Assembly (NCBI GenBank): GCA_004299235.1
Contig: SCQL01000002.1
Coordinates: 1 to 64,000 of the forward strand
Direction of reading: 5' to 3'
Origin: a bacterium
GTDB lineage: Bacteria; Chloroflexota; Dormibacteria; Dormibacterales; Dormibacteraceae
Length of the DNA: 64,000 bases
Below, in pieces: positions 1 through 64,000 of this stretch. The notes under the pieces were generated by a model. The model was not told the origin of the DNA, did not search any database, and was given only the letters and a program-made list of their open reading frames with translations. The position numbers and the translations under genes were made by a program. Numbering within the stretch: position 1 is the stretch's first letter; every line of letters begins with the position of its first letter.

Positions 1-235
1 CGGAGGTGGCGGACATGGCGCAGCTCCGGCTCAGCCAGGCGACGGCGGAGACGCTGCCGCCCCGCAGATGCTCGCCCGACTCCTGGAGGCGGCGGGCCAT
101 GGCGGAGAACTCGCCCTCCAGGGCGTCGATCAGGCCGCGCAGGCCCTTGGCGTCGACGCGGCGCTCGTCGCGATGCTGGAATTTGCGCACCGCGAGCGCC
201 AGCTCCTCAAGGTCTGTGCCCCCGACCCCCAACAT
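1..235 (-). CDS. DUF222/HNH-endonuclease family protein, N-terminal part (cut by window edge)
   Basis: Reading leftward from an ATG at 235 the frame stays open to the window edge, giving 78 residues. The tail includes AVAWLSRSCAMSA, which resembles the conserved stretch of DUF222 domains, usually followed further on by a C-terminal HNH nuclease domain. The preceding part is an amphipathic helical region with many Glu, Arg and Leu. The rest, including any HNH motif, lies outside the window, so nuclease activity cannot be judged. DUF222-HNH proteins are multicopy in actinobacteria and relatives and are often tied to mobile elements or 13E12-type repeats. The family call rests on one short motif. 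Confidence 0.55.
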   Translation of the reverse strand, partial: MLGVGGTDLEELALAVRKFQHRDERRVDAKGLRGLIDALEGEFSAMARRLQESGEHLRGGSVSAVAWLSRSCAMSATS

Positions 236-342
236 GCGACCATGCCACCAAACATCCGTTCGGGCGTCAAGCGGCAAAAGGCTGTAAATCACGAAAAAGC
301 TCTCGCTCCACAGCGGTACCGGGCCCGCGCCCCTCACCCTGA

Positions 343-365
343 CCCTCTCCCCGCAGGGGAGAGGG
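343..365. repeat. GC-rich hairpin, REP-like
   Basis: A perfect 10-bp inverted repeat (CCCTCTCCCC / GGGGAGAGGG) with a 3-base loop lies in the gap between the partial DUF222 gene and the 3' end of the alpha-mannosidase gene. A related but poorer hairpin with CTCCCC / GGGGAG arms sits at 42826-42839. No T-run follows, so it is more likely an intergenic repeat than an intrinsic terminator. The rest of 236-472 shows no gene. Confidence 0.6.
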
Positions 366-472
366 GGATCTTCCCCCACCGACATCGCTTGTGGGCCTCC
401 CAGACCCCACGCGCACCCCCACACGCTCTGGGCCGCCAGGCCTGCCCCCAGACTCCGGATGCCGGCGCGCTG

Positions 473-3400
473 CTACGGGCGCTCCAGCTTCAGGGTCAGG
501 AGCTTGAATGGGGTGAGCTCCAGCTCGATCGTGCCGTCCCGCACCACGACCTCGCGGCGCTCTCTCTCCAGCAGGTCGCACAGCGTCGCCCGCGTGGCGG
601 GCAGGGTGGTGGCCAGGCGGGCCCGGCATCGACCTCCCCAAGCCTCGTAGAGCCGGACCACCACCGCGTCCGAATCCTCAGCGCGCTTGATCGTCTCGAC
701 CACGACCTGCGGTGTGTCGACCTCGATCAGCGAGCGTCGCTCGCCGGCACGCTTCTGGCTGCTCACGACCCGCAGCGGCGCGTTGAGGTCTTCGGCGGCC
801 GCGATGACGCCGGCCTGGCGAAAGTCGCCGGGGTGGGGCATGAGGGCATAGGTGAAGCGGTGCCGGCCCCTGTCCGCCGTCGGGTCGGGGTGCGTGGGCG
901 CTCGCAGCAGCGACAGCCGCATCACCGAGCCCAGGATGTCGTACCCGTACTTGCAGTCGTTGAGCAGCGCCACGCCGTAACCGGCTTCGCCGAGGTCCGC
1001 CCATCGCTGCGCGCACACCTCGAAACGCGCCGCGTCCCAGCTCGTGTTGGTGTGCGTCGGCCGTTCGAGGTGGCCAAACTGGATCTCGTAGGTCGCGTGC
1101 GGCGACCTCACCGCGACCGGGAACGCGACCTTCAAGAACTTGTGCTCCTCCTGCCAATCGACATCGGTCTCGAACCGAAGCACCCGCGATCCGGCATCGA
1201 GCACCATGCGCTGGCGAATGGTCGACGCACCGGACCTCCGCACCCACCTGACCGCGGCGCGCAGCGGACCGCCCTGCTCAACCTCCTCGGACGCCAGTGC
1301 CACCAGGTCGGCATGGTGCTGGCGGTAGCTGAGGTCGACATCCCATGCATCCCACCGGGCCGGGTGGTCGTCATGCAGCTGCAAGAGATTGCCTCGGGCT
1401 CGGTCCGCCAGCACCTCACGCCCGGCCCCCTTGTCCCAGATCGAGGTCAAGAGCCCGTTCTCGTCCCACCGCACCTGGAGCAGGTCGTTCTCCAGCTTCC
1501 GGCCGGACACGCCGACCTCTCCGCCGGCCGCGATGCCGGAGGCCTCGTGCACCGCCCACCCGCTCGCCGGCGCATCCACCATAACCGGCCCGCCGCCCGC
1601 CTCCACCACCTCACGCCGATGGTGCGAGTTGACGTTGAAGACGGCCATCCTTGGGCCAGTGCCGGCGAGCCGTGAGCGGGCGGCGGCGGAGATGCCGCCG
1701 GCGTTCTCGATCACCCGCTCGAGCTCGCTCTCGGCCTGCTCGTACACCCAGTCGATGCTCGACCCGGGGAGGATGTCGTGGAACTGGTTGAGCAGCAGCC
1801 GCTGCCACAGGTCCTGCAGCTCGCCCGCCGGGTATTTGCCGGCCGCGGCCACCGACCACATCTCCGCTTCGCGCAGCGCCTGCTCGGCCCGCCGGTTGAG
1901 CCGCTTGACGCGCGACTGCGTCGTGTAGGTTCCGCGATGGAGCTCGAAGTACAGCTCTCCGACCCACGTGGTCAGGTGTCGTGCTTCGGCCGCGGCCGAT
2001 TCGAAGAAGTCGCGCGCCCGCCCCAGCTCGACGCGCGGGGCGCCGTCGAGGTCGCGCAGCCGGTGCGCGGCCTCGAGCATGTCGGGCTCCGGCCCTCCAC
2101 CTCCGTCGCCCCAGCCGAACAGATACAGCGAGCGCGAGGACCGTTCCGCATCCTTGAAATTCGCCTCGCTGCGCACCACCTGCCCGGCCGTGAAGTCGCC
2201 GTTGTACGTGTCCGCCGGCGGGAAGTGCGTGAAGACGCGCGTCCCGTCGATCCCCTCCCACATAAAGGTGTGGTGCTCCGGCTTGTTCAACTCGTTCCAT
2301 GACAGCTTTTGAGTGAGGAAGCAGTCGCAGCCCGCTTCGGCGATGAGCTGCGGCAGCGAGCCCGGATAACCAAACACGTCCGGCAGCCAAAGCTCTTTGA
2401 CCTCATAGCCGAATTCCTTGAGGAAGAAACGCTTCCCGTGCAGCAGCTGGCGGACGAGCGACTCGCCCGAGGGGAGGTTGCAGTCGGCCTCGACCCACAT
2501 CGCGCCGACCGGCTCCCATTGGCCCGACGTGACCTTGGCGCGCATGCGGCGGTAGATGTCCGGGTAGGAGACCTTCATCCACGCGTACTGCGCGGGCTGC
2601 GAGCAGGCGAAGCGGTAATCCGGGTGCTCGTCCATCAGCGCGAGCGCGGTCGAGAAGCTGCGGGCGCACTTGCGGCGGGCCTCCCGCAGCGGCCACAGCC
2701 AGGCGGTGTCGATGTGCGCGTGGCCGATGGCGGTGATCGAATGTGGCGAGTCGCTCGGGCGCGAGAGCAATTCGGCGAGCTCACGCCCGGCGTCCGGCGT
2801 GCATCCGGCCTCCAGGCCGAGTTCGATGCGGTCCGCGAACCGATGCAGGGCCGCCATGATCTCCCTTCGACGCCGATCGCCCTCGGGCAGGGCGAGCGCC
2901 AGCTCGAGCAGGACTTTGAAATCGAGCGCGAGGCGGCGCATGCCCTCGTCCTGGATCATCAGCTCCGCCTGTCTGAGCGTGAAGGCCTTCTGGGCCGACG
3001 TGCGCAGGGCGATCATCGAAGGCGCCGGCTCCGGGCCGGACACCGTCGCCGTGGGGTTGGCGGCGGCCTCGAGATGGAAGTCGATCTCTGGGCCTTCGAC
3101 CGGCAGCCACCGGTGGTTCGGGTCGACGCCCCGCCACGGCCGGCCGTCCTTCCACGCCAGCGCCTCACACGTGAAGCCCGTGTCGCCGGTGAAACCCAGG
3201 TCGAACAGCGCTACCACTGACGCCCTCTTCCCTTGGGAAAAGAGGTCCCGTGAGGGGTCTTGGGCCTCGCGCCCGGGCCACCCGTCGGGCACCTGGCCGC
3301 GGACGCGAAACCAGGTCGTGCTCCACGGCGGGCCCCAGGCGTCGCCGACCCTGAAAGGCCGGTACTCGCCCCGGCGCGCCGCCTCAAAGCTGATGGGCTC

Positions 3401-3526
3401 GCCGCGCACGCAGAACGCCGTCAGCTCCAGCGGCGCGCTCCCGCGGTGGATCGCCCGCAGCAGCCGGCGCTCCAGGACTTGCCGCAGCCGGTCTGGATCG
3501 GAGGGCGCCACGCTGTCCGACATCAT
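473..3526 (-). CDS. Alpha-mannosidase, glycoside hydrolase family 38
   Basis: The 1017-residue protein should hydrolyse terminal alpha-D-mannosyl residues, typical of bacterial GH38 enzymes acting on imported mannosides or glycan fragments; no signal peptide is seen, so it is likely cytosolic. The catalytic domain shows the zinc-binding motif HIDTAWLW at residues 271-278 and the nucleophile region WVEADCN with Asp348. The N-terminal ~250 residues match the beta-rich region that precedes the GH38 core in this subgroup, and the C-terminal half is the usual beta-sandwich. Length (~1000) is normal. It starts 31 bases after the end of the oligoendopeptidase gene on the same strand, so the two probably share a transcript. 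Substrate specificity cannot be read from the sequence. Confidence 0.92.
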   Translation of the reverse strand: MMSDSVAPSDPDRLRQVLERRLLRAIHRGSAPLELTAFCVRGEPISFEAARRGEYRPFRVGDAWGPPWSTTWFRVRGQVPDGWPGREAQDPSRDLFSQGKRASVVALFDLGFTGDTGFTCEALAWKDGRPWRGVDPNHRWLPVEGPEIDFHLEAAANPTATVSGPEPAPSMIALRTSAQKAFTLRQAELMIQDEGMRRLALDFKVLLELALALPEGDRRRREIMAALHRFADRIELGLEAGCTPDAGRELAELLSRPSDSPHSITAIGHAHIDTAWLWPLREARRKCARSFSTALALMDEHPDYRFACSQPAQYAWMKVSYPDIYRRMRAKVTSGQWEPVGAMWVEADCNLPSGESLVRQLLHGKRFFLKEFGYEVKELWLPDVFGYPGSLPQLIAEAGCDCFLTQKLSWNELNKPEHHTFMWEGIDGTRVFTHFPPADTYNGDFTAGQVVRSEANFKDAERSSRSLYLFGWGDGGGGPEPDMLEAAHRLRDLDGAPRVELGRARDFFESAAAEARHLTTWVGELYFELHRGTYTTQSRVKRLNRRAEQALREAEMWSVAAAGKYPAGELQDLWQRLLLNQFHDILPGSSIDWVYEQAESELERVIENAGGISAAARSRLAGTGPRMAVFNVNSHHRREVVEAGGGPVMVDAPASGWAVHEASGIAAGGEVGVSGRKLENDLLQVRWDENGLLTSIWDKGAGREVLADRARGNLLQLHDDHPARWDAWDVDLSYRQHHADLVALASEEVEQGGPLRAAVRWVRRSGASTIRQRMVLDAGSRVLRFETDVDWQEEHKFLKVAFPVAVRSPHATYEIQFGHLERPTHTNTSWDAARFEVCAQRWADLGEAGYGVALLNDCKYGYDILGSVMRLSLLRAPTHPDPTADRGRHRFTYALMPHPGDFRQAGVIAAAEDLNAPLRVVSSQKRAGERRSLIEVDTPQVVVETIKRAEDSDAVVVRLYEAWGGRCRARLATTLPATRATLCDLLERERREVVVRDGTIELELTPFKLLTLKLERP

Positions 3527-3557
3527 GGGCTCCGGCTGGCGCTTTCGGCCGAAAGAC

Positions 3558-5384
3558 TCAGTCGTGCTGGGCGTCGACCAGCTCTTCGAGCCGCGCGACC
3601 ATCTCGGCCAGGGTCGCGAACGCGGCCTCGACCGGCTCGGACGAGGTCATGTCGACCCCGGCCAGCCTGAGGCCGTCGAGGGGATACATGGACCCGGCGC
3701 TCTTCAGGAACGCCAGGTACGACTCGACCGCGCGCGGATCGCCGGCCGCGACCCGGTCGACCAGGTGGTCCGCGCCCGCGATCCCGGTCGCGTACTGGTA
3801 GACATAGAAGTTGCTGTAGAGGTGGGTGTGGAACTGCGCCCACGTCGAGCCGATGCGCTCCCGGTCCTCGGCGCCGACCTCGACCTCGGACCCGTAGACC
3901 TCGGTCATGAGGTCCGCCATCAGCTCGTTCAGATAGCCGGCGGTGATCGCTCCCCCGCGCTCGACCCGCTCGTGCATCTCCAGCTCGAGGCGAGCCAGCG
4001 CCGGCATGATGAACAAGTAGCGATAGAAGTTGGCCATCGCCTCTTCGATCACGGCGACCTGGAAGGCGGGATCGGTCTGGGTGTCGAGCAGGTGGCGTCG
4101 CGTCAGCGCCTGGTGCATGTTCGAGGCCACCTCGGCCTGGAACAGCCCGTAGCCGGCATAGATGAAAGGCTGCGTCTTGCGTGCGTAGTACGAATGCATC
4201 GAGTGACCGAGCTCGTGCGCGAGGGTGCTCATCGAGTAGATGTCGTCGTTGTAGCTCATGAAGATGAAGGGGAAGGTGTCGGGCACCCCGGTCGAGAAGG
4301 CGCCCATCCGCTTGCCCCGGTTGGGGTAGACGTCCACCCATCGCTCCTCCAGGGCGCCCCGGCGCAGGACGCTCACGTACTCCTCTCCCAGCGGCCTGAC
4401 GCCCTCGGCGATCCACTCCACGGCCTGCTCGTAAGGCACGTGGAGAGTCGCCGTGCCCAGCTGCGCGCGAGTGTCGTAGGGCTTGAGCACGTCCAAGCCC
4501 AGCGCCCTTCTGCGCACCCTCCAGTAGCGATGCCACGTGCCCACGTGGTCGCGGAACGCGCGCAGGACGTGGTGGTAGACCTCGGTCGGGATGTGGCTGG
4601 GCTCGAGCGCCGCTTGCAGAGATGACGCGTAGCCGCGCGCGCGCGCGAAGAAGACGTCGCGCTTGATTCCGCCGGCGAGGCTCGCCGCCATCGCGTGCTG
4701 CATCGCGATGTGCGCGTCGGCGTAGCTCTCGAAAGCGGTGCGGCGGACCTCCCGGTCCGGGCTCGTGACCAGCGCCGCGATCGTCCCCTGGGCGACCTCC
4801 TGCCGCTCTCCTTTCGCTCCGACCGCGGGCGCGAATTGCAGATCGGTGTTGGCGAGCACGCCGTGGACCGAGAGCGCGGTGGCGAGCGGGTCCGACACCT
4901 GCGTCAGCACCTCCTCGACCTCGGCGCTGCGGATGCGGCGCTGCAGTTTCTCCAGGCGGTCGAAGTAGTGGCCGAGGTGCGCGAGCCGGCGCGAGTCCGC
5001 CACCCATTCGCGGAGCTTCGGCAGCCCGATCTGGATCATCTCCGGCAGCGCGAATGACGTCGTGGCGCCGAGCTGGGCCGCCGTCGAGCGGGCGCGGTCG
5101 GCGCGCGCGGCGGCGCCCTGGTCGCCGGTGTCGACCGAGTACGCCATCGTGCTGTACACCATCACCTTGCCCATCAACCGGTGGACGCGTTCCGACGCGT
5201 CGAACCAGTCGGCCAGGGCATCCGGTGAGTCGCCGAGGTGGCCTTTGAACTCGGCCAGGTCGGGCAGCCTCGCGAGGATCGTTTCGACCGCCGCCTCCCA
5301 GCCCGCCTCGTCCGGAAAAACGCTTTCGCCGTCCCAGGTGAAGCGCTGGTCCAGCTCCGCACGCCGCGGCAGGGAGTTGGTCAC
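3558..5384 (-). CDS. pepF: Oligoendopeptidase F-type metallopeptidase, family M3
   Basis: A 608-residue cytosolic zinc peptidase that degrades oligopeptides. The M3 signature HELGHSMH lies near residue 390 (HExxH zinc ligands), and the third-ligand helix follows (QAEVASNMHQAL). Length matches PepF (about 600). The frame is open to 5453, but GTG at 5384 gives the usual N-terminus (VTNSLPRR) and is preceded by a TAGTGT box 8 bases upstream, the leaderless arrangement common in this window; a longer start would overlap the divergent hydrolase. The alpha-mannosidase follows 31 bases downstream. Confidence 0.93.
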   Translation of the reverse strand: MTNSLPRRAELDQRFTWDGESVFPDEAGWEAAVETILARLPDLAEFKGHLGDSPDALADWFDASERVHRLMGKVMVYSTMAYSVDTGDQGAAARADRARSTAAQLGATTSFALPEMIQIGLPKLREWVADSRRLAHLGHYFDRLEKLQRRIRSAEVEEVLTQVSDPLATALSVHGVLANTDLQFAPAVGAKGERQEVAQGTIAALVTSPDREVRRTAFESYADAHIAMQHAMAASLAGGIKRDVFFARARGYASSLQAALEPSHIPTEVYHHVLRAFRDHVGTWHRYWRVRRRALGLDVLKPYDTRAQLGTATLHVPYEQAVEWIAEGVRPLGEEYVSVLRRGALEERWVDVYPNRGKRMGAFSTGVPDTFPFIFMSYNDDIYSMSTLAHELGHSMHSYYARKTQPFIYAGYGLFQAEVASNMHQALTRRHLLDTQTDPAFQVAVIEEAMANFYRYLFIMPALARLELEMHERVERGGAITAGYLNELMADLMTEVYGSEVEVGAEDRERIGSTWAQFHTHLYSNFYVYQYATGIAGADHLVDRVAAGDPRAVESYLAFLKSAGSMYPLDGLRLAGVDMTSSEPVEAAFATLAEMVARLEELVDAQHD

Positions 5385-5392
5385 GGCGGCTA

Positions 5393-5398
5393 ACACTA
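5393..5398 (-). promoter_or_regulatory. -10 box of leaderless pepF promoter
   Basis: TAGTGT on the minus strand, separated by 8 bases from the GTG start at 5384. No Shine-Dalgarno is present. It faces the divergent hydrolase promoter about 35 bases away. Confidence 0.5.
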
Positions 5399-5431
5399 CC
5401 TGGTGCGCGAGGCGGGTTTCCGGAGTGGCGG

Positions 5432-5437
5432 TAGCAT
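5432..5437 (+). promoter_or_regulatory. -10 box of leaderless alpha/beta hydrolase promoter
   Basis: TAGCAT followed by 7 bases and then the GTG start at 5445. No ribosome binding site lies between. Confidence 0.55.
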
Positions 5438-5444
5438 TCGCCAC

Positions 5445-6329
5445 GTGCCTCAAGCCAGCGCCAACGGGATCGCCATCGAGTACGAGACCTTCGGCGAGCC
5501 GCTCGGGTCTGCGCTGCTGCTGATCATGGGCCTGGGCGCGCAGATGATCAGCTGGGACGACGCCTTCTGCGCCGCCCTGGCCGGCCGGGGCTTTTTCGTC
5601 ATCCGCTATGACAACCGCGATTCAGGCCTGTCCGCGAGAATGGAGGCCGCGGGGCCGCCGGATCTGGCCGCGGCGCTGGGTGGAGACCTCAAGCCGGCCT
5701 ACACGCTGGATGACCTGGCCGGCGACGCGGTCGGACTCCTCGACGCCCTGGGCATTGTCGCGGCGCACATCGTCGGCGCCTCGATGGGAGGCTATGTCGC
5801 CCAGCTCGTGGCCATCAACCACCCACGTCGCGTCCTCACGCTGACCTCGATCATGTCCGGCCCGGGCGGGGCCGACGAGGTGCCGCCGAAGCCCGAGGGC
5901 ATCGCGGTCCTCATGGCGGTGCCGCCATCGACGCGCGAGGAGCGGATCGAGCAGGCAATGTCGACGCGGCGGGTGCTGCTGGGCAGCCAGGATCTGTTCG
6001 ACGAAGACTTCGAGCGCCGGCGCGCCGAGCGGGCCGTGAACCGCGCGTACTACCCCGTGGGCACGGGCCGCCAGCTGATCGCGATCCTGGCCGCCAAGGG
6101 CCGGCTCGCGAGGTTGGCGCGTGTCGAGGCGCCGACCTTGGTGATCCACGGCGTCGACGACGTCCTGATCCCGGTCGAGAACGGCCGCAAGGTGGCGGCC
6201 GTGATGCCTGGGGCGCGCCTGATCGAGCTGGAGGGGATGGGGCACGACCTGCCCAGGCGGGTGTGGCCGCAAGTCCTGGACGCCATCGCCGGCAACGCGC
6301 AGCGCGCGGGCGTGCTGCAGCGGAGCTAG
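5445..6329 (+). CDS. Alpha/beta hydrolase
   Basis: A 294-residue alpha/beta-hydrolase-fold protein. The nucleophile elbow GASMGG has Ser113, an acid is likely in VIHGVDDVLIP near residue 240, and the catalytic His267 is in GMGHDLP. The early GLGAQ segment fits the oxyanion-hole region. Similar proteins are annotated as esterases, lactonases or DoxA-type hydrolases, but the substrate cannot be told. GTG at 5445 was chosen because the -10 box TAGCAT lies 7 bases upstream and residues before it do not look like the fold. The ccdA-like gene follows after 5 bases, so the two are probably co-transcribed. Confidence 0.88.
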   Translation: MPQASANGIAIEYETFGEPLGSALLLIMGLGAQMISWDDAFCAALAGRGFFVIRYDNRDSGLSARMEAAGPPDLAAALGGDLKPAYTLDDLAGDAVGLLDALGIVAAHIVGASMGGYVAQLVAINHPRRVLTLTSIMSGPGGADEVPPKPEGIAVLMAVPPSTREERIEQAMSTRRVLLGSQDLFDEDFERRRAERAVNRAYYPVGTGRQLIAILAAKGRLARLARVEAPTLVIHGVDDVLIPVENGRKVAAVMPGARLIELEGMGHDLPRRVWPQVLDAIAGNAQRAGVLQRS

Positions 6330-6334
6330 GCGGC

Positions 6335-7123
6335 GTGCCGAGCCTTTACCTGGCGGCCGGAGCCGGCACCCTGGACGGCATCAGCCCGGCCCTCGCCCTG
6401 CTCGCGGGCCTGGTCTCGTTCGTCTCGCCCTGCGTGCTCCCGCTGGTCCCCGCCTACCTGGCCTACCTGGGCGCGCGGGCCGGCCAGCCGGTCGCGGCGG
6501 CGTCAGCCGGGGGCGTCGCGACCGCCGGCCGGGCGTCGACGTCGCTCCCCGTCGCGGCCGCCGGGCTCGGTTTCGTCGCCGGCCTGTCGCTGGTGTTCAT
6601 CCTGTTCTTCTACATCTTCTCGCTCGTCGTCCAGCCGGTACGCGCATACGTGCCGGTCGTGGCCGGAGTCTTCGTCATCGCCATGGCCGCCCACGTCGCC
6701 GGCTTGATCCGGATCCCTTTGCTCTCGAATGAGTACCGGGTGATGAATCGGGCGCCGCAGGGTGGCGGCATCGCCGGCGGATTCGTGCTCGGGATGGGTT
6801 TCGCCAGCGGCTGGACGCCGTGCATCGGGGTGACGTTGAGCGCGGTGTTGAGCTCGGCGGTCACGGTGGGCACGACGGCGCAGGGTCTAGGCCTGATGGT
6901 GGCCTACTGCCTGGGCCTGGGTCTGCCGTTCGTGGCGCTGGCGTTCGCGCTCGAGCGCGCGCGTCCGCTGGTGCGCTTGGTCAACAGCCACCAGCGGGCG
7001 ATCGAGCTGGCGTCCGCCGGCGTGCTGCTCGTGATGGGCGTGCTGCTGCTGATGAACAAGCTCACGGTCCTGTCGGCGGTCCTGTCGCAGCTGGTCCCCT
7101 CGTGGCCGTCGCCGGCCATCTGA
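6335..7123 (+). CDS. ccdA: Cytochrome c biogenesis protein, CcdA/DsbD transmembrane family
   Basis: A 262-residue integral membrane protein that carries reducing equivalents from cytosolic thioredoxin to extracytoplasmic thiol proteins (cytochrome c maturation or other disulfide reduction). The two conserved cysteine motifs are present: FVSPCVLPLVPAY in the first helix and GWTPCIG in the fourth, a CcdA/DsbD signature, with about six hydrophobic segments. A redox-partner thioredoxin gene is not adjacent. GTG at 6335 is the likely start, 5 bases after the hydrolase stop. An insertion rich in Ala, Gly and Val separates the first two helices, longer than in small CcdA proteins. Confidence 0.9.
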   Translation: MPSLYLAAGAGTLDGISPALALLAGLVSFVSPCVLPLVPAYLAYLGARAGQPVAAASAGGVATAGRASTSLPVAAAGLGFVAGLSLVFILFFYIFSLVVQPVRAYVPVVAGVFVIAMAAHVAGLIRIPLLSNEYRVMNRAPQGGGIAGGFVLGMGFASGWTPCIGVTLSAVLSSAVTVGTTAQGLGLMVAYCLGLGLPFVALAFALERARPLVRLVNSHQRAIELASAGVLLVMGVLLLMNKLTVLSAVLSQLVPSWPSPAI

Positions 7124-7127
7124 TCCG

Positions 7128-7607
7128 CTACCGGTCGAAGTAGCCCCGCCGGCTGAAGATCAGAGGGGCGACCCCCTCGCGATGCTCGCCTTCGGTGACG
7201 TGGCCGATGAGGACCCAGTGGTCGCCGGCTTCGATCGTCTGCTTCAGCGTGCACACGGCAAAGGCGGCGGTGTCCTCTTCCAGGATCGGGCCGCCGGCGC
7301 CGGTGTCGGAACGCCGCCACGCGACGGCGTCGAACTTGTCCGTCCGCTTGGTCGCCATGCGCCGGGCCAGCGGCTCGCGACCGGCGGCCAGGATGTTGGC
7401 GGTGAAGCCTCCGGTGTGCTGCACGGCGGGCAGCGTGTTGGATTTCCTGTCGACGCAGGCCAGCGCGAGCGGCGGCTCCAGCGAAACGGCGCAGAAGGCG
7501 CTCACGGTCAGCCCGCGCGGCAGCCCGTCCGGGCCGAAGGCGGTGAGCACCACGACGCCACTCGGAAAGCTGGCCATGACCTGGCGGAATCTCTGCGGCT
7601 CGATCAC
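7128..7607 (-). CDS. Flavin reductase-like FMN-binding domain protein
   Basis: A 159-residue protein of the flavin reductase (split-barrel, HpaC-like) family, which uses NAD(P)H to reduce FMN or FAD for a partner monooxygenase. Typical segments are FPSGVVVLTA, SAFCAVSLEPPLALACV (flavin phosphate binding) and the late GDHWVLIGHV. No partner monooxygenase is adjacent. The gene ends 4 bases after the converging ccdA-like gene. GTG at 7607 has a TACGAT box 7 bases upstream; the lhr gene is divergent. Confidence 0.88.
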   Translation of the reverse strand: MIEPQRFRQVMASFPSGVVVLTAFGPDGLPRGLTVSAFCAVSLEPPLALACVDRKSNTLPAVQHTGGFTANILAAGREPLARRMATKRTDKFDAVAWRRSDTGAGGPILEEDTAAFAVCTLKQTIEAGDHWVLIGHVTEGEHREGVAPLIFSRRGYFDR

Positions 7608-7614
7608 AGCAGCG

Positions 7615-7620
7615 ATCGTA
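7615..7620 (-). promoter_or_regulatory. -10 box of leaderless flavin reductase promoter
   Basis: TACGAT on the minus strand, 7 bases before GTG at 7607, with no Shine-Dalgarno. The same hexamer at the same distance precedes zwf. Confidence 0.5.
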
Positions 7621-7665
7621 GTCGGGCCCCGTTGACGAACGCTTGTTTGGCGCTCCGGTACGGCG

Positions 7666-7671
7666 CAGACT
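7666..7671 (+). promoter_or_regulatory. Possible -10 box of lhr
   Basis: CAGACT lies 7 bases before the GTG at 7679. It keeps only the A2 and T6 of TANNNT, so it is a weaker case than the other boxes. Confidence 0.35.
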
Positions 7672-7678
7672 TGCCTGC

Positions 7679-12007
<4,329 letters not shown>

Positions 12008-12107
12008 CCCAGGACGGTCCCACTGATGGCGCCCATAATGGGTTGGTTGGGCTCGCGGCTGTGGACATGTTCCCCGCCAGCCGGAGCCGAAGACGTGGAG
12101 GTGGACC

Positions 12108-12506
12108 ATGTTGAGCTTCAAAGAGTCCCGAGCCGCGATTCCCGCCCAGGACATCGGGCGGGCCCGCAACTTCTACGAGCAAAAGCTCGGCCTTGCGCCT
12201 GGCGAATCGTTATCTGACGGCAGCGTCTTCTACAACGTGGGCAGCAGTCGCTTCCTCGTGTTTCCGAGCCACGGCAAGGCTTCCGGCGATCACACCCAGA
12301 TGGGCCTCGAAGTCGACGACATCGCAGTCGCGGTGAATGAGCTGAAGGAAAGGGGCGTGGCGTTCGAGGAGTACGACTTTCCGGGCTTGAAGACCGAGGG
12401 CGGCATCGCGTCGATCGGCGAGGAAAAGGCCGCCTGGTTCAAGGACAGCGAGGGCAACGTGGTCGGCCTGCTGCAAAGGGCGGCCGTGGCGACCAGCAGC
12501 CATTGA
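12108..12506 (+). CDS. VOC family (glyoxalase/bleomycin-resistance-like) protein
   Basis: A 132-residue single VOC-fold protein: AIPAQDIGRARNFYEQKLGL at the N-terminus and a final strand with AAWFKDSEGNVVGLLQ, where the Glu is a typical metal ligand. The start has a clear Shine-Dalgarno (GGAGGTGG) 3 bases before the ATG, unlike the leaderless genes nearby. Function cannot be assigned beyond small-molecule binding or a metal-dependent isomerase/dioxygenase. It stands alone between lhr and the RelA/SpoT pair. Confidence 0.85.
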   Translation: MLSFKESRAAIPAQDIGRARNFYEQKLGLAPGESLSDGSVFYNVGSSRFLVFPSHGKASGDHTQMGLEVDDIAVAVNELKERGVAFEEYDFPGLKTEGGIASIGEEKAAWFKDSEGNVVGLLQRAAVATSSH

Positions 12507-12706
12507 GCTGACGACCCGCCGCACGCCCATCGGTCATGGCGCCGTGACCGCTCGCGCGCGATCGCGCCCGGGCGCGGCGCCGGAGCGGGCCCATGGAGGG
12601 CCCGTATCTTGGCGTCGAAAACCGCGACTGAACACTCGCAAACGACTGGCCGAGTCCTGAAGGTCGAGGAAGCCGACCTATTTAGGAGGCGAGCGGAGTG
12701 AAGTGA

Positions 12707-12712
12707 TAGCTT
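12707..12712 (+). promoter_or_regulatory. -10 box of leaderless RelA/SpoT-domain gene
   Basis: TAGCTT followed by 6 bases and GTG at 12719, with no ribosome binding site in between. The rest of the 212-base gap 12507-12718 shows no gene. Confidence 0.55.
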
Positions 12713-12718
12713 GCGCGC

Positions 12719-13429
12719 GTGGCAGAAGCCTTTCCGTCGCGCGCCCAGATCCGGAAGGCCGCCAGCGTCATTCGTCATCTTTCCGATCCAGACCGTCGCA
12801 GCACCTACGACGAGTTTGTCAGGGCGATCGAAACGATCCAGCTTTTCCGAGCTGCTCACCAAACACCTCTTGTGAAGGCCAACATGGGCCTACGCTCGAT
12901 CGCATCTTCGCTGAAGATCGACGCAGTGATCTCACAGCGGCTAAAGCGAATGGCGACGATCATGGACAAGCTGCACCGACACCCCACCATGGACCTGTCT
13001 CGAATGCAGGACATTGGCGGTTGCCGCGCCGTCGTGCGATCGATCGAAGACCTGCGTCGCATTGAGCGAAAGCTGAAGCACAACCGGCCACCGGTCGGCT
13101 ATGACGACTACATCCTCAACCCCCGGGCGTCGGGGTACCGGGCGGTCCACGTCGTTGTCTGTTACGAAGATCAAGAGGGGATCGACAGGCGCATCGAAGT
13201 TCAGCTTCGGACCCCCCTCATGCACTCCTGGGCCATCGCCGTTGAGCGGCTCTCGGGGCGTCTTGACGTCGACGTCAAGAGTGGCTTCGGCCCCGGGGAG
13301 GTTCAGGTCTGGCTGGCGGCGATCTCGGAGGCGATGGCCTTGGAGGAACGGGGCGCTCCGGTTCCCGACAGCCTGCGTCTCAAGATCGCCGAAGCGCGCC
13401 AAGCCGGGGCGCCCTTTGTGGGAGACTAG
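12719..13429 (+). CDS. RelA/SpoT nucleotidyltransferase-domain protein (small alarmone synthetase-like)
   Basis: A 236-residue protein with only the RelA/SpoT synthetase fold, no HD hydrolase, TGS or ACT domain. Core motifs are present: a basic G-loop region (RLKRMATIMDKL, ~80-92), MQDIGGCRAVV (~100-110, the Mg-binding Asp of the family's DIAGxR motif), SGYRAVHVVV (~140) and IEVQLRTPLMHSW (~160, catalytic Glu). Such proteins either make (p)ppGpp/(p)ppApp or, as toxSAS, pyrophosphorylate tRNA. GTG at 12719 sits 6 bases after a TAGCTT box. The stop is 4 bases before the ATG of an 85-residue partner, so the two are almost certainly co-transcribed. Synthetase versus toxin cannot be decided from sequence alone. 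Confidence 0.85.
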   Translation: MAEAFPSRAQIRKAASVIRHLSDPDRRSTYDEFVRAIETIQLFRAAHQTPLVKANMGLRSIASSLKIDAVISQRLKRMATIMDKLHRHPTMDLSRMQDIGGCRAVVRSIEDLRRIERKLKHNRPPVGYDDYILNPRASGYRAVHVVVCYEDQEGIDRRIEVQLRTPLMHSWAIAVERLSGRLDVDVKSGFGPGEVQVWLAAISEAMALEERGAPVPDSLRLKIAEARQAGAPFVGD

Positions 13430-13433
13430 CTAA

Positions 13434-13691
13434 ATGAGCAAGGGCATCAAGCACTTCCTGATCGTCTTCGACCATGACAAAGGTGTCATGGAGGAACTGA
13501 TCTCGTTCGAAGAAGACGGGGAACGGGCGGTGGCCGCATACTCAGCCAAGGAGAAGGAGCTTCAGGACCGGAAGCTGGTCGAGATCGTCCTGATCGGGGC
13601 CGACTCCCTGGAGACTGTCGAGCAAACCCACGCCAACTACTTCGACGGGAGCGTCGCCGTTTCCAAGTATCTGGAAGGCGTCAACCCCTAG
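13434..13691 (+). CDS. 85-residue partner protein of the RelA/SpoT gene, unknown function
   Basis: A small acidic protein starting with MSKGIKHFLIVFDHDKG and containing IVLIGADSLETVEQTHANYF. It has alternating beta and helical segments, no signal peptide and no membrane span. It begins 4 bases after the RelA/SpoT stop, so it is translationally linked to it. I do not recognise a named family. Position and size suit either an antitoxin for a toxSAS-type toxin or a regulator of the synthetase; both are inference. The intergenic stretch up to tRNA-Pro (13692-13903) shows only a promoter-like box. Confidence 0.8.
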   Translation: MSKGIKHFLIVFDHDKGVMEELISFEEDGERAVAAYSAKEKELQDRKLVEIVLIGADSLETVEQTHANYFDGSVAVSKYLEGVNP

Positions 13692-13813
13692 GGTCTAGCA
13701 CCGGGCACCCGCGGGGGGCGCCGCCTATCGTCCCGTCGGTCTGCCGACGTGCGACGCATCGGCGCACGAACCCGGCAGGCTCCCGCACACAGCCCGCTCC
13801 GACAGGCCACGGG

Positions 13814-13819
13814 TAGAAT
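13814..13819 (+). promoter_or_regulatory. Probable -10 box of the tRNA-Pro promoter
   Basis: GGGTAGAATCG at 13811-13821 contains TAGAAT. The same 11-mer occurs 41 bases before the tRNA-His gene (48275-48285), supporting its role as a tRNA promoter element. It lies about 85 bases before the mature tRNA-Pro. Confidence 0.45.
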
Positions 13820-13903
13820 CGATCCCCTGATCCGGCATGCATGGCGCCCGAATCGCCAAGCGCCATGCGATGGCGGAAGGAGCGAATCAGTTGCCCATGT
13901 GAT

Positions 13904-13980
13904 CGGGGAGTAGCGCAGCTCGGTAGCGCACTTGACTGGGGGTCAAGTGGTCGCGGGTTCAAATCCCGCCTCCCCGACCA
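13904..13980 (+). tRNA. tRNA-Pro (anticodon GGG)
   Basis: A 77-base cloverleaf with encoded CCA. Acceptor CGGGGAG pairs with CTCCCCG, the anticodon stem is CTTGA/TCAAG with loop CTGGGGG giving anticodon GGG, and the T-arm is GCGGG-TTCAAAT-CCCGC. C1 and discriminator A are as expected for proline. Accessory DNA begins directly downstream, and a degenerate copy of its 3' end lies at 19148-19179. Confidence 0.97.
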
Positions 13981-14175
13981 TTCCGACCTTATTTCAACCC
14001 ACAAGATCTAGGAATGGGCACCGCGCGACTACAACATATTGCGGCTATGGGTAGCGGAGTGGGGAGAATAGGTACGGGATTTGAACCGGTCGGCTCCTCG
14101 ATCGAGTTCGGTGGGCCTCGGGCGAAAGTGGTCTGGTCCTGGGGCTTCAACCGGCGACCATTGGGACCGGCTCTG

Positions 14176-14181
14176 TAAAGT
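14176..14181 (+). promoter_or_regulatory. -10-like box before the large lipoprotein gene
   Basis: TAAAGT, four bases before the TTG at 14186. The same hexamer stands 7 bases before the ATG at 42874. The shorter spacing makes this a weaker case. Confidence 0.35.
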
Positions 14182-14185
14182 TTCA

Positions 14186-17100
14186 TTGGTCAAGGCTTTA
14201 GCCCCGATCTGCGGCGCGATCATCCTTCTTGTGTCCGGCTGCACAACTAACGCGCCGGCGCCAAGCGCCGTCTCGCCTCTGACGAAGGCTCCGACCTTTA
14301 CGCCGCCGGCCAGACTGGCCGGCCTGGATCCCCGAACCGGAGGGGCTATGCCGCAGTGCCCCGCGGGGCCAACGCCGCCCATCGCCAGCCCGACCCGGCC
14401 GGCCAAACCGTCGAGTGGTGCGCCCGCCATGGCGATCACCGGCCAGGTTGGCGGCGACTCGGGAGCGGTGGCCGCTGCCGGCAACCTCATGTATGTGGGC
14501 GCCGGACCACGCGTTCTTGTGGTCGACGTATCCATACCCGGCAAGCCGGTCGAGATCGGAGAGACACCGATCCTCGGCGGTGAAGTCACAGGCATCGCGG
14601 TCAATTCAGGTTTGGCAGCCGTTTCGGCTGGATCGGCAGGCGTCTATCTGTTCGACGTGTCTGCGCCGAAAGACCCGAAACTGCTCGGTTCATATTCAGC
14701 GCCGGGTTTTGCCCATGGGGTGGTGCTTCTGGGCAACCGCTATGCCCTGGTGGCGGATGGTCCAGCGGGGTTTGCAGTGCTCGACATTGCCAACCGGCAA
14801 AAGCCAAAGCTCGCGGGGGCAGCTTTCGGCAATAACGACATTTTGGATGTAGCCGTCAACGGGAATTTCGCCTATCTCGCCGCAGCCGATGCGGGACTGC
14901 TTGTAGCCGACATCTCGAAGCCCGACAAGCCCACTGAGGTTGGCCGGTTGGCCACTCCCGGATTCGCGTACGGGGTGGCCGTCTCGGGGAACACGGTGGT
15001 CGTTGCCGACGGTTGGGCGGGGATTGCCGTCGTCGATGTCCGCGACGCCAGTCATCCGAAATCCTTGGGCATCCAGGCGACGACCAGTTGGGCTCTCGGC
15101 GTGGCGGAGGATTCAACCAGCGCGTATGTGGCGAGTGCTTCGGGAGGCCTCGAGGTAATCAATCTCAAGAAGACGGCGCCGTTCACGACAGCCGGAACAT
15201 TCCCAGTCGACGGCCGCGCGGTTCGGGTGGTGATCGACGGTGGCATCGCCTACCTCGTGGACAGCTTCTCGGGCGTGACCCTTCTTGACGTGACTCGCGG
15301 AGGCACGCCACGCGAGATCGGCGCGTTTTCGACAGGCGGCTTCGTCGCCGCCGCAGCGGTGCAGCAAGGTCTGGGTTACGTTGCGACTCAGACCGAGGGC
15401 TTGCGTGTCGTCAATCTAGAGCAGCCGGCGCGGCCGGTCGTGGTGGGTGGAGTGGCTACCGTCGCCGAAGGCGGTGCGATGGCGGTGGTGGGCAACAACG
15501 CCCTGATGTCAATGGTGGAGCCGGTAGGCACGCTCACCGCGGGCTCGACCGTGTTGGGCGTTGACGTCTCGGCCGGCGCCCCTCCACGAGCCGGGCCTCC
15601 GCAAGCTCTCCCGGAGAGCGGAGTCACCCGCGATCTGGCTGTCGAGGGGGGCATCGTCTACTACGCCATGGAGTCCGGCCTGACCATCGTTGACGGCCGG
15701 CAGTCACCGCCCTGCATGCTGAGCTTTCTCCCGACCGCCAATGTCAGCACCGGGGTCGCGGTGTCGGGGAGCCTGGCATATGTCGGCACCGGATCCGGAC
15801 TCGTCGCAGTCGACATTTCGGATCCCCGAAACCCTCGACTGATCAGCACGCTGTCCCCGGGCGGCTTCTTCCCTCCAGATGCGGACGCGGTGGATGTTTC
15901 CGGAAACCTGGCCGCCTTGATCGGTTCGAGTGGTGGACTGACATCTGAGCTCGCTTTGGCCGATGTCACGAACCCGGCAGACATGCGCGGCCTCGGAACA
16001 CTGCGGCTTCCCGCTTCCTATACGGGGCGGCCGCGGATGCTGGCGTTTGCCGATGGCCGCCTTTACGTCGCCGACGGTGCGGCGGGCCTGCTGGCGATCG
16101 ACATCACAGATCCGCTCCACCCCTCGATCGCGGCTCAGCTGCGTGTACCGGGAGGCGCCGAAGGGGTCGTGATGGAAGGCCACTATGCCTACGTCGCGGG
16201 AGGTAGTGGCGGCCTGATCATCGTCGATCGCGGTCCCGGCCCCACGGCGATGGTAACTTCGAATGGCGAGCCGGTAGCCGACAATCCGTCCACTTCGGCC
16301 GCCGTTGACGCTCGCCTCGACGCCTATCAGGCCGGGCCGCGAACCGGTCCATGCGGCTCACCCTTACCGCCGTGCCCGAGCCCGCCCCCGGGAACCCTCG
16401 CCACCTGCAAGGTCACGACCGCAGCCGATGCAGATCCCGGAAGCCTGCGCGATTGCCTGCAGCAGATCGATACCGGCGGCACCGTCACGTTCGATCCTGC
16501 GGCATTTCCACCCGGTGCGCCAGTAACGATTCAGCCGCATCAGCCGCTATCAATCTACCGCGACAACATCACCCTGGACGCCACAGGCGCCGGCGTCGTC
16601 ATCGATGGTTCGGCGCTTGCCGGAGGCAATGGCGGCTCGGATGGTCTTGTGATCAACTCGAACGGAAACACGGTGAGCGGCCTGGAGGTGATCCACTTTC
16701 CCGGTTCAGGGATCGCGTTGGGCGGGAGCCACACCACCATTGCTCGCAACGTGCTCAGCGGCAATGGAATCGCCGGTCTGAGTCTCTGCTGCGCGGGGCC
16801 CACCGATGATCGAATCGTCGGCAACCGGATAGGGACCGATGCAACTGGGTCGAAAGCGCTCGGCAATGGCCATTCCGGTATCAGCGTCGGCGGGGCCAAG
16901 AGAATCACGATCGGCGGCCCTGCCCTCGCCGACAGGAACGTGATCAGCGGTAACGGTCAGGACGAGCTGGACCTGAAGGGACTCTCGGATTCGGTTATCG
17001 AGAACAACTACATCGGAACGGATGTCGCCGGGTCGAGGGCGCTGGACGCCGCGAACCGCCAGGCTGCGATCCTCATGTACTCGGGCTGTCCACGTAACGT

Positions 17101-17791
17101 GATCAAAAACAACGTGATCGCTGGGACGCTGACCCTGACCGATGACTACACCTCATACAACGAGGTTTTCGGGAACATGATCGGGACCGATGCCAGCGGG
17201 GCACACCGCCTGGCCCTTGCAGGAGGCGAGGCGAATGTCACCGTAGCTTCCACCGCCGATTTCAACCGCATCGGTGGATCAACGCCGTCCGACCGAAACG
17301 TGGTCACAGACCAGGTGGCGGTGGCTGGACCGCACAACGTTGTCATCGGCAACGCGATCGGTGTCTCCGTGGACTACAAGACCGTCTTCTGGCCAGGATC
17401 GCTCCCGTCGACGTTCCCATTTCCACCGAACGGGTTCCCTCCAGTCGACCTACAGGGGTCGGATGACTACGTGCTCGACAATTCAATTGCCGGCGGTGCC
17501 CACGCCGCGATCCAGCTGAGCGCGTCGGCCAGCTTCGACCTCATCGCCGGCAACTACGTTGGAACCGACGCGGCCGGCGCAGCGGTACTCGTTCCGTCAG
17601 CCGGCATCGTGCTCGAAGATGCGTGGAACGATTTCATACAGGACAATGTCGTCGCCACCGCTTCGGGTCCGCGCATCACCATCGTGACCGGCAGCGCGTC
17701 AAACTGGGTTCGAGACAACAAATTGCCCGGGTCTGGCCCTGGCCTTGCGGATATGGGTAAAGACGACATCGCTTCCGGCAACAGCTCCTGA
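14186..17791 (+). CDS. Large lipoprotein: LVIVD-repeat beta-propeller plus parallel beta-helix
   Basis: About 1201 residues. The N-terminus (LVKALAPICGAIILLVSGC) is a signal peptide with lipobox LVSGC, so it should be lipid-anchored outside the membrane. Residues ~80-700 hold around ten ~40-residue repeats with cores such as GLLVADISKPDKPTEVG and GIAVVDVRDASHPKSLG, the LVIVD pattern, predicted to fold as propeller blades. From ~760 on comes a right-handed beta-helix with recurring NVISGN and NYIGTDAAG-type turns. No catalytic motif is obvious; such proteins are usually surface adhesins or glycan-binding. The TTG start is chosen because the signal peptide begins there; the frame is open further up to 14081. 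The gene stands alone just downstream of tRNA-Pro. Confidence 0.85.
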   Translation: MVKALAPICGAIILLVSGCTTNAPAPSAVSPLTKAPTFTPPARLAGLDPRTGGAMPQCPAGPTPPIASPTRPAKPSSGAPAMAITGQVGGDSGAVAAAGNLMYVGAGPRVLVVDVSIPGKPVEIGETPILGGEVTGIAVNSGLAAVSAGSAGVYLFDVSAPKDPKLLGSYSAPGFAHGVVLLGNRYALVADGPAGFAVLDIANRQKPKLAGAAFGNNDILDVAVNGNFAYLAAADAGLLVADISKPDKPTEVGRLATPGFAYGVAVSGNTVVVADGWAGIAVVDVRDASHPKSLGIQATTSWALGVAEDSTSAYVASASGGLEVINLKKTAPFTTAGTFPVDGRAVRVVIDGGIAYLVDSFSGVTLLDVTRGGTPREIGAFSTGGFVAAAAVQQGLGYVATQTEGLRVVNLEQPARPVVVGGVATVAEGGAMAVVGNNALMSMVEPVGTLTAGSTVLGVDVSAGAPPRAGPPQALPESGVTRDLAVEGGIVYYAMESGLTIVDGRQSPPCMLSFLPTANVSTGVAVSGSLAYVGTGSGLVAVDISDPRNPRLISTLSPGGFFPPDADAVDVSGNLAALIGSSGGLTSELALADVTNPADMRGLGTLRLPASYTGRPRMLAFADGRLYVADGAAGLLAIDITDPLHPSIAAQLRVPGGAEGVVMEGHYAYVAGGSGGLIIVDRGPGPTAMVTSNGEPVADNPSTSAAVDARLDAYQAGPRTGPCGSPLPPCPSPPPGTLATCKVTTAADADPGSLRDCLQQIDTGGTVTFDPAAFPPGAPVTIQPHQPLSIYRDNITLDATGAGVVIDGSALAGGNGGSDGLVINSNGNTVSGLEVIHFPGSGIALGGSHTTIARNVLSGNGIAGLSLCCAGPTDDRIVGNRIGTDATGSKALGNGHSGISVGGAKRITIGGPALADRNVISGNGQDELDLKGLSDSVIENNYIGTDVAGSRALDAANRQAAILMYSGCPRNVIKNNVIAGTLTLTDDYTSYNEVFGNMIGTDASGAHRLALAGGEANVTVASTADFNRIGGSTPSDRNVVTDQVAVAGPHNVVIGNAIGVSVDYKTVFWPGSLPSTFPFPPNGFPPVDLQGSDDYVLDNSIAGGAHAAIQLSASASFDLIAGNYVGTDAAGAAVLVPSAGIVLEDAWNDFIQDNVVATASGPRITIVTGSASNWVRDNKLPGSGPGLADMGKDDIASGNSS

Positions 17792-17985
17792 GGGGAATCT
17801 GCCGCGAAGAGGCCAGAGTCCCAGGGCGCTTAAAGTGGCGAAAAGTCACTGGTCGTCGATCGGCGTAGCCGGGAAGGTCTCCAACTCGGGCCAGTACACT
17901 CACGGCGCCAATGAGCCAGCCCCCGCCTCAGTTCTCCGAACTCCACGTAGCGAGGCGTCTGCGTGACCAACTTTTTGAACCCCAC
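17792..17985. other. Intergenic, nothing recognised
   Basis: No gene or clear signal is seen between the large lipoprotein and the intron-like hairpins. Confidence 0.5.
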
Positions 17986-18052
17986 AGCCGGATGAGGAGA
18001 ACCTGATGTCCGGTTCGATGAGGGGCGGCTGGGGGCTTTGGCCGAACCAGTC
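17986..18052 (+). other. Possible group II intron 3' remnant (domain V and VI-like hairpins)
   Basis: AGCCGGA at 17986 pairs with TCCGGTT at 18009, enclosing a short AGG/CCT stem with an AGAA loop. This resembles the ~34-base domain V of group II introns, including the starting AGC and the following TTCGATGAGG often seen after it. A second hairpin (GGCTGG 18027 with CCAGTC 18047, inner GGC-TTTG-GCC) would be domain VI. The domain V match is imperfect (30 rather than 34 bases, weak upper stem). No reverse transcriptase gene is nearby. Confidence 0.35.
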
Positions 18053-18093
18053 GACTTAACTCATACATCCCAATATGCGGCTCGCCGCCGCGG

Positions 18094-18726
18094 TCAGGTT
18101 TGCAGGTTCACGGTGAACGAGCCCGGTTCTGTGTGATACACCGGATTTGTGCCTGCGGAGACATTCGCGCCATGCGTGAACCCTGTGAACGAACCGGTCA
18201 TGCTATTGCCCGATCTTTGGAAACTGCCTACTGGCGTACCACCCGGACCGAGTAGCCCTAAGAACGTCGCGGACCCAACCGTGCCGGTGAGTTGGTATGA
18301 CAAATTCGCGTCACCGAAGAAGTCCGCCCCGGAAGCGGGATTGGCGTTGTCGTGCGTGAATCCGCAGTTCCTCAACATCGAGGCAGTGCTACCGCTCGTG
18401 TGGAAAGTGAGGGTTACGTCGACATGGCCGGCGTCTGAGCCGGGGCGGACATCCATTTCTACCTGCGTCGGCCAAGTTGCGGTGGCCGCTACATCAGTGC
18501 AGAGGGGCGTGTCTCGTCCACCAGGTTGGTCGAAAACCATATTGCCGCAATTAACACATTTGGTTACGACCACGACGGAGACGGACGTGGAGCTGATCCA
18601 GGTGCCGACTGGTCCGTGACTCCCTGCCGATCCTTGGGTCGCTGTCGGACTCTGTCCCGAGCCGTTGGCACTGCAGGCGGCCAGAAGTAGCGGAACGATC
18701 AGGAGGGAATTTCGGAGAATCCTCAC
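18094..18726 (-). CDS. Secreted lipoprotein of unknown function
   Basis: A 210-residue protein with a signal peptide and lipobox (IVPLLLAACS), a Ser/Thr/Gly-rich linker, and a beta-rich body with four cysteines (CVNCG, PLCTD and RNCGF segments) that may form disulfides outside the cell. GTG at 18726 has a Shine-Dalgarno (GGAGG) 8 bases upstream. No known domain is recognised. It is flanked by remnants and stands alone. Confidence 0.75.
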   Translation of the reverse strand: MRILRNSLLIVPLLLAACSANGSGQSPTATQGSAGSHGPVGTWISSTSVSVVVVTKCVNCGNMVFDQPGGRDTPLCTDVAATATWPTQVEMDVRPGSDAGHVDVTLTFHTSGSTASMLRNCGFTHDNANPASGADFFGDANLSYQLTGTVGSATFLGLLGPGGTPVGSFQRSGNSMTGSFTGFTHGANVSAGTNPVYHTEPGSFTVNLQT

Positions 18727-18816
18727 GGGTGGGCCTCCATTCGATGCTTAGCCACGTCCGTCGGAGTCTAACTAACTCCGACGGCCGATATTCGATGCTC
18801 TCGCGCCAGGATTTCC

Positions 18817-19106
18817 ATGCCCACCACGGAGGATCGCGCGCCTCGGTGTCGGTTGTGGGGCGGGCGAGCTTCTGGCCGGCGCCTTGGACCCGACTATCGG
18901 CTCCGGCTCCTGACGGGACAGTCGGCGATGCCGACTTCTCGGGCCGGACTTGGACCGGTGTATTCGAACCGCTCACCGATCCTGCTTACTATGCTCAGGT
19001 CGAGGTCGATCCGGAAACCGCGACGATCGCGTGGCCGGATGGACTGGACATGGCCCCGGAAGCCCTCGATGAGGAAGCGCGCAAGCATCCGCTGACCGTT
19101 GCGTAA
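18817..19106 (+). pseudogene. DUF2442-like gene, frameshifted
   Basis: The frame running to 19106 encodes GTVGDADFSGRTWTGVFEPL followed by DPAYYAQVEVDPETATIAWP, matching the C-terminal part of DUF2442 proteins. The expected preceding strand (GPDYRLRLLTG) appears in another frame just upstream, so a frameshift near 18910-18920 has broken the gene. DUF2442 genes usually pair with a DUF4160 toxin-like gene, which is absent here. Confidence 0.5.
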
Positions 19107-19147
19107 CCGCGGAGCAACTCGAGCACCGATTTGTTCGAACGCCGTGA

Positions 19148-19179
19148 GGGGTTCAAATAGTGTCCCGTCACCCCGACCA
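19148..19179 (+). repeat. Degenerate copy of the tRNA-Pro 3' end (possible attachment-site remnant)
   Basis: GGGTTCAAAT, then AGTGT, CCCG, three mismatched bases and CCCCGACCA reproduce the T-arm and acceptor end of tRNA-Pro (13961-13980) with a 5-base insertion. No other tRNA parts precede it. It could mark the distal end of DNA that once integrated at the tRNA. Confidence 0.4.
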
Positions 19180-19507
19180 AAACTTGAATCCAAAACGTAT
19201 CGCATCGCCCCCACCAAAAAGTCGCTCGGCTACCTGAGGTTGGTTCCGCTACCGCGAGCTGCTGTGCGACCGAAGCCTGCTGTGCTAACCCATCCTCACT
19301 GCTTCGCGGACGTTGGGTACACGTCGGATCCTGGGCTAACTGGGGAACCAGGGCGACCACCCCGTTTGAAACCGGTGTGTAAGAGCAGGAGAGCGATTCG
19401 GCCGACACTGAAGGTGGGTCTGGCTACACCGCGACACTCGCCGCCGTAGGGCGAGCGGTACACGCGGAAGGCGACCGGCCACTCGTCACGGATCAGCCGC
19501 AGCCTGT
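19180..19507. other. Non-coding or eroded DNA
   Basis: No intact gene. Short open stretches (for example one ending SADEFDRLLVRVGF near 19560 on the plus strand) cannot be assigned and overlap the ROK gene's 3' end. Confidence 0.4.
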
Positions 19508-20215
19508 TCAGCGCGGACGAGTTCGACCGGCTGTTAGTCCGGGTCGGTTTCGTGTGCGTTTAGGCATAGCCTTCCACAGTCGATAGCCGCCGGCGATTGC
19601 ATTTGCGTTGGAGCCGAGCCGCACGCCCTTCGGCAACTTGCGTAGGAACTTTGCGTTACCGCCGCCGACGACAACATCGTCGGGTTCTAGGGCGGCTCGC
19701 AATCGAGTGAGCACGGCCGCGACATTGCGGCGCCATTTCTTCTTGCCCAGTCGGTCCAATGCCGCCTTGCCAACCCGGTCCTCATATGTCTGGCCAGTCT
19801 TGTAAGGCAGGTGGGCAAGTTCCATCGGCTCGAGCTGACCGTCGACGATGAGCGCCGAGCCGAGTCCCGTGCCCAGCCCGAGGAAGAGCATGCGGCCGCC
19901 CTTGTAACTTCCCAGAGCCTGCATTGCGGCGTCGTTGATCACGCGCACGGGATGGCCAAACGCCTTCGCGAAGTCGAACCCGACCCATCCGCCTCCCAGG
20001 TTGACCGGCTCGCTTACCGGCTTGCCATGCAGAACCGGTCCGGGGTAGCCAATCGCCACGACCGAGTATCGCCATCCGGCAGTTCCGTCTTGAACCTGTC
20101 GCACCATCTCGATTGCAGTCATCTTCGGACCGGATCGAATCTCGAGAGGCTTCCTGCGACCCGTGGCGAGCGCTTTGACATGGGTGCCACCGACATCGAT
20201 TACGAGGATGTCCAA
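19508..20215 (-). CDS. ROK-family sugar kinase (glucokinase-like)
   Basis: A 235-residue kinase of the ROK/hexokinase-like ATPase fold. The phosphate-1 motif DVGGTHVKAL is at the N-terminus, INDAAMQALG carries the catalytic Asp, and LGLGTGLGSALIVDG is the phosphate-2 region. The typical ROK Cys-rich zinc motif is absent, as in the short polyphosphate-glucokinase-like branch. It probably phosphorylates glucose; whether ATP or polyphosphate is the donor is not visible. TTG at 20215 gives a normal N-terminus and lies 11 bases after TATGCT (20227-20232). The frame is open upstream to 20419, but that part does not look like the family. Confidence 0.8.
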   Translation of the reverse strand: MDILVIDVGGTHVKALATGRRKPLEIRSGPKMTAIEMVRQVQDGTAGWRYSVVAIGYPGPVLHGKPVSEPVNLGGGWVGFDFAKAFGHPVRVINDAAMQALGSYKGGRMLFLGLGTGLGSALIVDGQLEPMELAHLPYKTGQTYEDRVGKAALDRLGKKKWRRNVAAVLTRLRAALEPDDVVVGGGNAKFLRKLPKGVRLGSNANAIAGGYRLWKAMPKRTRNRPGLTAGRTRPR

Positions 20216-20899
20216 AGTCGAACCGGAGCATAGACTGCCCACACCGACAATCGGTGGGTGAATGGCGACATGGGCGCACTCAATACCGATGGAGCCGTAA
20301 GAACCGACTGCGGCATCACGAAGTTCCTTGCAAGACACGAGAACTCTGCGTTGCCGGGTTGCGAGACATGCGCTCCACAGCTGTTTCGCTGCTGCGAGAT
20401 CTGACCAACACGCCAGCACCTGAGGCGATCAGTCAGCCAGCGGCGAATCTGAAGGCAGCGACCCAACAATTCATCGACCGGGTAGATGCATCGATTCGCA
20501 CAGTGCAACAGCCTGGCAGCGACTACGTCAACGCTGCGGACAATCTCGACCTTCATGCGCTCAACCTCGCCGCCGGCGGAGTGGTCTGCTGGCCGGCGAA
20601 CGTTATCCCAGCCGAGGCGGGCGAAAGCGGCGCCGGTTACGTTTGCCATTAACAGGTACTGGGCAAGTGGCGCTCTGTCGAAACCAGTTGGGGCAAAGAC
20701 AGCAGCGGGTTGTTGAGATCGTCGGAAAGCAAGCGCGGCGCGCCCTGCTGAAACCTTGCCCATGTAGTAGTTCAAGTAGCAAACCGTCGGAAAAACGCTT
20801 CAAATCTGGACGGAACACATGGCTCCTTTAGAACTTTGGAATTGAAACCGATCGTTTCGGCGATTTCGGGACGGAAGTTCGCAGAGTTCGGGACCGTGA
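20216..20899. other. Unassigned stretch
   Basis: A plus-strand frame from ATG 20368 to 20652 could encode 94 residues beginning MRSTAVSLLRDLTN and ending GAGYVCH, with moderately protein-like composition. No promoter, ribosome site or family resemblance supports it. The opposite strand is open as well. I see no confident gene here. Confidence 0.3.
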
Positions 20900-21226
20900 G
20901 CGAACAACAGCGGCGTATCGGGTACCGGCCAGGTCGTCAAGGGTTCCGGGGCGTTTACCATCACCATAAAGCTCACGGGAATGGCCCCCGGTTCCAGTCA
21001 TATCTCCCACGTCCACGCCGGTTCATGCGCGAAACCCGGTGGCATCGCCTACGCCTTGAGTCAGGTGATTGCGGATTCCTCGGGCGCGGCAACGGTGGTC
21101 AGCCAGGTGCCGGCTGAGTACGCGGTCCCGGCGGGAGGCTGGTACGTCAACGTCCACCACGGCCCAGACTTGACCGCTCCAGTCAACGGCCCGAGCATCT
21201 CGTGCGGGGATCTGCCCGCGGCCTGA
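20900..21226 (+). pseudogene. 5'-truncated secreted CHRD-like domain protein
   Basis: After an in-frame stop at 20897-20899 the frame encodes a beta-rich stretch ([48 protein letters not shown]), the pattern of CHRD-like extracellular domains with paired cysteines and conserved HVHAG and NVH. Only ATG 20981 is available as a start and would begin in mid-domain, with no signal peptide, so the gene looks truncated at its 5' end. Confidence 0.5.
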
Positions 21227-21314
21227 CTCACGGCCGCCTTCTTCACCGTGCGTTGACAACCGAGTGCGCATTTCAATCACGATCTGCGGGACACCCGGTG
21301 ATCAAGACTCCATA

Positions 21315-21515
21315 TATCCGGCTATGCTGCGCGGCCTGTACAAAGATGCTGAGCGCTTTCGGAAGACATACTGGGAACGCTTCCCCGGCGTCTACTTCAC
21401 CGGCGACGGGGCTCGCGTCGACGAAGATGGGGACTATTGGCTCATGGGCCGGGTGGACGACCTGACGAACGTTTCCGGCCGCGGCCGCGAGAAAGCCGCG
21501 CGAGCCGAAGAATAG
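21315..21515 (+). pseudogene. Acetyl-CoA synthetase fragment
   Basis: About 60 codons match the central-late region of acetyl-CoA synthetase: [35 protein letters not shown] and [11 protein letters not shown], including the hinge-region Asp/Gly motifs of the adenylate-forming family. Frames before and after do not continue the enzyme (normally ~650 residues), and the fragment ends in a stop at 21513. It abuts the TDT transporter gene. Confidence 0.75.
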
Positions 21516-21583
21516 CGCCCGTCACGGCCGGACCGGCGGTCCGGCGAGTCGAATCGGATCGCCTTCGTGATTTCAGCCCTGTC

Positions 21584-22507
21584 ATGGCCGCCGGAATTCT
21601 TTCCACGGCCGCCCAGGTCGAGGGCCAGGCTGCGCTGTCTGGGGTCCTCTTGGCTCTGGCGGTTGTCTCCTTCTTGGCTCTGGTGGCGAGCGACTTGTGG
21701 CGCGCCGGCCGCCGCCGTAGATCGATTTTGTCCAGCAAGTCCGATCCGCACTTCGCGCTGGTTCTATTCACCTGGGTCGCCGCCTGCGGCGTACTTGGAG
21801 ATCGCCTTGCCGGCCTTTGGCCGGCTGCGCCATTGGTCTTCGGCGTTCTCGCGATCACAGGCTGGGTGGCGGCCGCCGCCGCCTCTGTCAATCTCGTCCT
21901 GGGTCAATCCGGGGGATGGGCCGCGCGGTCGATCAGGGGCTCCTGGTTGCTCGCCGTGGTGGCGACACAATCGCTGTCGATCTTGGCCGGCTCTGTCGCG
22001 AGGCAGCTTGGGGGCGGTGCGATCCTCGACGTCGGCGTCGGCCTCTGGGCCTTGGGCCTGACTCTTTATGTCGGTCTGATCGCGCTCATCCTGCGCCGCC
22101 TCGCGCGACATGAGGTACGCGCATCAGGCATGACCCCCGATTACTGGATCACGATGGGCGCCCTGGCGATCTCGACGGTTGCCTCAACTGTGGACGGGCC
22201 GCTGACGGCCGGGCTTGCGGTGGCGACCTGGCTGGGTGGGGCTGCCTGGGTACCCTACTTATGTGTGGCGGAGCTCGTTGGCGTACGGTGGCGCGGGACG
22301 AGCCTCACTTACGACCCGCTGCGCTGGAGCACGGTTTTCCCTCTGGGGATGTTCAGCCTGGCCACGTTCGAGCTGGGCCGCACGATCGGTTGGCCCATGT
22401 TCGGCCCGATAGGGCTCCTCTTCTTCTGGGCCGGCCTGATTCTGGCCGCGGTCAACACAGCCGGCGCGGTGCGGGCGGTTGCGCACGCCAACCGATCGCA
22501 TTGTTAG
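21584..22507 (+). CDS. TDT family membrane transporter (tellurite-resistance/dicarboxylate, SLAC1-like)
   Basis: A ~307-residue membrane protein with eight or more hydrophobic segments. The opening MAAGILSTAAQ matches the MATGIVS motif of TDT transporters (TehA/Mae1/SLAC1), which move C4-dicarboxylates, sulfite or anions. The preceding LRDFSP also fits the family's N-terminus, but no start codon precedes it except ATG 21437, inside the acetyl-CoA synthetase fragment. So the true 5' end may have been replaced. ATG 21584 is the conservative start. No partner genes are nearby. Confidence 0.65.
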   Translation: MAAGILSTAAQVEGQAALSGVLLALAVVSFLALVASDLWRAGRRRRSILSSKSDPHFALVLFTWVAACGVLGDRLAGLWPAAPLVFGVLAITGWVAAAAASVNLVLGQSGGWAARSIRGSWLLAVVATQSLSILAGSVARQLGGGAILDVGVGLWALGLTLYVGLIALILRRLARHEVRASGMTPDYWITMGALAISTVASTVDGPLTAGLAVATWLGGAAWVPYLCVAELVGVRWRGTSLTYDPLRWSTVFPLGMFSLATFELGRTIGWPMFGPIGLLFFWAGLILAAVNTAGAVRAVAHANRSHC

Positions 22508-22645
22508 CGCGCTCACGGCGTCGGGCACGGGGGCAGCCACGATGGCATCGCGATCGAGGCTGTGCCGAAAGGCAGGCTGCTCAGCACGCCGGAGGTCACG
22601 CCGGACTGCTCCAACCAGTGTGGGACTGTAGGTAGCCGCTGACCG

Positions 22646-22718
22646 AGGGCCCGTGGGGCGGTGCCGGGGCCTGGCTGAGCGACCGCTTCGGCATCAACTG
22701 GAACCTCGACCTCGAGCC
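22646..22718 (+). pseudogene. C-terminal scrap of a PhnB-like VOC protein
   Basis: One frame encodes WGGAGAWLSDRFGINWNLDL, like the final strand of PhnB-type VOC proteins (LTDRFGVNW). There is no upstream domain, and it runs directly into the TetR fragment in another frame. The gap 22508-22645 has no gene. Confidence 0.35.
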
Positions 22719-23186
22719 AATTTCGAAAGCAAGGACGACGTGTTTCTCGGCCGTGGAGACGACCGAATCGAGGAGTTGGTTCGCGCCATTCGCGAGCGTG
22801 ACCGGCGACAGCCCATCGTCGTCGCCATCCGACATGTTCTCCTACGCGGCAGCGATTCACAGCAGGTGGGTCGATCGACCAAGCGGTCCGTTTCCGTCGA
22901 GATGGTCGATCTGCTCCGTCACCCTTCGGTTCGTGCCCGCCTCCGAGAGCGTTGGAACCGATGGGAGGACCGCATAGCCGAAGTTATCGCCGAGAGCGTG
23001 GGGGCCACGCGCAGTGATCCGGAGCCCCGCGTGGTCGCTGCTGCGCTTACCGGTGCAATCCGGGTCGCGGCGGCCGCGGCAGAGCACGAAACCACGCCTG
23101 CACGGAGGCGAAGCGTGGCCAAGCGCGCTTTCGACCTTCTTGAGATCGGATTTGCACGCTACGGAGCGTCGCCCAGCCGCGAATAG
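22719..23186 (+). pseudogene. TetR-family regulator lacking its DNA-binding domain
   Basis: The 155 residues begin at NFESKDDVF, which corresponds to the end of the TetR helix-turn-helix (YFxSKEDL), followed by a normal-looking helical ligand-binding domain ending in GFARYGAS. The N-terminal ~45 residues with the HTH are missing and replaced by the VOC scrap, so the protein could not bind DNA as a TetR. The frame starts at ATG 22653. Confidence 0.6.
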
Positions 23187-23591
23187 CCTGCCTGTCTGGG
23201 GGGGCCGCCCGTGTCGCCGCCCAGAGCTGCGGGTCTGCCCCGCGCACTGAGCCTTCGGGCCCGGCACTTGGCACCACTACGCGACCCGGAGCTCTTCCGC
23301 CACGAATCACTGCGGCGCCTATAGCAGCTCTCGCAACCGATAGCCCCAGCCTCGGCAATGGAGACTGTTGGCAGTCCTACTTCCGAGCAATCGATCAATT
23401 CTCGTCCCAGACATAGGTGCTCCTTCCGGACCAAGTAACCCTACATGTGAAGGGCGTTGTGCCTGATGGGCGGTCAGGTCCCATGGCACTTTCATCCGAG
23501 AGGTGGAGGTCGAATAGAGAGGGCGGCGGGCCGCGCCATCCGAGACGTGGGATGTCGTGGCGCGACCCCCGCTGACGACGGTTCGGTACGA
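23187..23591. other. Intergenic, nothing recognised
   Basis: No gene, RNA or clear signal is seen in these 405 bases. Confidence 0.5.
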
Positions 23592-23987
23592 CTAGTTGCG
23601 GTGGTTCAGCTGCGTGATCTGGATCAGGTTGCCGCACGTGTCATTCGCCTGGGCGATGGTCGAGCCTGTCACTTTGGTCGGCGGCATCTTGAATTCGGCG
23701 CCGGCCGCCTTCATCCGCTCGTAGTCGCGCTGGATGTCGTCCGTGTAGAACATTGCCGCGGGCTGGCTCTGCTGGAAGAGCGCCTGCTGGTAGGCCTTGG
23801 CCGCGGGGTTGTCGTTGCGCTCGAGATGCAGCTCGGTGCCATCCGGCTCTTCAGGCGACCCCACGGTGAGCCAGCGATAGCCCCCTTGTGATACGTCCGC
23901 CTTCTTCACGAAGCCAGCCACCTGGGTATAGAAGCGCAGCGCCTTGTCGTGGTCGTCTACGTAAATGGTGGTCAGCTTGATCTTCAT
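23592..23987 (-). CDS. VOC family protein (glyoxalase-like)
   Basis: A 131-residue single-domain VOC protein: KLTTIYVDDHDKALRFYTQV at the N-terminus, then TELHLERND with a metal-ligand-type Glu, and DTCGNLIQITQL at the end. The start at 23987 has a strong Shine-Dalgarno (AGGAGGAAA) before the ATG. Homologues are often in YybR/PhnB-type groups of unknown substrate. No operon partner. Confidence 0.85.
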   Translation of the reverse strand: MKIKLTTIYVDDHDKALRFYTQVAGFVKKADVSQGGYRWLTVGSPEEPDGTELHLERNDNPAAKAYQQALFQQSQPAAMFYTDDIQRDYERMKAAGAEFKMPPTKVTGSTIAQANDTCGNLIQITQLNHRN

Positions 23988-24167
23988 CGGTTTCCTCCTG
24001 TCACCGGGTTGATGCCCTTCACGCTAGATCCCCCGCGCCGTGATTGCTTCTCCATTTCTGACGGATCTCAGGAGTGCAACGATCTCATCTCCTTGTCCGC
24101 TGCGGACGGACCAGCTTTTGCGCAGCGGCGGCGTGCCGCTTACGGCGGTACCGTCGGCCCAGAAGGA

Positions 24168-24327
24168 CGACTAGATGCCCACCTCGCGAAACGGGGGCTC
24201 TCAAAGCCCCAGGTGGCGGAGACGTTCCCGCTGCACCAGGCGGCCGCCGCGCACGCGGCCACCCAGATGGGCCACGGCCGCGGCCGGAGGGTCCTAACCG
24301 CGGTCGACTAGATGCCCACCTCGCGAA
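24168..24327. repeat. 23-bp direct repeat flanking a gene scrap
   Basis: Identical 23-base copies lie at 24168-24190 and 24305-24327 (both contain GACTAGATGCCCACCTCG). The offset is 137 bases. They enclose the quinone oxidoreductase remnant, whose stop codon TAG lies inside the second copy. This looks like a short segmental duplication or recombination scar. Confidence 0.75.
24191..24311 (+). pseudogene. C-terminal scrap of a zinc-free quinone oxidoreductase (MDR superfamily)
   Basis: The frame encodes ETFPLHQAAAAHAATQMGHG followed by RGRRVLTAVD and a stop, the usual C-terminus of NADPH:quinone oxidoreductase-like MDR proteins. About 40 residues remain out of ~310. It is bounded by the 23-bp direct repeats. 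Confidence 0.6.
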
Positions 24328-24337
24328 GTCGACGCAA

Positions 24338-25228
24338 CTAGCTTTCCGCTCCGACCTTGAAGAGCACCCGGTTCGCCGATGGGTCCACCGCGCCGAAGCC
24401 GCCTTCCTCTTCGGCAACTCGGACCTCGGCGTGCTCGAGGCGGCCGACGACATCTTCGAGATCGGACTTCGTCGGAAGCTCGACGGTGAAACGGCGGAGG
24501 CCCGCCGAACCGGCTGGAGCGGGACGAGCGCCCTGCCCCACCCAGGCGTTCAGACCAAGGTGGTGATGGTAGCCGCCCGCCGACAGGAAGCCCACGCCAG
24601 GGATATGGCCCATGACGTCGAAGCCGACGACGTCATGGTAGAAACGGATCGCGGCCTCAACGTCGGCCATTTGCAGGTGGATGTGGCCCATCCTGGTGCC
24701 ACCGGGCATCGGCAGGTCGAGGCTGTCATCGGGCTGAAGGTGACTGAAGAGCTCCTTCAGGTCGATGGGGTCGCGCCCCGACCGCTCGCGCCCGTCCTTG
24801 TCCCGCACGAACCATGACCCGTTGGCGAAACCCATGGTCCCGTCCTCGGGCGACTCGGTGTAGATCTCGATCCCGTTGCCATCGGGATCCCAGAGGTAAT
24901 TCGCCTTCGTCATTACATGGTCGGTCGGGTATTGGTCCCAGCGGAGTCGAGCAAGCCGGCCGATGACGCGAGCCAGCTCGCGCCGGTCGGGGACGACGAT
25001 GGCGAAGTGGTAGAGCCCCGACGCCCGCGGCACGACCGGTCGCTCAGCACCCGGATGGAGAACCACGAGCGGCCGCGCGGCGGCGCCCATGCGGATCTCG
25101 GGTCCTTCGCCGGGAAGCGCCGTGAGGCCGACGTAATCGCGATAGAAACGGAGGGCGCGGTCTGAGTCGGTGACCGCAATGTCCACGGCACCCATTCCGG
25201 TGGCTGCTGCGATCGACTGGACCTTCAT
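24338..25228 (-). CDS. Two-domain VOC protein, catechol-2,3-dioxygenase-like
   Basis: 296 residues with two VOC modules (about 10-130 and 170-290). Family features are GAVDIAVTDSDRALRFYRDY, YPTDHVMTKANYLWDPDGNG with IEIYTE (Glu metal ligand), and MGHIHLQMADVEAAIRFYHD (His ligand). This layout matches CatE/YfiE-type extradiol dioxygenases of Bacillus and actinobacteria. An aromatic substrate is likely by family but is not proven. It stands alone next to eroded DNA. Confidence 0.8.
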   Translation of the reverse strand: MKVQSIAAATGMGAVDIAVTDSDRALRFYRDYVGLTALPGEGPEIRMGAAARPLVVLHPGAERPVVPRASGLYHFAIVVPDRRELARVIGRLARLRWDQYPTDHVMTKANYLWDPDGNGIEIYTESPEDGTMGFANGSWFVRDKDGRERSGRDPIDLKELFSHLQPDDSLDLPMPGGTRMGHIHLQMADVEAAIRFYHDVVGFDVMGHIPGVGFLSAGGYHHHLGLNAWVGQGARPAPAGSAGLRRFTVELPTKSDLEDVVGRLEHAEVRVAEEEGGFGAVDPSANRVLFKVGAES

Positions 25229-25483
25229 CTAATCCAGTGGAACTCGGGAGAAGGCTCGGCTTATTTCTTCGAGAGCTTGGGAACTTGCGCCAGGCTCCCG
25301 GAGCACCTGTGCGGATGAGATCCTGCCGCGCCGACAAGGCCCCAGCGCGCCAACTCGACGAGCGTCCGTCGCATTAATCGGCGACCGCCTCAGGTCCTTG
25401 GTCAGGTGGCGACATCAGTTCGAGGACAGCCGCAGAGCCCACCTCTCCTATGGAGGCTGTAACCGTGACGCATTGTTACTGCA

Positions 25484-25756
25484 ATGGCCGTCCGAACCAA
25501 GCCCGTCCGCGTCTTCGAGAGCGACGTACCGCCGATCCGGCTCTTGGCTGAGCTGCACGGGGGTTCACCGGCCGACGTCATCCATATCGCCGTGGCCGAG
25601 TACATGCACAACCATCGCGAGAAACTGGCGGGTGTGTTCGCGGCGTCGCAGCGCGCAGTAGCTTCGGGGGACCTGAAGGCGATCACCAACGTCTTGGAGT
25701 CGGGGGCTCGCAAGTTGGCTGCGGACCTGGCTGCCGACCTCGACCAGTACCGCTGA
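25484..25756 (+). CDS. Small protein, possible antitoxin-like regulator
   Basis: 90 residues: a basic N-terminal strand (AVRTKPVRVFESD), then helices (PIRLLAELHGGSPADVIHIA, AVAEYMHNHREKLAGVF) and a helical C-terminus. The layout recalls ribbon-helix-helix antitoxins, where the first strand contacts DNA, but no toxin gene is adjacent. No Shine-Dalgarno is visible. The family is not recognised. The gap before it (25229-25483) shows no gene. Confidence 0.5.
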   Translation: MAVRTKPVRVFESDVPPIRLLAELHGGSPADVIHIAVAEYMHNHREKLAGVFAASQRAVASGDLKAITNVLESGARKLAADLAADLDQYR

Positions 25757-26043
25757 TTCCCGCCCCAATGCGTGGCTGAAAGCAGCAGCGGCTCAGCAGA
25801 GCTGCGTGTCACTCGCCGCTGCCTCGTCGAGGACCTGGCGCTCGATGACGCTTCGATTCAACTCCCAGTCGAAGGCATCGCCGATCGTCATCCGATGATC
25901 GCGGCCTTCGTCCAGCAGCGCTCCCAGCTGCCGATTGGCCAGGAGGCGATCCAGGGCCTGGCCTCGAAGATCGTCGCCTACAGCCTTCACGCAAGCGAGG
26001 ACAGGGGACTCACCTGGCACCAGGAACGCGCCGGCGTGGTCTG

Positions 26044-26151
26044 GCCGGGGCCTTCCTCCCGGACACACCGCCAGGCCGACTCGCGGTCACCGCGGATCTG
26101 CACGGCCACCCGATCAGCCCAGACGAGATCGTGTTCACCGAGGCCGACTGA
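26044..26151 (+). pseudogene. C-terminal gene scrap, family unknown
   Basis: A frame without a start codon encodes AFLPDTPPGRLAVTADLHGH followed by PISPDEIVFTEAD and a stop, which reads like a real protein terminus, but nothing precedes it in frame. On the opposite strand 25793-26068 is also open (91 residues including FDWELNRSVIERQVL). I cannot assign either one. The stretch 25757-26215 is otherwise without a supported gene. Confidence 0.3.
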
Positions 26152-26215
26152 GCTCGCGCGCCTGGAGCTGACGGAGCGCGACGCCGTCTTGGAGGCGGGA
26201 CAAAGCGCTCGACCT

Positions 26216-26998
26216 TTACGAGCGGGCTTTCGGCTTGATGGAGAGGCGTTCACTCGCGATCTCGGCGAGCCGGTCCCAGGCCGGCGACGACGCGCCCCCC
26301 GACCTCGCGATCAGCTGGGCGATCGCTGGATCCTGGATTGACCGTTCCCCGCCTTTCGGCTTTCGGGACCGGCCGGCCAGCCACCGCTGGGTGCGGTCGG
26401 CCAGCGCGTCGAGCCGTGGGTCGTCAGGGGACCAGTCGAACGCCGCGTCGTACTCGAGGTACATGGCGCGGAACTCCGGATCGCTGAGCGCGTCGCGCTT
26501 GTCGGCTATCCAGGTGGCCGCCTGCTTCGGTGCGACCGATTGGATCAGGATCCAGCCGTCGCGCTCCATCTGCACCGACCGCCGGCTCACGCCAAGCTCG
26601 AGCAGCCGTTCGAGGTAGTCGGCGACCTCGGCGGAAACGAATAACCGGTCCCCGGCGCTCAGCCGGGCGATCCGCTCCCGGGTGCGCAGGAGCTCGTCGG
26701 CTCTTGCTCGCAGATTGCGGTCGATCTCGACCATCGCCGCGACGAACCGGTCGGGGTCGACGGCGAGCAGCTCCTTGACGCGGGCAAGCGGTACGCCGGC
26801 CTCGGCGAGAGTTCTGATCTTGATCAGGGCGATCGCATGCTGGGCGGAGTAGCGCCGGTAGCCAGAGGAGTCACGCGGCGGCTCCTCGAGCAGGCCGCGC
26901 TGGTGGTAATGGCGGACGGCCTTGATGGTGACTCCCGCGTAGGCGGCGAGCTGGCCGATGGTGATCATGCGCCGGTCGGCCGTCGACCTGTTCGTCAT
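26216..26998 (-). CDS. MerR-family transcriptional regulator (TipA-like)
   Basis: 260 residues with an N-terminal MerR winged HTH (ITIGQLAAYAGVTIKAVRHY, YHQRGLLEEPPRDSSGYRRY), a dimerisation coiled coil, and a C-terminal helical effector region. No metal-binding cysteines are seen, so it more likely senses a drug or other organic ligand. ATG 26998 follows the permease stop by one base (TGACATG), so it is translationally coupled as the third gene of the ABC operon. It probably binds the dyad in the operon's promoter (28763-28777), giving autoregulation. Confidence 0.88.
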   Translation of the reverse strand: MTNRSTADRRMITIGQLAAYAGVTIKAVRHYHQRGLLEEPPRDSSGYRRYSAQHAIALIKIRTLAEAGVPLARVKELLAVDPDRFVAAMVEIDRNLRARADELLRTRERIARLSAGDRLFVSAEVADYLERLLELGVSRRSVQMERDGWILIQSVAPKQAATWIADKRDALSDPEFRAMYLEYDAAFDWSPDDPRLDALADRTQRWLAGRSRKPKGGERSIQDPAIAQLIARSGGASSPAWDRLAEIASERLSIKPKARS

Positions 26999-26999
26999 G

Positions 27000-27788
27000 T
27001 CACCGGGTGCCACGGCGGAACGCGACCTGGGCCCACACGTACCCGGCCAGCGCGATGGCCGCGCACCAGGCCAGGGCCAGATGCGCGGTGCTGCCGGCGG
27101 GCGCGCCGCTCAACAGGGCGCGCAGGCTCTCCACCACCGGGGTGAACGGCTGGTGCGCCGCGAACCAGCGCACTCCGACCGGCATCGAATCGGCCGGCAC
27201 GAAAGTGCTGGACAGAAAGGGCAGCAGAAACGCGATGGGCAAAGTTGAGCCATTCGCCCCGGCGACGGTCTTGGCGACCAGGCCGAGGGCCGCGGACAGC
27301 CAGGCCAGGGCGAAGGAGAATGCCGCGACGATGCCTATGACAGCGAGCCAGTCCGTGACCGAGGCTCTTGGCCGGAAGCCGGCCAGCAGCGCCACCCCGA
27401 TGACGAGCGTGGTGGCGAGGAGCGTTCGGAGCACGTTGCCGCCGACATGCCCGGCCAGCAGCGCGCCGCGGGTGACCGGCATCGCGCGGATCCGGTCGAT
27501 GATGCCCCCGGACATGTCCAGGTGCACGCTGATCGCGGTGGGCCCGCAGCTCCCCGCGATCGTCAACAGGATGATGCCGGGCACCAGGAAGTCAACGTAC
27601 GGTGCACCGTGCGCCGCATCGCCGAGCCCGTGCCCGATCGTCCCGCCCAGGATGTCGTCGAACAAGAGGAGGAATACAACCGGCACCAGGACGGTGCTGA
27701 CGAGCAGCAGGGGAAACCGGAGAGTGTGCTTGAGCTCTCGCCCGAGCATCGTGGTGGCGTCCTGGATGGCCATGGTCGGTGCGGTCAT
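27000..27788 (-). CDS. ABC transporter permease, ABC-2 type (DrrB-like)
   Basis: 262 residues, six hydrophobic segments, with the ABC-2 permease family features (FLLLFDDILGGTIGHG, DFLVPGIILLTIAG, RIRAMPVTRGALLAGH). It pairs with the upstream ATPase to form a drug or lipid exporter of the daunorubicin-resistance type. The ATG overlaps the ATPase stop by 4 bases (ATGA). Export substrate unknown. Confidence 0.9.
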   Translation of the reverse strand: MTAPTMAIQDATTMLGRELKHTLRFPLLLVSTVLVPVVFLLLFDDILGGTIGHGLGDAAHGAPYVDFLVPGIILLTIAGSCGPTAISVHLDMSGGIIDRIRAMPVTRGALLAGHVGGNVLRTLLATTLVIGVALLAGFRPRASVTDWLAVIGIVAAFSFALAWLSAALGLVAKTVAGANGSTLPIAFLLPFLSSTFVPADSMPVGVRWFAAHQPFTPVVESLRALLSGAPAGSTAHLALAWCAAIALAGYVWAQVAFRRGTR

Positions 27789-28744
27789 CGGTTCCGCTCC
27801 TGGGAAGGGTTGCCGGTCAGGGCGAAGAACACGTCGTCGAGATCCGGCGTGTGGATGGACAGGTCTTCAACGGCGACGTCGTCTCCGAGACGTTCAAGCA
27901 CGTCGCGCAACGATCGAACGCCGCCTTCATTGGGTACCCGCAGCAGCAGCTCGTTGTCGTCGCGTGAGCCCTCGCGCAGCGCTCGGGCGGCAGCGTCGAG
28001 CGAGGCGGCGTCGGCGAAGCGCAGCAGGATGTGCGCGCCGGGGATGCGCCGTTTGAGCTCCTGCGGTGTGCCCTCGGCGACCATGTGGCCCCGGTCCAGC
28101 ACAGCGATGCGATCGGCGAGCTGGTCGGCCTCCTCCAGGTACTGCGTGGTCAGGAGGATGGTGACGCCTTCCGCGGCCAGATCGCGGATGAGACGCCACA
28201 TGGTGTGGCGGCTGCGCGGGTCCAGGCCCGTGGTCGGCTCGTCGAGGAAGATCAGCCGCGGCCGGCCCATGAGCGTCATCGCGATGTCAAGGCGGCGCTT
28301 CATGCCGCCGGAGTAGGTGGCCGGGGTCCGCCTCGCCACCTCGACGAGGTCGAAGCGCTCCAGCAGCTCGGCGGCCCTCGCCCGCCGCTCGGTTGCCGGC
28401 AGGTGGAGCAGGCGGCCCATGAGAAGCAGGTTCTCCTCTCCGGTCAGCAGATCGTCGACCGCGGAGAACTGCCCGGTGACCCCGATCACCGAGCGCACCG
28501 CGCCGGCCTCGCCGCGTAAGTCGTAGCCCATGACACTGGCCGTGCCGGCGTCCGCCGGGACCAGGGTGGACAGGATCCGCACGATGGTGGTCTTGCCCGC
28601 TCCGTTCGGACCGAGCAGTCCGAAGACCTCGCCCTCGCCGATGCTGAGGTCGACGCCCTCGAGTACGGCCTTTCCGCCGTACGACTTGCGCAGTCCGTTT
28701 ACGGAAACCGCTTTACCTGTCGCGTTCCTGATCAGCGTGCTCAT
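27785..28744 (-). CDS. ABC transporter ATP-binding protein (DrrA-like)
   Basis: 319 residues. Walker A GPNGAGKTT, signature YSGGMKRRLDIA, Walker B LIFLDEPTTGLD and an H-loop-equivalent region (TILLTTQYLEEAD, Gln as in DrrA) are all present, followed by the C-terminal regulatory part common to DrrA. ATG 28744 is preferred over ATG 28753 because the -10 box of the MerR-type promoter ends 7 bases before it; the upstream ATG would lie inside the promoter. First gene of the three-gene efflux operon. Confidence 0.92.
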   Translation of the reverse strand: MSTLIRNATGKAVSVNGLRKSYGGKAVLEGVDLSIGEGEVFGLLGPNGAGKTTIVRILSTLVPADAGTASVMGYDLRGEAGAVRSVIGVTGQFSAVDDLLTGEENLLLMGRLLHLPATERRARAAELLERFDLVEVARRTPATYSGGMKRRLDIAMTLMGRPRLIFLDEPTTGLDPRSRHTMWRLIRDLAAEGVTILLTTQYLEEADQLADRIAVLDRGHMVAEGTPQELKRRIPGAHILLRFADAASLDAAARALREGSRDDNELLLRVPNEGGVRSLRDVLERLGDDVAVEDLSIHTPDLDDVFFALTGNPSQERNR

Positions 28745-28751
28745 GCGACAC

Positions 28752-28783
28752 ATGCTGCAACCTTGACCCTAGGTCAATGTCAA
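28752..28783 (-). promoter_or_regulatory. MerR-type promoter with operator dyad in a 20-bp spacer
   Basis: On the minus strand TTGACA (28778-28783) and CAGCAT (28752-28757) are separated by 20 bases. That is the over-long spacing typical of MerR-controlled promoters. The spacer holds the dyad TTGACC-TAG-GGTCAA (28763-28777). The ATPase start ATG 28744 follows the -10 box by 7 bases, so the transcript should be leaderless. The operon encodes its own MerR protein. Confidence 0.7.
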
Positions 28784-28794
28784 GCGGTTGGCGA

Positions 28795-29355
28795 CTAGAC
28801 GGGGAGGGGCACGGACTTCGACAGCAGGAGCAGTGCGGCGAGAACGATCAGGATGACGCCGGCCAGCCGTTCCGCGCCGTCGCGAAAGCGTTCGCCGGCA
28901 TGCCTGCCCAGCTGGAATCCGATCTGCGAGACCACGAAAGCCTGGATCGCGATCAGGACGACGGCGGCGCCCACCCAGACGTGGACGAGCCCGAGCGTGA
29001 AGCCGATAGCCAGCTCGTCCATGCTGATGCTGAGACCGAGCCCGATGGTGGCTGCCCCCGTCGAGGTCACGAGCCGCTGGACCCGCGCCTCCTCCTTTTC
29101 GTCGCCTGACCGGAGCATGTACGCGCCGAGGCCCACGAGCGCGACGATCGCGATGTAGTCGGCCAGGTTGCCGACCTGACGGCCGAGGGCGGCGCCCATG
29201 GCCAGGCCGGCAAGAGGCATGCCGCCTTCGAACGCGGCGAACAGCAGGCCGAACCGCAGGCGCTGCCGGCCGCCAAGTCCCGTCATGCCGAGCGCCGCCG
29301 CCACCGCGAACGTGTCCAGGCCGAGAGGCAGGACGAGGCCGATCAGGCGGAGCAC
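28795..29355 (-). CDS. mntP: Putative manganese efflux pump, MntP family
   Basis: 186 residues, six predicted membrane segments, in two homologous halves each with a conserved acidic motif: GLDTFAVAAALG near the start and SISMDELAIGFTLG in the middle. These match MntP (YebN), which exports Mn(II). GTG at 29355. The upstream region was checked for a yybP-ykoY manganese riboswitch and no convincing one was seen. Confidence 0.88.
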   Translation of the reverse strand: MLRLIGLVLPLGLDTFAVAAALGMTGLGGRQRLRFGLLFAAFEGGMPLAGLAMGAALGRQVGNLADYIAIVALVGLGAYMLRSGDEKEEARVQRLVTSTGAATIGLGLSISMDELAIGFTLGLVHVWVGAAVVLIAIQAFVVSQIGFQLGRHAGERFRDGAERLAGVILIVLAALLLLSKSVPLPV

Positions 29356-29451
29356 TCAGCGCCCCCTTGGATCGGGGCGATCAGGCGCCCGCGAGTCCGA
29401 ATGCGTGGGCAATGATGACCGCAGGGCCTTAATAAAAGTTCACACGTCATG

Positions 29452-29479
29452 TTTGAGTAAAAGTTGAAGGAAAGGTGAA
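29452..29479. promoter_or_regulatory. Three 11-bp-spaced direct repeats, Pho-box-like
   Basis: TTTGAG (29452), GTTGAA (29463) and GGTGAA (29474) recur every 11 bases; on the minus strand they read TTCACC-N5-TTCAAC-N5-CTCAAA. This resembles the 11-bp direct repeats bound by PhoP/PhoB-type response regulators. They lie between mntP (minus) and the Flp pilin (plus), one gene away from ppk. A TATTAA box on the minus strand (29429-29434) and TATGGT on the plus strand (29498-29503) are possible -10 elements. Confidence 0.4.
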
Positions 29480-29538
29480 GGCGGGCGTTGTGCACTGTAT
29501 GGTGCAAGCGCTCGCGCAGCGAGAAAGGAGGTAAGGAG

Positions 29539-29703
29539 ATGCGGCGCATGTTGTTGCCGGCTGACCGCCGGCAGAGCGGCCAGGGAATGGTCGAGTACGC
29601 GCTGATCCTGGTTCTCGTTTCCATCGTGGTCATCGTCATTCTTTTAACCATGGGGAACCAGATCGCCAACGTCTTCTCCAATGTCGTAGCCGCTCTGGGC
29701 TGA
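29539..29703 (+). CDS. flp: Flp/Fap-type pilin
   Basis: A 54-residue prepilin: a short basic leader, then the prepilin-peptidase region SGQGMVEYALILVL with the conserved Glu five residues into the mature part, then a hydrophobic helix. It would be processed by a TadV/CpaA peptidase and polymerised by a Tad system, but no tad genes are in this window. ATG 29539 has a very strong Shine-Dalgarno (AAAGGAGG). An intrinsic terminator follows 14 bases after the stop, so it is monocistronic. Confidence 0.88.
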   Translation: MRRMLLPADRRQSGQGMVEYALILVLVSIVVIVILLTMGNQIANVFSNVVAALG

Positions 29704-29716
29704 CCGGGCTCCGTCC

Positions 29717-29751
29717 GCGCGGGCCGGCAGGCAAGCCCGGCCCGCGCTTTT
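29717..29751 (+). terminator. Intrinsic terminator after the Flp pilin
   Basis: An 11-bp perfect GC stem (GCGCGGGCCGG / CCGGCCCGCGC) with a 9-base loop, followed by TTTT. Confidence 0.85.
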
Positions 29752-29843
29752 CCCGGAAACGGGCACTGGGATCGGTTATCGCTAGCATCAAGAGGCGCCC
29801 GCGACCTTGACCTGGCGCCGGCCAGGGCCCCGTACGCAACCGC

Positions 29844-29849
29844 TAATCT
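29844..29849 (+). promoter_or_regulatory. -10 box of leaderless ppk promoter
   Basis: TAATCT followed by 7 bases and the first of three consecutive GTG codons at 29857, without a Shine-Dalgarno. Confidence 0.55.
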
Positions 29850-29856
29850 TCGTGGC

Positions 29857-31974
29857 GTGGTGGTGGGAGTCCAGGCAGACCCAGAGCCAACAGGCCCGTT
29901 TCCGGCCCTTGAGAGCCCTCGCTACCTCAACCGCGAGCTCTCACGGCTGGATTTCGACGAGCGCGTTCTGGCCATGGCCGGGGACGCCCGGCTCCCGCTG
30001 CTCGAGCGCGTCCGGTTCCTGGCCATCTTCAGCCAGAACCTCGACGACTTCTTCCAGGTCCGGGTGGCCGGCCTCAAGGAGCAGGTCCTGGCCGCCGTGG
30101 CCGTGGCTTCACCGGACGGCATGTCGCCGCTCGAGCAGCTCCGTTCGATTCGAACCCGCGTCGAAGGCCTGGTCGCCCGCCAGGCCGGCCTGTTCAACCG
30201 TGAGCTGATCCCCGCGCTGGCGGACGCCGGCATTGCGCTGGTGCGCTCCGATGAGATGAGCAAGAAGGAGCTCAGCCAGCTCCACACCGTCTTCCGCCAG
30301 CAGATCTTCCCGGTGCTCACGCCGCTGGCGGTCGACCCCGGTCACCCGTTCCCATACATCTCACACCTGTCCCTCAACCTGGCCGTGATGGTCCGCGACC
30401 CTCAGCGCCACCAGCAGCGATTCGCGCGCGTCAAGGTGCCGCCCGTCCTGCCGCGTTTCATCGCCCTGGCCGAAGGCCGGCGCTACGTGCCGCTCGAGGA
30501 CGTCATCGCCATCCACCTCCAGGCGCTGTTCCCGGGCATGGAGGTGGTGGCCCACCATCCCTTCCGCGTCACGCGCGACGGTGACCTCGACGACGTCGAC
30601 AGCGACGCCGAGGACCTGCTCGCCGCCATCCAGACCGAACTGCGGCGGCGGCGCCGGCACGCGCGGGTGGTCCGCCTCGAGGTCGACCCCGGGATGTCGC
30701 CCGAAGTCCTCGAGCTGCTCACGCGCGAGCTCGAGCTGCAGCCCGCCGACGTGTACCAGACCGACGGTCTGCTCGATCTCGGCAGCGTCGTCGCGCTGTC
30801 TCAGCTCGACCGCCCGGACCTGAAGGAAGAGCCGTGGACGGCAACGACCCAACCGCGACTTCGCGGCCTGGCCGCCGAGATCCCCGACCTGTTCGCGGCG
30901 CTGCGCTCAGGCGACCTGCTGGCCCACCACCCGTACGACTCCTTCGCCACATCGGTCGAGGCGTTCATCGACCATGCGGCAAGCGACCCCAACGTGCTCG
31001 CCATCAAGCAGACCCTGTACCGGACTTCGGGGCCTGGGAGTCCCATCGTGCGCGCCCTCATCCGCGCGGCGGAATCAGGCAAGCAGGTCGTGGCGCTGGT
31101 CGAGCTCAAGGCGCGCGGCGACGAGCAGGCCAACATCACGTGGGCGAGAGCGCTCGAGGAGGCCAACGTCCACGTCGTCTACGGCCTGCTCGGCCTGAAG
31201 ACGCACGCCAAGGTGACGCTGGTGGTGCGGCGCGAAGGCAGGCACATACAGCACTACCTCCACGTCGGCACCGGCAACTACAACCCGAGCACGGCCCATG
31301 CCTACGAGGACGTGAGCCTGCTGTCCGCCGACGCCGACCTCGGCGCCGACGTCACCGAGCTGTTCAACCTGCTCACCGGTTACAGCCGGCAGCGCCGCTA
31401 TCGCAAGCTGCTGGTCGCGCCGACGAGCCTGCGCGCGGGCATCACCCAGCTGATCGAGCGTGAGGGCGCGGCGGGCGGCCGGGTCATCATCAAGGTCAAC
31501 AACCTGATCGACCCGGAGATCATCGATGCGCTGTACGCCGCATCACAGGCGGGCGCCCAGATCGACCTCATCGTCCGCGGCATGTGCTCGCTGCGCCCGG
31601 GCGTTCCGGGGCTGTCCGAGCGCATCAGGGTGCGCTCGATCGTCGGCCGCTTCCTCGAGCATTCGCGCATCTTCTCCTTCGGCAACGGCGGGCAGCCCGA
31701 GTACTACCTCGGCTCGTCCGACCTCATGCCGCGCAACCTCGACCGCCGCGTCGAAGCGGTCGTCCCGGTCGACGATCCCAAGCTGCGCGCGCGGCTCAGC
31801 CAGATCCTGGACATCTCGCTCTCCGACGACGTCCTTGCGTGGGAGCTCGGCCCGGACGGGTCGTGGCGGCGCGTGCCTACCGTTCGCAGCCTCAACTCGC
31901 ACAGGAAGTTCCAGGAGCTTGCGCTGGAGAGCGCTCGGGGTAACGGGGTGGTCAACGGCGTCCCGCATGCTTGA
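29857..31974 (+). CDS. ppk: Polyphosphate kinase 1
   Basis: 705 residues, the normal size of PPK1, which polymerises the gamma-phosphate of ATP into polyphosphate. The N, H and two PLD-like catalytic domains are recognisable: RYLNRELSRLDFDERVL at the start, FPVLTPLAVDPGHPFPYIS, IKQTLYRT, and GLKTHAKVTLVVRREG with the catalytic His450 (HxK), then STAHAYEDVSLL. GTG 29857 lies 7 bases after a TAATCT box. The CYTH-CHAD gene overlaps its 3' end by 8 bases, and sixA follows, forming a polyphosphate/phosphate cluster. Confidence 0.96.
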   Translation: MVVGVQADPEPTGPFPALESPRYLNRELSRLDFDERVLAMAGDARLPLLERVRFLAIFSQNLDDFFQVRVAGLKEQVLAAVAVASPDGMSPLEQLRSIRTRVEGLVARQAGLFNRELIPALADAGIALVRSDEMSKKELSQLHTVFRQQIFPVLTPLAVDPGHPFPYISHLSLNLAVMVRDPQRHQQRFARVKVPPVLPRFIALAEGRRYVPLEDVIAIHLQALFPGMEVVAHHPFRVTRDGDLDDVDSDAEDLLAAIQTELRRRRRHARVVRLEVDPGMSPEVLELLTRELELQPADVYQTDGLLDLGSVVALSQLDRPDLKEEPWTATTQPRLRGLAAEIPDLFAALRSGDLLAHHPYDSFATSVEAFIDHAASDPNVLAIKQTLYRTSGPGSPIVRALIRAAESGKQVVALVELKARGDEQANITWARALEEANVHVVYGLLGLKTHAKVTLVVRREGRHIQHYLHVGTGNYNPSTAHAYEDVSLLSADADLGADVTELFNLLTGYSRQRRYRKLLVAPTSLRAGITQLIEREGAAGGRVIIKVNNLIDPEIIDALYAASQAGAQIDLIVRGMCSLRPGVPGLSERIRVRSIVGRFLEHSRIFSFGNGGQPEYYLGSSDLMPRNLDRRVEAVVPVDDPKLRARLSQILDISLSDDVLAWELGPDGSWRRVPTVRSLNSHRKFQELALESARGNGVVNGVPHA

Positions 31975-33469
31975 GCGCGAGGTGAAGCTCGGGGCCGGCC
32001 CCGCGTTCCACCTCCCCGACCTGAGCGGAGTCGTCGACGGCCTTGCCGTCACCGCTCCGGATGCCGTCCGGCTCGAGACCGTCTACTACGACACTCCCGA
32101 CCTCCGGCTCGCGCGCTGGGGCGTGTCCCTACGGCATCGCGCGGGGCAGGGCTGGACTTTGAAGCTGGCGCCGGCGCCGTCCTCCGCGTCCAGCCCGCTC
32201 AGCATCCTCGAGCGCGACGAGCTGAACTTCCCCGGCGGGGCGAAGAGGCCGCCCGAGGCCGCGGTCGCCGTGGTGCGTGCTTACGTGCGCCATGCAGACC
32301 TCGTCCCGGTCGCGCGCCTGTCGACGCTGCGCCGTCGGGTCAGGCTCGTCGACGCCGCTGGGGCCGGTGTCGCCGAAGTCGTGGACGACGAGGTGTCGGT
32401 GCGGGACGGGCGCCGGGTCGCCGCTCGCTTCAGAGAGCTCGAGGTCGAGGTCATGGGCGAGGAGGATGGAGGCAACGGCATCATCGAATCGCTGGTCGCC
32501 CGGCTGCGCGGCGCCGGCGCCGGCGCGCCGGATCCCACGCCCAAGCACATCCGCGCCCTTGGGCCGCGCGCCATGGAGCCTCCCGAGGTCGCGGCGGAGC
32601 CGGTGCGGGCGGACGCGCCGGCCCGCGACGTGATTCGAGGCATCCTCGCGGAGCCGGTCGCCGCCCTGCTCCATCACGATCCGCGTGTGCGCACCAGCGG
32701 TGACCCGGAGGCGGTGCACCAGGCTCGCGTGGCGACCCGCAGGCTCCGCTCGAACCTGCGCACGTTCGGCCCCCTCCTCGCCGCCGAATGGAGCGATCCG
32801 CTGCGGTCCGAGCTGGCCTGGCTCGCGCTCGGCCTGGGCGTGGTGCGCGACCGCGAAGTGCTGCTCGGCAGGCTGCGCGAGCGCGCGGAGTTGCTTCCGT
32901 CAAGCGATTCGAGGTCCGCGGCTTCCCTGCTTCAGATCCTCGAATCTGAGATCGAGGATCTGAGGAAGAAGATGCTGGGCGAGCTGGGCTCGGTGCGCTA
33001 CGTCGACCTGCTCGAGCGCCTGGTGGCGGCGGCTCATGCGCCGGCCGCGCTGCCCGACGCCGACCAGCCCGCGTCCATGGTCCTTCCGCTCCTGGCGACC
33101 GGCCCGTGGCGGCGGCTGCGTGCCGCCGTCCGCCGGCTGCCCGGCACACCGGCCGACCCGGAGCTGCACCGCATCCGCATCCTGGCCAAGCGCGCGCGAT
33201 ACGCGGCGGAGGCGGTGGCGCCGGTGGCCGGCCCCGCGACTTCCACATTCGCGCGGGCGGCGGCCAAGCTCCAGACCGTCCTCGGCGAGCACCAGGACAG
33301 CATCACGGCGCAGACGTGGCTTCGCACCGTGCGCGTGACCGGGCGCCGCGCCTTCGTCGCCGGCGAGCTCATCGCGATGGAGCACCTGGCGGCGGATGCA
33401 GCGCGTGCGAAGTGGCCCAAGGCGTGGCGGTCGCTCGACCGCAAGCCCCTGCGCCAGTGGATGCCCTGA
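31967..33469 (+). CDS. CYTH-CHAD domain protein
   Basis: 500 residues. The N-terminal CYTH domain begins with LEREVKL, the ExExK motif of triphosphate-tunnel metalloenzymes that hydrolyse inorganic triphosphate or related substrates. From about residue 215 the CHAD domain follows, with conserved histidine/arginine helices (EAVHQARVATRRLRSNLRTF and ELHRIRILAKRARYAAE). CHAD domains bind polyphosphate. ATG 31967 overlaps the ppk stop region by 8 bases, so it is translationally coupled to ppk. A role in polyphosphate binding or turnover is likely. Confidence 0.92.
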   Translation: MLEREVKLGAGPAFHLPDLSGVVDGLAVTAPDAVRLETVYYDTPDLRLARWGVSLRHRAGQGWTLKLAPAPSSASSPLSILERDELNFPGGAKRPPEAAVAVVRAYVRHADLVPVARLSTLRRRVRLVDAAGAGVAEVVDDEVSVRDGRRVAARFRELEVEVMGEEDGGNGIIESLVARLRGAGAGAPDPTPKHIRALGPRAMEPPEVAAEPVRADAPARDVIRGILAEPVAALLHHDPRVRTSGDPEAVHQARVATRRLRSNLRTFGPLLAAEWSDPLRSELAWLALGLGVVRDREVLLGRLRERAELLPSSDSRSAASLLQILESEIEDLRKKMLGELGSVRYVDLLERLVAAAHAPAALPDADQPASMVLPLLATGPWRRLRAAVRRLPGTPADPELHRIRILAKRARYAAEAVAPVAGPATSTFARAAAKLQTVLGEHQDSITAQTWLRTVRVTGRRAFVAGELIAMEHLAADAARAKWPKAWRSLDRKPLRQWMP

Positions 33470-33471
33470 CA

Positions 33472-33519
33472 CCGGGCGCGCGCCGGGCGCACATGACGCC
33501 GGGCGCGCGCCGGGCGCAC
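33472..33519. repeat. Tandem 21-bp GC repeat
   Basis: Two identical 21-base copies (33472-33492 and 33499-33519), each itself nearly palindromic (CCGGGCGCGCGCCGGGCGC core), separated by six bases, between the CYTH-CHAD and sixA genes. No T-run follows. Confidence 0.75.
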
Positions 33520-33539
33520 CTCTAGATTTAGACGCGCGG

Positions 33540-34001
33540 GTGCCGACCTTTTACGTCGTCCGACATGCCAAGGCGGGGAGCCGGGGCCATTGGACCGGGG
33601 ACGATCGCAACCGGCCGCTGAGCAAGAAAGGCGTCAAGCAAGCCCAGGAGCTGGTCTCGACCCTGCAAGCGTTCCCGATCACCGCGATCTTCACCAGCCC
33701 GTTCCTGCGCTGCGTCCAGACCGTCGAGCCGCTGGCGCAGGCGCGCCACATCGCGCCACAACCGACGGCCTCCCTCGCCGAGGGCCACGGTTTGACGGGC
33801 GCGATGCAATTCCTGGGCGATCCAAGGCTCGACCAGGCGGTCCTGTCCACGCATGGCGACATCGTCTGGGAGCTCGTCGAGGAGCTCGTCAGGCGCCACG
33901 TCGTCAAGGCCGGCATGGGCGGGTTGGAGAAGGGATCGACCTGGGTCGTCGAGATCGAAGACGGCGCCCCGGTGCGCGCTCGCTTCATCCCAGCGGCGTG
34001 A
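33540..34001 (+). CDS. sixA: Phosphohistidine phosphatase, SixA/histidine phosphatase family
   Basis: 153 residues of the histidine phosphatase branch. It starts VPTFYVVRHAKAGSRGHW, with the catalytic RHG-type motif (here RHAKAG) at residues 8-13, and contains KGVKQAQEL, FTSPFLRCVQT and a second His in LSTHGDIVWEL. SixA removes phosphate from phosphohistidine in proteins. GTG 33540 is preceded by TAGATT 11 bases upstream. Cluster with ppk and CYTH-CHAD. An alternative label is a generic histidine phosphatase. Confidence 0.85.
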   Translation: MPTFYVVRHAKAGSRGHWTGDDRNRPLSKKGVKQAQELVSTLQAFPITAIFTSPFLRCVQTVEPLAQARHIAPQPTASLAEGHGLTGAMQFLGDPRLDQAVLSTHGDIVWELVEELVRRHVVKAGMGGLEKGSTWVVEIEDGAPVRARFIPAA

Positions 34002-34009
34002 GGGCAGGT

Positions 34010-34015
34010 TAGCCT
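34010..34015 (+). promoter_or_regulatory. -10 box of the leaderless hut operon promoter
   Basis: TAGCCT followed by 7 bases and GTG at 34023. Nine bases separate the sixA stop from this box, so hutH may also be reached by read-through. Confidence 0.55.
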
Positions 34016-34022
34016 TGCAGGC

Positions 34023-35555
34023 GTGACGGTCACGCTGCGTGGCACCGCTCTGGCCGAAAGCCAGGTCGTGGCCGTGGCCCGCCACGGCGAAAAGGTCGCC
34101 CTGGCGGCGGCGGCGCGCACCAGGATGGAGCGCAGCCGGGGCCGCGTCGAGCGCGCGGCGCTTTCGCGCGAGCCCGTCTACGGCGTGTCCACCGGCTTCG
34201 GCGCGCTCGCCGGCACCCGCGTCGCCCCGCTGCGACAGCCTGACCTGCAGCTGGCCCTCATCCGTTCCCACGCCGCCGGCATGGGGCCTCCGGTCGATGA
34301 CGAGGTCGTGCGGGCGATGATGCTGCTTCGCGCACGGACGCTCTCCATGGGCCTTTCGGGAGTACGCCCGGTCGTGGCCGAGGCGCTGCTCGCGCTGCTC
34401 AATGCGCAGCTCACCCCGGTCGTACCGCGCCACGGCTCCGTCGGCTGCAGCGGCGACCTCGCACCGCTGGCTCATGTCGGGCTCGCGCTCGTCGGCGAGG
34501 GCGAGGTCGTCGACGCGGATGGCGCCCGCAAGCCGGCGGCGCAAGCCTTGCAAGCGGCGAAGCTGAAGCCGCTCAAGCTGGAGACGAAGGAAGGCCTGGC
34601 GCTGATCAACGGCACCGACGGCATGCTCGGGATGCTGGCCCTGGCCTGCGCTGACGCCGAGCGGTGCTTCCGGACCGCGGACATCACCGCCGCCATGTCC
34701 GCGGAAGCCCTGCTGGGCACCGACCGGCCGTTTCAATCTCGGCTGCACGAGATCCGGCCCCATCCCGGCCAGCTGGCAAGCGCGGCCAACCTGGTGCGGC
34801 TGCTGCGGGGCTCGGGCGTCGTCGCCTCGCACCGCCACTCGCCGCACGCGGTACAGGACTCCTACTCGGTGCGCTGCAGCCCGCAGGTGGCCGGCGCGGC
34901 TCGAGACACACTCGACTTCGCTCGGCGCATCGCCGAGGTCGAGCTGTCGTCGGTCGTCGACAACCCGGTCGTGCTCGAGAGCGGTGAGGTGGAATCGACC
35001 GGCAATTTCCACGGCGAGCCGCTCGCTTTCGCGGCCGACTTCCTGGCGATCGCCGCCGCCGAGGTCGGCTCGATTTCGGAGCGGCGAGTCGATCGCATGC
35101 TCGATCCGCATCGCTCCGAGGGCCTGCCGCCCTTCCTCGCCGAGGAGCCGGGGGTCAACTCCGGCCTCATGGTCGCGCAGTACACAGCCGCCGCGCTGGT
35201 CGCCGAGAACCGCCGCCTGGCGGCGCCGGCGAGCGTGGATTCGATTCCCACCTCGGGCATGCAGGAGGACCACGTGTCGATGGGTTGGGGCGCGGCGCTG
35301 AAGCTGCGCACCGTTCTGGACAACCTGATTCACATCCTCGCCGTCGAGCTGGTCGCGGCGGCGCGCGCCCAGGACCTGCGCCGCCCGCTCGAGCCGGCGC
35401 CGGCGACCGCCGCGGTGCGAGACCGGCTGCGCCGGGAGGTCAAGGGGCCGGGCCCGGACCGCGTGGTCGCGCCGGAGCTGGCGGCGGCCGAGGCGATGAT
35501 TCGCGGCGGCGCCATCCTGGAAGCGGCGGAATCGGTGACCGGCCCTCTCCAGTGA
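34023..35555 (+). CDS. hutH: Histidine ammonia-lyase
   Basis: 510 residues, first enzyme of histidine degradation: L-histidine to urocanate plus ammonia. The prosthetic MIO group forms from a tripeptide in [15 protein letters not shown]: here Cys142-Ser143-Gly144 rather than the more common Ala-Ser-Gly. Other family features are [12 protein letters not shown] near the N-terminus, [11 protein letters not shown] and [13 protein letters not shown]. The next gene hutU starts inside its stop codon (GTGA). Head of the four-gene hut operon. Confidence 0.96.
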
Positions 35556-37213
35556 CCCGGGTGGTGCGCGCCCCTCGCGGGTCCGCGATCACATGCCTGG
35601 GGTGGCCGCAAGAGGCGGCGATGCGGATGCTCATGAACAACCTCGATCCCGAGGTGGCGGAGCGGCCCGAGGACCTCGTCGTCTATGGCGGCACCGGCCG
35701 CGCAGCTCGCTCCTGGGAGGCCTTCGACGCGATCGTCCGCGAGCTGCGCCGGCTGCAGGGCGACCAGACGTTGCTCGTCCAGTCGGGCAAGCCGGTCGGC
35801 GTGTTCGACACCCATGAGTGGGCGCCGCGCGTGCTCATCTCCAACGCCATGCTGGTGCCCGAGTGGGCGAACTGGGAGGAGTTCCGGCGGCTCGAAGCTC
35901 TCGGCCTGACCATGTACGGCCAGATGACCGCGGGTTCGTGGATCTACATCGGCACGCAGGGCATCCTCCAGGGGACCTACGAGACCTTCGCGGCGATCGC
36001 GCGCAAGCGCTTCGACGGCTCGCTCGCGGGTACCATCACGCTCACGGCCGGCCTTGGCGGCATGGGCGGCGCTCAGCCGCTGGCGATCACGCTCAACGGC
36101 GGCGTCGCCATCTGCGTCGAGGCGGACCCCGACCGCATCGCGCGCCGCCTCGAGCATCGGTTCCTCGACGTCCGCGCCGATGACCTGGAGCAGGCGCTGC
36201 AGCTGGCGAGCGAGGCCAGGTCGGCGAAGCGGGCGCTGTCGATCGGCCTCCACGGCAACGCCGCCGAGGTGCTGCCCGCGCTCGTGGCTCGCGGCTTCGA
36301 GGTCGACGTGGTCACCGACCAGACGCCGGCGCACGACCCGCTTAGCTACATCCCCGCCGGCCTTTCGCCCGCGGATGCCCAGGAGCTGCGGCTCGACGAC
36401 CCGGCCGCCTATGTGAAGCGCGCGCGTGAGAGCATGGCCCGCCACGTCGACGCCATGGTCGCGTTCCTGGACCGCGGCGCCGAGGTTTTCGACTACGGCA
36501 ACAGCCTACGCGCGGAGGCGCGGCTGGGCGGCAGTGCCCGAGCTTTCGATTTCCCGGGCTTCGTGCCCGCGTACATCCGGCCGCTCTTCTGCGAAGGCAA
36601 AGGACCTTTCCGCTGGGTCGCGCTTTCAGGCGATCCGGAGGACATCGCGGCCACGGACCGCGCGATCGTGGAGGAGTTCTCGGACGACGCCGCCCTCGTG
36701 CGCTGGATCAGCGCCGCGGGGCAGCGGGTCAAGTTCCAGGGCCTGCCGGCGCGGATCTGCTGGCTGGGTTATGGAGAGCGCGCGCGGGCCGGGCTGCGGT
36801 TCAACGAATTGGTGCGCACCGGAGCGGTCAAGGCGCCGATCGTCATCGGCCGTGATCACCTGGACTCGGGCTCCGTGGCGTCGCCCTATCGCGAGACGGA
36901 GGCGATGCAAGACGGCTCGGACGCGATCGCCGACTGGCCGATCCTCAACGCCCTCCTCAACACCTCCAGCGGCGCATCGTGGGTGAGCGTCCACCATGGC
37001 GGCGGCGTGGGGATCGGCCGGTCCATCCACGCCGGCATGGTGGTGGTGGCGGACGGCAGCGAGGAGGCCGCCCGCAAGCTCGAACGCGTGCTCACCAACG
37101 ACCCGGGCACCGGCGTGATCCGGCACGCCGACGCCGGCTACGCTCGCGCTCTCGACGTGGCGCGCGAGCGCGGCATCCGCATTCCCATGCAGGGAGGCGG
37201 AGCGAGTTTGTGA
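35552..37213 (+). CDS. hutU: Urocanate hydratase
   Basis: 553 residues, converts urocanate to 4-imidazolone-5-propionate with tightly bound NAD+. Signature segments are [41 protein letters not shown] (NAD-binding), and the late [20 protein letters not shown]. Length is normal (~555). GTG 35552 overlaps the hutH stop by 4 bases, and hutF overlaps its own stop likewise. Confidence 0.97.
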
Positions 37214-38442
37214 ACGGATCCGGCCTGTGGCACGCCGACCAGGCTTGGCTCGGCCGCCGGGCCGAGAACGTCCTGATCGAGGTCGAGAACGGGCGCATCA
37301 AAGCCCTCACCGAGGGCGTGCCCGCGCCATCCGGTGCGACCGCGCTCAAGGGCTGGACCATCCCGGGGCTGGCCGACGTGCACAGCCACGCTTTTCAGCG
37401 CCGCCTGCGGGGCACGACCGAGTCCGGCGGTGGCGACTTCTGGGAGTGGCGCCGCCAGATGTACAGCCAGACCGATTGGGACGGGCCCGGCTACTTGAAG
37501 CACTCGCGCCTGGTGTTCAAGGAGATGCTCGAGGCCGGGATCACGGCCGTGGGCGAGTTCCATTACCTGCACCGCGGCGGCAATGAGCTCGGGGAGGCGC
37601 TGATCAGCGCCGCCCGCCAGGAGGGAATCCGGATCACCCTTCTCGACGCCTGCTACCTGCGCGGCGGCCTCGACGGCAGACCGCTCGAGGGTGAACAGCG
37701 GTCGTTCTCGGATGGCGACGCCGAGCGCTGGGCGCGGCGCATGGACGAGCTCGAGGATGGCGACGGGGTTCGCATCGGCGCCGCCATCCACAGCGTGCGC
37801 GCCGTCGATCCGGAATCGATGCGCATCGTCGCGGCGTGGGCGCGCCGGCGCGGCGCGCCGCTCCACATCCACCTGGCCGAGCAGCCGGCGGAGGTGGAGG
37901 AATGCCGGGCGATCGAAGGCTGCACCCCGGCCGAGCTGCTGGAGCGCGAGGGGATCCTCGGGCCGGACCTGACCGCCGTGCACGCCATCCATGTCGATGA
38001 TCACGACATCTCGCTGCTGGGAGATCACCAGGTTTTGATCTGCGCGTGCCCGACCACCGAGCGCGATCTCGGCGATCGCGTGGGTCCGCTGCGGGCGCTG
38101 GCCGATGCCGGCTGCGCGGTGTGCGTGGGCAGCGATTCCAACGCGGTGATCGACATCCTCGAGGAGGCGCGCGCGCTCGAGCTGGATCAGCGACGTGCCA
38201 CGGGACGCCGGGTGCTGCACCAGCCGGAGGACCTGCTGCGCGCCGCCACGGTGGCCGGCATGCGCGCTCTTGGCTGGCAGGCCGGCGCGCTGCTGCCGGG
38301 AATGCTCGCCGACTTCATCACCCTCGACCAGCCGCGACAGGCGCTCTGGAGGCGCCTGGAGGTCGGGTACCTCATCTACGGCTACTCGGCGTGCGATGTG
38401 ACGAACGTGGTCGTCGGCGGCCGGACCGCGGTGTCGAGATGA
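37210..38442 (+). CDS. hutF: Formimidoylglutamate deiminase
   Basis: 410 residues of the amidohydrolase superfamily. It hydrolyses N-formimino-L-glutamate to N-formyl-L-glutamate and ammonia, the deiminase branch of histidine degradation. Metal ligands and motifs are visible: [13 protein letters not shown] (HxH-type start of the barrel), [24 protein letters not shown] and [19 protein letters not shown] (the distal Asp). GTG 37210 overlaps the hutU stop by 4 bases. No hutG (N-formylglutamate deformylase) is seen in the window. Confidence 0.93.
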
Positions 38443-39632
38443 GGCGTCTCGGCAACATCGGCCGCCTGTTCACGAGCACCGTCGCCGGCGTGATCGAGGA
38501 CGCGGCGGTGATTTGCGATGGCGAGCGAATCGCCTGGTGTGGACGCCAGGGGGAGGAGCCGCGGGAGATGCTCGAGGCGGTGGTGGAGGAGGACGACTGT
38601 GGCGGTGGGCTGGTCACCGCCGGCTTGATCGACGCCCACACGCATCCCGTCTACGCGGGAGATCGGATGGCCGAGGTCGCGATGCGCACGGCGGGCGCCT
38701 CATACGCGGAGGTGGCGAAGGCCGGTGGGGGTATCCGCGCGACGGTGGCGGCGACGCGCGCCGAGTCGATGAGCTCTCTCGAGCAGGCCACCGCGCGGCG
38801 GTTGCGGGGCTGGCTCGAAGGCGGCGCCACCACGGTGGAGGCGAAGACCGGTTACCACCTCGAACGCGAGGGGGAGCTCGCGACCACGCGGCTGCTCGCG
38901 CGGCTCGCCGAGCGCAAGGATCTCCCGCGCCTCGAGATCACGTTTCTCGCCGCGCACGCTCTGCCTCCCGGCCGGTCGGAGGGGCCAGGCCCGTACGCCA
39001 AAGACGTCGCCGGCTGGTGCCAGGACGCTCGCGCCGCCGGCGCGCGCTTCTGTGACGTCTTCTGCGACCGCGGCTACTTCACGGTCGCCCAATCGCGCCG
39101 CATCCTGAAAGCGGCGCTCGAGGCCGGGCTCATCCCCCGCCTCCACGCCGACGAGCTGGCTCGCACCGGCGGCTCGCGCCTGGCGGCCGAGCTGGGCGCG
39201 GTTTCAGCGGATCACCTCCTGCGCGCCGACCGCGGCGATGCGGTCGCCCTGGCACGCGCCGGCGTCGTCGCGACGCTCGCCCCCGCCACCGCTCTGTCGA
39301 TCGGCAAGCTGCCGCCGGTCAGGGAGCTGACCGAAGCCGGAGCGGTGATCGCGCTCGGCACCGATCACAACCCGGGGACCAGCGGGATGACCAGCATGAG
39401 CCTGGTGGTGGCCATGGCGGTCGCGCTTTTCAAGCTCTCCGTCGAACGGGCGTTGATCGCGGCCACCGCCGGCGGAGCGCATTCGCTTTCACGATCCGAT
39501 CGGGGCGCCGTCGCGCCTTCCAAGCTGGCCGACCTCGTGCTCTGGGAAGCGGATCACGAGGGGGCGTTCGCGTGGGCTTACGGGCTCAAGCCCCGTGTTG
39601 TGTGGCGCGGCGGTGCGCAAGTTTTCGCTTGA
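38439..39632 (+). CDS. hutI: Imidazolonepropionase
   Basis: 397 residues, amidohydrolase that opens imidazolonepropionate to formiminoglutamate. Motifs are LIDAHTHPVYAGDR (HxH zinc site), GATTVEAKTGYHLE, ITFLAAHALPP, LHADELARTGGSRLAAELGA and LGTDHNPGTS (distal Asp). ATG 38439 overlaps the hutF stop by 4 bases (ATGA). Biochemically it acts before HutF although it is last in the operon. Confidence 0.95.
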   Translation: MRRLGNIGRLFTSTVAGVIEDAAVICDGERIAWCGRQGEEPREMLEAVVEEDDCGGGLVTAGLIDAHTHPVYAGDRMAEVAMRTAGASYAEVAKAGGGIRATVAATRAESMSSLEQATARRLRGWLEGGATTVEAKTGYHLEREGELATTRLLARLAERKDLPRLEITFLAAHALPPGRSEGPGPYAKDVAGWCQDARAAGARFCDVFCDRGYFTVAQSRRILKAALEAGLIPRLHADELARTGGSRLAAELGAVSADHLLRADRGDAVALARAGVVATLAPATALSIGKLPPVRELTEAGAVIALGTDHNPGTSGMTSMSLVVAMAVALFKLSVERALIAATAGGAHSLSRSDRGAVAPSKLADLVLWEADHEGAFAWAYGLKPRVVWRGGAQVFA

Positions 39633-39633
39633 T

Positions 39634-39672
39634 TACAAGTTGCTAAACACGTGCATTCGGCGTACAAGTTGC
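39634..39672 (+). repeat. Paired TACAAGTTGC direct repeat
   Basis: TACAAGTTGC at 39634-39643 and 39663-39672 (29-base period) lies right after the hutI stop in a less GC-rich gap upstream of the small membrane protein gene; a half-copy TACAACGACC follows at 39675. Possible operator or repeat. Confidence 0.4.
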
Positions 39673-39739
39673 CTTACAACGACCGCCTCTGCACTCAAGC
39701 GAACCATCAACAAGCGGTCGAAATGGAGGATGGCTACTA

Positions 39740-40126
39740 GTGGCAAAGTGGAATCCCTTGGCGTTGAAGCTCTTGATGTGGGTCATGGGCGTGCTGATCG
39801 TGATGGGCTCGGGTCTGGGCTTCATCGGCGGCAGCTTCTTCCCATTCGACAGCTGGGCTGGCGTCACAGCATCGGTGGCCGGCGTCGCTTTTGGGGCCGG
39901 CATCATGATCGCGGGGTTCGACCCGGTGGCAAACGTCAGCTGGGTGCGCGCCCTCATCCTGTACGCGATCCTGGAAATCGTCTGGCAGGTCTTCGACCAG
40001 ATCACGATCTCGCGCTTCGACATCGTCGCCTTCGTCATCGCGATCCTCGTCGCGGTCCTGGTCCTGGTCCTCTATCCGAACCGACCCGCGCTCTGGATGA
40101 GCGGCGGCATGGCTGCCAAGGCCTAG
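39740..40126 (+). CDS. Four-helix small membrane protein, unknown function
   Basis: 128 residues with about four hydrophobic segments (LLMWVMGVLIVMGSGLGFI, AGVTASVAGVAFGAGIMI, WVRALILYAILEIVWQVF, IVAFVIAILVAVLVLVLY). GTG 39740 follows a GGAGGA ribosome site (39725-39730). It is monocistronic and ends at a strong terminator. The family is not recognised. Confidence 0.75.
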   Translation: MAKWNPLALKLLMWVMGVLIVMGSGLGFIGGSFFPFDSWAGVTASVAGVAFGAGIMIAGFDPVANVSWVRALILYAILEIVWQVFDQITISRFDIVAFVIAILVAVLVLVLYPNRPALWMSGGMAAKA

Positions 40127-40150
40127 ACCAAAGCTCGCACCGACAACCAA

Positions 40151-40175
40151 GGGGCGGCGCGCGCCGCCCCTTTTT
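40151..40175 (+). terminator. Intrinsic terminator, perfect 20-bp palindrome
   Basis: GGGGCGGCGC directly followed by its reverse complement GCGCCGCCCC and then TTTTT. It ends the small membrane protein transcript and separates it from the convergent zwf. Confidence 0.9.
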
Positions 40176-40186
40176 CATTGGCGGGG

Positions 40187-41581
40187 CTAGCCTGTGCCCG
40201 GCTCGTCTCCACTGACCATCCACCGTCCGCCACCGCCCGCGGCGACCAGGTCGTCGGCGGCGTGCGGCCCCCAGGATGCGACGGGGTAGGTCTCAGGGTG
40301 GCCGTCCGCCTCCCACGCCCGGACCAGGGGATCCACGATCTCCCAAGACAGCTCGATCTCCTCGGCACTCGGGAAGGCCGAGTGCCCGCCCGCGAGCACC
40401 TCTGAAAGCACGTTTTCGTATGCGTCGGGCAGCGCCGCCTTGGTCAGTCCGGCATAGTCCAGCCGCATCCCCGCCGGCACCATCTCGAACTTGGTGCCCG
40501 GACGCTTGGCGCCAATCCGCAGCGAGATCCCCTCGTCGGGCTGGATGCGGATCACGATGAGAGTCGGGATGCCGCGCTGGCGCCGGCCGCCGATGCGAAG
40601 CATGGGCGCATCGCGAAGCTTGATCACGACTTCGGTGGCGCGCCGCCGGAGCGCCTTGCCCGTCCGCACGAAGATGGGCACGCCGTCCCAACGCCAGTTC
40701 TCGATCGCCACACGTGCGGCGACGTAGGTCTCGCGCCGCGAGTCCGGCGCCACGCCTTGTTCGTCGAGGTAGCCCTCGTACTGCCCCCGCACGGCCGATG
40801 CGGGGTCGATCGGAGACATGGCCCGCAAAGCGGCTCGCTTGGCGCGGCGCACGTAGTCGGCGTCGAACGTCGTCGGCGGCTCCATCGTGATCAGGGCCAG
40901 CAGCTGCAGCACGTGGTTCTGGATGATGTCGCGCACCGCGCCCGTCTGGTCGTAGTAGCCCGCACGCTGACCGATGCCCTCCTGCTCGGCCACCGTGATC
41001 AGGATCGTCTCCACCAGCGTGCGGTTCCACACCGGTTCGAACAGGGAGTTCGAGAAGCGCAGCGCCATCACGTTCTGGACCGTGTCCTTGGCGAGGTAGT
41101 GATCGATGCGGAAGATCTGCTCCTCGTCGAACGCCTCGGCCAGCTGCGCGTTGAGCTTGTGTGCTGACGCCAGGTCGTGACCGAGGGGTTTCTCGACCAC
41201 GATGCGGCGGGTCGTGTCGGTCCTGTGCGCCAGGCTCGACAGCGACAGCCCGGCCAGGATGTCGCTGAACGTCTCGGCCGGGGTCGCGAGATAGAAGATG
41301 ACGCAGGGTGTACCCGTAACCAGCTCCTTCAGCGGCGCGAAGGTCGAAGGCTGCCTGTAGTCGAGCTGCACCCATTCCGCGGTCTCGGCGAGCTGCCGGT
41401 TGCCGCCGGCCTCGCTCACCAGGTCGCGAAACTCAGCCGTCGATTTGTGGCTCCGGCCCGCGCCGATGACGCGGAGATGCTGGCCCTCGCGCGTCATGAG
41501 CCGGCCCAGGGAAGGCAGGATCTTGCGGCGCGCAAGGTCGCCCGAGGCGCCGAAGACGATGAGGTCCACGCTCGCTGCCAT
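40187..41581 (-). CDS. zwf: Glucose-6-phosphate 1-dehydrogenase
   Basis: 464 residues, first step of the oxidative pentose phosphate pathway: G6P plus NAD(P)+ to 6-phosphogluconolactone. The nucleotide-binding motif FGASGDLARRK is at the N-terminus and the catalytic site RIDHYLAKDTVQN contains the conserved RIDHYLGKE-like motif, with Ala instead of the usual Gly. EKPLGHD is also present. ATG 41581 gives the normal N-terminus and has TACGAT 6 bases upstream; the frame is open further up to 41638. It stands without pgl, gnd or opcA next to it. Confidence 0.94.
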   Translation of the reverse strand: MAASVDLIVFGASGDLARRKILPSLGRLMTREGQHLRVIGAGRSHKSTAEFRDLVSEAGGNRQLAETAEWVQLDYRQPSTFAPLKELVTGTPCVIFYLATPAETFSDILAGLSLSSLAHRTDTTRRIVVEKPLGHDLASAHKLNAQLAEAFDEEQIFRIDHYLAKDTVQNVMALRFSNSLFEPVWNRTLVETILITVAEQEGIGQRAGYYDQTGAVRDIIQNHVLQLLALITMEPPTTFDADYVRRAKRAALRAMSPIDPASAVRGQYEGYLDEQGVAPDSRRETYVAARVAIENWRWDGVPIFVRTGKALRRRATEVVIKLRDAPMLRIGGRRQRGIPTLIVIRIQPDEGISLRIGAKRPGTKFEMVPAGMRLDYAGLTKAALPDAYENVLSEVLAGGHSAFPSAEEIELSWEIVDPLVRAWEADGHPETYPVASWGPHAADDLVAAGGGGRWMVSGDEPGTG

Positions 41582-41587
41582 GCTCGA

Positions 41588-41593
41588 ATCGTA
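41588..41593 (-). promoter_or_regulatory. -10 box of leaderless zwf promoter
   Basis: TACGAT on the minus strand, 6 bases before ATG 41581. The RDD gene ends at 41601, so the promoter overlaps the intergenic junction of the two minus-strand genes. Confidence 0.5.
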
Positions 41594-41600
41594 CGTGGGG

Positions 41601-42329
41601 CTAGCCATCGACCACGTCGGTGCCGGCGACGGCATCATGTTCGGGGCGCCTGCGCAGCGCCGCCAGGGGAAGCGCCAGCAATCTGAGAATTGCTTGCCCC
41701 ACGCTCGGCCGTGAGCCGTCGGCGGCGACCACCCGCTGGCGCATGACCAGGCCGCCGAGGGTGCGGCCCGAGATGCTCCAGCACGCCACGTGGTAACTGG
41801 CGGCGACGCCCAGCAGGAAACGCCAGCTCGGGCGCCGTTCGCTCAGTCGCGCCAGGGTGACGCACAGGGCCACGTCGATCGCGGCGGCTTGGAACCGCGA
41901 CGCCGGATCGGCGCGGACGCCCGGCGCGGGCTCGCGGCCGCGGACGCGCAGCAGGTGCAGGCGCGTCACCAGGTGATGGATGGGCAGCTGCGTGACCAGG
42001 TAGATCGCGCGCGGGAGGAGGGGACGGTAGCCATCCACCGACGTGGTCATGCGCCCGCCGGCCGACTCGATGGCGAAGATGCCGCCGGCCCGCCGGGCGG
42101 CCAGCCCGCCCTCGATCGGCCATTCGACCCGGGTCCGGGTCACCCGGGCCCGGCCGAAGCGCAGGAGCTCGATCGGCCCGAAGCACAGCGAGCTGCCCTG
42201 GGCCCGCACCAGGCCGAGGGTCACCGCTGGCATGTCGGCGAAGAAACTGTGCTGCAGCAGGCGGCCGCTGGCCGCCCGCGGCATGCCGACCGAGTCCTCG
42301 ACGTGGACGCGCCCCTCAATCCACCTCAC
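41601..42329 (-). CDS. RDD-family membrane protein
   Basis: 242 residues. The C-terminal part has the RDD-domain pattern (hydrophobic helix, then SGRTLGGLVMRQRVVAADGS and a second helix), with another hydrophobic segment around FQAAAIDVALCVTLA. The N-terminal ~100 residues are soluble, with repeated beta-like segments. RDD proteins are membrane proteins, some linked to Na+/H+ exchange; function here is unknown. GTG 42329 has a CATATT box 6 bases upstream that overlaps the promoter of the divergent SRPBCC gene. Confidence 0.7.
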   Translation of the reverse strand: MRWIEGRVHVEDSVGMPRAASGRLLQHSFFADMPAVTLGLVRAQGSSLCFGPIELLRFGRARVTRTRVEWPIEGGLAARRAGGIFAIESAGGRMTTSVDGYRPLLPRAIYLVTQLPIHHLVTRLHLLRVRGREPAPGVRADPASRFQAAAIDVALCVTLARLSERRPSWRFLLGVAASYHVACWSISGRTLGGLVMRQRVVAADGSRPSVGQAILRLLALPLAALRRRPEHDAVAGTDVVDG

Positions 42330-42335
42330 CAGACG

Positions 42336-42343
42336 AATATGTT
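42336..42343. promoter_or_regulatory. Overlapping divergent -10 boxes
   Basis: Within AATATGTT the plus strand reads TATGTT (42338-42343), 7 bases before ATG 42351, and the minus strand reads CATATT (42336-42341), 6 bases before GTG 42329. RNA polymerase could occupy only one at a time. Confidence 0.5.
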
Positions 42344-42350
42344 GACGGGG

Positions 42351-42800
42351 ATGGCGAGGCTTGGGTTCGAAGCGGCGGTCACGGTCAAGTGCTCACCCGA
42401 GCGTGCCTTCGACTACTTCGCCGACCACCGGCACGTGGCCGCGGTGCTGGAGGGGGTGAGCCGGTGGGAGCCGATCGGCGCGAAGTCCCGCGGCGCCGGC
42501 GCGCGCTACAACGTCGAGATGATCGCGATCGGCCTCCCGCTCAAAAGCGTGCTCCGCCTCGATCGCTGGCGCCGCCCGCACGAGATCGGATGGGTGTCCG
42601 AGTCTGGGCTGATCAAGCAGGAGGGCGGCTTCACGTTCACCAGGGTCGACGAGGGGGTGCGCATCGAGCTGCGAATCGCCTACGTGCCGCCGGCGGCGTC
42701 GGTCGGCGCGGCGATCGCCGGCCGCCTGGATTCGGCGGTCCGGCACCGGCTCAAGCGCGCCCTCGAGCGGATTCGCGACACGCTCGAACGCGACGCCTGA
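42351..42800 (+). CDS. SRPBCC-family (polyketide cyclase/START-like) protein
   Basis: 149 residues of the SRPBCC helix-grip fold: starts EAAVTVKCSPERAFDYFADH and contains GAGARYNVEMIAIGLPLKS and FTFTRVDEGVRIELRIAY, ending in a long amphipathic helix. The fold binds hydrophobic ligands. ATG 42351 lies 7 bases after TATGTT; an earlier in-frame ATG at 42339 would lie in the -10 box. Divergent from the RDD gene. Confidence 0.8.
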   Translation: MARLGFEAAVTVKCSPERAFDYFADHRHVAAVLEGVSRWEPIGAKSRGAGARYNVEMIAIGLPLKSVLRLDRWRRPHEIGWVSESGLIKQEGGFTFTRVDEGVRIELRIAYVPPAASVGAAIAGRLDSAVRHRLKRALERIRDTLERDA

Positions 42801-42825
42801 GCCGGCTCACCCTCTCCCTGACCCG

Positions 42826-42839
42826 CTCCCCAAGGGGAG
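42826..42839. repeat. Short GC hairpin, REP-like
   Basis: CTCCCC-AA-GGGGAG with surrounding CCTCTCCCTGACC, related to the hairpin at 343-365. It lies between the SRPBCC gene and the next gene. Confidence 0.5.
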
Positions 42840-42860
42840 AGAGATGCTTTTGCATCCGGG

Positions 42861-42866
42861 TAAAGT
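42861..42866 (+). promoter_or_regulatory. -10 box of a leaderless operon (fdhD cluster)
   Basis: TAAAGT followed by 7 bases and ATG 42874, no Shine-Dalgarno. Confidence 0.55.
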
Positions 42867-42873
42867 TGGGCGT

Positions 42874-43758
42874 ATGCGGCTGACGAGCGACGCCCATGCG
42901 ATCCTGGGCCACTCGCCGCTTGGGATGCTGGCGCTGCGCGCCGGCCGCTTGCCGCTGGTGAACCCGGCCGTATTCAGCTTCGCCGCCGGCTCGCTGTGGA
43001 TGACGACTTCGCGCTACGCGGCCAAGACGGTCATCGCCAGGCGCGACCCGCGCGCGGCATTCCTGGTTGACGGCGGCTCCCGGGCTCTGCTGCTCCGGGG
43101 CGCGCTCGAGGTGTACGACCCGCTGTCGGTGTCGAGCCAGGTGCGCGCGATGCTGGATGGTCCGGGCTACGTGCTGGGGATGGTCGGTTACGCGCTGAAG
43201 AACGCGCCATTCGTGGCGGGCTACCTGCTCGACCTGGCCCGCATCCCACGCGAGTGGATGCCCTACAACCGCGTCGTCCTGCGCCTGCGACCCAGCGACG
43301 CGGACGTCGTCGAAGGCCCGCCGTTCCCGGCGGCTCAGGCGGCGCGTGTGCCCGCGGTCCCGGCGGAGGTGAGCCGCACTCTCGCCGGCGTGGCTCGCGG
43401 CTACGCGTGCTGGATCGAAGGGGGCATGCCCACCATCCGCCCCGCCTTCTGGGAGGTCGACCGCGGACAGGTGCTGGTGGCGCCGGTGGGCGGCCGGGTG
43501 CGGCCGGGGTCGCCGGGCGCGCTGGTGGTCGAATCGCACCACCGCTTCCGGCCTTCGCTGATGGTGGGCGCGTGCGTTCGGGGCACGTTCGGCGTGCCCT
43601 CTGACGGCTCAGCGATCGCCGAGCGATACGCGATCGAGTCGGAGGCTGCCCCCTTCGCGGTGGAGCTGCGGCCCGAGCGTGTGACCTCGTGGCGCGGGTT
43701 TGCCATCTCGACCGCCGTGCCCCGATCGGCCCGTCAGCTGCGGGTCGTGGAAGCGTGA
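42874..43758 (+). CDS. PPOX-like split-barrel protein (putative flavin-binding)
   Basis: 294 residues. The N-terminal half (GMLALRAGRLPLVNPAVFSF, GSLWMTTSRYAAKTVIARRD, AAFLVDGGSRALLLRGALEV) has the alternating strands of the pyridoxamine-phosphate-oxidase/FMN split barrel, where such proteins bind flavin, haem or F420. The C-terminal half is a second beta-rich domain, possibly a duplicated barrel. It is the first gene of an operon with fdhD, its stop overlapping the next ATG by one base (TGATG). Assignment is by pattern, not a motif match. Confidence 0.5.
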   Translation: MRLTSDAHAILGHSPLGMLALRAGRLPLVNPAVFSFAAGSLWMTTSRYAAKTVIARRDPRAAFLVDGGSRALLLRGALEVYDPLSVSSQVRAMLDGPGYVLGMVGYALKNAPFVAGYLLDLARIPREWMPYNRVVLRLRPSDADVVEGPPFPAAQAARVPAVPAEVSRTLAGVARGYACWIEGGMPTIRPAFWEVDRGQVLVAPVGGRVRPGSPGALVVESHHRFRPSLMVGACVRGTFGVPSDGSAIAERYAIESEAAPFAVELRPERVTSWRGFAISTAVPRSARQLRVVEA

Positions 43759-44594
43759 TGGCCAAGCCTTCCGCTCCAGGCGTGCGCATCCGGAGCTGGA
43801 GAGCGGGCCAGTGGACCGATTCGCCCGACGTGGTGGTCACCGAGGAGCCGATGCAGCTCATGCTCGACGGCCAACCTCTGTCGGTGGTCATGCGCACTCC
43901 AGGCGAGGACATCGAGCTGTGCCTGGGACTGATTTTTGCCGAAGGCATCGTGCGCTCCCGCCACGACGTCCACGCCATTCGCATCAGCGCCGAGGCGAAC
44001 GAGACGGAAGGCGGCGTCAAAGTCGAGCCCGAGCTGGTGGAGTCCAACCAGGTGGACGTGCGCCTGGCGACCGCGCCCCGGCGCCGGCCGGAGCGCTCGA
44101 TGCTGTCCAGCTCGGCGTGCGGTGTCTGTGGCACGGTGCTCATCGAAGACCTGCGGCACGACCTCGGCGTGTTGCCGGCCGGACCCAAGGTCGAGCCCAC
44201 CTTGTTGCCCGGGCTCGTCGACCGGCTCCGCTCGGGGCAGGGAATCTTCGAGCGCACCGGCGGGCTCCATGCCGCGGGTCTGTTTTCGGCCGGCGGCGGC
44301 CTGGTCTACCTGCGCGAGGACATCGGGCGGCACAACGCGGTCGACAAGGTGGTCGGCCGGGCTCTGCTGGACGACCGGCTCCCGGCCGCCGACTCGATCC
44401 TGGTGGTGAGCGGGCGCGCCGGCTATGAGATCGTGCAGAAGTCGATCACCGCCGGGATCGCGGTGCTGGCCGCGGTCGGGGCGCCGTCGAGCCTGGCGGT
44501 GGCGCTGGCACGCGAGTTCAACCAGACCCTGGTCGGATTCCTCCGCGGCGACCGCTACAACGTCTACTCGGCGCCCGAACGCCTCGAGCGTTGA
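43758..44594 (+). CDS. fdhD: FdhD, formate dehydrogenase accessory sulfurtransferase
   Basis: 278 residues. FdhD transfers sulfur from IscS to the bis-MGD molybdenum cofactor of formate dehydrogenases. The catalytic cysteines are in SSSACGVCGT (CxxC) near residue 118, and LREDIGRHNAVDKVVG is the second family motif. ATG 43758 shares a base with the upstream stop; the CPBP gene begins in its stop (TTGA). No formate dehydrogenase gene lies in the window, so its target enzyme must be encoded elsewhere. Confidence 0.93.
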   Translation: MAKPSAPGVRIRSWRAGQWTDSPDVVVTEEPMQLMLDGQPLSVVMRTPGEDIELCLGLIFAEGIVRSRHDVHAIRISAEANETEGGVKVEPELVESNQVDVRLATAPRRRPERSMLSSSACGVCGTVLIEDLRHDLGVLPAGPKVEPTLLPGLVDRLRSGQGIFERTGGLHAAGLFSAGGGLVYLREDIGRHNAVDKVVGRALLDDRLPAADSILVVSGRAGYEIVQKSITAGIAVLAAVGAPSSLAVALAREFNQTLVGFLRGDRYNVYSAPERLER

Positions 44595-45151
44595 TCTCAG
44601 TTTTCAGCACCCGCCCGGCGGCTCGGGCGGCCCTGGTCGCGGGCTATGTGCTGCTGGTCGAATCCGCGCGGGCGCTCCTCTCCACCGCGCCGTACGCCGC
44701 CATCCCGGCGCTTCTGCTCGGGGGGGCGGCGCTGGCGGTGGCGGCGCTCGGCTGGCCCGCCGCGCGCCTGGGCCTGGGCACCTCGAAGCTCGGCCTGCGC
44801 ATCCTGGGCGGCCTTGCCCTGGGCGCGGTCCTCCTGCTGCCCGCGGCGGCCCGAGCCGGCGCCGCCCCGATGCTGCCGGCCGGCCTGGCGCTGGCGGCGG
44901 TCGCGGTCTCGATCGGCGAGGAGCTGGCTTTTCGCGGCGCGCTCTACGCCGCGCTGGAGGAGGTTGGTGGAGCGCCGCTCGCGGTGGCCGGGAGCACCGT
45001 GGCGTGGACGGCGGCGCACGCTCTCTCACATCCTCCGGCCTTTCTCGGCGCGGTCGCCGCGGCAGGACTGCTGCTCGGCCTGTGGCGCTGGGCGTGCCGC
45101 GACCTGGTGGCTCCGATGGTCGGACACGTGATCGCCGACCTCGCCCTATGA
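44591..45151 (+). CDS. CPBP-family intramembrane metalloprotease
   Basis: 186 residues, five or more hydrophobic helices. The family motif EELAFRG (EExxxR) is in the middle, followed by TAAHALSH (HxxxH-like) and a final GHVIADLAL. CPBP (Abi/CAAX-type) proteases cleave in the membrane. TTG 44591 overlaps the fdhD stop by 4 bases, and the next gene's ATG overlaps this stop by 4 bases. Confidence 0.85.
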   Translation: MISVFSTRPAARAALVAGYVLLVESARALLSTAPYAAIPALLLGGAALAVAALGWPAARLGLGTSKLGLRILGGLALGAVLLLPAAARAGAAPMLPAGLALAAVAVSIGEELAFRGALYAALEEVGGAPLAVAGSTVAWTAAHALSHPPAFLGAVAAAGLLLGLWRWACRDLVAPMVGHVIADLAL

Positions 45152-45870
45152 CAAGACTCCTGATGCTGGCCGCGGCAGCGGTCACATACCTGCTGGCGGC
45201 CTGGATGGTCGCCCCGGGCTTTTACGACGGCTTCACGCCGCAGCAGCCCTACAACTGGGTGTGCCCGCCGGCGCAGGCGGCCAGCAATCAGACGCCCTCC
45301 GGCGGCCGACTGGACATCAAGGTGATCGACGGCGCAAGCGATGCGAACTCCGCGTTCACCAACGACGGCCAGGTCGTGATCGGATTCCTGCCCGGGGCCT
45401 TCGACAGCACCGGCAAGACGGACATCACCGTCGACATCACGCCGGTCGTTCCGTGTCCCACCCCGGCCGGCCTGCACTTCGCCACCAACGTTTACAAGAT
45501 CACGGCCAGCGCTCTCTTGGTCAAAGCCGCGAACCTGGTGCTCCGTTACTCGGACCTCGTGCCGGCGCCCAGTGACGTCTACTTCGCCGGCGACCCGGGC
45601 GGCCCGTGGCGGTCGATCGGTGCGGCCCAGCAAGCGCAGCCCTTCACCATGGACACCTCGACGAAAGCCTTCGGCTACTTCGCCGCCGGCTATCCGGCCA
45701 ACGCGGCGCCGCCCCCGGGCTCGATCAGGGTCGGAGGCGGGCAGCTCTTGCCCATCGCCGTGGCGGTCCTGATCGTCGGGGTGGTCGTGGCGGGCATCCC
45801 GCTCGCCATCCTCCGTCGTCGTCGCGACGCCGGGGCCGGCGCGGAGCCGGACGACGACGAGGCGATCTGA
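45148..45870 (+). CDS. Membrane-anchored extracytoplasmic protein, unknown function
   Basis: 240 residues: an N-terminal hydrophobic segment (LLMLAAAAVTYLLAAWMVA), a ~160-residue beta-rich extracytoplasmic domain with two cysteines (WVCPP, VPCPTP) and a C-terminal hydrophobic anchor (PIAVAVLIVGVVVAGIPLAI) followed by RRRR and an acidic tail. This is the topology of an exported protein held at both ends. ATG 45148 overlaps the CPBP stop by 4 bases; last gene of the fdhD operon. The family is not recognised. Confidence 0.75.
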   Translation: MTRLLMLAAAAVTYLLAAWMVAPGFYDGFTPQQPYNWVCPPAQAASNQTPSGGRLDIKVIDGASDANSAFTNDGQVVIGFLPGAFDSTGKTDITVDITPVVPCPTPAGLHFATNVYKITASALLVKAANLVLRYSDLVPAPSDVYFAGDPGGPWRSIGAAQQAQPFTMDTSTKAFGYFAAGYPANAAPPPGSIRVGGGQLLPIAVAVLIVGVVVAGIPLAILRRRRDAGAGAEPDDDEAI

Positions 45871-45876
45871 GCGCCC

Positions 45877-46077
45877 TCAGTCGTACTTGACGGCTTCGAA
45901 CAGCGTGCCGCACCGCCGGCAGCGGTACTGAAGCGTCATCGCCTGGGTGCCGAACAGCGAGATCACCTCGGCGTCGTGGGCGCGGCAGTGGGGGCAGCGA
46001 GGTTCGGAACGGGGACCGGCCCCGGCCGGGTGGGGGGCTGGGGCGGCCCGGCGCCGTTCAGCTTTCTTTGGCGGCAC
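45877..46077 (-). CDS. Zinc-ribbon protein resembling the C-terminal domain of PaaD
   Basis: 66 residues: a flexible Pro/Ala N-terminus followed by a four-cysteine zinc ribbon, RCPHCRAHDAEVISLFG and YRCRRCGTLFEAVKYD. In E. coli PaaD a very similar ribbon (with the Phe-Gly between the Cys pairs and a final FDYFKC-like end) forms the C-terminus after the MIP18 domain. Here it is a separate gene at the end of the operon, its GTG at 46077 lying about 20 bases inside the paaC 3' end. The start is uncertain, as the frame is open upstream. Confidence 0.75.
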   Translation of the reverse strand: MPPKKAERRRAAPAPHPAGAGPRSEPRCPHCRAHDAEVISLFGTQAMTLQYRCRRCGTLFEAVKYD

Positions 46078-46780
46078 TGGACGGCGCGAACCTCTTCTCT
46101 TCGAGGCCGCGCAGCATGCTGAAGGTCCGTTCGTCGATCGCCCCGGGCCGGCTGCGGCGGCGCACCGGGTCCCAGGTCCTCCAGTCGGCATGGACGGTCG
46201 GGGCCTTGGTCTCGAGCCGTTCCTCCAGCCGGGCCCGAAGCTCGGACGGACCCATGCCCAGGCGCCCGTCGCGATGCAGCGCGGCGGTCTCGCCGTCGGG
46301 CGGGCCGAACCACTCGACCGCTTCCTGCCAGGCGGCGTTGAGCGGCCCCGCGTCGATGCCGGACTTCAACCAGCTGCGGCCGTGGAGGAAGTGATAGCGC
46401 TCCTCCATGAGCATCTTTCGGAGCCGGTGCTGCAGGACGTCGACCGAGCCGCCGGCGCAGGCCTCGATCATCACGGTGAAGGCGGTGTCGAGGATCGCGT
46501 TGGCGGCGACGAACTGGGCCCACTGCGACCACGGTTGGTCGAAGTAAAGGAGGGCGCGGAGGCTGGCGGGGTCGGACTCACGCTCGGGGCCCCGCGGATC
46601 GGCGCCCAGGGGCTCGAGGCAGCCGTAGAGGACGCGGCTGTGGCCGAGGTCGTCCAGGCCCATCGCGGCGGCGGCGATGTCGGCCTCCAGCGAGGGGGCG
46701 CGGGTCGCCCACTCGGCGTAGCGCAGGCCGAGCATCTGCTTGTTGTCCGCGATGCTGAGGACGATGTCGGAGAGGCTCAT
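46058..46780 (-). CDS. paaC: PaaC-like subunit of a ring-epoxidase complex
   Basis: 240 residues of the ferritin-like PaaA/PaaC family. It starts MSLSDIVLSIADNKQMLG and has LDDLGHSRVLYG (DxxH helix) and LMEERYHFLHGRSWLK (ExxH helix). PaaC is the structural partner of catalytic PaaA. ATG 46780 overlaps the paaB stop by 4 bases (ATGA). Confidence 0.88.
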   Translation of the reverse strand: MSLSDIVLSIADNKQMLGLRYAEWATRAPSLEADIAAAAMGLDDLGHSRVLYGCLEPLGADPRGPERESDPASLRALLYFDQPWSQWAQFVAANAILDTAFTVMIEACAGGSVDVLQHRLRKMLMEERYHFLHGRSWLKSGIDAGPLNAAWQEAVEWFGPPDGETAALHRDGRLGMGPSELRARLEERLETKAPTVHADWRTWDPVRRRSRPGAIDERTFSMLRGLEEKRFAPSSAAKES

Positions 46781-46998
46781 GCTTCGCCGGGCTGCCACAG
46801 GGTGATCAGGTCCTCTTTACGGACGATGGCCATCTCGATCCAGCGCTCCTCGTCATAGGTCGCGCGCGCGTAGGCCATCGCCAGGTCGTCATCCGGGGCG
46901 ACGACGCTGCCGACCTGGTGGAGAGGCTCGATGCGCGTCTTGCGAGCGAACACCTCGTACTCGACCGCATCACCGCTGACCCGCCTGTACCGCGTCAA
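46777..46998 (-). CDS. paaB: PaaB-like subunit
   Basis: 73 residues: EYEVFARKTRIEPLHQVGSV and DDDLAMAYARATYDEERWIE, followed by EMAIVRKEDLIT, the core of PaaB, somewhat shorter than the ~95-residue E. coli protein. PaaB bridges PaaAC heterodimers. TTG 46998 overlaps the paaD stop by 4 bases. Confidence 0.85.
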   Translation of the reverse strand: MTRYRRVSGDAVEYEVFARKTRIEPLHQVGSVVAPDDDLAMAYARATYDEERWIEMAIVRKEDLITLWQPGEA

Positions 46999-47306
46999 AC
47001 CGCCAGCCCCCAGGCTTCGAGCGCATCGCGGCCGGCCTCGGTCATAAGCGCCACCGTCCAGGGAGGATCCCAGACCACGTTGACCCGGACCTCGCGCACA
47101 CCGGCCTCGCGCAGCAGCCGCTCACGGACGTCGTCGAGGATGAAGTCGGAGGCGGGACAGCCCATCGCGGTGAAGGTGAGATCGACCTCGACCACGCCGT
47201 TCTTCTCGCGGATGTCATAGATGACCCCGAGGTCGACGAGGTTGATCGGCATCTCGGGGTCCTGGACCTCGGCGAGCGCGGCCCACAGCGCCTCGGTCAG
47301 GATCAC
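46995..47306 (-). CDS. paaD: PaaD-like MIP18-domain protein, lacking its zinc ribbon
   Basis: 103 residues: ALAEVQDPEMPINLVDLGVI (the DPE motif), FTAMGCPASDFILDDVRERL (conserved Cys-Pro) and NVVWDPPWTVALMTEAGRD, the MIP18/DUF59 half of PaaD, which matures the iron cluster. The usual C-terminal zinc ribbon is missing and is encoded separately three genes on. GTG 47306 overlaps the paaA stop by 4 bases. Confidence 0.85.
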   Translation of the reverse strand: MILTEALWAALAEVQDPEMPINLVDLGVIYDIREKNGVVEVDLTFTAMGCPASDFILDDVRERLLREAGVREVRVNVVWDPPWTVALMTEAGRDALEAWGLAV

Positions 47307-48247
47307 GACCCGTTGTGATGCGTCTTGCGGAACTTGTGGAACTCCTCCTGGAACATCGCCACCATCTCGGCGTTGCGCGGTCCGCGGGCGCGCCAGCGGA
47401 CGAGCACGTCCTCCCACGAGATCGGTTGTTTGAAATCCCAGCGCTTGGCCTCGGCATCGAACTCGCACGGGAAGGGATAGTCGAGCTCCCACACGTCCTT
47501 GCCGTCGCGCGTTTCTCTGTGCGCCGGCACCTTGATCCCGATCTGCTCGCAGTACGGGACGACGGTCGAAAGCCACCACTGGCGCAGCTGGTCGTTGGTC
47601 AAACCCTTGAGGCGGTACTCGAGCTGGGTCGAGTGCATCTTCAGCGAGTCCGGGAGGCCGAACCATTCGACGCTCAGCGGGAACATCCAGTCGACGGCAC
47701 GCTGGAGCTCATCTTTGGCCGCGCCGCCCGCCTGGCTGATGCGCTTCATCCACGTCCGGCCGTTGCGGAGGTGGAAGTTCTCTTCCGTCATCACCTTGTT
47801 CAGCCCGCGTTTCCATGGGCCGTACGAGCACTTGTCGTGGATGTCGCCCAGGAGGCAGAAGCCGGCCTGGTCGTACATCCCGTTGGCGACCACGAGCTCG
47901 GTCCAGCTGTCCAGCGGGACGTCGAAGGCGTAGGGGTAGCGGAAGCTCTTGGGGTCGCGGCTGAAGATGAGCTTTTCCTGGTCCTCGCCCAGGTCTTCGA
48001 GGATGTGGTAGGCGATGTGAGCGTGCGCCAGCTCGTCCTGGATGATCGCGATCCCGGTCATGAAGGCGTTGATCGAGGGCGCGCGCTTGGCGGCGAGGTA
48101 GTAGGCGGGGGCGGAGATGAGCTCGGTGTCGCCGGAGACGATGAGCGTGTGCTTCAGCTCGCGGAGGTACTCGGGGGTCATCTCCTTCGACGACTCGATC
48201 AACTCGCCCGACTTGATCATCTGGTCGAACTCGGCCGCCGATGCCAT
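47303..48247 (-). CDS. paaA: PaaA-like catalytic subunit of a diiron epoxidase
   Basis: 314 residues. Diiron-ligand helices are visible: AIIQDELAHAHIAYHILEDL (ExxH) and NKVMTEENFHLRNGRTWMKR (ExxH), with DIHDKCSYGPWKRGLNK and VDWMFPLSVEWFGLPD matching PaaA. PaaA epoxidises phenylacetyl-CoA in the aerobic phenylacetate pathway; related complexes act on other aryl-CoA substrates. No paaE reductase, paaK ligase or paaG/Z hydrolase is present in the window. ATG 48247 is chosen; TTG 48256 is also possible. First gene of the operon, 76 bases from the divergent tRNA-His. Confidence 0.88.
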   Translation of the reverse strand: MASAAEFDQMIKSGELIESSKEMTPEYLRELKHTLIVSGDTELISAPAYYLAAKRAPSINAFMTGIAIIQDELAHAHIAYHILEDLGEDQEKLIFSRDPKSFRYPYAFDVPLDSWTELVVANGMYDQAGFCLLGDIHDKCSYGPWKRGLNKVMTEENFHLRNGRTWMKRISQAGGAAKDELQRAVDWMFPLSVEWFGLPDSLKMHSTQLEYRLKGLTNDQLRQWWLSTVVPYCEQIGIKVPAHRETRDGKDVWELDYPFPCEFDAEAKRWDFKQPISWEDVLVRWRARGPRNAEMVAMFQEEFHKFRKTHHNGS

Positions 48248-48256
48248 GGCCTCCAA

Positions 48257-48283
48257 TTGTCGCCCACCGGGGGCGGGTAGAAT
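48257..48283 (+). promoter_or_regulatory. Promoter of tRNA-His
   Basis: TTGTCG (48257-48262), 15 bases, TAGAAT (48278-48283) within GGGTAGAATCG, as upstream of tRNA-Pro. It abuts the possible TTG start of paaA on the other strand. Confidence 0.5.
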
Positions 48284-48323
48284 CGTGGTTCTCTCGCCGG
48301 CCGACGATACCCGGCCGCGCCGT

Positions 48324-48400
48324 GGTGGCTATAGCTCAGTAGGCAGAGCACCAGATTGTGGATCTGGGTGTCGCGGGTTCAAGTCCCGCTAGCCACCCCA
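48324..48400 (+). tRNA. tRNA-His (anticodon GTG)
   Basis: 77 bases including the extra G-1 and encoded CCA. Acceptor GTGGCTA pairs with TAGCCAC, G-1 pairs with discriminator C, the anticodon stem CCAGA/TCTGG holds the loop TTGTGGA with anticodon GTG at 48358-48360, and the T-arm is GCGGG-TTCAAGT-CCCGC. Accessory DNA follows directly. Confidence 0.97.
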
Positions 48401-48497
48401 TCTATGACGTCGCTTGGTCAGCTGCATAGTCTATCGACAGCCGGTGATATCGCAGAATGAATCCTCATCGTACCTGCAATGCCTATCAGTAGTGCGA

Positions 48498-48503
48498 TAG
48501 AAT
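48498..48503 (+). promoter_or_regulatory. -10 box of the AbiE operon
   Basis: TAGAAT followed by 9 bases and TTG 48513, no Shine-Dalgarno. This gives a leaderless or nearly leaderless transcript. Confidence 0.5.
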
Positions 48504-48512
48504 GCAGTCGAG

Positions 48513-49211
48513 TTGGCGCGGATTACCCAAGCTCGACTCGCAGAGCTCGCCGAGGACCAATGGGGTCTGCTGACGCGCCGGCAGGCTGAGCAGGCGGGGG
48601 TTTCGCAAGCGACACTCCAGCGCCTGGCTGCCGGCGGTGTCCTCGTGAGGGTGGCTCATGGCGTCTACCACCTCGCCGGCGCGCCCGAACCTGACCACAT
48701 CACTCTCAGGGCGGCGTGGCTGCAGCTTGCGCCCGAGGTGCCGGCCTGGAAGCGAGAGCCGGGCGAAGGCGTCGTATCGCACCGTTCAGCTGCATCGATG
48801 TTTGGCCTGGGGCATCTCCCCGCCGACCGACACGACTTCATCCTCCCGGAGCGCAGACAGACGAGGCGCCCCGACGTTCGATTTCATCTGGCGGTTCTCG
48901 AGCCCCGAGAGTGGGTCTCGCGTCTGGGGGTGCCGGTGACCCGGCCCTCACGCATCGCGATCGATCTGGTGGAGGATCGCGAGGATCCTGAATCGATTGC
49001 GACCGTCGTCGCTGACGCGATCAGGGGTGGTCATGAGCCGCCGGCTCTCTTCGCCGACGCGCTGAGATCGGTAGCCCACCGCCTCGGTCTCCGCCGAGGT
49101 GAGGGACTGGGAAGCCTGCGCTGGCTGCTCGACCTCATTGCAGCGAAGGAGGGACCCGAGTGGGTCGAGCAAGCCCACCATGCCCTGCTGCGTGCGGCCT
49201 CACGAGGTTGA
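48513..49211 (+). CDS. abiEi: AbiEi-type antitoxin/transcriptional regulator
   Basis: 232 residues. The N-terminal winged HTH typical of AbiEi is visible: LAELAEDQWGLLTRRQAEQA, then GVSQATLQRLAAGGVLVRVA and HGVYHLAG. A nuclease-like C-terminal domain follows (SHRSAASMFGLGHLPADRHD), and RIAIDLVEDREDPESIA. In type IV AbiE systems AbiEi represses the operon and neutralises AbiEii. The start codon is TTG. The next gene's TTG overlaps this stop by 4 bases. Confidence 0.88.
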   Translation: MARITQARLAELAEDQWGLLTRRQAEQAGVSQATLQRLAAGGVLVRVAHGVYHLAGAPEPDHITLRAAWLQLAPEVPAWKREPGEGVVSHRSAASMFGLGHLPADRHDFILPERRQTRRPDVRFHLAVLEPREWVSRLGVPVTRPSRIAIDLVEDREDPESIATVVADAIRGGHEPPALFADALRSVAHRLGLRRGEGLGSLRWLLDLIAAKEGPEWVEQAHHALLRAASRG

Positions 49212-50104
49212 GCCCGCGGTACCCGACCCCGGCTGCGTTTCGGCGAGCGTTGACCGATCGACTTCGAGCGCGGGCGGCGGCATCTCGCTGGAACCTGGCG
49301 CAGCTGCAGCGGCAGCTTGCATACGACCGTCTGTTGGAGCGGGTATACAGCCGCGACGATGGGTGGGTCTTGAAGGGGGCGACGGCGTTGCTGGCGCGTG
49401 AGATTGGCGTGCGGGCAACGATCGACGTCGACCTGTATCGATCTGCCGAACCCGACTCGGCGGAGGCGAACCTCCGGGCCGCTGCTCAGACGGACATCGG
49501 CGATTGGTTCGTCTTCGAGGTCGGACCCACCAGGCCGGCCGGCGATGCTGCCTCTGCCCGCCGTCTGCCAGTCAGTGCGCGCGTTGGAAATACCACTTGG
49601 GCGTCGTTTCACGTCGACATCGCTGGACCTCATCTGCGAATGACCGGGCGACCCGAACGAGTGCAGGCCCTGGCCCGGCTCGGCATGCCGGATGTTGAGC
49701 AGCACGGTTATCACGCGTACCCGTTGGTGGACCACATCGCGGACAAATTGGCTGCGATGTATGAGAGCCGTGGAGCGGTCCGAGCATCGTCGACGCGCTT
49801 TCGCGATCTGGTCGACCTGGTCGCCATCACCGTGTCGGCAACAGTCGCAGGGCGACCGCTCATTCTGGCCGTGCGGTCGGAAGCGGCGAGACGAGGACTC
49901 ACATTGCCCGACCGGCTGGTCGTTCCGGACCGTTCCACCTGGGAAGCCGGCTATGCCGCCGAGGCTCGGCGCTCTCTGCTCTCGGAGGCCACAACCCTCG
50001 ATGCTGCGCTCCAAGTCGTGGGAGCCCTGATCGATCCCGTCCTGGATGGATCGGTCAAGGGCGCGTGGGATCCGCGAACCAGGACCTGGAGGCGATCCCG
50101 GTGA
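49208..50104 (+). CDS. abiEii: AbiEii/AbiGii-type nucleotidyltransferase toxin
   Basis: 298 residues. The nucleotidyltransferase core motif is WVLKGATALLARE with TIDVDLYR (the paired Asp of the DxD site) at residues ~50-75, followed by WASFHVDIAG and YPLVDHIADKLAAMY (DxxxxK), as in AbiEii/MenA toxins that transfer nucleotides to tRNA. TTG 49208 overlaps abiEi and GTG 50101 of the next gene overlaps this stop. The catalytic residues look intact. Confidence 0.88.
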   Translation: MSPRYPTPAAFRRALTDRLRARAAASRWNLAQLQRQLAYDRLLERVYSRDDGWVLKGATALLAREIGVRATIDVDLYRSAEPDSAEANLRAAAQTDIGDWFVFEVGPTRPAGDAASARRLPVSARVGNTTWASFHVDIAGPHLRMTGRPERVQALARLGMPDVEQHGYHAYPLVDHIADKLAAMYESRGAVRASSTRFRDLVDLVAITVSATVAGRPLILAVRSEAARRGLTLPDRLVVPDRSTWEAGYAAEARRSLLSEATTLDAALQVVGALIDPVLDGSVKGAWDPRTRTWRRSR

Positions 50105-50424
50105 AGGTCAGCGAGCGGCGATATCGGGAGATGGTGGAAGCAGCCGCCGTCGACGCTTACAACGAGTCCGAGTTGATCACCGTGTGGTACACCGTGATCG
50201 AGGAAAAATTGGCAGTCCCCTTCGAAGCCTCCGTTCTCGGAGTTGCAGTCCGCGTCGACAAGGTGGAGCTGACCGATAACGAGCAGATCGTGGTCCGGTG
50301 CCGTCGCGGCCGGCGCCAACGGCTGGTTCCGATCCTCGATCTTCTGAGGCCGACGCCCCGTCCGGCTGGCTCCGATTGCATCGACGCTTTTTGCCGCTGG
50401 GTTAAATCTGGATCGTTGGGATGA
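50101..50424 (+). CDS. CcbP-like (calcium-binding-protein family) small protein
   Basis: 107 residues: RYREMVEAAAVDAYNESELI, EKLAVPFEASVLGVAVRVDK, VELTDNEQIVVRCRRGRRQR and CIDAFCRWV. This matches the pattern of the CcbP family (first described as a cyanobacterial calcium-binding protein) in which a PFEA core is followed by a short acidic segment. Calcium binding is family knowledge and not shown here. GTG 50101 and the 3' end are both overlapped (GTGA, ATGA) by neighbours, so it is in the AbiE transcript. Confidence 0.65.
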   Translation: MKVSERRYREMVEAAAVDAYNESELITVWYTVIEEKLAVPFEASVLGVAVRVDKVELTDNEQIVVRCRRGRRQRLVPILDLLRPTPRPAGSDCIDAFCRWVKSGSLG

Positions 50425-51647
50425 GGCGGCGGCCGGCACCGACGACGCACCAATGGGTGTTCAAAGCACGGTTCCGACGCGGTGCCTTCGGATGGCGATC
50501 GGCGCCGGCGGTGCAACGCGTCCGCGAGGCCGTCTCCGAGATAAGGAGCGTCGCCCGCAAAGATCCGATCCTCGCTGCGGAAGGAGCGATCGCATTCCTC
50601 GAGCGAGTATCGCCGGCGCTCGAGAGCGTCGACAGCTCCTCGGGGTCGATTGGCACCGCCGTCAACAATGCGATCGACAAGTTGGTCCCGATCATCGCGG
50701 CCGCCCCGGCCGATCCCAGGATCCGGTCCAAGTGGTTGGACCGCCTGTGGGAGTCGCACGAGGCGGACCAGATCCCCTACATCGAGCAGCTCGGCGAGTA
50801 TTGGGGCGACTTGTGCGGGTCAAAGGAGGTGGCCTCGGAATGGGCCGATCAGCTGATCGGTACCACCCGCCTCGCCCTGAGTCCGGATCGGACCGTGCGC
50901 GGATTCTTCCACGGCTCCACCGCCTGCCTCAGCGCGCTGTTCGCTGCGGGGAGATATGGCGACATCCTCGATCTGCTGAAAGACGAAACCTTCTGGCCGT
51001 ACAAGCGCTGGGCGGTCGAAGCGATGGCCGCGATGGGTGATGTTGAGAATGCGCTCGAGCTGGCCGACGCAAGCCGAGGGCCTTGGACCAACGACCACGA
51101 CGTAGACCAGATCTGCGAGTCCATTCTTCTCGCGCAGGGCCGGGTCGATGACGCCTACCGGGACTACGGGCTCCGCGCGCATCGGGCGACCACGTTCCTG
51201 GCCACCCTCGATGCCGTGTGCCGTGCCTATCCCGACAAGCCGCGTCACGAGGTCCTGGCCGACCTCGTCGCGAGCACGCCCGGGGAGGAGGGCAAGTGGT
51301 TCGCGGCCGCCAAGGACGCCGGGCTTTACGACGAGGCGCTCGCCCTTGCCACCCGATCACCGTGCGACCCGAAAACGCTGACCCGTGCCGCGCGAGACTT
51401 CGCCAAGAAGAACCCGGCCTTTGCGCTGGGCGCCGGCACGCTGGCGATGCACTGGCTGATCGAAGGCTACGGTTACGAGATCACCTCCGCTGATGTTTGG
51501 GCTGCCCACTCGCGCACCCTCGAAGCCGCCGGCGCCCTTGGTCGAGTCGACGAGGTTCGGGCCCAGATCCGGGCAATGGTGGCGGCGGAAGGTCCAGGCA
51601 CGGACGGTTTCGTCACCAAGACAATCGGACGGGAGCTGGGTCTGTGA
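50421..51647 (+). CDS. Helical-repeat protein of unknown function, AbiE-linked
   Basis: 408 residues, almost all alpha-helical with TPR-like spacing: RWAVEAMAAMGDVENALELA, DDAYRDYGLRAHRATTFLAT, KWFAAAKDAGLYDEALALA. The N-terminus is basic (MRRRPAPTTHQWVFKARFRR). No catalytic motif, signal peptide or membrane span is seen. I know this as a recurrent hypothetical protein but can give no function. ATG 50421 overlaps the previous stop, and the next gene overlaps its stop by 4 bases. Confidence 0.75.
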   Translation: MRRRPAPTTHQWVFKARFRRGAFGWRSAPAVQRVREAVSEIRSVARKDPILAAEGAIAFLERVSPALESVDSSSGSIGTAVNNAIDKLVPIIAAAPADPRIRSKWLDRLWESHEADQIPYIEQLGEYWGDLCGSKEVASEWADQLIGTTRLALSPDRTVRGFFHGSTACLSALFAAGRYGDILDLLKDETFWPYKRWAVEAMAAMGDVENALELADASRGPWTNDHDVDQICESILLAQGRVDDAYRDYGLRAHRATTFLATLDAVCRAYPDKPRHEVLADLVASTPGEEGKWFAAAKDAGLYDEALALATRSPCDPKTLTRAARDFAKKNPAFALGAGTLAMHWLIEGYGYEITSADVWAAHSRTLEAAGALGRVDEVRAQIRAMVAAEGPGTDGFVTKTIGRELGL

Positions 51648-51864
51648 TCGAGCGGGCCTACATCCACGTGGGCGGCCCCGCCGGCACCGGCAAGACCACC
51701 TTCGTCGAGGCGGTGCTGGAGGCGTGTGACGAGCCGATCCTCGCTGCGCGTTGCGTGCGCAACGATTCGCTGAGGACGTCGTGGGAGACCAATCCGCAGC
51801 GGCACCCCGAGCTCCGGCGGTATCGCGAAGCCGGCGCCAGCGGCGTACGGCGCGCGCCGCCTGA
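51644..51864 (+). pseudogene. P-loop NTPase gene, truncated after ~70 codons
   Basis: GTG 51644 starts VIERAYIHVGGPAGTGKTTF, a strand followed by a clear Walker A (GPAGTGKT), then EPILAARCVRNDSLR and HPELRRYREAGASG, consistent with a HypB/CobW-like G3E P-loop protein. After about residue 70 the sequence loses its fold and runs to a stop at 52045 through an inverted-repeat region. The Walker B and later domains are absent, so the gene seems truncated. It overlaps the helical-repeat gene by 4 bases. Confidence 0.65.
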
Positions 51865-51923
51865 CGGGGTGACGAGTCGGTTGTTATGGGAAAGCACCGC
51901 AACAGACAGAACGCGTCACCCCG
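51865..51923. repeat. 10-bp perfect inverted repeat at the truncation point
   Basis: CGGGGTGACG (51865-51874) and its reverse complement CGTCACCCCG (51914-51923) enclose 39 bases. They start just where the P-loop gene stops resembling its family, which suggests a small inserted element or a recombination scar. No T-run supports a terminator. Confidence 0.55.
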
Positions 51924-51966
51924 CTTTCGCGCGCTCCGCTTCGCTTCGAAGCCTGGCTTCTCCGGC

Positions 51967-53652
51967 TCAAGACGCGCCTCGGCGGGTGAGCAGGAATGAT
52001 CGCCCGAGTGTGAGCGATAGCACGCTGACCAGGATCCCCGCGTAGATCGGGGCGACGTGCCAGAAATCCGTGTACGCCAAGGCGAGATGGACGCCCAGCG
52101 CGGCGCCGAATCCGCTTGTTGCGGAGGCCGCCAGGCCCCACCACACCCAAGCCTGACCGCGTTGCCAGCCCCAAGCCGCCATGAGCAGGACCGCGACTCC
52201 AGCCGACATGAGTGCACCACCAAAGCCCGCACGGTCATGAGCAATAAAGGAAAGGAGCCGGTTATTCGCTTCGTTGAGCGCCTGCGCTGTGGTGCTCATA
52301 TAGGTCAGGTCTGTAGGTACGAACACAGAAGTCAGCCCCACATAGGAGATGGTCAGCCCACCGACTATCAACCCGAAGCCGGCGCCGACCATCAGCAGTT
52401 GGCCGACCAAGGCTCGATGCCATTCGCCGGTCGGTCCTTCGCTGATCGGGTCTGGGAGTTGAGGTCGCGGTCTCTTCCAGACAGCAATAACGAAGAGCGG
52501 AAAGAGCATTGCGGCCAGCGCGACGTGGATGGGCTCAACGTACCGGTACGCAACGAAGTAGAGAAGGGTTGGAAAGCCGACCAAGCCCGAGGCCAAAAGC
52601 GCGTCGCGGGCCCAGGCGAGCCCTCGCCGAATTCCGCACCACGACAGGCAGCCGTAGAGGAGGCCGATGGCGATCATCGTCCCCGCCAGCGTTATGCGGT
52701 CATGCTGCAGGAAATGGATCAGCCTGGGGTTGATGGCCGCAAGGCCGTGCGCATCAACCCCCAGAAACGTCGAGTCATAAGGCAGCAACACGGGCCCCAA
52801 CGACTCCAGTGCGGCTCCCACGCCTCCGAAAATCATTCCGAGTCCCAGAGCGAGCCCAGCGATCCAGGCTGTCGATCCGCGTTCAATGGGACGCGGTGCC
52901 GCGGTTCTGGCCAGAAGCTCTGTCGTGGCTCGAGAGAACCAGCCGGGTCCGGCCTCGATCAATGCTTTGGTCGTCGCCAGAACAGCATCCGCGCCTGAGG
53001 ACACCAGGTCGGCGACCTCGCCCGGCGACGCCTCAGACGTCGCCGCGATGACCGTGCGGCCGGGCGCGTGAGCGCGCTCAACATCCTGGGGTGTTGATTC
53101 ACGAAGCACCACCCCGATGCCGGCAGGAATCAGCGCCAACTGACTACCTGCAACGCCGGCGAGGAGGGGCACCGACGAAATCGCCGCTGCTTGGTCCAGC
53201 ACATCAAGATCAGGCGGGCCTGACACGTCGCACACGAGCATGGCTGCCTCGGTCGTGACTTGGCGGACGAGCTCAACGGCATCGGCCGCTCGGAGCCGCA
53301 AGGCTACCGGCACCATCGCCGACCTGAGGGCTGTGGCCAATTCCTGGAACGAAGCTGTGCTGACAGGACCAATTTCGACAAGCCCCGCGCCGAGCGCCGG
53401 GAATGCCGCCAGGGCGGCTGGTGCGACCGAGACTCCGATCGACGCTCCCATTCTTGCTGGACAGTTCGCACCAGCGACCGCCCACGCCGCTTCCTTAGGC
53501 GGGCTGGTTCGACCCACGCCCGCGACCAATCGTGGCCCTGCCGGAAGGTGTGCAAGGAACGCCAGCACCCGCATCGCCAGCCGCCTCGAGCCGTCCCAGC
53601 CGAAGAGGGCCCCCATCGGTTCGCGGAGCGGGTGATAAGTCCAGTCCGGCAC
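51967..53652 (-). CDS. Dihydroorotate-dehydrogenase-like domain fused to a multi-span membrane domain
   Basis: 561 residues. Residues 1-260 resemble class 2 dihydroorotate dehydrogenase: DWTYHPLREPMGALFGWDGS as in the membrane-associating N-terminus, then RMGASIGVSVAPAALAAFPA followed by LGAGLVEIGPVSTASFQELA, a GLAAG-like FMN site that has lost the usual catalytic Lys and Asn/Ser motifs. From ~262 on there are about eight hydrophobic segments (TAWIAGLALGLGMIFGGVGA, and later LLMVGAGFGLIVGGLTISYV). The fusion suggests a pseudoenzyme or sensor; catalysis is doubtful. GTG 53652 with AGGATGA upstream. It lies between the AbiE operon and the tRNA-like repeat. Confidence 0.65.
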   Translation of the reverse strand: MPDWTYHPLREPMGALFGWDGSRRLAMRVLAFLAHLPAGPRLVAGVGRTSPPKEAAWAVAGANCPARMGASIGVSVAPAALAAFPALGAGLVEIGPVSTASFQELATALRSAMVPVALRLRAADAVELVRQVTTEAAMLVCDVSGPPDLDVLDQAAAISSVPLLAGVAGSQLALIPAGIGVVLRESTPQDVERAHAPGRTVIAATSEASPGEVADLVSSGADAVLATTKALIEAGPGWFSRATTELLARTAAPRPIERGSTAWIAGLALGLGMIFGGVGAALESLGPVLLPYDSTFLGVDAHGLAAINPRLIHFLQHDRITLAGTMIAIGLLYGCLSWCGIRRGLAWARDALLASGLVGFPTLLYFVAYRYVEPIHVALAAMLFPLFVIAVWKRPRPQLPDPISEGPTGEWHRALVGQLLMVGAGFGLIVGGLTISYVGLTSVFVPTDLTYMSTTAQALNEANNRLLSFIAHDRAGFGGALMSAGVAVLLMAAWGWQRGQAWVWWGLAASATSGFGAALGVHLALAYTDFWHVAPIYAGILVSVLSLTLGRSFLLTRRGAS

Positions 53653-53730
53653 GGGGTCATCCTGGCATGGCGAGGCTCAGGACACATCCCCTCTGTGAAG
53701 TCGAATCTGGTGTCCTGACGAGCCTCATGG

Positions 53731-53768
53731 CGCGGGTTCAAGCCCCGCTGGGCATCTTGCGCCACCCA
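53731..53768 (+). repeat. Partial tRNA 3'-end-like sequence (tRNA-His T-arm match)
   Basis: CGCGGGTTCAAGCCCCGCT at 53731-53749 matches the tRNA-His T-arm region (48372-48390) with one mismatch, and GCCACCCA at 53761-53768 resembles its acceptor end, with an 11-base insertion between. No complete tRNA fold precedes it. It may mark the distal end of a tRNA-integrated island, or be an eroded tRNA. Confidence 0.4.
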
Positions 53769-53906
53769 CTTTGTATAGACTAGATGGGTGGACGATCGGA
53801 CCTCGTCTGGCGGATGGCTGGTAGACATGCCTCGCGTGCACGGATTGGAGAGCGAACGTCACTGTCGTCGATCCACATCCAGGCGAATCATCCGGAGGGT
53901 CAGCAG

Positions 53907-54170
53907 ATGAAGACCAAGGCAGCCAGGGAACCGTTCTACGGCCCGTTCGACGAATTGAGTGACGAGGAATTCGAGCGGGAGGTTCTCGACTCTCTTGATC
54001 AAGCGACGACCAAGATCTCGATTCGGGTTCCAAACGATCTACTCGACCGCACGAAACAGGCCGCACAGCAACGCGGAGTCCCATACCAGTCGCTGATGAA
54101 GGCCTTGATTGACCGAGGCGTCCGCCGGCTTGAGCGCGCAGGCTCTGGCGCCCACCGGCCCAAGGACTGA
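53907..54170 (+). CDS. CopG/BrnA-like ribbon-helix-helix protein
   Basis: 87 residues: a DELSDEEFEREVLDSLD acidic helix, then KISIRVPNDLLDRTKQAAQQ (the ribbon strand and first helix of RHH proteins) and VPYQSLMKALIDRGVRRLER. Such proteins are usually antitoxins of BrnTA-type modules. No toxin gene precedes it, so it seems an orphan. ATG 53907 has a strong GGAGGG ribosome site; ATG 53784 just after a promoter-like TATAGA is an alternative start giving a longer N-terminus. Confidence 0.7.
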   Translation: MKTKAAREPFYGPFDELSDEEFEREVLDSLDQATTKISIRVPNDLLDRTKQAAQQRGVPYQSLMKALIDRGVRRLERAGSGAHRPKD

Positions 54171-54196
54171 CTTTGACCGATGGGGAAGGAAGCCTC

Positions 54197-55168
54197 ATGA
54201 GAGCGGTTGTCTTCGACAGCTACGGTCCGCCGGAGGTGCTGCGACTCGAAGACGTCGATCGGCCGGCCCCGAAGGCGGACGAGGTGCTCGTCAAGGTTCA
54301 CGCCACGACGGTCAACCGGTCGGACTGTGGGTGGCGGGGAGCCAAACCATTCATCAGCCGCTTCTTCTCGGGCCTCCGGCGGCCGAAGCAGCGGATCCTC
54401 GGCAGCGAACTGGCCGGAGAGGTCGAAGCGGTTGGCGCGGCGGTCAGCGAGTTCGCGGTCGGCGACCACGTCTTCGGCATCAGCGCGTGGAAGTTCGGGG
54501 CGCACGCGGAGTTCATCTGCATGCGGGAGAGCGCCCCGCTGGCGCACATGCCGGCCGGTATGAGTTTTGAGGAGGCTGCGGCGGTCTGCGACGGAGCGAT
54601 CATGGCGCTGATGGGCCTGAGACCGGCAGGCCTCCAACCCGGGCACGCGATCCTCATCTACGGCGCCTCCGGATCCATCGGCACCGCGGGGGTGCAGCTG
54701 GCAAGGTACTTCGGCGCGGCCGTCGATGCGGTGTGCAGCACCAAGAACCTCGAGCTCGTGCGATCTCTCGGAGCCGCCAGGGTGATCGACTACACGCGGG
54801 AAGACTTCACCAAGAACGGCGAGCGGTACGACGTCATCTTCGACGCGGTCGGCAAGCTCTCGTTCAGCCGGTGCAGGGGCTCACTGAAGCGGGGCGGCAT
54901 CTACCTGGCCACCGACGGGCTCCGGAACCTCATCTTGGCGCCCCTGACCTCGCGGATCGGGGACAAGAGGGTGCTGTTCCCGATCCCACCTCGATACACG
55001 AAGAAGGACGTCCGCTTCCTCAAAGAGCTCATCGAGGCCGGGAGATATCGGGCGGTCATCGACCGGTCCTACCCGTTGGAGGACGTAGTCGAGGCCACCC
55101 GCTACGTGGAAACGGAGCAGAAGACCGGGAACGTCGTCCTGACGATCAACGCAAGCCGAGCCCGTTAA
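54197..55168 (+). CDS. NAD(P)-dependent quinone oxidoreductase/alcohol dehydrogenase (MDR family)
   Basis: 323 residues of the zinc-free medium-chain dehydrogenase/reductase family: VFDSYGPPEVLRLEDVDRPA at the start, GSELAGEVEAVGAAV, GHAILIYGASGSIGTAGVQL (nucleotide-binding GASGSIG) and FDAVGKLSFSRC. It probably reduces quinones or enones with NADPH. ATG 54197 with GGAAGGAAG upstream is preferred over ATG 54173. It follows the RHH gene by 26 bases and could be co-transcribed. Confidence 0.88.
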   Translation: MRAVVFDSYGPPEVLRLEDVDRPAPKADEVLVKVHATTVNRSDCGWRGAKPFISRFFSGLRRPKQRILGSELAGEVEAVGAAVSEFAVGDHVFGISAWKFGAHAEFICMRESAPLAHMPAGMSFEEAAAVCDGAIMALMGLRPAGLQPGHAILIYGASGSIGTAGVQLARYFGAAVDAVCSTKNLELVRSLGAARVIDYTREDFTKNGERYDVIFDAVGKLSFSRCRGSLKRGGIYLATDGLRNLILAPLTSRIGDKRVLFPIPPRYTKKDVRFLKELIEAGRYRAVIDRSYPLEDVVEATRYVETEQKTGNVVLTINASRAR

Positions 55169-55196
55169 GAGCGATCGTCGCCGTCGACCGAGCCAT

Positions 55197-55952
55197 TCAG
55201 GGCTGCGCTGATCGACAGAGGGCCACCATCGCTGGGCCTCGAGGATGTGGGGCGGCAACCTCCGCGAGCTTCGGCTCGAGAACCAGGATCTGGCGGCCCT
55301 CGAACAGGATGGCCCCCTGCTCGGCGAGCTGGCCGAGGCAGACGGTGACCGTCTCCCGGCGCAGACCCAGCATGTCGGCCAGGGCCTGGTGGGTCAGGCG
55401 GCTGGGTAGCTGCAGCACTTCCCCCTTGGCCCGCCCGATGGCGTGGGCCAGGGTGAGGAGGTGGCTCGCGAGGCGCTGCAGGGGGTGCCGAAGCGTCATC
55501 GCCTCGATCTGCTTCTCCCTCCGCTCCAGGCGGCGGGTGAGCAGGCCGGTGAGGTTGAGCGCGATCCTCGGTTCGGCCTGCGCCAGGCGCTCCAGCTCGA
55601 AGCGCGACACCGAAGCCAGCACACTCGTCACCGTGGCCTCGCTGTAATGGCCGCGTTCACCGCAAAGTGACAGCTCACCGTCAAAGCTGCCGGCCGGGAT
55701 GATCTCCACCACCACCCGGCGGCCGTCTGGAGCGAAGCGATACGCCTGCAGCCGTCCGGAGAGGACCAGCTGAAGCCGCCCGGCCAGGTCCTCCGGCGCC
55801 ACCACCAACTTGCCCCTTTCCGCCATCCAGATCCGCACGGGCGCGGTCAGCGCAAGCACTCGTTCGGAGTCGACACCGTTCCAGAGCGGATGCCTGGCCA
55901 GCAAAGATTGGGAGTGCCGCAGGATGCCCGCCCGCTCCATCACGCCAACCAT
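55197..55952 (-). CDS. Crp/Fnr-family transcriptional regulator
   Basis: 251 residues: a cyclic-nucleotide-binding domain (~30-130; LVLSGRLQAYRF, FDGELSLCGERGHYS), a dimer helix, and a C-terminal winged HTH with LTHQALADMLGLRRETVTVC. The RxS cAMP motif is not clearly kept, and the four Fnr iron-sulfur cysteines are absent, so the ligand is unknown. ATG 55952 is 6 bases after a TAGCCT box. It lies downstream of the sugar ABC ATPase gene on the same strand. Confidence 0.88.
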   Translation of the reverse strand: MVGVMERAGILRHSQSLLARHPLWNGVDSERVLALTAPVRIWMAERGKLVVAPEDLAGRLQLVLSGRLQAYRFAPDGRRVVVEIIPAGSFDGELSLCGERGHYSEATVTSVLASVSRFELERLAQAEPRIALNLTGLLTRRLERREKQIEAMTLRHPLQRLASHLLTLAHAIGRAKGEVLQLPSRLTHQALADMLGLRRETVTVCLGQLAEQGAILFEGRQILVLEPKLAEVAAPHPRGPAMVALCRSAQP

Positions 55953-55958
55953 CTCTTG

Positions 55959-55964
55959 AGGCTA
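55959..55964 (-). promoter_or_regulatory. -10 box of the leaderless Crp-type regulator gene
   Basis: TAGCCT on the minus strand, 6 bases before ATG 55952; the same hexamer precedes hutH. Confidence 0.55.
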
Positions 55965-56087
55965 GGACTCTGCCGGCCGCACCGGTAACACACATACGGA
56001 AGGCTGCCCGGTCCTGCAAATGGGGCAGGTCGCAACACAGCGGCGCTCGGGTCAGGCCGATGGTCGCTGGTCAGTCCGCGTCCTGAT

Positions 56088-56873
56088 CTAACCGCTCGCT
56101 TTGGCCAGCAGGGGAGCGACGTCAGCTCCCGTGATGGCCGAGACGACCTGTTCCCGGCTCGCCTCCCGCACCTTGAAATCCGCCACCCGCCGCCCGAGTC
56201 GCAGCACCACGATGCGGTCGCACACCTCGAAGACGTCAGCCAGGTTGTGGCTGATGACCACCACTCCAAGACCCTGCTCGCGGAGGTGGCCGATCAGTTC
56301 GAGCACCTGCTTGGTCTGCGCCACCCCAAGGGCCGCCGTCGGCTCGTCCAGCAGCACCAGGTGGGTTTGCCACATGATCGAGCGGGCGACCGCGACCGCC
56401 TGCCGCTGCCCGCCGGACAGGGTGGCGACCGGTTTGCGCAGGCTTGGGATCTTGATCGAGAGGTTCTTCAGCACCCCGAACGCTCGCTGCTCCATGGTCA
56501 CCTCGTCCAGCAGCCTGGTCACTCCCCGCCGAGCCTCGCGGCCGAGGAAGAGGTTGGCCACCACGTCGAGGTTGTCGCACAGGGCCAGGTCCTGGTAGAC
56601 GGTGGCGATTCCCAGCTGGGCCATCTCATGAGGTCCGCGGGCGGAAACGGGCCGCCCCTCGAACCTGAACTCCCCGGCGTCCGGCGTATTGATGCCGGAG
56701 ATGACCTTGATCAGGGTGGACTTGCCCGCCCCGTTATCGCCGACCAGCGCGACCACCTCACCGCGGTAGGCCTCGAAGTCGACGCCGACCAGGGCTTCGA
56801 CGGCACCGAATCTTTTCGAGATTCCCTTCAGCTCGAGGAGCGGGACTTGGCGGGCCGGATCAACGCTACTCAT
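56088..56873 (-). CDS. Sugar ABC transporter ATP-binding protein, single-domain
   Basis: 261 residues with one ABC domain: GDNGAGKSTLIKVISG (Walker A), VATLSGGQRQAVAVARSIMW (signature) and LVLLDEPTAALGV (Walker B), H-loop in VVVISHNL. CUT2 sugar importers usually have double-domain ATPases (XylG, ~500 residues); single-domain forms such as FrcA exist. It should power the permease at 60718-61968. The start may be ATG 56879 or 56873. It is separated from its permease and binding protein by a plus-strand operon. Confidence 0.88.
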   Translation of the reverse strand: MSSVDPARQVPLLELKGISKRFGAVEALVGVDFEAYRGEVVALVGDNGAGKSTLIKVISGINTPDAGEFRFEGRPVSARGPHEMAQLGIATVYQDLALCDNLDVVANLFLGREARRGVTRLLDEVTMEQRAFGVLKNLSIKIPSLRKPVATLSGGQRQAVAVARSIMWQTHLVLLDEPTAALGVAQTKQVLELIGHLREQGLGVVVISHNLADVFEVCDRIVVLRLGRRVADFKVREASREQVVSAITGADVAPLLAKASG

Positions 56874-56970
56874 ACCCATCCAATGGAATCTGGAGAGGTC
56901 GCTCAGCTTTGTTACCGCAATCACAATCCGAAGATTCGGGCTCTTTGAGAATCGAGGGGAAGTAAGAAAT

Positions 56971-56981
56971 CGGTGACACCG
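56971..56981. promoter_or_regulatory. Possible operator in the divergent ATPase/mmsA gap
   Basis: CGGTGACACCG is a perfect 11-base palindrome 45 bases before mmsA. The motif CGCGAAAT follows at 56985-56992 and recurs at 63172-63179 upstream of the binding-protein gene, so a shared regulator is possible. Evidence is weak. Confidence 0.25.
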
Positions 56982-57025
56982 ACCCGCGAAATCCAAAAAA
57001 TGCGGGCCCGGGTAGGAGGCCCAAT

Positions 57026-58453
57026 ATGCTGCGGAACCTGATCGGTGGAACTTGGAGCGCTCCGGCTGGGGCCGGGCTGCCCGTCTACAACCCCGCTACC
57101 GGCGATGTCATCGACGAGGTCCCGCTGTCAGGTGGGACCGAGGTCGCGAGCGCTGTGGAAGCGGCCGCGAAGGCGTACACCAGCTGGTCACGGGTTCCTG
57201 TCATGCAGCGCGCGGCGCTCATGTTCCGTTTCAAAGCGCTGCTCGAGGAGCACTTCGAGGAGCTGGCGGAAATCGTCACCCGGCACCACGGCAAGACGCT
57301 CGACGAAGCCCGAGGTGAATTGCGGCGCGGCATCGAGGTCGTGGACTTCGCGTGCGGGGCGCCCACCCTGCTCCAGGGGCGGACGCTGCGCGATGTGAGT
57401 CATAGCGTCGATCAGGACTATTACCGCTTTCCGGTGGGTGTGGTGGCTGGAATCACGCCTTTCAACTTCCCGGTGATGATCCCCCTGTGGATGTTCCCGC
57501 TGGCGGTGGTCTGCGGGAACACCTTCGTCCTCAAGCCGTCGGAGAGGACGCCTCTCGGCGTCGCGCGGCTGGCCGAGCTCTTCCTGGAGGCGGGTTTCCC
57601 GGAGGGGGTCCTGAATGTCGTCAACGGAGCCAGGGAGGCCGTGGACGCGCTCGTCACCGAGCCGAGGGTGGCCGCTATCTCCTTCGTCGGCTCAGCGTCG
57701 GTGGCACACCACGTCTACTCCCTTGCCGCCCAGCATGGCAAGAGGGTCCAAGCGCTGGGAGGCGCGAAGAACCACACCGTCGTCATGCCGGACGCCAACC
57801 TGGAGCTGGCGGTGCCGGCGTTGCTGGGCTCGGCGTTCGGCAACGCCGGCGAGCGCTGCCTGGCAGGTAGCGTGGTCGTGGCGGTGGGCAGCGCGGGCGA
57901 GCCGGTGGTGGAGGCGCTGAAGGAAGCCGCCGAACGCCTCGTGGTGGGTGCCGGGGATCAGCCGGGTGTCGACGTCGGACCACTGATCCGGCGCGAGCAC
58001 CGCGACCGGGTCGCGAATTACATCGACGTGGGAGTCGGCGAAGGAGCTCGCCTGCTGGTGGACGGCCGGCGCTACATCGACCAGCCCGGCTTTTTCCTGG
58101 GCCCGACCATCCTGGAGGGCGTGCATCCCGAGATGGCCGTCGGCCACGAGGAGATCTTCGGCCCCGTCCTGTCGGTCTCCCGAGCGGAAACGCTCGAGGC
58201 GGCGGTTGCCCAGGCCAACAGCATGAGCCTCGGCAACATGGCGGTCATCTTCACCGAGAGCGGGCGCACCGCCCGCGCGTTTCGCGAGAGTGTGGAGGCG
58301 GGCATGTGCGGAGTCAACGTGTCCGTGGCCCAGCCCTTCGCCTTCTTCCCCTTCTCGGGCTGGAAGGGCTCGTTCTACGGTGACCTTCACGTCCACGGCA
58401 CGGACGGAGTCGACTTCTACACGCGCAAGAAGGTGGTTATCAGCCGCTGGTAA
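57026..58453 (+). CDS. mmsA: CoA-acylating methylmalonate-semialdehyde dehydrogenase-like aldehyde dehydrogenase
   Basis: 475 residues of the MMSDH branch: RNLIGGTWSAPAGAGLPVYN, PVGVVAGITPFNFPVMIPLW, catalytic Cys278 in GNAGERCLAG, FFPFSGWKGSFYGDLHVHG near the C-terminus. MmsA/IolA oxidise malonate or methylmalonate semialdehyde to acetyl- or propionyl-CoA. ATG 57026 has AGGAGG upstream. It is first in an operon with an AA_synth protein and DhaKL, so its substrate may be another short semialdehyde. Confidence 0.88.
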   Translation: MLRNLIGGTWSAPAGAGLPVYNPATGDVIDEVPLSGGTEVASAVEAAAKAYTSWSRVPVMQRAALMFRFKALLEEHFEELAEIVTRHHGKTLDEARGELRRGIEVVDFACGAPTLLQGRTLRDVSHSVDQDYYRFPVGVVAGITPFNFPVMIPLWMFPLAVVCGNTFVLKPSERTPLGVARLAELFLEAGFPEGVLNVVNGAREAVDALVTEPRVAAISFVGSASVAHHVYSLAAQHGKRVQALGGAKNHTVVMPDANLELAVPALLGSAFGNAGERCLAGSVVVAVGSAGEPVVEALKEAAERLVVGAGDQPGVDVGPLIRREHRDRVANYIDVGVGEGARLLVDGRRYIDQPGFFLGPTILEGVHPEMAVGHEEIFGPVLSVSRAETLEAAVAQANSMSLGNMAVIFTESGRTARAFRESVEAGMCGVNVSVAQPFAFFPFSGWKGSFYGDLHVHGTDGVDFYTRKKVVISRW

Positions 58454-58490
58454 CGCGGCCGCTCAGTTCGCTTGAACTTTGGAGAAAGCA

Positions 58491-59042
58491 ATGGAACCTG
58501 AAATTCGCAAGATCGTGACGGTGACCGAAGAAGTCCGCATTGAGGGCGGCAAGAAGCTCGCCCGGCCGGTGCGGATGTCAGCTGCGATCGCAGTGATCAA
58601 GAACCCGTTGGCCGGCAGGTTTGAGGCCGACCTCAGCCTGCTCTCGGGCGACTACAGCACCCAGCTCGGACCGATGCTCGCCGAGCTTGCCATCAAGACG
58701 CTGGGGACCAAGCCCGAGGCCTTCGGCAAGGGAGCCCTGGTGGGCACCGCGGGCGAGATCGTCCACGGCTCTTCCATCATCCACACCCCGGCCTTCGGGG
58801 GTGCTCTGCGGAAGGTGACCGCCGGCGCGGGCCCGGTGCCTTCGGCTGAGAAGCGCGGCGCGACCGGCGCACAGCTGGACATGTCGATGCGCCACCAGCA
58901 CGACGCCGGAACCCTCGACGGCACGCGTGCCTCACACCTGTTCAGCTTCTCCGTCAATGTCGCCGACGCTCCCTTCGCGGACGAGATCGTGGTCGTGGCG
59001 GCGGTTGCGGACGGAGGAAGGCCGGACGCCCGCCAGGATTGA
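58491..59042 (+). CDS. AA_synth (DUF1185) family protein
   Basis: 183 residues: EIRKIVTVTEEVRIEGGKKL, IKNPLAGRFEADLSLL and GEIVHGSSIIHTPAFGGALR with VTAGAGPVPSAEKRGATGAQ, the AA_synth pattern (PF06684). Its biochemical role is not established despite the family name. ATG 58491 has a GGAG site 7 bases upstream. The following DhaK gene starts in its stop (TTGA), so the two are coupled. Confidence 0.82.
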   Translation: MEPEIRKIVTVTEEVRIEGGKKLARPVRMSAAIAVIKNPLAGRFEADLSLLSGDYSTQLGPMLAELAIKTLGTKPEAFGKGALVGTAGEIVHGSSIIHTPAFGGALRKVTAGAGPVPSAEKRGATGAQLDMSMRHQHDAGTLDGTRASHLFSFSVNVADAPFADEIVVVAAVADGGRPDARQD

Positions 59043-60049
59043 CTCTGATGCAGAAGATCCTCAACCGGCCTGACGACTTCGTCGACGAGATGGTCGAGGG
59101 GCTCACCCTCGCCCATCACGATCAGTTGCGAGCGCTCCCTGCCGACCGCCGTGTGATCGTCAGAGTGGCAGCGCCCGCGGCCGGCAAGGTGGCCATCGTG
59201 ACGGGGGGCGGCTCCGGCCACTTGCCCGTGTTCGTGGGCTACGTCGGTGAGGGCCTGGCTGACGGGTGTGCGGTCGGCAACGTCTTCTCCTCACCCAGCT
59301 CCAGCGCCATGCTGAACCTGATCCGCGCCGTCGATGGCGGCGCGGGCGTGCTCCAGCTCTACGGGAACTACGCCGGCGACGGCATGAACTTCGACATGGC
59401 GGCCGAGGACGCCGAGGCCGACGGGATCAAGGTGCGGGTGGTGCGAGTGGCGGACGACGTCGCCTCCGCGCCGCGCTCGGCCTGGCGGGAACGGCGGGGC
59501 GTGGCCGGCCTCTTCTTCGCCTACAAGATCGCCGGCGCCCGAGCCGCCGAGGGCGCCAGCCTCGATGAGGTGGTGGCGACGGCGCACCACGCGGTGGAGC
59601 GGATATCAAGCATGGGCGTGGCCCTTTCGCCGTGCACGGTGCCCGCCGCCGGCCGGCCGACCTTCAGCCTGCCGGAGGGCACGATGGAGATCGGCATGGG
59701 CATCCACGGGGAACCCGGTGTCCGGCGCGGCCCGCTGGAATCGGCTGATCGCATAGCCAGGGAATTGGTCGACGCGGTGGCGGCGGACCAGGAACTCGTC
59801 CCCGGCACCGGCGTGGCCCTGCTCGTGAACGGGCTGGGGGCGACACCGCGGGAGGAGCTCTACATCCTCTACCGAGCGGTCCACCGGCTCCTTGCCGAAC
59901 GCGAAGTCAGCGTTGATCGCGCCTATGTCGGTGAATACGCCACGGCGCTCGAGATGGCCGGCGCGTCGGTATCGGTGCTCAAGCTGGATGCCGACCTGAC
60001 GCGGCTGCTCGACGCGCCGGCACGCTCTCCCTTTTTCATCCAGCCATGA
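59039..60049 (+). CDS. dhaK: Dihydroxyacetone kinase subunit DhaK-like
   Basis: 336 residues. TGGGSGHLPVFVGYVGEGLA and GNVFSSPSS are the substrate-binding core of DhaK, EIGMGIHGEPGVRR contains His223, the residue that binds the ketone covalently as a hemiaminal, and LVNGLGATPREELY follows. DhaK binds dihydroxyacetone or related ketoses (erythrulose, apulose) for phosphorylation by DhaL. TTG 59039 overlaps the AA_synth stop; ATG 59048 is also possible. DhaL overlaps its end by 4 bases. Confidence 0.9.
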   Translation: MTLMQKILNRPDDFVDEMVEGLTLAHHDQLRALPADRRVIVRVAAPAAGKVAIVTGGGSGHLPVFVGYVGEGLADGCAVGNVFSSPSSSAMLNLIRAVDGGAGVLQLYGNYAGDGMNFDMAAEDAEADGIKVRVVRVADDVASAPRSAWRERRGVAGLFFAYKIAGARAAEGASLDEVVATAHHAVERISSMGVALSPCTVPAAGRPTFSLPEGTMEIGMGIHGEPGVRRGPLESADRIARELVDAVAADQELVPGTGVALLVNGLGATPREELYILYRAVHRLLAEREVSVDRAYVGEYATALEMAGASVSVLKLDADLTRLLDAPARSPFFIQP

Positions 60050-60702
60050 GCGAGGCGGCCGGTTCGACGCTGGACGCAGCCGCAACCGTCGGGCTGCTGC
60101 GCCACCTGCTGGCCGTGGTCGACGAGCGCGCCGAGGAGCTCAACCACCTCGATTCCGTCGCCGGAGACGGCGATCTCGGGGTGACCATGAAGCTGGGCAT
60201 GAAGGGGGCACTCGAGGCGCTGGCGGCGACTCCCGACCCCACTGACGTGGGCAGCGTCCTGGTCACCGCCGGCAAGGCGTTCGGCACCGAGGCTCCTTCC
60301 ACCATGGGCGCCCTGCTCGCGACTGCCCTGCGTAGCGCCGGCAAGACAGTGCTCGGCCGCCGTGCGGCGGGGCCGGCGGAGGCCGAGGCGATGCTCGCGG
60401 CGTCGGTGGCGGAGATCGAGAGGAGGGGCGGAGCCAAGCTTGGCGACAAGACCCTGCTGGACGTCCTGGTCCCGTTCCAGCACGCCCTGGCGGCCCGGCT
60501 GGCCGGCGGTGCTGCCTGGCGCGAGGCCTTCGCGGACGCTCTGGCCGCCGCGAAGCGGGGCCTGGACGCCACCGCGACGATGACGCCGCGCGCCGGCCGC
60601 AGCCGGTGGCTGGCGGAGCGATCCCTGGGCTCCGTCGATGCCGGCGGCTCGGCCGTGTACCTCCTCCTGGAGGCCGCCGGCAGCTTCCTCCTGGCCCAGT
60701 AA
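60046..60702 (+). CDS. dhaL: Dihydroxyacetone kinase subunit DhaL-like
   Basis: 218 residues: helical barrel with HLDSVAGDGDLGVTMKLGMK (Mg-ATP-binding Asp cluster near residues 40-46), GTEAPSTMGALLATAL and GDKTLLDVLVPF, DAGGSAVYLL at the end. It carries the nucleotide and transfers phosphate to the DhaK-bound ketone. No dhaM or PTS gene is seen, which fits an ATP-dependent rather than PTS-dependent kinase. ATG 60046 overlaps the dhaK stop by 4 bases; last gene of the operon, converging on the permease with a 15-base gap. Confidence 0.9.
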   Translation: MSEAAGSTLDAAATVGLLRHLLAVVDERAEELNHLDSVAGDGDLGVTMKLGMKGALEALAATPDPTDVGSVLVTAGKAFGTEAPSTMGALLATALRSAGKTVLGRRAAGPAEAEAMLAASVAEIERRGGAKLGDKTLLDVLVPFQHALAARLAGGAAWREAFADALAAAKRGLDATATMTPRAGRSRWLAERSLGSVDAGGSAVYLLLEAAGSFLLAQ

Positions 60703-60717
60703 GTTAGAGGCGGCGGC

Positions 60718-61968
60718 TCAGCGCCCCGCCGTCGCCCGGCCCCGGCGCGACACGGCATCGACTGTGACCGCCGCCAGCAGGACGGCCATCTCGACCATGT
60801 ATTTGACGTCTGCGGGCTGGCCGGTGAGGTCGAGCCCGTTGGAGACGCTCCCGATGACGAGCGCGCCGATGAGCGCGCCCCAGACCGAGCCTCTGCCGCC
60901 AAAGAGGCTCGTGCCTCCGATGACGGCCGCGGCGATGGCCTCCAGGAGCAGCGTGCCGCCTCCCGTCTGCGTGCTCGCGGCCGAGCCGCGCGAAACCGCG
61001 AGCAGCCCGCCGGCGGCGGCGAGCATCGAGGCCAGCGAGAAGACGGCGATCCGGATCCGTGTCACCTGAATGCCCGCGCGGCGCGCCGCTTCGGCGTTGC
61101 CGCCGACGGCGTATATGTGGCGGCCGAACGTGGTCTTGGTCGTGATGAAGCCGAAGACGGCGATCAGGCCGACCAGGATCAGTCCCGCCACCGGCACGCC
61201 CTGCCATTGGTTGAGGACCGCCACGCTCACCGCGAGGGCCGAGGCCAGTCCCACCACACGGATCCACAGCTCGATCGGAGACGGCAGCCGTAGCCCGGCC
61301 CGCCGCCTTGCCCTGCGCTGCCAGAGCCCGTTCAGCCCGTACAGCAATGAGATGAGCCCCACCGCCACCCAGCCCAAGCTGGGCTCGAGGTAGGTGGTGG
61401 TCAGGCTGAGGATCGTGGGATCGAGGACATTCAACGTCCCATAGCTGCCGAGAACGTGCAGCTGCAGCCCGAGCAGACCGAGCAGGCCGGCCAGCGTGAC
61501 GACAAAGGAGGGGACGCCGACGATCGCGGACCAGCCGCCCTGGAAGGCGCCGATGGCTGCCGCCGCGGCCAGCATGACCAGCGTCGCCAGCCACCAGCTG
61601 AAGTGGTGATCCACCACCAGCACGCCCAGGATGGCGGCGCTCAGCCCGACCACCGAGCCGGCTGAGAGATCGATCTCGCCGAGCAGCAGGACGAGGACGA
61701 CGCCGATCGCGACGGTCCCCGTGACCGCGATCTGCAGGATCAGGTTGTTGAGGTTGCGGGGGGTCAGGAAGTGGGGGTCTTGGAAGTCGAACCAGGCCCA
61801 CACGAGCGCCAGGCCGACGATGATTGGGACGACTCCCCAATCGCCCTGGACGGCTCGCAGCCGGAGCCCGCGGCCCAGACCCCGGACCGCCGCCCGAAGG
61901 CGAGGCTCGGCTTTCGCCGAGGCCTCGCTATCGGGATTGAGTTGATTGGAAACCGTGGTTCGCTGCAC
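60718..61968 (-). CDS. Sugar ABC transporter permease (XylH/RbsC-like, CUT2)
   Basis: 416 residues, about ten membrane segments, larger than RbsC (~320) and similar to XylH. Motifs: ATGTVAIGVVLVLLLGEIDL (the BPD_transp_2 family EIDLS motif), GVPSFVVTLAG, AVGGNAEAARRAGIQV (the ATPase-contacting EAA-like loop) and IGGTSLFGGRGSVWGALIG. It follows the binding-protein gene by 19 bases on the same strand. Confidence 0.9.
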   Translation of the reverse strand: MQRTTVSNQLNPDSEASAKAEPRLRAAVRGLGRGLRLRAVQGDWGVVPIIVGLALVWAWFDFQDPHFLTPRNLNNLILQIAVTGTVAIGVVLVLLLGEIDLSAGSVVGLSAAILGVLVVDHHFSWWLATLVMLAAAAAIGAFQGGWSAIVGVPSFVVTLAGLLGLLGLQLHVLGSYGTLNVLDPTILSLTTTYLEPSLGWVAVGLISLLYGLNGLWQRRARRRAGLRLPSPIELWIRVVGLASALAVSVAVLNQWQGVPVAGLILVGLIAVFGFITTKTTFGRHIYAVGGNAEAARRAGIQVTRIRIAVFSLASMLAAAGGLLAVSRGSAASTQTGGGTLLLEAIAAAVIGGTSLFGGRGSVWGALIGALVIGSVSNGLDLTGQPADVKYMVEMAVLLAAVTVDAVSRRGRATAGR

Positions 61969-61987
61969 CGGTAGGCCCGTCAGTGAA

Positions 61988-63073
61988 TCAGCAGGGACCC
62001 GTGCCCGCCGGGATGTCCTTGCAGAGGTCGGCCTTCGTGTAGAGGCCGTTCTGGATCAGCACCTGGATGTTGTCCTTGGTGATGGGGACCGTCGGCACGA
62101 AGACCGTGGGGACGTCCACCGCGCCGTTCTTGGTCACCGACTGGAAGAAGTCGGCCGGCGGCTTCTCGCCCTTGATGAGAAACACGCTGAGCTGTGCGGC
62201 ATCGTCCGCGAAGACCGGGATCGGCTGCAGCACCGACATGCCCTGGGTCCCGAGCAGGATGCGCTGAGTACCCGCCAAGGTGGCATCGAGACCCGTCACC
62301 GGCACCTTGCCGGCCAGGTTGTGCTCGCGCAGCGCCGCGATGACCCCGCCTGCCATCCCATCGTTGGCCGAGAGGACGCCCTGCACGTTGTTGCTGGTCT
62401 TGGTGAGGACCTGCTCCATCTCTTCCTGGGCCTTGGCCGGGTCCCAGCCGTCGGTCCACAGGTCGCCGACCAGGTGCCGCTCATTCGAATCGAACAGCGG
62501 CTTCAAGACGCTCATGTAGCCCTTGTTGAAGAGGTGCGCGTTGTTGTCGGTGGGCGAACCGTTGATCAGCGCGATGTTGTCGCCGGTTTTGGTGTGATCC
62601 GCAAGCCACTGGCCCTGGATCTTGCCCACGGCCTCTGAATCCTTGCCGATGAAGTAGTCAAGGTTGGTGTTCTTGATCAGCCGTGAGTAGGCGATCACGG
62701 GGACCTTCTGCTGATGCGCCTCGGTCACGATGCTGGCGGCGGCGACGGCGTCGACCGGAATCACGATCAGAACCTTCGCCCCTTTGGCCAGCGCCGCTTC
62801 GGCCTGCGACTGCTGCTTGCTGGGATCGTTCAGCGCGTTGTAGACGACGACCGTCGTGCTGGGTGAATGCTTCTTGAACGCGGCTATCAGGTTCGGCCGG
62901 TCCTGGCCTTCCCAGCGCGAGGTGGTGTTGTCGGGCAGCAGAAGCGCCACCAGCGACGGGGGGGTGGTGGGAGTGGTTCCGCCCACGGATCCACAGCCGC
63001 CGAGGACGACCGCGGCAGCTAATGCGATGACCCCGATCAGACCACGCCCTAACCGGAGCCTCTTGGGAATCAT
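61988..63073 (-). CDS. Sugar-binding lipoprotein of an ABC transporter (XylF-like)
   Basis: 361 residues. Signal peptide with lipobox VVLGGC (Cys27), then the periplasmic-binding type I fold: VALLLPDNTTSRWEGQDRPN, LNDPSKQQSQAEAALAKGAK with VLIVIPVDAVAAASIV, AYSRLIKNTNLDYFIGKDSE, VQGVLSANDGMAGGVIAALR. These match XylF-type binding proteins. ATG 63073 has GAGGAG 9 bases upstream; the frame is open to 63124. First gene of the transporter transcript. The ligand is not determined: pentose or related polyol is plausible. Confidence 0.9.
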   Translation of the reverse strand: MIPKRLRLGRGLIGVIALAAAVVLGGCGSVGGTTPTTPPSLVALLLPDNTTSRWEGQDRPNLIAAFKKHSPSTTVVVYNALNDPSKQQSQAEAALAKGAKVLIVIPVDAVAAASIVTEAHQQKVPVIAYSRLIKNTNLDYFIGKDSEAVGKIQGQWLADHTKTGDNIALINGSPTDNNAHLFNKGYMSVLKPLFDSNERHLVGDLWTDGWDPAKAQEEMEQVLTKTSNNVQGVLSANDGMAGGVIAALREHNLAGKVPVTGLDATLAGTQRILLGTQGMSVLQPIPVFADDAAQLSVFLIKGEKPPADFFQSVTKNGAVDVPTVFVPTVPITKDNIQVLIQNGLYTKADLCKDIPAGTGPC

Positions 63074-63503
63074 TGAGTTAATCTCCTCCTCAGTCTCTTG
63101 CGGCGACTTCCGCTGGCCAGCCAAAACCTGCTCTAGGCGGGCGAATCAGGTCACCGTAGATCCGGGTGATTCGCGAAATTGTGCGAGCGGCAACAAAATG
63201 ACCGAGGGGCGTGTTTTGCGGCCCTGACGCCGAGCCACCCGCGCCTCGACGAGACGCGGGGCGCGGTGTCGTGACCGACGTCGCCTTACAAGGCGACGAC
63301 CACGGTCGCGTGCACGATCGGCGAGGTGAAGCTCCAGCAGGAGAATGCGACGATCGTCACCGCCGCGGCCGACAATCCCGGCCGCGCTTGAGCCGCGCCG
63401 GATCCGTTCCGGGGCGGCAGGAGCCGGGCATGACCCCTGCCGCCGCCGGCATCAACTTCTACGCGGAGCGGCTGGTATCAGTCCAGGTCATCGTTAGAAC
63501 CCC
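63074..63503. other. Intergenic region upstream of the binding-protein gene
   Basis: No confident gene. A short plus-strand frame ends TIGEVKLQQENATIVTAAAD with a stop near 63390 and could be a scrap. The motif CGCGAAAT at 63172-63179 also occurs before mmsA. The binding-protein promoter should lie in this region. Confidence 0.4.
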
Positions 63504-63935
63504 CTAGCCGGCCGGGTGCCCGGCGGCCTCGCAGGCCTTGACCTTCGCCTTCTCCGAGGAGTCCTCTGTGCGGTCGGCGGCTTTCTCCGACTTGTCCTCG
63601 GCGTGGTCGCCGGCCTTGCTGGCGCGGCCGCTCTTCTCGGAGGTGTCTTCGGTGCGGTCGCCCGCCTTCTCAGAAGCGTCTTCGGTGCGGTCGCCCGCCT
63701 TGCAGGCGTCCTCGGTCTTGGACTCGGCCTTGCTCGATGCGATCGCGCTGACGCAATCGCCGTGGGTGTCGCCCGGACCGTGCGGGCACGTCGTCCGTGC
63801 CGCCAATGAGACGCTGTCGCCGTGCGAATCGGAGTTGCCGTCGCCGGCGGTCGTCGCCGTGCTGGCGAGGGCGGTTCCGGTTCCCAGAACCACGACGGCG
63901 CTCACCCCGAGAATCGCGAGTCGTAACTTGTACAT
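63504..63935 (-). CDS. Secreted, charged-repeat protein
   Basis: 143 residues. A signal peptide (LRLAILGVSAVVVLGTGTAL-ASTA) is followed by a His/Asp/Ser region with three cysteines (TTCPHG, GDCVSA), then a highly charged repeat zone with units like AGDRTEDASEK repeated about five times, ending KACEAAGHPAG. Such a tail is likely disordered or helical. The start has a strong Shine-Dalgarno (GGAGG), preceded by a small GAAGCCAG tandem repeat. No known family. Confidence 0.75.
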   Translation of the reverse strand: MYKLRLAILGVSAVVVLGTGTALASTATTAGDGNSDSHGDSVSLAARTTCPHGPGDTHGDCVSAIASSKAESKTEDACKAGDRTEDASEKAGDRTEDTSEKSGRASKAGDHAEDKSEKAADRTEDSSEKAKVKACEAAGHPAG

Positions 63936-64000
63936 CCGTTGCCTCCTGGCTTCCTGGCTTCGGGCAGGGATACCGCTCCCATCGCCCTCTCCGGCCAGAA

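Follow-up and report, generated by a model that had tools for sequence, protein, structure and literature searches.

Five ORFs spanning positions 48513–52045 of the window, the whole 64,000-nucleotide stretch of DNA analyzed, form the chain abiEi-abiEii-g3-g4-g5. Each gene overlaps the next by four bases (TTGA, GTGA, ATGA, and GTGA at the four junctions), just as a sequence-only reading of this DNA had described. The start codons are TTG in abiEi and abiEii, GTG in g3 and g5, and ATG in g4, and each of the five ORFs is backed by homology, beyond mere ORF length. Promoter and terminator scans of the locus found nothing.

Features of the inserted block and its attachment site, with window coordinates
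Feature	Position	Strand	Evidence
tRNA-His (GTG); block inserted at its 3' end	48325–48400	+	ARAGORN
Left att-like repeat, within the 3' end of the tRNA (27 nt)	48369–48395	+	Direct repeat D1
abiEi, predicted antitoxin/autorepressor of type IV TA	48513–49211	+	PADLOC AbiEi 3.5e-71; PF13338 2.6e-12
abiEii, predicted nucleotidyltransferase toxin	49208–50104	+	PADLOC AbiEii 2.5e-86; PF08843 1.1e-13; motifs
g3, CcbP-like small protein	50101–50424	+	PF11535 2.3e-6
g4, 408 aa, predicted TPR-like α-solenoid, widespread mobile family	50421–51647	+	GTDB relatives; viral contigs; AF2
g5, 5' remnant (~70 of ~290 residues), putative MobB-like P-loop NTPase, Walker A GPAGTGKT	51644–51853	+	
561-aa probable membrane protein, second cargo of the block	51967–53652	−	Weak NCBIfam match, 0.0019
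Right att-like repeat, imperfect copy of the tRNA-His 3' end	53728–53754	+	Comparison with the unoccupied site of L159

By their domains and motifs, abiEi and abiEii form an ordinary, canonical two-gene type IV toxin-antitoxin (TA) system. The winged-helix antitoxin domain of AbiEi (PF13338) occupies N-terminal residues 8–52, the C-terminal domain reaches 18.3 bits against PF09407 (cut-off 22.2), and the PADLOC AbiEi profile spans residues 6–217. AbiEii carries all of the motifs defined for this toxin (PMC3985639), namely I/II KGATALLAREIGVRATIDVD, III DKLAAMYESR, and IV RDLVD, with an alanine as the second residue of motif I, a substitution reported in homologues. The core overlap of the two genes, TTGA, lies at 49208–49211, and the pair is probably functional. 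The promoter region of abiEi contains 7-nt inverted repeats (48430/48495 and 48448/48493) that are too short to beat chance. AbiE pairs from the same bacterial family (L087 and L090) have neither g3 nor g4 behind them.

Comparison with relatives places the operon in a block inserted at tRNA-His. The order paaA-tRNA-His is kept in 28 of the 29 relatives read, and the DNA behind it mostly differs. One relative, L159, has a BrnT-BrnA-like pair immediately behind the tRNA, and the flanks of the window, when joined, match this site with 79.5% identity over 132 nt and 78% over 262 nt. The two att-like repeats are identical at 23 of 27 positions, with a BrnA/CopG-like gene (53784–54170) just to the right of the right repeat. 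The 561-aa protein has an N-terminal part that is weakly dihydroorotate-dehydrogenase-like, and its gene is absent from 40 relatives. The joined-flank match, the repeats, and this absence together indicate that the AbiE operon and the 561-aa gene entered between tRNA-His and a TA pair already in place. The inserted block contains no recognizable integrase.

The third gene, g3, scores 28.5 bits against PF11535, above the curated cut-off of 21.5, and its earlier description as CcbP-like thus holds at the family level only; a comparison with solved structures gave no convincing relative. Its distant relatives belong to Rhodococcus and Streptomycetaceae plasmids, one annotated case adjoining a helicase-associated-domain gene, and none of those seen lies near AbiE or g4. 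g3 is a local addition to the operon.

The fifth gene is broken in the window, as had been suspected from the letters alone. Its frame stays open to 52045, but the sequence past ~51850 is unrelated: full-length g5 homologues measure 232–288 aa, and the homology of the window copy extends to ~residue 68–70 (base ~51850). Against the intact g5 of L005, identity is 69% over residues 3–68, with nothing past there. A search for a second genomic copy of the break sequence (51830–52060), as a sign of an IS, found none. The decay proposed for this copy applies to g5 only. Breakage recurs in G202, in G266, and in L015, where g5 carries a large internal deletion; neither of the two g5 genes linked to AbiE is thus intact. 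An intact copy lies behind g4 in three loci, joined by a GTGA overlap in L027 and L036 and separated by a gap in L005, and no g5 was found on viral contigs. A profile of these three intact sequences matches MobB (4oyh/4nkr) weakly over residues 5–67 (E 0.002), and the model of the whole protein is poor (pLDDT 61). Like MobB-type P-loop NTPases (4oyh, 4nkr), g5 has a Walker A motif and an RYxxAGA-like stretch; unlike them, it has a long extra C-terminal part, and no molybdenum-cofactor genes were noticed adjoining it. From its distribution, g5 seems to be an optional companion within one branch of g4, lost here.

The fourth gene, g4, belongs to a far larger family. Searches of GTDB genomes with tblastn recovered at least 128 relatives; the best 80 of these share 47–65% identity with g4, and their record titles name Acidobacteria, Deltaproteobacteria, Myxococcales, Gammaproteobacteria, Nitrospirae, Planctomycetes, Gemmatimonadetes, and more. 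Within the window's own phylum, g4 occurs in 7 of 400 genomes. It is also present on 18 plasmid records and 35 IMG/VR contigs and is absent from INPHARED phage records. The family, by these sequence matches, is moving horizontally across phyla, plasmids, a Tn3 unit, and viral contigs.

The helical-repeat architecture proposed for g4 is borne out by an AlphaFold2 model with a pLDDT of 95.6, composed of 22 helices and no strands and arranged as tandem antiparallel helix pairs. Across 73 g4 sequences, 34 columns are invariant, and W12, W25, and the stretch PGEEGKWF (287–294) belong to the invariant surface. Fold searches with the model against PDB and BFVD return TPR-like top matches that are weak (best TM-score ~0.3), with no close relative in BFVD; no PDB sequence matches g4, and no Pfam family reaches its cut-off. 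The likeness to DUF6880 (PF21810) is weak and sub-threshold (E 0.065 over residues 41–100, 12.7 bits against a cut-off of 27.3). Genes of the DUF6880 family sometimes adjoin g4, although g4, unlike SWIM-associated DUF6880 proteins, matches no SWIM domain. We are confident in the model-based assignment of g4 as a TPR-like α-solenoid, which is likely a protein-binding adaptor.

Investigation of the g4 loci revealed a second AbiE-linked operon. In L015, AbiEi (3332–4135) and AbiEii (4132–4968) are followed by g4 from 4955 and g5 from 6166, the order AbiEi-AbiEii-g4-g5 without g3. The L015 AbiEi belongs to the PF09407 type (8.6e-53), in contrast to that of the window, and the two AbiE subtypes are unrelated. 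A tree of g4 sequences pairs L015 with L027 as sisters (support 1.0) and puts the window g4 on another branch; L027 carries an intact g5 and no AbiE that could be recognized. Since the two g4 genes occupy different branches and the AbiE subtypes differ, AbiE and g4 were joined at least twice. A tblastn search with the window AbiEi and AbiEii missed the L015 pair, which Pfam searches on the adjacent genes revealed; a plain similarity search therefore understates AbiE linkage. L152 has an AbiE pair near g4 on the opposite strand. Apart from those in the window, L015, and L152, no g4 gene was found to adjoin an AbiE pair, in a census from which more distant subtypes at non-adjacent positions could escape.

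These neighborhoods bear directly on the proposal of an enlarged AbiE module, in which all five genes form one defense system with the CcbP-like, solenoid, and P-loop proteins as dedicated components. The four consecutive four-base overlaps and the repetition of AbiEi-AbiEii-g4-g5 in L015, there without g3, speak for such a system. Against it, no other AbiE or g4 locus seen contains g3, the AbiE pairs of relatives have neither g3 nor g4, and the AbiE-linked g5 genes are broken in both cases. Furthermore, the three intact g4-g5 pairs (L005, L027, and L036) have no recognizable adjoining AbiE, and nearly all g4 genes lack AbiE. Because of these last two observations, a fixed five-gene AbiE system is largely refuted by the gene-neighborhood data, and we regard it as very improbable; what stands is an ordinary AbiE pair together with a promiscuous, mobile solenoid gene, a decayed g5, and a locally added g3. 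The sequence-only reading had held that the linkage to AbiE would be incidental if the helical-repeat and P-loop genes paired mostly without it. That is literally how they occur, yet "incidental" is too strong, given the L015 operon with another AbiE subtype and the recurrence of g4 directly behind other TA and defense genes.

All-against-all BLAST of 80 g4 loci found no neighbor conserved throughout. Directly upstream of g4 lie RhuM/PDC-S05 (L004), HigB-HigA (L052; L053 and L060 carry the same antitoxin), ParE (L104), HipA (L051), an AbiEii-type NTase (L050), AAA/SMC (L069 and L070), SNF2-PLD (L028), HNH (L025), and, overlapping g4 by 4 bases, TnpC of a Tn3 unit (L103). Other copies follow the housekeeping genes guaA (L061 and L066), isochorismatase (L038), and APS kinase (L059). 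Upstream of g4 in 31 of the 35 viral contigs is a gene encoding an HExxH-type motif (M78-type), and the loci examined in detail read XRE-M78-g4 or M78-g4; the order in L134 is XRE, M78 peptidase, g4, a 72-aa ORF, DUF2924, and recombinase. Of 54 codirectional upstream genes, only 32 lie within 100 bp of g4, which counts against the explanation favored below.

Pfam families that match at least two g4-adjacent genes are rich in TA families (HTH_3 6, HipA_C 3, PIN 3, AbiEii 2, Fic 2, and Gp49 2), and none of these is among the 25 commonest families of 130 genes three or more positions away, which are mostly ordinary; the comparison is one of lists of commonest families, with no per-gene statistic. 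PADLOC defense families are also numerous among the distant genes, which marks the g4 loci as defense-island settings in general, and such a setting alone could yield part of the partner pattern.

Given the non-TA and housekeeping genes found upstream, g4 may be plain mobile cargo. A serious rival reading accordingly takes g4, with or without g5, as an independent cargo with a function of its own, which settles at any site that tolerates an insertion, frequently in TA and defense islands, and is co-transcribed with AbiE by position only. The very varied neighbors, the residence of g4 in a Tn3 unit, on plasmids, and on recombinase-bearing viral contigs, the intact g4-g5 pairs without AbiE, and the fact that most g4 loci have no recognizable TA gene in the upstream position all fit this reading. 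It accounts poorly for the recurring short overlaps and tight spacing with toxin or antitoxin genes, for the second, independent AbiE-g4 join, and for the almost constant M78-type partner in viral contigs, and we hold it as a tentative though real possibility. Should g4 prove to be nothing more than cargo, it would still mark a conserved defense-island family that has been transferred very widely and has no Pfam entry.

The explanation we favor, to which we give an even chance of being right, is that an AbiE pair has been joined to a promiscuous mobile g4, which settles repeatedly behind unrelated toxin and defense genes as an adaptor-like third component. The adaptor or chaperone-like role is proposed on the basis of the g4 fold, its conservation, its tight spacing, and its recurrent partners. 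AbiEi would repress the operon, AbiEii would act as a growth-arresting nucleotidyltransferase, and coupled translation would make g4 beside AbiEii. The g4 protein might then bind the toxin, the antitoxin, or the trigger of the toxin, as an adaptor or chaperone-like third component, and this binding would set the timing of toxin action.

A direct neutralization of adjacent toxins by g4, as a promiscuous antitoxin or immunity factor like PanA (DUF4065), would be suggested by its partners, whose range resembles that reported for the hyperpromiscuous Panacea domain (PMC8832971). On this reading, g4 would be redundant in the HigBA, AbiE, and XRE-M78 cases, where a regular antitoxin or regulator is already present, and we consider the reading improbable. 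Broader than the favored explanation, and unlikely in our estimate, is the idea that g4 is a common third component of many unrelated TA and stress modules (type II HigBA and ParE, type IV AbiE, HipA, and XRE-M78 metalloprotease pairs), coupling different toxins to a shared trigger; this single solenoid adaptor family would have been carried across phyla by plasmids, a Tn3-type unit, prophage-like elements, and islands. If g4 were such a general toxin partner, toxin systems that are currently classed apart would be connected through a single uncharacterized family, and the range of partners found in nature would supply pairs in which to probe a common trigger or a chaperone role.

Among known systems, the closest framework for the first two genes is AbiE of Streptococcus agalactiae, which is bicistronic with a 4-nt gene overlap (PMC3985639). 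The pair described here shares the two genes, the 4-nt overlap, the wHTH antitoxin AbiEi, and the AbiEii nucleotidyltransferase motifs I–IV, whereas the operon continues through three further genes. In its position behind a TA pair, as seen in the g4 copies that follow HigB-HigA, g4 resembles the third gene of TAC modules (PMC5105189). It differs from them in having many more kinds of partner, and as an all-helical solenoid with no PDB sequence match it is not the SecB-like chaperone of such a module. For the hyperpromiscuous Panacea (PanA) antitoxins, one domain is associated with many unrelated toxins (PMC8832971), and g4 likewise goes with many unrelated toxins. Unlike Panacea, g4 accompanies complete TA pairs and does not replace the antitoxin. 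The two folds are presumably unrelated. A three-component system was proposed for XRE-COG2856 (M78/ImmA) pairs by Makarova et al. in 2009 (PMC2701414), and the HExxH-type gene upstream of g4 in most viral loci resembles these pairs. The further component in that proposal was a RelE or PIN toxin, unlike g4, which has no toxin-like domain. TAC modules and the third component predicted for XRE-COG2856 systems are thus precedents, and by test g4 is a member of neither; if it does act as a shared third component, g4 would be a candidate for the latter.

The 3' end of tRNA-His is an integration hotspot in Dormibacteraceae, represented in the window by the interval from the tRNA to the right att-like repeat. 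Within the inserted block, the gene for a 561-aa probable membrane protein was not found in 40 relatives. To the right of the block, brnT is mostly deleted compared with L159, a relative with the matching unoccupied site, while the CopG/BrnA-like antitoxin gene is intact. Neighbouring genomes carry different genes at the tRNA-His 3' end, including BrnT-like and XRE-like starts.

The 408-aa TPR-like α-solenoid gene, g4, belongs to a recurrent cassette among the viral contigs L116-L150, ordered, for example in L134, XRE, M78/ImmA-like peptidase, g4, 72 aa, DUF2924 and serine recombinase; in four of these contigs (L125, L145-L147), a ~750-aa gene without a Pfam match replaces the peptidase gene. 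On Paraburkholderia plasmid pBN3, g4 directly follows Tn3-family tnpA-tnpC with a 4-base overlap, and two more plasmids of this species, as well as Burkholderia vietnamiensis G4, also carry g4.

Coordinates of the features discussed
Feature	Location	Strand	Remark
tRNA-His 3' end hotspot	window 48325-53754
561-aa probable membrane protein	window 51967-53652	-	N-terminal part weakly dihydroorotate-dehydrogenase-like
BrnT-BrnA-like TA pair	window 53755-54170		immediately right of inserted block
Viral g4 cassette (example)	L134:3628-8412
tnpA-tnpC-g4, pBN3	L103:1659-6200
Gene 3' of g4 (example)	L016:7203-8819

Immediately 5' of g4, loci L007, L009 and L021 carry a 400-520-aa gene without a Pfam match, and their related g4 genes form one clade on the g4 tree. 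Genes 3' of g4 in L016, L030 and L004, starting MRRRR... or MRRGH... and overlapping g4 by four bases, apparently constitute a further partner family.
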